The notes beneath the pieces were generated by a model, which worked only from the letters and a program-made list of their open reading frames with translations, made no database searches and was not told the DNA's origin. A stretch of 14,705 bases of DNA from Bosea beijingensis (lineage in GTDB: Bacteria; Pseudomonadota; Alphaproteobacteria; Rhizobiales; Beijerinckiaceae): assembly GCF_030758975.1 (NCBI RefSeq), contig NZ_CP132359.1:5486113-5500817 (forward strand), given 5' to 3'. The position numbers were made by a program, and so were the translations under genes. This document shows positions 1 through 14,705 of this stretch, piece after piece (positions within the stretch are counted from its first letter, which is position 1; the number at the start of each line of letters is the position of its first letter).

Positions 1-1185
1 GACGATCTCGAGGTCCACATTCAGGCCTGCGGCCTGCAGCATCGACTGGGCGATCACGGCCGTCTCGTAGGTGTCGCGCTCGTTCTTGTTCGCCATCAGC
101 ACGATGCGCTGGCCGGCATAGCCGGCTTCCTTGAGCAGGCGGGCGGCCTTGGCCGGATCGTAGGCAAAGCCGCGTTGCTGGGTGCTCGAATAGTAGCGCG
201 ATGCGGTCGCAACGATGGAGGCGTTCGCGGGAACGAGCCCGTCCGTCACGGATTGCGCGATCTGGCGGAAATCGAGAGCGGCGGCGATCGCCTGGCGCAT
301 CTTGACGTTGGACAGGAGCGGATCGCGCGTCTGCAGCAGGATCGTGCTGAACATCATCGTCGGAGCCGTGGTCACCACGAGATCGGGCTTGGCCTTCAGC
401 TCGGGCACATCGGGAGCACTGACCGATGCGAGGATGTCGATCTTGCCGCTCATCAGCGCGGCCTTTGCCGTCGCATCGTCTGGAACGACCACGAACTGAA
501 CCGCATCGACCAGAGGCTTCTTCCCGCCGACATAGCCGTCGGCCGGGCCGCCGCGATCCGTGTAATCGGCGAAGCGATCGAGCCGGATATACTCGCCGCG
601 GCGCCATTCGCCGAACTTGAACGGCCCTGTGCCGACTGGTGTCTTGAACGAGCCGTCAGGATTGACCGAGGAGCGCGCGATGATGGCGGTCTGGCCGCAT
701 TGGCTGCGCGCGATCCCCGCCAGGAATACGGAGCTCGGCTGGTTCAGGGTGAAGACCACCGTGTCCGCGTCGGGCGCCGCGATTTCGGCCTTAAGACCGT
801 TGGCGCCGTTATATTCGCCAGTGCAGAGCCAGCCGGTCTTCGGGTCCATATAGCGGCGCCAGTTCCAGACCACGTCCTCGGCGGTCAACGTCGAGCCGTC
901 GTGAAACTTGACGCCCTTTCGCAGCTTGAATGTGTAGGTCAGACCGTCCGGCGAGGTGTCGATCGTCTCCGCCAGAAGCGGCTTCGGCGTGCCGTTCGCG
1001 GAGTTGGCCACCAGCCCCTCCACCATGTGCAGGACGACGCCATCCGTCGAATCGTCCCGGTTCACGCCGGGATTGATGCTGCGGATATCGGTGTTGAGCC
1101 GGCTGCGGAGCGTATCGGCCGCAGCCTCGGACGCAGCAAAGCCGGCGGCGAGCGCCAGCAGAAGAGCGGTGGTTCGCTTGTTCAT
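1..1185 (-). CDS. ABC transporter substrate-binding protein, family 5 (peptide/solute), 3' end cut by window
   Basis: This is the periplasmic binding component of a dipeptide/oligopeptide-type ABC importer. Seen: the first 395 codons are present and the frame is still open at base 1; family members are usually about 500-530 residues. A Sec signal peptide is clear, with MNKR, a hydrophobic run at residues 7-18 and an Ala-rich AAA|D cleavage site near residue 23. The SBP_bac_5 signature follows (GLTYTFKLRKGVKFHDGS at about residues 84-101, then AEDVVWNWRRY). The ATG has a strong Shine-Dalgarno (GGAGGG, about 6 nt upstream). It lies 52 bp downstream of the C45 hydrolase gene on the same strand, so it probably belongs to the same transcript, with permease and ATPase genes expected beyond base 1. 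Family 5 proteins bind peptides, but also opines, nickel chelates and glycosides, so the ligand is not established by sequence. The association with amide-cleaving enzymes suggests a peptide-like or N-acylated ligand (inference). Confidence 0.93.
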   Translation of the reverse strand, partial: MNKRTTALLLALAAGFAASEAAADTLRSRLNTDIRSINPGVNRDDSTDGVVLHMVEGLVANSANGTPKPLLAETIDTSPDGLTYTFKLRKGVKFHDGSTLTAEDVVWNWRRYMDPKTGWLCTGEYNGANGLKAEIAAPDADTVVFTLNQPSSVFLAGIARSQCGQTAIIARSSVNPDGSFKTPVGTGPFKFGEWRRGEYIRLDRFADYTDRGGPADGYVGGKKPLVDAVQFVVVPDDATAKAALMSGKIDILASVSAPDVPELKAKPDLVVTTAPTMMFSTILLQTRDPLLSNVKMRQAIAAALDFRQIAQSVTDGLVPANASIVATASRYYSSTQQRGFAYDPAKAARLLKEAGYAGQRIVLMANKNERDTYETAVIAQSMLQAAGLNVDLEIV

Positions 1186-1237
1186 CAGTTTCCCTCCCAG
1201 GATGTGTTTCTCGTCCAGGCGAAAGCTCTTTCGGCTC

Positions 1238-2353
1238 TTATGCCAGGCTGTAGCGTGTGAACTCCCGATTGAGCGCCGGCAGGGGAGCCACTTCCATGAT
1301 CCCCGCAGCCGGCTGCATCACCACCATCGCGACCGTGGCGGACAGGTTGGCGTCGCGCAGGCCGGGGCGAGGTGGACGGCAGACACTGTAGGGCGTGCCG
1401 AAATCGTCGAAGAGAGCCGATTTGACGTCCGCCACCGTCAGGCTGCTGCCTGTCTGGTCGAGCAGTCTCTTGACGCGCCAGTCGCGGTAGACGCTCTCCG
1501 GGACATTCGCGAGTCCGGTTTCCCGAAGCTTTGCCAGCGCGATCGGGCTGACCCAATGGTTCGCGTGAACGATCAAACCGTCCGCGGGGTAAAGCGAGAA
1601 GGCCTCGTCCGGCGCGCACTCGAAATTGATCGCGAAGCCGGTGGCAACCGATAGCATCATGTTGTTCGAGCAGGTTTTCGGCGTCGCCGCGACGGCCTTG
1701 ATCGCGAAAGCGAGATGGTTCTGTTCGAGCACCTTCCGGCGGATCAGGCTGAGCGGCACGCCGAACTGGCGGTAGTCGCGCTCGCTGTCGAGATAATTGG
1801 CGGTGATGGCGATGCCCGCCGCGTTGAGACCCGAGCGCGCCAGACCGCCGGCCTCGACGAAGGTTAGGAAATCCGGGCCGTCCGGCTGCTGCACGCGGAG
1901 CACGATGCCGGTCTCGGCACAATCGGCGCGCCAATCCCAGTTCTGGGCATGGACGAGCTCGCCCGTCGCACTGCGCTCGGGCATGACGATCAGGCCGGTA
2001 CAGCCATCATCCGCCTCGTCGAGCTCGCGGCGCGGGCGGTTCTTGTCCAGTCTTGCCCGGGCGATCACTTCAGTACGCGCATTGACGAGAACGACGTCCT
2101 GCAGCGAGACGCCTGCTCCTTCCGCGATGCCGCGCATCTCCTCGATGTAATGGGCGCCGAAGGCCTCGATCTCATTGGCGAAAGGCATGATGAGATCGGC
2201 CTGCTCCGCAGCCGAGCAGCCGAATTCGCCGAGCTGGCCGCCATAGAGCGCGATGCTGCGCCTGACGCGATCGCGGGCGATCTCGCCATATTGGCGTCCG
2301 CGCTCGCGCGGCGTGCCGGAGATCGAGACGAGAGGAAAGGGAGTGTGGGTCAT
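1238..2353 (-). CDS. C45-family autoproteolytic acyltransferase/amidohydrolase (Ntn hydrolase)
   Basis: A 371-residue protein of the peptidase C45 / acyl-CoA:6-aminopenicillanate acyltransferase-like family. Members are Ntn hydrolases that cleave themselves before a catalytic cysteine, then hydrolyse or transfer an amide-linked acyl group. Seen: the N-terminal block has the family pattern (ISGTPRERGRQYGE, residues 11-24). The likely self-cleavage site is Gly117-Cys118 in DDGCTG. Downstream are the conserved NWDW (138-141), SGLNAAGIAITAN (174-186) and HANHW (263-267) motifs, and the length is normal. There is no signal peptide, so it is predicted to be cytoplasmic. The start is the ATG just after a weak GAAG-like ribosome site. 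It lies between an alpha/beta hydrolase gene (141 bp upstream) and a peptide-binding protein gene (52 bp downstream), all on one strand. This suggests it cleaves an imported amide or N-acyl compound. The substrate is unknown; penicillin is only the name-giving substrate of the family. Confidence 0.88.
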   Translation of the reverse strand: MTHTPFPLVSISGTPRERGRQYGEIARDRVRRSIALYGGQLGEFGCSAAEQADLIMPFANEIEAFGAHYIEEMRGIAEGAGVSLQDVVLVNARTEVIARARLDKNRPRRELDEADDGCTGLIVMPERSATGELVHAQNWDWRADCAETGIVLRVQQPDGPDFLTFVEAGGLARSGLNAAGIAITANYLDSERDYRQFGVPLSLIRRKVLEQNHLAFAIKAVAATPKTCSNNMMLSVATGFAINFECAPDEAFSLYPADGLIVHANHWVSPIALAKLRETGLANVPESVYRDWRVKRLLDQTGSSLTVADVKSALFDDFGTPYSVCRPPRPGLRDANLSATVAMVVMQPAAGIMEVAPLPALNREFTRYSLA

Positions 2354-2455
2354 CGCGTCAGGCTTCGTTCCGGGTTGCAGCGGTCGGCTTTGGACAAGCG
2401 CGCACGGCGGCGGCAGCGAGCCATCCGGGCGTCATGCTTGTCGTCGTTCAGGCAA

Positions 2456-2478
2456 CCGCCCGGCCTGTGGTCGGGCGG
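2456..2478 (-). other. Stem-loop in the hydrolase-C45 intergenic gap
   Basis: CCGCCCG and CGGGCGG form a perfect 7-bp GC stem around a 9-nt loop, 16 bp past the hydrolase stop codon. There is no T-run after it on the minus strand, so it is at best a weak or Rho-assisted terminator or an mRNA-processing/stability element inside the operon. The rest of the 141-bp gap shows no recognisable promoter or small gene. Confidence 0.3.
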
Positions 2479-2494
2479 CGATGGCGGAGGCCGC

Positions 2495-3337
2495 TTATGT
2501 CGGCGACTGGTTGCGCAATGCTTCGGTGAAGAAGTCCTTCACCGGCGGATGAACCAGATGTCCGGTATGCTCGACGCCGGGCACGACATCGAAGCGCACC
2601 GGTATCTCCAGATTCTGGAACGCCTTTTCGAGCGAGCGCAGGCGCTCGACGCGCGTCTGCCCGGTTTCGTTGATCCCCTCTACCCAGTTGGGGGAGCCTG
2701 GCGCCACCGTCACGTCCCAGGTCTCGATATCGTCGCCGCCGACGACCATCTGCACCGCGACCTTGCGCATGGCGGCGAGATCGGGCTCGCGCCCGAAAAT
2801 CTCCTTCATGCCGCTGGTGCCGCGCCACCACGGCTTGTCCGGGTCCGGCAAGGTCACCACGCCCGGCGCACCGATCGACACGGCGGAAAGCCGCTCGGGA
2901 TAGAGGTAGAAGAAGCGGTGCGCGAACTGGCCGCCGCCCGAGAAGCCGTGCATCAGGAGTTTATCGGTCTCGAGCCGGTAGATGCCGGCCACTTCCTCGA
3001 TCATCGACAGCAGGATCTGGTCGTAGCGGATGCCACGATAGAGGATGCGCTTGTAGTTATGGGTGTCGCCGGGTTCCTCGATTCCGCAGGGAAACAGCGG
3101 GGCCAGGAGCGCGCACTGGTTGGCCTCGGCGAAATCGATGAACTGATCGCGCAGGATATCGGCATTGCGACCGCTGCCATGGACGAGCACCGCGAGCGGA
3201 TAGCGCCGCGTGCCGGTCTCCTCGTAGCTCTCGGGCAGATAGCAGCAATAGGAGAAACGCTGGTCGACCTGGCAGGCGGCAAGCGCCGTGCGGCCGAGCA
3301 GGTAATAAGAGATATTCTTTCCGTGGCCCTTGCGCAT
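2495..3337 (-). CDS. Alpha/beta hydrolase, PHB-depolymerase/esterase-like
   Basis: A 280-residue serine hydrolase with an alpha/beta-hydrolase fold, resembling the small PHB-depolymerase-like/feruloyl-esterase-like proteins. Seen: an oxyanion-hole motif HGSG (residues 53-56), a nucleophile elbow GFSGGG with Ser133, a candidate acid in VVGGDD (201-203) and a candidate catalytic histidine in VEHTGH (His257 or His260). Together these make a complete plausible triad. No signal peptide is visible, so it probably works in the cytoplasm on a soluble ester or amide, not a secreted polymer (inference). The frame stays open upstream to about 3673, but that extension overlaps the transaminase gene and has no family similarity. 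MRKGHGK at 3337 is the natural start and leaves a 68-bp gap to the upstream gene. It is probably co-transcribed with the transaminase and the C45 hydrolase. The exact substrate cannot be read from the sequence. Confidence 0.85.
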   Translation of the reverse strand: MRKGHGKNISYYLLGRTALAACQVDQRFSYCCYLPESYEETGTRRYPLAVLVHGSGRNADILRDQFIDFAEANQCALLAPLFPCGIEEPGDTHNYKRILYRGIRYDQILLSMIEEVAGIYRLETDKLLMHGFSGGGQFAHRFFYLYPERLSAVSIGAPGVVTLPDPDKPWWRGTSGMKEIFGREPDLAAMRKVAVQMVVGGDDIETWDVTVAPGSPNWVEGINETGQTRVERLRSLEKAFQNLEIPVRFDVVPGVEHTGHLVHPPVKDFFTEALRNQSPT

Positions 3338-3405
3338 GTCCGGCTTTCCTTCGCGTGTCAGTCGGCCTGGGAGACGACGGCATTGCCGCCGTCCGGCCCG
3401 GGGAT

Positions 3406-4731
3406 TCAGGCGATGGCGTCGAGCGCCTTGCGGATGCTGGCGAAGATCCGATCGATCTCGTCGGGCTCGATGGTCAGCGGCGGCGAGAGCACGATGAGAT
3501 CGGCGCCGGCCCGGACGAGCACGCCGTCCTGATAGCAGGCCTCGGCACATTCGGCGCTGCGCTGGCCGGGACTGCCGGGCCGGGGCGCGAACTCGATCGC
3601 GGCGACGAGGCCGATATTGCGGATGTCGACGACATGCGGTGCGCCCTTCAGCGCATGTGCCGCCTGCTCCCAATGTTCGGCAATCTTCCGGGTCCGCTCG
3701 AAGAGGCCTTCCTCTTCATAGACCTGCAGCGTGGCCAGCCCGGCGGCGCAGGCCAGCGGATGGCCGGAATAGGTATAGCCGTGGAACAGTTCGATCGCGG
3801 CTTCCGGCCCGGTCATGAAGGCGTCGTAGATATGCTTGCCGACGACGGTCGCGCCCATCGGAACGGCGCCGTTGGTCAGGCCCTTGGCGCAGGTGATCAT
3901 GTCCGGCGTCACGCCAAAGGCCTCGGCCGCGCAGGAGGCACCGAGCCGCCCGAAGCCGGAGATCACTTCGTCGAAGATCAAGAGGATGCCGTGCTTGTCG
4001 CAGATTTCGCGCAGGCGCTTGAGATAGCCTTTCGGCGGCGGCAACACGCCGGTCGAGCCAGCGACGGGTTCGACGATCACGGCGGCGATGGTCGAGGCGT
4101 CGTGGATCTGGACGAGCCGCTCCAGATCGTCGGCGAGTTCGACGCCATGCTCCGGCTCGCCGCGCGAGAAGGCATTGCGCGCGAGGTCGAGCGTATGCGG
4201 CAAATGTGCGGTACCGGGCAACAGCGGGCCGAAATCGCGGCGGTGGCGGCTGATGCCGGCGACCGACAGGCCGCCGAAGCCCATGCCGTGATAGCCGCGC
4301 GCGCGGCCGATCAGGCGGTAGCGGCCGCCCTCGCCGCGCTGGCGATGATAGGCGAGCGCGACTTTCAGCGCGGTGTCGACGGCTTCCGACCCGGAATTCG
4401 AGAACAGCACGTGGTCGAGCCCATCGGGCAGCATGCCGACCATGCGGTTCGCCAGCGTGAAGGCCTCAGGATGTCCCATCTGGAAACAGGAGACATAGTC
4501 GAGCCCGTCGGCCTGGGCCTTGATCGCCTCGCGGATGCGCGGGTGGCCATGGCCGGCATTGACGCACCACAGTCCGGCCATGCCGTCGAGGATGCGGCGC
4601 CCGTCCGAAGAGAGATAGTAATTGCCTTCCGCCCCGACGAAGAGCCGCGGCGCGCTCTTGAAGCGGCGGTTCGCGGTGAAGGGCATCCAATGCGCGTCGA
4701 GATCATTGGGGCGGGCGACAATGGCGGACAC
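3406..4731 (-). CDS. Class III PLP aminotransferase, omega-amino acid (beta-alanine):pyruvate transaminase type
   Basis: A 441-residue fold-type I transaminase that would transfer the terminal amino group of an omega-amino acid or amine to pyruvate, giving alanine and a semialdehyde. Seen: the N-terminal block LDAHWMPFTANRRFK (residues 11-25) and LDGMAGLWCVNAGHGHP (48-64) are hallmarks of the beta-alanine/omega-amino acid:pyruvate subgroup. The cofactor site is intact: SGSE (113-116), YHG (147-149), FDEV with Asp254, and the PLP-binding lysine 283 in CAKGLTNG. The length is normal. The start codon is GTG, chosen because a good ribosome site (GAGG, 6 nt upstream) precedes it and the next upstream codons carry no similarity. 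It is the first gene after a promoter carrying the GntR operator, and it probably leads a transcript that runs on through the hydrolase, the C45 enzyme and the binding protein. Beta-alanine, GABA, putrescine-like amines and taurine are all possible substrates. Confidence 0.93.
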   Translation of the reverse strand: MSAIVARPNDLDAHWMPFTANRRFKSAPRLFVGAEGNYYLSSDGRRILDGMAGLWCVNAGHGHPRIREAIKAQADGLDYVSCFQMGHPEAFTLANRMVGMLPDGLDHVLFSNSGSEAVDTALKVALAYHRQRGEGGRYRLIGRARGYHGMGFGGLSVAGISRHRRDFGPLLPGTAHLPHTLDLARNAFSRGEPEHGVELADDLERLVQIHDASTIAAVIVEPVAGSTGVLPPPKGYLKRLREICDKHGILLIFDEVISGFGRLGASCAAEAFGVTPDMITCAKGLTNGAVPMGATVVGKHIYDAFMTGPEAAIELFHGYTYSGHPLACAAGLATLQVYEEEGLFERTRKIAEHWEQAAHALKGAPHVVDIRNIGLVAAIEFAPRPGSPGQRSAECAEACYQDGVLVRAGADLIVLSPPLTIEPDEIDRIFASIRKALDAIA

Positions 4732-4761
4732 GGTGGACCTCAGGATTGACCAATCTTGAGA

Positions 4762-4792
4762 TGTATCATTTTCATTAAAAGTACAATGTCAA
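4762..4792 (-). promoter_or_regulatory. Promoter with GntR operator copy A, upstream of the transaminase
   Basis: On the minus strand a perfect -35 hexamer TTGACA (4792-4787) is followed by an AT-rich stretch and a weak GATACA-like -10. Lying between and over these elements is TGTAC-N14-ATACA (4785-4762), a 24-bp near-palindrome. The same element with perfect arms occurs 5' of the neighbouring GntR gene at 5777-5800. The arrangement fits a repressor site that occludes RNA polymerase. The -10 assignment is uncertain (spacing 18-19). Confidence 0.55.
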
Positions 4793-4845
4793 GAGGCCGT
4801 GTCGACCTGGGCACCGGCCGTGCAGCGCCGAGAGCGGCGGATGGC

Positions 4846-4865
4846 GCGCCCGCTATCGCGGGCGC
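4846..4865 (-). terminator. Perfect GC stem-loop enclosing the gntR stop codon
   Basis: GCGCCCGC and GCGGGCGC form a perfect 8-bp all-GC stem with a 4-nt loop. The TAG stop codon of the GntR gene sits at the loop/stem junction. It has no downstream T-tract on the minus strand, so it is not a textbook intrinsic terminator. It could slow polymerase, protect the 3' end of the regulator mRNA or aid Rho-dependent ending ahead of the transaminase promoter. Confidence 0.4.
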
Positions 4866-5746
4866 ATCGGGCGGGTCAGGTGCTGACGCATCAGGATGGC
4901 CGCCCAATTTGGGTCGCCATGCTCCAGAGCGTCGAGGATCGCCAGGTGCTCCTGGCAGGACTTCAGCAGGGCATCCGCGTCGAGCGCGCCGTAATCGGCA
5001 TATTCGGTCAGGCGCCGCAGGGCGTTCTGGTTCTCCATGGCCTGCTGCAGGAAGCGATTGCCCGAGCAGGCCGCGAGCATGGCATGGAAGCCGGCATTGA
5101 TCTCGAAGAAGCGCTCGGCAGCCGGGGGGCGGGCGATATCCGCGATGAAGGCCTCGTGGGCGGCGCGGCAGCGGTCGAATTGGACCTGATCGACCCGAAA
5201 GCTGGGCTCCAGCAGGCCCATGCACTCGATGATCATGCGAAAGCGGTAGCTTTCCTCGCGCGCCTGATTCGACGAAAGCGAGGGCACGAAGCTCCAGCCA
5301 TGCCCCTTGCGGCGCTTGATCAGGCCGTCTTCCGCGAGCTGGAGCAGAACCTTCCTGAGGGCGCTCGGGCCGATCCGGTACGCCTCCTGAAGCTCCGTCT
5401 CGATGAGATGCTCGGGAAGACGACCTGCCTCACGATCGCGCAGGATGGCGTGGATGACGTTCTCCTCGCGCGCCGCCGGAAGAGACTGCTCGGCCGCGGC
5501 GAGCTCGGCATTCTCGCTGACCAGAAAGAAGCCCTGATTGGCGCGCGCCTCGACGACGCCCTGCTCGGCCAGCAGGCGAAGGGCAGCCCGCGCCGGAGTG
5601 CGGGACACCTCGAAAGCGCGCGCGATCTCCGTCTCTCGCAGATGGTATCCGGCCGGCCACCCCTGCTCAGCGGCAAGGGCGACGATCCGTCTTGCCAGGG
5701 AAAGGTGGAGACTGCTGCGCTTCCTGCCGAGTTCGCCGAGGCTCAT
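4853..5746 (-). CDS. GntR/FCD transcriptional regulator with two tandem winged-helix domains
   Basis: A 297-residue regulator. Seen: a normal GntR winged helix at about residues 14-76 (LRETEIARAFEVSRTPARAA with a recognition helix, then LLAEQGVVEARANQGFFL). A second GntR-like winged helix follows at about 95-155 (HLIETELQEAYRIGPSALRK, then LAEDGLIKRRKGHGW). A C-terminal FCD helical domain covers about 165-290, with the metal-ligand pattern Asn217-x3-His221, His267 and His289. Usual FCD regulators are about 220-250 residues with one winged helix, so the extra 70-80 residues are explained by the duplicated DNA-binding domain. MSLGELG is the chosen start (AGGA about 10 nt upstream); the open frame continues to about 6166 but overlaps the LysR gene without similarity. 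It lies immediately upstream of the transaminase operon on the same strand and shares a 24-bp palindrome with it, so it is probably an autoregulated, ligand-responsive repressor of that operon. FCD domains bind metal plus small carboxylates. Confidence 0.9.
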   Translation of the reverse strand: MSLGELGRKRSSLHLSLARRIVALAAEQGWPAGYHLRETEIARAFEVSRTPARAALRLLAEQGVVEARANQGFFLVSENAELAAAEQSLPAAREENVIHAILRDREAGRLPEHLIETELQEAYRIGPSALRKVLLQLAEDGLIKRRKGHGWSFVPSLSSNQAREESYRFRMIIECMGLLEPSFRVDQVQFDRCRAAHEAFIADIARPPAAERFFEINAGFHAMLAACSGNRFLQQAMENQNALRRLTEYADYGALDADALLKSCQEHLAILDALEHGDPNWAAILMRQHLTRPMRPR

Positions 5747-5776
5747 CGAGGGTCCTGTCGCGATGGTAGAGTTTTT

Positions 5777-5800
5777 TGTACTATTACGCTTTTCTGTACA
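5777..5800. promoter_or_regulatory. GntR operator copy B, in the gntR promoter region
   Basis: A perfect inverted repeat TGTAC-N14-GTACA lies 31-54 bp upstream of the GntR start codon, in an AT-rich patch that stands out from the GC-rich surroundings. It matches the arms, length and spacing of the element in front of the transaminase (4762-4785). The position fits negative autoregulation. No convincing sigma-70 hexamers could be assigned here. Confidence 0.6.
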
Positions 5801-5870
5801 TCGACTTGCCCCGAAGCTGCAATGGCGCTCCAGAGCGGCGGCGCGCTTGGGACAAGGCCGGGCGCGCAGA

Positions 5871-6758
5871 TCACGTCGACCGTTCCGCATCATCGCGAAG
5901 CAATTCGCTGAAGCGCTGTTCCACCCATGTCTCCGAGGGACGCAGTGGCCGTCCCTGGCGCCAGAGCATCCGCACCGAGAGCGGCGGCAGGGCCAGGAAA
6001 GGGCAATGCACCGAACGAAGCGGCCTGGAGCCATTCGCTGCCGCCGCGATATTGGTCGGCAGGATTGCCCAGCCCAGATCGTCCGCCACCATCTCGGCGA
6101 TATTGTAGAAGCTGTCCGAGCGCCACACCCTGGGGCTGTACGCGACCGGCTCGACGTCGTCGGCATGGATCAGGAGCTGGCGATAGCGCGCCAGGTCCCG
6201 GCGCGCGACCGGTTGCCGACCGAGCAGCGCGTGCCCGGCAGCGACAAAAACGCCCTGCGCGACGGTGCCGATATGACGCCCGTCGAACCCGGCGCGCAAC
6301 GGCCCTCGGTCGAAATGGATGGCAAGCTCGGCGCGCTCCTGGTCGACGTAATCCGTGACCTCTGCCGGCGTGCCGTTGAGCAGCGTCAGCTCCATCATCG
6401 GGTAGCGTGTCGACAGCTCCAGGATCAGCCTGTTCACGGCAGGGCGAGGCAAGGCCTCGTCCAGCGCCAGGGCGACTTTCGCATCATCGCCATGGGCCAG
6501 GAAATGGGCGCGCTGGCCCAGCTCCTCGGCCTGGCGCAGGACCTCCTTCGCTTCGAGCAGCAGCAGCCGGCCGGCACCGGTCAGCAGGGCATTGCGCCGG
6601 GACCGATCGAACAGCTCCACGCCCAGGTCGATCTCGAACAGCGCGATCGCGGTGCTGACTGCCGATTGCGCCCGGCCGAGCTTGCGCGCGGCAGCGCTGA
6701 ACGAGCCGCATTCCGCCGCCGTCACGAATTGCCGCAGTTGATCCAGGGACCATTCCAT
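5871..6758 (-). CDS. LysR-family transcriptional regulator, divergent from the mdtJI-like pair
   Basis: A 295-residue LysR-type regulator of normal length. Seen: the N-terminal winged helix (residues 4-62) with LDQLRQFVTAAECGSFSAAARKLGRAQSAVSTAIALFE, then the dimerisation helix at about 63-85. The periplasmic-binding-protein-like effector domain spans about 90-285 (VALALDEALP..., GVFVAAGHALLG, NIAEMVADDLGWAILP). The divergent position, 97 bp from the first SMR efflux gene with an inverted repeat and a T-N11-A type box in between, suggests it controls itself and the exporter. Its inducer is unknown; a polyamine or cationic toxin would fit the exporter (inference). Its stop is 124 bp before the GntR gene, which has its own operator region, so the two are probably separate units. 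Confidence 0.92.
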   Translation of the reverse strand: MEWSLDQLRQFVTAAECGSFSAAARKLGRAQSAVSTAIALFEIDLGVELFDRSRRNALLTGAGRLLLLEAKEVLRQAEELGQRAHFLAHGDDAKVALALDEALPRPAVNRLILELSTRYPMMELTLLNGTPAEVTDYVDQERAELAIHFDRGPLRAGFDGRHIGTVAQGVFVAAGHALLGRQPVARRDLARYRQLLIHADDVEPVAYSPRVWRSDSFYNIAEMVADDLGWAILPTNIAAAANGSRPLRSVHCPFLALPPLSVRMLWRQGRPLRPSETWVEQRFSELLRDDAERST

Positions 6759-6779
6759 GCGGCCAACCTATCGATATTC

Positions 6780-6811
6780 AAGATGCATTCCATCTTTTTC
6801 AATCGACTGAA
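6780..6811. promoter_or_regulatory. Probable LysR-binding region between lysR and mdtJ
   Basis: The 97-bp divergent gap is AT-rich. It contains the inverted repeat AAGATG-N5-CATCTT (6780-6796) and, next to it, TTCA-N6-TGAA (6798-6811), which fits the LysR T-N11-A consensus. A pair of adjacent sites (recognition plus activation) is the normal LysR layout. Promoter hexamers for mdtJ are not clear. Its ribosome site is AGGG, about 9-12 nt before the ATG. Confidence 0.45.
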
Positions 6812-6855
6812 TTGGTGCTTCAAGCGCCCCGCGTGCAATTTCGTAGGGCAATTCG

Positions 6856-7194
6856 ATGGGCTGGCGTCCGTGGCTATTCCTTTTTGCAGCGGTCGGCACC
6901 GAGCTGATCGGCGTCACGATGATGAAGGTGATGGCAGAGGGGAGCGGGCCTTATGCGATCGCTCTTGTCTATGTCTCGATGGCAGCGAGCTTCTTCTTCC
7001 TGTCCCTCGCCGTGAAGGTCCTTCCCATCGCCATCGCCTACGCCACCTGGGAAACCGTTGGCCTGATCGCGGTTACGGCCATCAGCTACCGGTTTTTCGG
7101 CGAGACCTTGAGCTGGCCGAAGCTGGGAGGGATCGGATTGCTGGTCCTCGGTGTCGTGCTGGTCAATGCCGGCGCGCCGGAAGAGGAAGCGTGA
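6856..7194 (+). CDS. mdtJ: SMR-family transporter subunit, MdtJ-like (polyamine/drug export)
   Basis: A 112-residue small multidrug resistance protein with four predicted membrane helices (about residues 4-23, 33-52, 58-78, 84-104). The invariant membrane glutamate is present (Glu16 in AAVGTELIG), which exchanges protons for cationic substrate. The run FFFLSLAVKVLPIAIAYATWETVG closely follows the MdtJ pattern (family recognition), including the WE pair where other SMR proteins have WxG. In E. coli, MdtJ works only as a heterodimer with MdtI and exports spermidine. Here the next gene is MdtI-like and follows after 2 bp, which supports the assignment. The inner-membrane location and the divergent LysR gene suggest induction by a toxic amine. 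A quaternary-ammonium or drug substrate is the alternative. Confidence 0.88.
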   Translation: MGWRPWLFLFAAVGTELIGVTMMKVMAEGSGPYAIALVYVSMAASFFFLSLAVKVLPIAIAYATWETVGLIAVTAISYRFFGETLSWPKLGGIGLLVLGVVLVNAGAPEEEA

Positions 7195-7196
7195 CG

Positions 7197-7526
7197 ATGC
7201 AGAACACCCAGCTTGCCCATATCCTCTGGATGCTCGGCGCCATCGGGCTGGAGGTCGCGGCCAACGTCTTCATCAAGCTGTCCGACGGCTTCCGGCGGCT
7301 GACTGTCGGGCTCCTCGGAATCGCGTGCATCCTGCTGTCCGTGACGGCGCTCTCTCAGGCGATCCGCGGGATCGACCTGTCGATCGCCTACGCGCTGTGG
7401 GGTGGAGCCGGCATCATCCTCACGGCCCTGGCGGCGTTCGTGCTCTTCCGGCAGAGGCTGACGAGTGCGGGATGGATCGGTGTCGGCTTTGTGGTCGCAG
7501 GTATTGGGCTGCTGAAGCTGGCCTGA
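7197..7526 (+). CDS. mdtI: SMR-family transporter subunit, MdtI-like (spermidine export partner)
   Basis: A 109-residue SMR protein with four helices and the conserved Glu19 (GLEVAANVFIKLSDGFRR). The blocks ALSQAIRGIDLSIAYALWGG and the ending GLLKLA are near-identical in pattern to enterobacterial MdtI (recognition from memory of the family). It is the obligatory partner of MdtJ. ATG at 7197 is the preferred start; a GTG at 7191 in the same frame would overlap the mdtJ stop as GTGA and give two more residues. Either way the two genes are translationally coupled. The long frame open upstream from about 5538 is antisense or out-of-frame to real genes and is not part of this protein. The combination with an MdtJ-like partner and a LysR regulator indicates a self-contained export unit. 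Confidence 0.9.
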   Translation: MQNTQLAHILWMLGAIGLEVAANVFIKLSDGFRRLTVGLLGIACILLSVTALSQAIRGIDLSIAYALWGGAGIILTALAAFVLFRQRLTSAGWIGVGFVVAGIGLLKLA

Positions 7527-7608
7527 CGCACCTCCCTGCCGTCATCCGTTGCACCTGCGATCAAGATCAGTCGGCCGACGCGTGCTGGAACCTGCTTCGA
7601 GACCGCAC

Positions 7609-7626
7609 TCTGCCACTCTCGGCAGA
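7609..7626 (+). terminator. Weak stem-loop in the mdtI/cobW convergent gap
   Basis: TCTGCC-N6-GGCAGA gives a 6-bp stem 83 bp after the mdtI stop, followed by only two T residues. A second small inverted repeat, TCCGGA-N8-TCCGGA (7661-7680), overlaps the stop codon of the opposing CobW gene. Either could end the convergent transcripts, but neither is a textbook terminator. Nothing else is seen in the 145-bp gap. Confidence 0.25.
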
Positions 7627-7671
7627 TTGCAGCACTGAACCCGACAGCCCGACCGGGCCCTCCGGAGATGC

Positions 7672-8598
7672 TTATCCGGACCTTCGCCCAGCCCGGCTCA
7701 TCGCCTCGTCGATCTCCGCTTGAGCGGTCTTGTCGATCTCCGCGATGAAGACGATGCGCGTGCCGCCCTGCCCCGGATCGTCCCGATCGAGCGGCGCCAG
7801 CGTGGCCTTCCCGCCCGCGAGCTGGAAGAGATAGCGGCGATCCGGCTGCTCCACCGTTTCGAAGAGCCCTTTCGCGCGGACGAGCCGCGGCGCAAGCTGG
7901 CCGATCGCCTGCTGGAAACCGGCCAGCGAAATCGGCTCACTGGACGTCCAGCTAAAGCTCTCGAAACGGTCGATGCTAGGTCGTTTCGGGCGCGTCGTCC
8001 GCTCGCGCGCAGTCCCGACCTCGGGAAAGACGAGATCGAGCGGAATATCACCGCCCGTCGCCTCGACGAGGGTGGCCCTGCGATTGACCTGCGACAATGC
8101 AAGGCGGCGCGCGTCGAGAGCTGCCCTGTCGACGAGATCTCCCTTGCTGAGAGCGACGAGATCGGCGGCTCGCAACTGGCTCAGGAGCAAGGGGTCGCTC
8201 AGATCCGCCTCCGGCGATGCCGCATCGGCAACGCACAGCACCGTCTCCAGCGGGGCTTCGCGCCAGATCACCGGATCCATCAGATTACGGATGATATCCT
8301 CGGGATCGGCAACGCCGCTGGTCTCGATCACGATGGCCTCGGGACGCGGGCTTCGCCGCAGCAGATTGGCGAGCGTCCGAAGCAGGTCGCCCTCCAGCGA
8401 GCAGCAGATGCAGCCATTGGCGAGGCTGACGACCCCGTCCTCGGCGCCGGCGATCAGCTCGGCATCGATGTTGATCGCGCCGAAATCATTGACGACGGCC
8501 GCGATCCGGCGGCCGTCCGCCTGCTGCAGGAGACGGTTGACCAGCGTCGTCTTGCCGGCCCCGAGAAAGCCCGTGACCAGCAGAACCGGAACCGACAT
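7672..8598 (-). CDS. CobW/COG0523 GTP-dependent metallochaperone
   Basis: A 308-residue G3E-family GTPase of the CobW/COG0523 group, which hands zinc or another metal to target proteins. Seen: Walker A GFLGAGKT (residues 10-17), the NDFG switch motif (38-41), the metal-binding CxCC as NGCICC with Cys63, Cys65 and Cys66, ETSG (92-95), and SKGD (150-153) in the guanine-specificity position normally N/TKxD. The C-terminal CobW domain covers about 215-300. There is no His-rich tail, unlike many zinc-stress members. The gene starts 3 bp after the stop of the metal-dependent amidohydrolase gene (TGA-AGC-ATG), so the two are translationally coupled. That makes the amidohydrolase the obvious client (inference), rather than cobalamin synthesis, since no cob genes are near. 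No Zur-box-like site was recognised upstream of the operon. Confidence 0.92.
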   Translation of the reverse strand: MSVPVLLVTGFLGAGKTTLVNRLLQQADGRRIAAVVNDFGAINIDAELIAGAEDGVVSLANGCICCSLEGDLLRTLANLLRRSPRPEAIVIETSGVADPEDIIRNLMDPVIWREAPLETVLCVADAASPEADLSDPLLLSQLRAADLVALSKGDLVDRAALDARRLALSQVNRRATLVEATGGDIPLDLVFPEVGTARERTTRPKRPSIDRFESFSWTSSEPISLAGFQQAIGQLAPRLVRAKGLFETVEQPDRRYLFQLAGGKATLAPLDRDDPGQGGTRIVFIAEIDKTAQAEIDEAMSRAGRRSG

Positions 8599-8601
8599 GC
8601 T

Positions 8602-10095
8602 TCAGGCTGCCCTGCCGAAGGGGCGGCGCACCGGCTGGCCCGGCCTGGCAGCGACATTCATCAGCCCGTCCGTGATGACAGGCTCTCCGCTGACGACAAG
8701 GTGCCGGACGCCTTCGGCCGGGCGGTTCATCGCTGAGAACTCGGCGCGGTCGGTCAGCTTGTCCAGGTCGAAGACGACGACATCGGCATCGGCTCCCGCC
8801 TTCAGCCGGCCCTTCTCCCGCATCGCAGGCGTGCTCGCGGCCAGGATTTCGGCCGGGATCAGCGTGCATTTCGCGATGCCCTCGCTGAGCCCGATCGCCT
8901 GCCGCTCGCGCACCCAGTGGCGCAGGAAGCGCGTGAAGGTGCCCGACGAGCGCGGATGCGAGGTCGCCTCCTCGGGCAGCGGCCAGGCATCGCCGGTATA
9001 GCTCGACCCGTCCGGCATCGACCAGGGCATGGCATCCGATGCGATCGCGCCGCCGGGATACAGCACCGAAAGATCGAGCATGTCGCGATGGCGGGCGTTG
9101 TTCTCGGTATCGAGCACATGCCAGAGGACAAGCTGCGAAGGATCCTCGGATTGGGTCGAGAGCAGGTCCTCGCGGTCCTGGATCCGGCGCCCGCTCGTGA
9201 CGAGCTGGATCTGCTGGTAGCGCGTGTCGTTGCGGCTTTCGAACTCCGGGTCGCTGAAGAACGCGGCGGCGATCACGGTCGAGCCCGTGCCATAGGGATA
9301 GGCTTCCACCGTAATCGGCAGCCCCTGTTCCTGCGCTTTCCTGATCAACCGCGCACAGCGCTCGATATCGGTCTTGCTGGAGCTGTTGAAGTGGCAGATG
9401 TGCATATGCGCGCCGGTCGCGCCGGCATAGCCGATCAGGCGCACATAAGCCTCCGCGGCGCTCTTGGGATCGGTGTTCGCCATATAGGCGATATGGGTGA
9501 AGGTCGGCACGCCGCGCTCGGCCGCGAGCTGGCAGAGCGCCGTCAGTTCCTGCACGCCCGCGCCGGGCGCGTAGGCGTTCAGGATGCCGATGCCGATGCC
9601 GCCTTCGTCGAGTCCTGCCGCGATACGGTCGAGGATGTTCTGCTGCTCGGAAGGCGAGGAGATATTGTCCATCCAGCGCGGATCGCGCATGGCGCGCCCG
9701 AACGCCTCCAGAGAGGATTCCTCGTTGATCCCGATCATCGCGCCGATCCGGGCGAAGGCCCAGTTCGTGGCGGCGCCGTAATTCAGGATACGGCCCTGCT
9801 CCGCCTGCCGGCGATACCAGGAGGCGACCGGCAGCACCCCGGCTTCGAGGTCCAATGTCGTGGTGACGCCGTCGAAAGCCTGCATCCGGTCGGCCGGGAT
9901 CGACTGGCCATGGGCATGAAGGTCGATGAAGCCGGGCGCGACGATCAGCCCACGCGCATCGATCACGCGCTCGGCAGTGCCGAGGCCGGAACCGATCGCA
10001 ACGATCTTTCCGTCGGCGATGGCGACGTCGGCGATGCCGTCATGCCCGCTTTCCGGATCGACGACACGGCCGCCCGCGATCAAGAATCCGCTCAT
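8602..10095 (-). CDS. Metal-dependent amidohydrolase, N-acyl-D-amino-acid deacylase group
   Basis: A 497-residue amidohydrolase-superfamily enzyme of the D-aminoacylase/dihydroorotase-like group, expected to hydrolyse an N-acyl amide in the cytoplasm. Seen: an N-terminal beta-sandwich strand (LIAGGRVVDPESG), then GFIDLHAHGQ with metal ligands His60 and His62. Further metal-site candidates are His201 (TFTH), His235 (HICH) and the catalytic Asp354 (ASDAMPWS). A C-terminal GRLKAGADADVVVFDLDKLTD block (about 436-456) is typical of this superfamily. Characterised D-aminoacylases use a Cys after HxH (GNCG motif); here the corresponding GVTT-T-LDLEAG stretch offers Glu84 instead, so the site or specificity probably differs. 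The ATG at 10095 has GAGGG just upstream; the longer open frame to 10200 lacks similarity. It is the first gene of a two-gene operon with a CobW chaperone. N-acyl-D-glutamate/D-amino acid deacylase is the best guess, not proven. Confidence 0.88.
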   Translation of the reverse strand: MSGFLIAGGRVVDPESGHDGIADVAIADGKIVAIGSGLGTAERVIDARGLIVAPGFIDLHAHGQSIPADRMQAFDGVTTTLDLEAGVLPVASWYRRQAEQGRILNYGAATNWAFARIGAMIGINEESSLEAFGRAMRDPRWMDNISSPSEQQNILDRIAAGLDEGGIGIGILNAYAPGAGVQELTALCQLAAERGVPTFTHIAYMANTDPKSAAEAYVRLIGYAGATGAHMHICHFNSSSKTDIERCARLIRKAQEQGLPITVEAYPYGTGSTVIAAAFFSDPEFESRNDTRYQQIQLVTSGRRIQDREDLLSTQSEDPSQLVLWHVLDTENNARHRDMLDLSVLYPGGAIASDAMPWSMPDGSSYTGDAWPLPEEATSHPRSSGTFTRFLRHWVRERQAIGLSEGIAKCTLIPAEILAASTPAMREKGRLKAGADADVVVFDLDKLTDRAEFSAMNRPAEGVRHLVVSGEPVITDGLMNVAARPGQPVRRPFGRAA

Positions 10096-10121
10096 CTGCC
10101 CTCGCCTCTCGTTCTCTTGGC

Positions 10122-10141
10122 CGGCCCGCCATGGCGAGCCG
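10122..10141. promoter_or_regulatory. Near-palindrome 27 bp upstream of the amidohydrolase start
   Basis: The arms CGGCCCGCC and CGGCTCGCC (the latter read on the other strand) flank a central AT with one mismatch, giving a 20-bp dyad just upstream of the ribosome site. It may be an operator for the amidohydrolase-cobW operon or a 5'-UTR hairpin. GC-rich DNA yields such dyads by chance fairly often. Confidence 0.25.
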
Positions 10142-10228
10142 AAAGGAACCCGATGTTCGCCGATCCGGATTTGCAGAGGCAAGGGCCCCGTCCGGCGCAC
10201 CGCTTCGGTCGATCATGCGGGCCAAGCA

Positions 10229-10245
10229 TGCACCCAGGCTGTGCA
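10229..10245. promoter_or_regulatory. Inverted repeat TGCAC-N7-GTGCA upstream of the amidohydrolase
   Basis: A perfect 5-bp dyad with a 7-bp spacer lies 134-150 bp upstream of the amidohydrolase ATG. The size is typical of a dimeric regulator site. No neighbouring regulator gene is an obvious partner, and the support is only the symmetry. Confidence 0.2.
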
Positions 10246-10387
10246 ACCTTGTCATCAGCATCGGTGCGTCGAGGTGATTTCAGGCCCGTCGGAGCCGTAG
10301 CGCGATGAACTCGCAGGGCCGCGCTGGGGAACACTGGCCGACTTCAGCCCAGCTTGAGACCCGGCTTGTTCCATTGGCCATTGCTTC

Positions 10388-10624
10388 GTGGGAACGACGA
10401 AGCCCCGCGTCGTTGCGGATGCCGCGGTGATCGTGACCGAGTGGAACATCTTCCGCGCGCTCGATCTCGACCGCGTCAAGGCCGCCATGGCGGCCCCCGT
10501 CCTCGTCGATCTGCGCAACGTCTACCGCGCCGACCAGGTCCGCGCCAAGGGCTTCTCATATGCCGATGTCGGAAGGGGCGACATGTCGGCCGTGGAACAG
10601 GCCGGCATCGACGCGGCCGCCTGA
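10388..10624 (+). pseudogene. ugd: Remnant of UDP-glucose 6-dehydrogenase, C-terminal domain only
   Basis: The frame encodes about 78 residues. From VADAAVIVTEWNIFRALDLDRVK to VLVDLRNVYRADQVRAKGFSYADVGRG it matches the C-terminal UDP-binding domain of UDP-glucose/GDP-mannose dehydrogenases (TEWxxFRALDL, VDLRN and GF-Y-x-VGR are signature blocks). Full enzymes are about 430-440 residues and begin with a Rossmann NAD domain and a catalytic Cys, all missing here. Reading the same frame leftwards meets a TGA at 10355, and similarity is lost before about residue 7. It is therefore a 5'-truncated fragment that keeps its natural C-terminus. Ugd makes UDP-glucuronate, the substrate of the UDP-glucuronate 4-epimerase encoded at 12996-14105, so this may be a decayed part of one polysaccharide locus. 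Expression as a small protein from the GTG at 10388 is possible but unlikely to be enzymatic. Confidence 0.8.
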
Positions 10625-10644
10625 GCCGGGAAGCCTACTGGATC

Positions 10645-10691
10645 ATCGAATCAGATTTGTCGGAAAAGTGGATTCCACTTTTTGATTCGAT
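10645..10691. terminator. Long imperfect palindrome, probable bidirectional terminator or dispersed repeat
   Basis: An outer 9-bp stem (ATCGAATCA at 10645-10653 with TGATTCGAT at 10683-10691) encloses an inner one (AAAAGTGGA at 10664-10672 with TCCACTTTT at 10674-10682). A 10-nt bulge (10654-10663) lies on the left side only. The A-run/stem/T-run layout suits intrinsic termination in both directions. It sits 20 bp past the ugd remnant stop and 12 bp past the stop of the convergent nuclease-like gene. It is markedly more AT-rich than its flanks. Similar elements recur between genes in some Hyphomicrobiales genomes, so it may be a repeat-family copy. Confidence 0.6.
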
Positions 10692-10703
10692 GCCATTGCC
10701 GGC

Positions 10704-11366
10704 TCACGGACCGGCGCTGGCAGTACCGCTCCCCACCGGGGTTGGCGCTCCCTCACCGCGCGGCCAGGTCCCCCGCCATAGGCCCGATTTCGCCGCCATG
10801 GCGGCATCGAGCTCGGCGGCATAGGTCGCGGCGTGCAATCGCAAGGGGCGCGCCCAGCCGCCGCGGATCAGCAATCGCGACAGATCCTGCCCGCCGACCC
10901 AGCACTGGAAACTGTCCTTCTCGCCCGGCGCGTCGAGGGCAGGCTGGCAGCGGACGCGATCCGAGCGCAGGGCCGTGATCAGCGCGGACCTGGCCTGCAG
11001 GCCGCAATTCCAAGGCAAGCCATCCTGACCATGGCAGACTGCGTCGCGCGCCAGCCCGGCGAGATGGCGCAGGTGGATCACGGTCTGCGCGTTGCGAAAC
11101 ACCGTCGCCTCCAGCGGATCGATCTGTCCGTCGATCACCAGCGTCATCCCCAGGCGCGCAGCGCGGCGGGAGGGCGTCAGCACCGAGTCGGGTTCTTTCG
11201 GCGGCGGCTTGGGTGGCGCGACCTTGACCGGCGTCACAGGCACATAGTTCACAGCGGCGACCTCGGCCTGGCCGTCATCAGGCGCAAATTGCGTAACGAC
11301 GGCGGCAGCGGCAACCGCAGCAACGAGCACCAGAGCCAAACGTGTCGCCAAGCTGCGATCTGTCAT
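10704..11366 (-). CDS. Secreted or membrane-anchored protein with a degenerate thermonuclease-like domain
   Basis: A 220-residue protein. Seen: an N-terminal hydrophobic segment (residues 9-25, with ATRLALVLVAAVAAAAVV) that is either a signal peptide or a single membrane anchor. A Pro-rich linker (43-60, including PPKPPPKEP) follows, then a C-terminal domain at about 72-200. That domain resembles the staphylococcal-nuclease (SNase) fold in its second half: WNCGLQARSALITALR, the Cys140-Cys155 segment, QDLSRLLIRGGWARP and ELDAAMAAKSGLWRG. Four cysteines (111, 121, 140, 155) suggest two disulfides, which fits a periplasmic location. The first half lacks the usual DGDT and Arg/Glu catalytic residues (here VIDGQIDP and HLAGLARDAVC), so nuclease activity is doubtful. 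SNase-like proteins such as ExoI occur in rhizobial exopolysaccharide loci, and this gene sits beside sugar-nucleotide genes. The true role is unknown; domain assignment is moderate. Confidence 0.75.
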   Translation of the reverse strand: MTDRSLATRLALVLVAAVAAAAVVTQFAPDDGQAEVAAVNYVPVTPVKVAPPKPPPKEPDSVLTPSRRAARLGMTLVIDGQIDPLEATVFRNAQTVIHLRHLAGLARDAVCHGQDGLPWNCGLQARSALITALRSDRVRCQPALDAPGEKDSFQCWVGGQDLSRLLIRGGWARPLRLHAATYAAELDAAMAAKSGLWRGTWPRGEGAPTPVGSGTASAGP

Positions 11367-11398
11367 ACGGTCCGACCGGGCGCTGAATCATTCATGGC

Positions 11399-11426
11399 CG
11401 ATTGCCGCGACAATCTAAGGCAATCG
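11399..11426. repeat. Inverted repeat in the divergent nuclease-like/phosphomutase gap
   Basis: CGATTGCC and GGCAATCG form a perfect 8-bp dyad with a 12-nt spacer, 33 bp upstream of the nuclease-like gene start. It could be a transcription-factor site for that gene or for the divergent phosphomutase gene, or a transcribed hairpin. No partner regulator is evident in the window. Confidence 0.4.
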
Positions 11427-11449
11427 CCTCCCAAGACAATGGAGACGGG

Positions 11450-11498
11450 CCGGATCGCGTGACCTGCGGTGGTTTTGACCCGGATGGCGTGACTTGCG
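11450..11498. repeat. Two 19-bp direct repeats, 30 bp apart, upstream of the phosphomutase
   Basis: CCGGATCGCGTGACCTGCG (11450-11468) and CCGGATGGCGTGACTTGCG (11480-11498) agree at 17 of 19 positions and are exactly 30 bp apart, close to three helical turns. They end 55 bp before the chosen phosphomutase ATG, a plausible position for tandem activator sites. A small tandem duplication remnant is the alternative. Confidence 0.5.
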
Positions 11499-11553
11499 CG
11501 GCTTCGCCGGGCTAGGTATGCGCCCGAGCGACGTGTCGAGGAACATTCGAGGC

Positions 11554-12972
11554 ATGACCAGCCTGAAATTCGGAACCTCCGGCCTGCGCGGCCTCGTGAC
11601 CGAGCTGGTCGGCCTGCCGACCTATGCCCATGTCCGTGCCTTCTGCGCCATGCTGCAGGAGGACGGGGCCGCCGGACCGCGCGGCGAGGTGCTGATCGGG
11701 CGCGACCTGCGTTCCTCCAGCCCGCTCATCGCGATGCAATGCGCGCAAGCGATCGCCGATGCCGGGCTCGCGCCCGTCGATTGCGGGGCCGTGCCGACAC
11801 CGGCTCTGGCGCTGGCCGCCATGACCGCCGGCAGCCCGGCCGTTATGGTGACGGGCAGCCATATCCCCGACGATCGGAACGGCCTGAAATTCTACCGTGC
11901 CGGCGGCGAGATCGACAAAGCCGACGAAGCGCGCATCCTTGCGGCGCATGGCGCGCTCGCACTGACCACCGTCCCGGCCATCTCGGTCGCGCCCGCGTCG
12001 CGCGACGTGCTCTCCCGATACAGCGCCCGCTATGCCGACTTCTTCGGGCGTGCGCTCGAGGGGCTGGTCGTCGGCGTCTATCAGCATTCCTCCGTCGGCC
12101 GCGACGTCATCTGCGACGCGCTGACCGGACTCGGTGCGACGCCGGTCGCGCTGGGCCGCAGCGAGAGCTTCATCCCGGTCGATACCGAAGCGCTCCGTCC
12201 CGAGGACGAGGACCTGGCGCGGCTCTGGGCCGGCGAGCGCAGACTCGATGCGATCGTCTCGACCGACGGGGATGCGGATCGTCCGCTGGTCGCCGATGAA
12301 ACCGGCCGCTTCCTGCGCGGCGACCTCGTCGGCGCCCTCACCGCACGCTTCCTCGGGGCGGATGCGATCGTGACGCCGGTGACCTCGAATTCGGCACTCG
12401 ACCGCCCGGGGGCCTTCGCGAAGGTCCTGCGCACGCGCGTCGGTTCGCCCTATGTCATCGCCGGCATGGAGCAAGCGCGAACCGAAGGCGCCGGGATCAT
12501 CGTCGGGTTCGAGGCCAATGGCGGGGTCCTGCTGGGTTCGGATGTCGCGCGCGACGGCCGCCGCCTCGCCGCCCTGCCGACCCGCGACGCCCTGCTGCCG
12601 ATCGTGGCGACGCTGGCGCTGGCCCGCGCCGCGCAGCAGCCGTTGAGCGCCATCGCGGCGCAGGCCCGCTTCGCCATCGCCCTGTCGAACCGGCTGCAGG
12701 AGGTGCCACAGGACCGGACGGCGGCCCTGATCGCCAGGCTGGACACGGAGGATGCCGGCTTTCGGGATGCGGCTTTCGCCGCCCATGGCGCGGTCGCGGC
12801 GCGTGACCGCCGGGACGGCCTGCGATTGACGCTGGGCAACGGCGCGACGGTGCATTTCCGGGCCTCCGGAAACGCTCCTGAGCTGCGCGTCTATGTCGAG
12901 GCGCCGACACCGGACGCGGCCGAAGCGCTGCTCGCCGAAAACCTCGCCTTCGCTGCGGCACAGACACGTTAG
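11554..12972 (+). CDS. Phosphomannomutase/phosphoglucomutase (alpha-D-phosphohexomutase)
   Basis: A 472-residue phosphohexomutase that interconverts hexose 6-phosphate and hexose 1-phosphate, feeding nucleotide-sugar synthesis in the cytoplasm. All active-site loops are visible: GTSGLRG near the N-terminus (7-13), the phosphoserine loop TGSHIPDD (Ser102), the metal loop DGDADR (238-243), the sugar-selectivity loop GFEANGG (318-324) and the phosphate-binding loop RASGNAPELR (436-445). The length suits the ManB/NoeK-like bacterial PMM/PGM group, not the longer 540-residue PGM. The start is ATG 11554, because MTSLKFGTSGLRG is the canonical N-terminus; the frame is open to 11494 but those 20 residues are not conserved. 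The epimerase gene follows after 23 bp, so the two are probably one operon. Choice between mannose and glucose, or glucosamine, cannot be settled by motif alone. Confidence 0.93.
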   Translation: MTSLKFGTSGLRGLVTELVGLPTYAHVRAFCAMLQEDGAAGPRGEVLIGRDLRSSSPLIAMQCAQAIADAGLAPVDCGAVPTPALALAAMTAGSPAVMVTGSHIPDDRNGLKFYRAGGEIDKADEARILAAHGALALTTVPAISVAPASRDVLSRYSARYADFFGRALEGLVVGVYQHSSVGRDVICDALTGLGATPVALGRSESFIPVDTEALRPEDEDLARLWAGERRLDAIVSTDGDADRPLVADETGRFLRGDLVGALTARFLGADAIVTPVTSNSALDRPGAFAKVLRTRVGSPYVIAGMEQARTEGAGIIVGFEANGGVLLGSDVARDGRRLAALPTRDALLPIVATLALARAAQQPLSAIAAQARFAIALSNRLQEVPQDRTAALIARLDTEDAGFRDAAFAAHGAVAARDRRDGLRLTLGNGATVHFRASGNAPELRVYVEAPTPDAAEALLAENLAFAAAQTR

Positions 12973-12995
12973 GCTGCGCGGGACGACAGGATCGC

Positions 12996-14105
12996 ATGCC
13001 GGGCAGAACAGCCGGCAAAGAACCATCGCACGGGATGCGGCGCGACAGGCCCGCAACCGCTCTACGGGAAGACCAGTTGGACCAGGCCCCTTCGTTCGAA
13101 CGCGTGTTGCTGACCGGTGCGGCCGGCTTTGTCGGCTTCCATGTCGCCGAGGCCCTGCTCGATCGGGGTGTCGAGGTCCTCGGCATCGACAACCTCGCGC
13201 CCTATTACGATCCCGCTCTCAAGCAGGCCCGGCTCGACCGGCTCCTCGCGCGCAACGGCTTCTCCTTCGAGCGGATCGACATTGCCGATTACGACGCCGT
13301 GCTCGCCGCCTTCGCCGCCTTCCGGCCGCAGGTGGTGATCCATCTCGCGGCGCAGGCCGGCGTGCGCTACTCGCTCGAGAACCCGCGCGCCTACGCCGCC
13401 TCCAATCTCGACGGCTTCCTGTCCGTGCTCGAAGCCTGCCGGCACAACCCCGTCGACCATCTGGTCTATGCCTCGTCGAGCTCCGTCTACGGCGCCAATG
13501 CCAAGGTGCCGTTCAGCGAGCATGACGGTGCCGATCACCCGATCTCGCTCTATGCGGCGACCAAGCGCGCCAACGAGCTGATGGCGCATTCCTATGCCCA
13601 TCTCTACGGCATCCCGACGACGGGCCTGCGCTTCTTCACGGTCTACGGCCCCTGGGGCAGGCCGGACATGGCCTATTTCAAGTTCACCAAGGCGATTCTC
13701 GAAGGCCGGCCCATCGACGTCTATGACGAGGCCGCGATGAGCCGCGACTTCACCTATGTCGATGATATCCGCGAAGCGATCGTGCGGCTGGCGGGCCTGC
13801 CGCCGCGGGCGAATCCGGATGCTGCCAAGGCAGAGGCGGATCCGGCCACGGCTGCCGCGCCCTGGCGCCTCTACAATATCGGCAACCATACGCCCGTGCG
13901 CCTCGATCATTTCATCGCGACGATCGAGGCCGCCTGTGGCCGCAAGGCGATCAAGCGACACCTGCCCGCTCAGCCCGGCGACGTCCAGGCCACCTATGCC
14001 GACGTGGCGGACCTGGCCGCGCGCGTCGATTTCCGGCCGGACACGCCGATCGAGACAGGAATCGCTCGCTTCGTCGCCTGGTATCGGGAATTCTATCGTA
14101 TCTGA
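12996..14105 (+). CDS. NAD-dependent epimerase, UDP-glucuronate 4-epimerase (LspL type)
   Basis: An extended short-chain dehydrogenase/reductase of up to 369 residues that probably converts UDP-glucuronate to UDP-galacturonate for lipopolysaccharide or exopolysaccharide. Seen: the NAD-binding GAAGFVG (41-47), IDNL after strand 2, HLAAQAGVRYS (116-126), SSSSVYG (160-166) and the catalytic Tyr186-x3-Lys190 (YAATK). Also present are LRFFTVYGPWGRPDMA and the YNIGNHTPV block, preceded by the Asp/Ala-rich insertion typical of UDP-glucuronate epimerases. The ATG at 12996 has AGGA 7 nt upstream, but this leaves about 35 residues before the Rossmann fold that relatives lack. ATG 13035 or TTG 13077 (342 residues) fit the family length better. 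It lies 23 bp after the phosphomutase. A UDP-glucose dehydrogenase to supply its substrate survives nearby only as a fragment, so an intact copy must be elsewhere. Confidence 0.92.
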   Translation: MPGRTAGKEPSHGMRRDRPATALREDQLDQAPSFERVLLTGAAGFVGFHVAEALLDRGVEVLGIDNLAPYYDPALKQARLDRLLARNGFSFERIDIADYDAVLAAFAAFRPQVVIHLAAQAGVRYSLENPRAYAASNLDGFLSVLEACRHNPVDHLVYASSSSVYGANAKVPFSEHDGADHPISLYAATKRANELMAHSYAHLYGIPTTGLRFFTVYGPWGRPDMAYFKFTKAILEGRPIDVYDEAAMSRDFTYVDDIREAIVRLAGLPPRANPDAAKAEADPATAAAPWRLYNIGNHTPVRLDHFIATIEAACGRKAIKRHLPAQPGDVQATYADVADLAARVDFRPDTPIETGIARFVAWYREFYRI

Positions 14106-14145
14106 GCCGATCAGCACCGCCTTCGAGACAGCAGGACCCAACGAC

Positions 14146-14705
14146 ATGACCGAAGCCTTCATCTGCGCCTATGTCCGCACGCCGATCGGGCGCTTCGGCG
14201 GCTCGCTCTCCTCCGTCCGGGCGGACGACCTTGGCGCCGTGCCGCTGAAGGCGCTGGTCGAGCGCAATCCAGGCGTGGATTTCGGCGCGGTGGACGACGT
14301 GATCTTCGGCTGCGCCAATCAGGCGGGCGAGGACAACCGCAATGTCGCGCGCATGTCGCTGCTGCTCGCCGGTCTGCCCAAGGAGGTGCCGGGCACGACC
14401 ATCAACCGGCTCTGCGGTTCCGGCATGGACGCCGTCATCGCCGCGGCGCGCGCGATCAAGGCCGGCGAGGCCGAATTGATGATCGCCGGCGGCGTCGAGA
14501 GCATGTCGCGCGCGCCCTTCGTCCTGCCCAAGGCCGACAGCGCCTTCTCGCGCCATGCCGAGATCCACGACACCACGATCGGCTGGCGCTTCGTCAATCC
14601 GCTGATGAAGGCGCAATACGGCATCGATTCCATGCCGGAGACCGGCGAGAACGTTGCCGCCGACTGCAAGATCAGCCGCGCCGACCAGGACGCCTTCGCG
14701 CTGCG
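14146..14705 (+). CDS. pcaF: 3-oxoadipyl-CoA thiolase, 3' end cut by window
   Basis: The first 186 codons of a thiolase, of a usual 400 residues, still open at the window end. It cleaves 3-oxoadipyl-CoA with CoA to succinyl-CoA and acetyl-CoA, the last step of the beta-ketoadipate (aromatic) pathway. The N-terminus MTEAFICAYVRTPIGRFGGSL, GCANQAGEDNRNVARMS and the active-site NRLCGSGMDAV (Cys90) follow the PcaF pattern closely, as does IHDTTIGWRFVNPLM. These blocks separate it from general acetyl-CoA acetyltransferases, though those remain the alternative. The start ATG has AGGA about 10 nt upstream. It begins 41 bp after the epimerase stop with no visible terminator, so read-through is possible, but the function is unrelated. 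Further pca genes would be expected downstream of the window. Confidence 0.92.
   Translation, partial: MTEAFICAYVRTPIGRFGGSLSSVRADDLGAVPLKALVERNPGVDFGAVDDVIFGCANQAGEDNRNVARMSLLLAGLPKEVPGTTINRLCGSGMDAVIAAARAIKAGEAELMIAGGVESMSRAPFVLPKADSAFSRHAEIHDTTIGWRFVNPLMKAQYGIDSMPETGENVAADCKISRADQDAFAL

Follow-up and report, generated by a model that had tools for sequence, protein, structure and literature searches.

Genes and palindromes at the gntR locus

The window, a 14,705-nt stretch of the Bosea beijingensis genome, carries gntR and four further genes on the same strand, which we propose to be transcribed together with aptA as the first gene (Table 1). The solute-binding-protein gene extends past the window edge into L246. 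Two single-N joins (L246:10596 and 13113) lie just before the window, which starts right after the second; exact direct duplications of 125 and 101 bp flank the two joins, which resemble scaffold joins with unmerged overlaps. Elsewhere in the window, an SMR gene at 6856-7194 (PF00893) is followed by what appears by eye to be a second SMR gene, and the pair (6856-7526, +), next to a LysR gene, possibly forms a paired SMR exporter. Additionally, a gene for a CobW-type GTPase adjoins an amidohydrolase gene (7672-10098, -; NF006560, Pfam), and the two may represent a metal-delivery pair.

Two 24-bp palindromes flank gntR. Site A, with the sequence TGTACTATTACGCTTTTCTGTACA, lies 5′ of gntR, while site B, with the sequence TGTATCATTTTCATTAAAAGTACA on the plus strand and the form TGTAC-N14-ATACA on the minus strand, lies between gntR and the transaminase gene. 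The preliminary description had reported both palindromes, and the sequence at 5777-5800 and 4762-4785 confirms them. The exact pattern TGTAC-N14-GTACA is found once in the window, at site A, and in 0 of 200 shuffles. The extended match TTGTAC-N15-TACATC, likewise described before, is indeed shared: its only 2 occurrences in the 5,560,387-bp genome are sites A and B, about 1 kb apart, against a genome-wide chance expectation of 0.086 (from the window composition) and 1 match for the pattern read backwards. As had been described, both sites lie in AT-rich islands, with GC contents of 0.21 and 0.33 vs 0.664 for the window, and at both the GT and AC boxes are 18 nt apart.

The earlier observation that the gene gaps here hold no third copy extends to the whole genome, as judged by the exact pattern and by a mismatch search set against a backwards control. 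Specifically, the 13-base consensus of both sites, with up to two mismatches allowed, gave 2 matches at 0 mismatches (sites A and B) and 2 others at 2 mismatches, compared with 15+7 for the backwards control, and no convincing third copy was seen genome-wide. The genome-wide search for further regulon members likewise gave none better than the control. One of the copies had also been placed directly behind a TTGACA -35 box. This holds for the copy at aptA, where the box directly precedes site B, and not for site A, beside which none was seen. At aptA, site B fills the spacer between TTGACA and the AATGAT candidate.

Table 1 Features of the gntR locus (positions in the window)
Feature	Position	Strand	Evidence and remarks
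Site A, 24-bp palindrome	5777..5800	.	30 nt 5′ of the gntR start codon; putative autoregulatory operator
Site B, 24-bp palindrome	4762..4785	.	30 nt 5′ of the aptA start codon; putative operator of the transaminase operon
gntR, GntR regulator, 297 aa	4853..5746	-	Two Pfam GntR stretches and FCD; AlphaFold2 model
aptA, class III omega-aminotransferase	3406..4731	-	PF00202; NF052567, 709.4 bits vs cut-off 500; proposed first gene of the operon
Esterase-like protein	2495..3352	-	No Pfam match; weak NCBIfam match of 36.7 bits, far under the cut-off of 150
C45 family autoproteolytic acyltransferase/hydrolase	1238..2353	-	PF03417; NF040521, 296.5 bits vs cut-off 85
Family 5 solute-binding protein (peptide type)	1..1185	-	PF00496, 290.5 bits vs 32.4
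TTGACA, -35-like box of aptA	4787..4792	-	TTGACATTGTA identical in 7/7 Bosea loci
AATGAT, -10 candidate of aptA	4765..4770	-	Assigned by eye; 16-nt spacer; overlaps site B

Architecture of the regulator

The gntR product contains an N-terminal GntR winged helix (PF00392, 65.6 bits vs a cut-off of 27) and a C-terminal FCD domain (PF07729, 68.3 bits vs 24.3), whose fold is also seen in the AlphaFold2 model (mean pLDDT 88.3; input, an alignment of 45 sequences). The usual FCD regulator has one winged helix per subunit. Here Pfam finds two GntR stretches, and the model shows two winged helices, the second placed between the first and the FCD domain: wHTH1 spans residues ~12-75, wHTH2 ~93-153, and FCD ~160-291. 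By its domains the protein is therefore an FCD-GntR regulator, but not an ordinary one.

This double-headed build recurs. A profile of the family at E<=1e-60 recovers it in at least 58 of 397 genomes sampled from the order and at least 20 of 398 sampled from the phylum, both counts being lower bounds with at most five candidates scored per genome. The window's own genome, in which we counted 32 FCD matches, holds at least 4 such genes. Of 66 other Bosea genomes, six carry a close ortholog (74-79% identity), that of B. thiooxidans being 78% identical. Sequence and fold searches of the PDB returned, among the matches listed, no chain visibly spanning both heads plus the FCD domain.

Putative operator motif of double-headed regulators

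We assembled 123 double-headed gene records from the genus and order samples, 114 of them distinct and forming 54 families at 60% identity, and searched their 190-nt upstreams by palindromic expectation-maximisation, with one member per family and a local-composition background. The log-likelihood ratio was best at a total length of 24 (69.0, half-site TGtaTTTT), at which 20 block shuffles gave 17.9-26.7, and lengths 22, 26, and 28 returned other registers of the same motif. The motif is a 24-bp palindrome with the half-site aTTGtaTTTT, that is, GT-N18-AC. In 104 half-sites, from the 52 sites scoring at least 12 bits, the base frequencies (%) are a51 T56 T80 G88 T51 A47 T72 T81 T78 T63, and the centre is not conserved. 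A second TTGT box within each half-site is not supported by these base counts. The estimated occupancy among the 54 families is 0.44-0.52, about half being without a clear site. With 300-nt upstreams, which include more coding DNA, the 24-bp peak (66.1) is less clear, codon-like palindromes reaching 60.1 and the direct-repeat model 63.7.

In six-fold cross-validation, 30 of the 54 double-headed upstreams score at least 8 bits, a level reached by a fraction of 0.133 of the block shuffles and 0.076 of the single-headed scores; raising the threshold to 12 bits leaves 15 of 54, 0.037, and 0.013, respectively. The single-headed control comprises 79 FCD families (96 genes) from five genomes, in which the de novo search yields only GC-rich, codon-like palindromes. 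By simple pattern counts, TGT-N18-ACA is present in 8/54 double-headed upstreams (mean 1.98 and maximum 4 in 60 shuffle runs) vs 2/79 single-headed ones (mean 1.87), and TGT-N19-ACA is likewise raised (6/54 double-headed upstreams; mean 2.20 and maximum 6 in shuffles). An excess is also seen for the short TKGT-N3-ACMA, which is present in 4/54 double-headed upstreams (mean 0.52 and maximum 2 in shuffles), so a short site may be used by some double-headed regulators. In the single-headed set, TGT-N2-ACA is present in 7/79 upstreams (mean 1.80 and maximum 5 in shuffles), which hints at the textbook spacing. Of 12 loci from outside the order, four score at least 12 bits; three of these four encode proteins sharing ~95% identity, and AT-rich shuffles of the four loci reach 11.7-16.8 bits. 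Support for the motif there is weak.

We then scored the window with a matrix trained on 53 families, its own family being left out. Among 14,676 window positions, site B ranks first (29.0 bits) and site A second (12.8 bits), the third reaching 7.7. With a background following local AT content, site B is still first (14.6 bits) and site A falls to rank 8 (-0.1). Across the seven Bosea loci, the window included, the top score goes to the aptA-gap site (28.4-36.4 bits), followed, as the next independent site, by the one upstream of gntR (12.7-21.3 bits). The arms in the six other Bosea orthologs read TGTATT, TGTCTT, TGCATT, and similar, and arms reading exactly TGTAC are peculiar to the lineage of the window; a loose TGTA(C/T)-type palindrome pattern, run over loci L001-L032, matches in the window's own genome only. 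The possibility that the orthologs conserve neither the gntR site nor the right arm at aptA was dropped, as the 24-bp frame was recovered by the matrix in both places. Ortholog comparison combined with motif discovery, which the preliminary description had named as a check, thus recovers the 24-bp frame and the half-site at both places in 7/7 Bosea loci. Its view that gntR and the transaminase operon share one operator class is supported, while the exact TGTAC arms are not the conserved part of that class.

The matrix saw only gntR-upstream DNA in training, so the gap just 3′ of gntR offers an independent test; its interval limits were set after looking at the data, and the window's second site had already pointed there. 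Sites of at least 13 bits occur in this gap in 12 of 53 other families, where 0.66 sites are expected from the remainder of the loci (Poisson P 8e-12). The gap corresponds to the position of site B in the window, and 9 families carry an upstream and a 3′-gap site together, in the same layout. The sites number 36 in 15.7 kb of upstream DNA, a count not independent of matrix training, 1 in 46.9 kb within gntR genes, and 26 in 354.8 kb elsewhere in the loci.

These distributions bear on whether the palindromes could serve another dimeric regulator, encoded for example by the LysR gene that adjoins gntR or by an unlinked gene, with the GntR protein merely a neighbour. Adjacency alone is not binding. 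Nevertheless, the motif was derived from 54 double-headed families in different genomes and the held-out matrix picks both sites; within the loci, the sites are concentrated 5′ and immediately 3′ of gntR, with few in other places, and high scores are rare among single-headed FCD upstreams, all of which makes another regulator improbable. We give a similarly low probability to the possibility that the motif is mere promoter sequence, its palindrome being a by-product of composition in AT-rich islands that contain TTGACA and T-runs. The sites are indeed AT-rich, site B overlaps the -35/-10 spacer, and site A drops in rank under the local AT correction. However, on 190-nt upstreams the palindromic model outscores the best odd length (44.2) as well as the mirror (29.9) and direct-repeat (39.3) models and the composition-keeping block shuffles. 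Furthermore, only 1 of 35 AT-island single-headed upstreams scores at least 12 bits, and the excess 3′ of gntR also appears in GC-matched windows, in each of four GC bins.

We therefore consider it probable that both palindromes are operators of the adjacent double-winged-helix FCD-GntR protein. Against this count the weakness of site A after AT correction, the occupancy of 0.44-0.52, the weak signal outside the order, the proline at residue 127 (see below), and the short TKGT-N3-ACMA of some double-headed families. A dimer, with its predicted four winged helices, would recognise a long palindrome of aTTGtaTTTT half-sites, with GT and AC 18 nt apart rather than 2-3. The presence of the palindrome at gntR suggests that the regulator controls its own gene through site A. 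Because site B fills the aptA -35/-10 spacer, repression by blockage of RNA polymerase fits: sitting between the two boxes, the regulator would block transcription of the putative operon of transaminase, esterase-like protein, C45 hydrolase, and solute-binding protein until a ligand of the FCD domain releases it from site B. Judging from its genes, the operon plausibly serves to take up and degrade amides or peptides that contain beta-amino acids, and the ligand would plausibly be a breakdown product of such compounds.

Possible recognition by the two heads and comparison with known systems

In E. coli FadR, specific contacts come from R35, T44, and R45, with E34 bonding to the two arginines (PMC4494728). 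The equivalent residues by spacing are E38/T39/S48/R49 in wHTH1 and E116/T117/G126/P127 in wHTH2. Residues S48, R49, and P51 of wHTH1 are invariant (45/45 sequences). In the recognition helix of wHTH2, residue 127 is Arg or Lys in 42/45 sequences; of the other three, the window's protein and P0002 have Pro, and P0072 has Ser. Among the seven closest relatives of the window's protein (P0002-P0008), this residue is Pro in six and Ser in one.

Covariation was assessed in 37 families with sites of at least 14 bits. Divergence of wHTH2 correlates with that of the outer operator bases (r=0.30, p=0.001), also after partialling on the FCD domain (r=0.25, p=0.001), compared with r=0.11 (p=0.06) for wHTH1 and r=0.21 (p=0.002) for the FCD domain; the inner operator bases show no significant correlation with either head. 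Reading of the outer box by the N-terminal head is thus unsupported by covariation. At the level of single residues, residue 117 of wHTH2 is linked to operator position 3 with an R2 of 0.49, the highest among the ten columns listed and third by z, while its wHTH1 equivalent, residue 39, gives 0.05. Ala at 117 goes with 89% T at this position (14 families) and Gln with 93% C or G (7 families). Permutation within 3, 5, 8, and 12 clades gives p=0.0002, 0.004, 0.01, and 0.11, respectively. Since FCD columns show similar overall hit rates in the scan, shared ancestry is a possible cause of the covariation. The data hint that the FCD-proximal wHTH2 contacts the outer TGT box, with ancestry, given the p of 0.11 within 12 clades, as the other possible source of the signal.

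From these observations, tandem-winged-helix FCD-GntR proteins may form a widespread subclass that uses GT-N18-AC in a 24-bp palindrome, with the outer TGT box read by wHTH2; within the clade of the window, wHTH2 lacks the usual Arg/Lys and the outer arms are near-perfect. We hold this broader reading tentatively, at a shade under even, because of the direct-repeat control on 300-nt upstreams, the short-site count, and the FCD correlation. FCD-GntR regulators are numerous, and the published site rule for them is the short GT-N2-3-AC (PMC4494728). If a GT-N18-AC rule is true, double-headed regulons overlooked by scans with the short rule would become predictable from sequence, and the class would show how a duplicated DNA-binding head lengthens an operator. 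No double-headed FCD regulator is named in the open-licence literature searched, and the class may still be described elsewhere.

Long spacing could also arise in another way, from a tetramer made of two dimers or from an assembly acting like a ruler, instead of the four heads of one dimer. BusR, a GntR-type c-di-AMP regulator, provides the precedent, being a tetramer that reads half-sites 22 bp apart (PMC8517857). It differs from the present protein in building its tetramer through a coiled coil with RCK_C and without FCD. In the window's protein, Pfam gives only GntR and FCD above cut-off, and the model adds a second winged helix; moreover, the long motif tracks the double-headed build and not single-headed FCD proteins. 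We rate such an assembly as very unlikely, marginally more so than the other two alternatives, and favour recognition by the four winged helices of one dimer.

Among known systems, the FadR/FCD subfamily (FadR, LldR, PdhR, DgoR, VanR) shares with the regulator a GntR winged helix plus FCD, a GT/AC-box palindrome, and sites at the regulator's own gene and at a neighbouring operon. The present protein differs in having two winged helices instead of one and in its spacing: the distance between GT and AC is 18 nt, in sites A and B as in the de novo motif, vs 3 (or 2) nt in that subfamily (PMC4494728). The preliminary description had called the spacing unusual for FCD regulators, and it is indeed far from this norm. 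The additional half-sites of Suvorova et al. 2015 lie ~7-12 nt from the centre, like the outer boxes here; they accompany a main palindromic site, whereas in the window's class the centre is unconserved. Finally, the YtrA subfamily, also as outlined in PMC4494728, resembles the present operators in that GT and AC are distant from the palindrome centre, and differs in carrying a short C-terminal domain where the window's protein has FCD.
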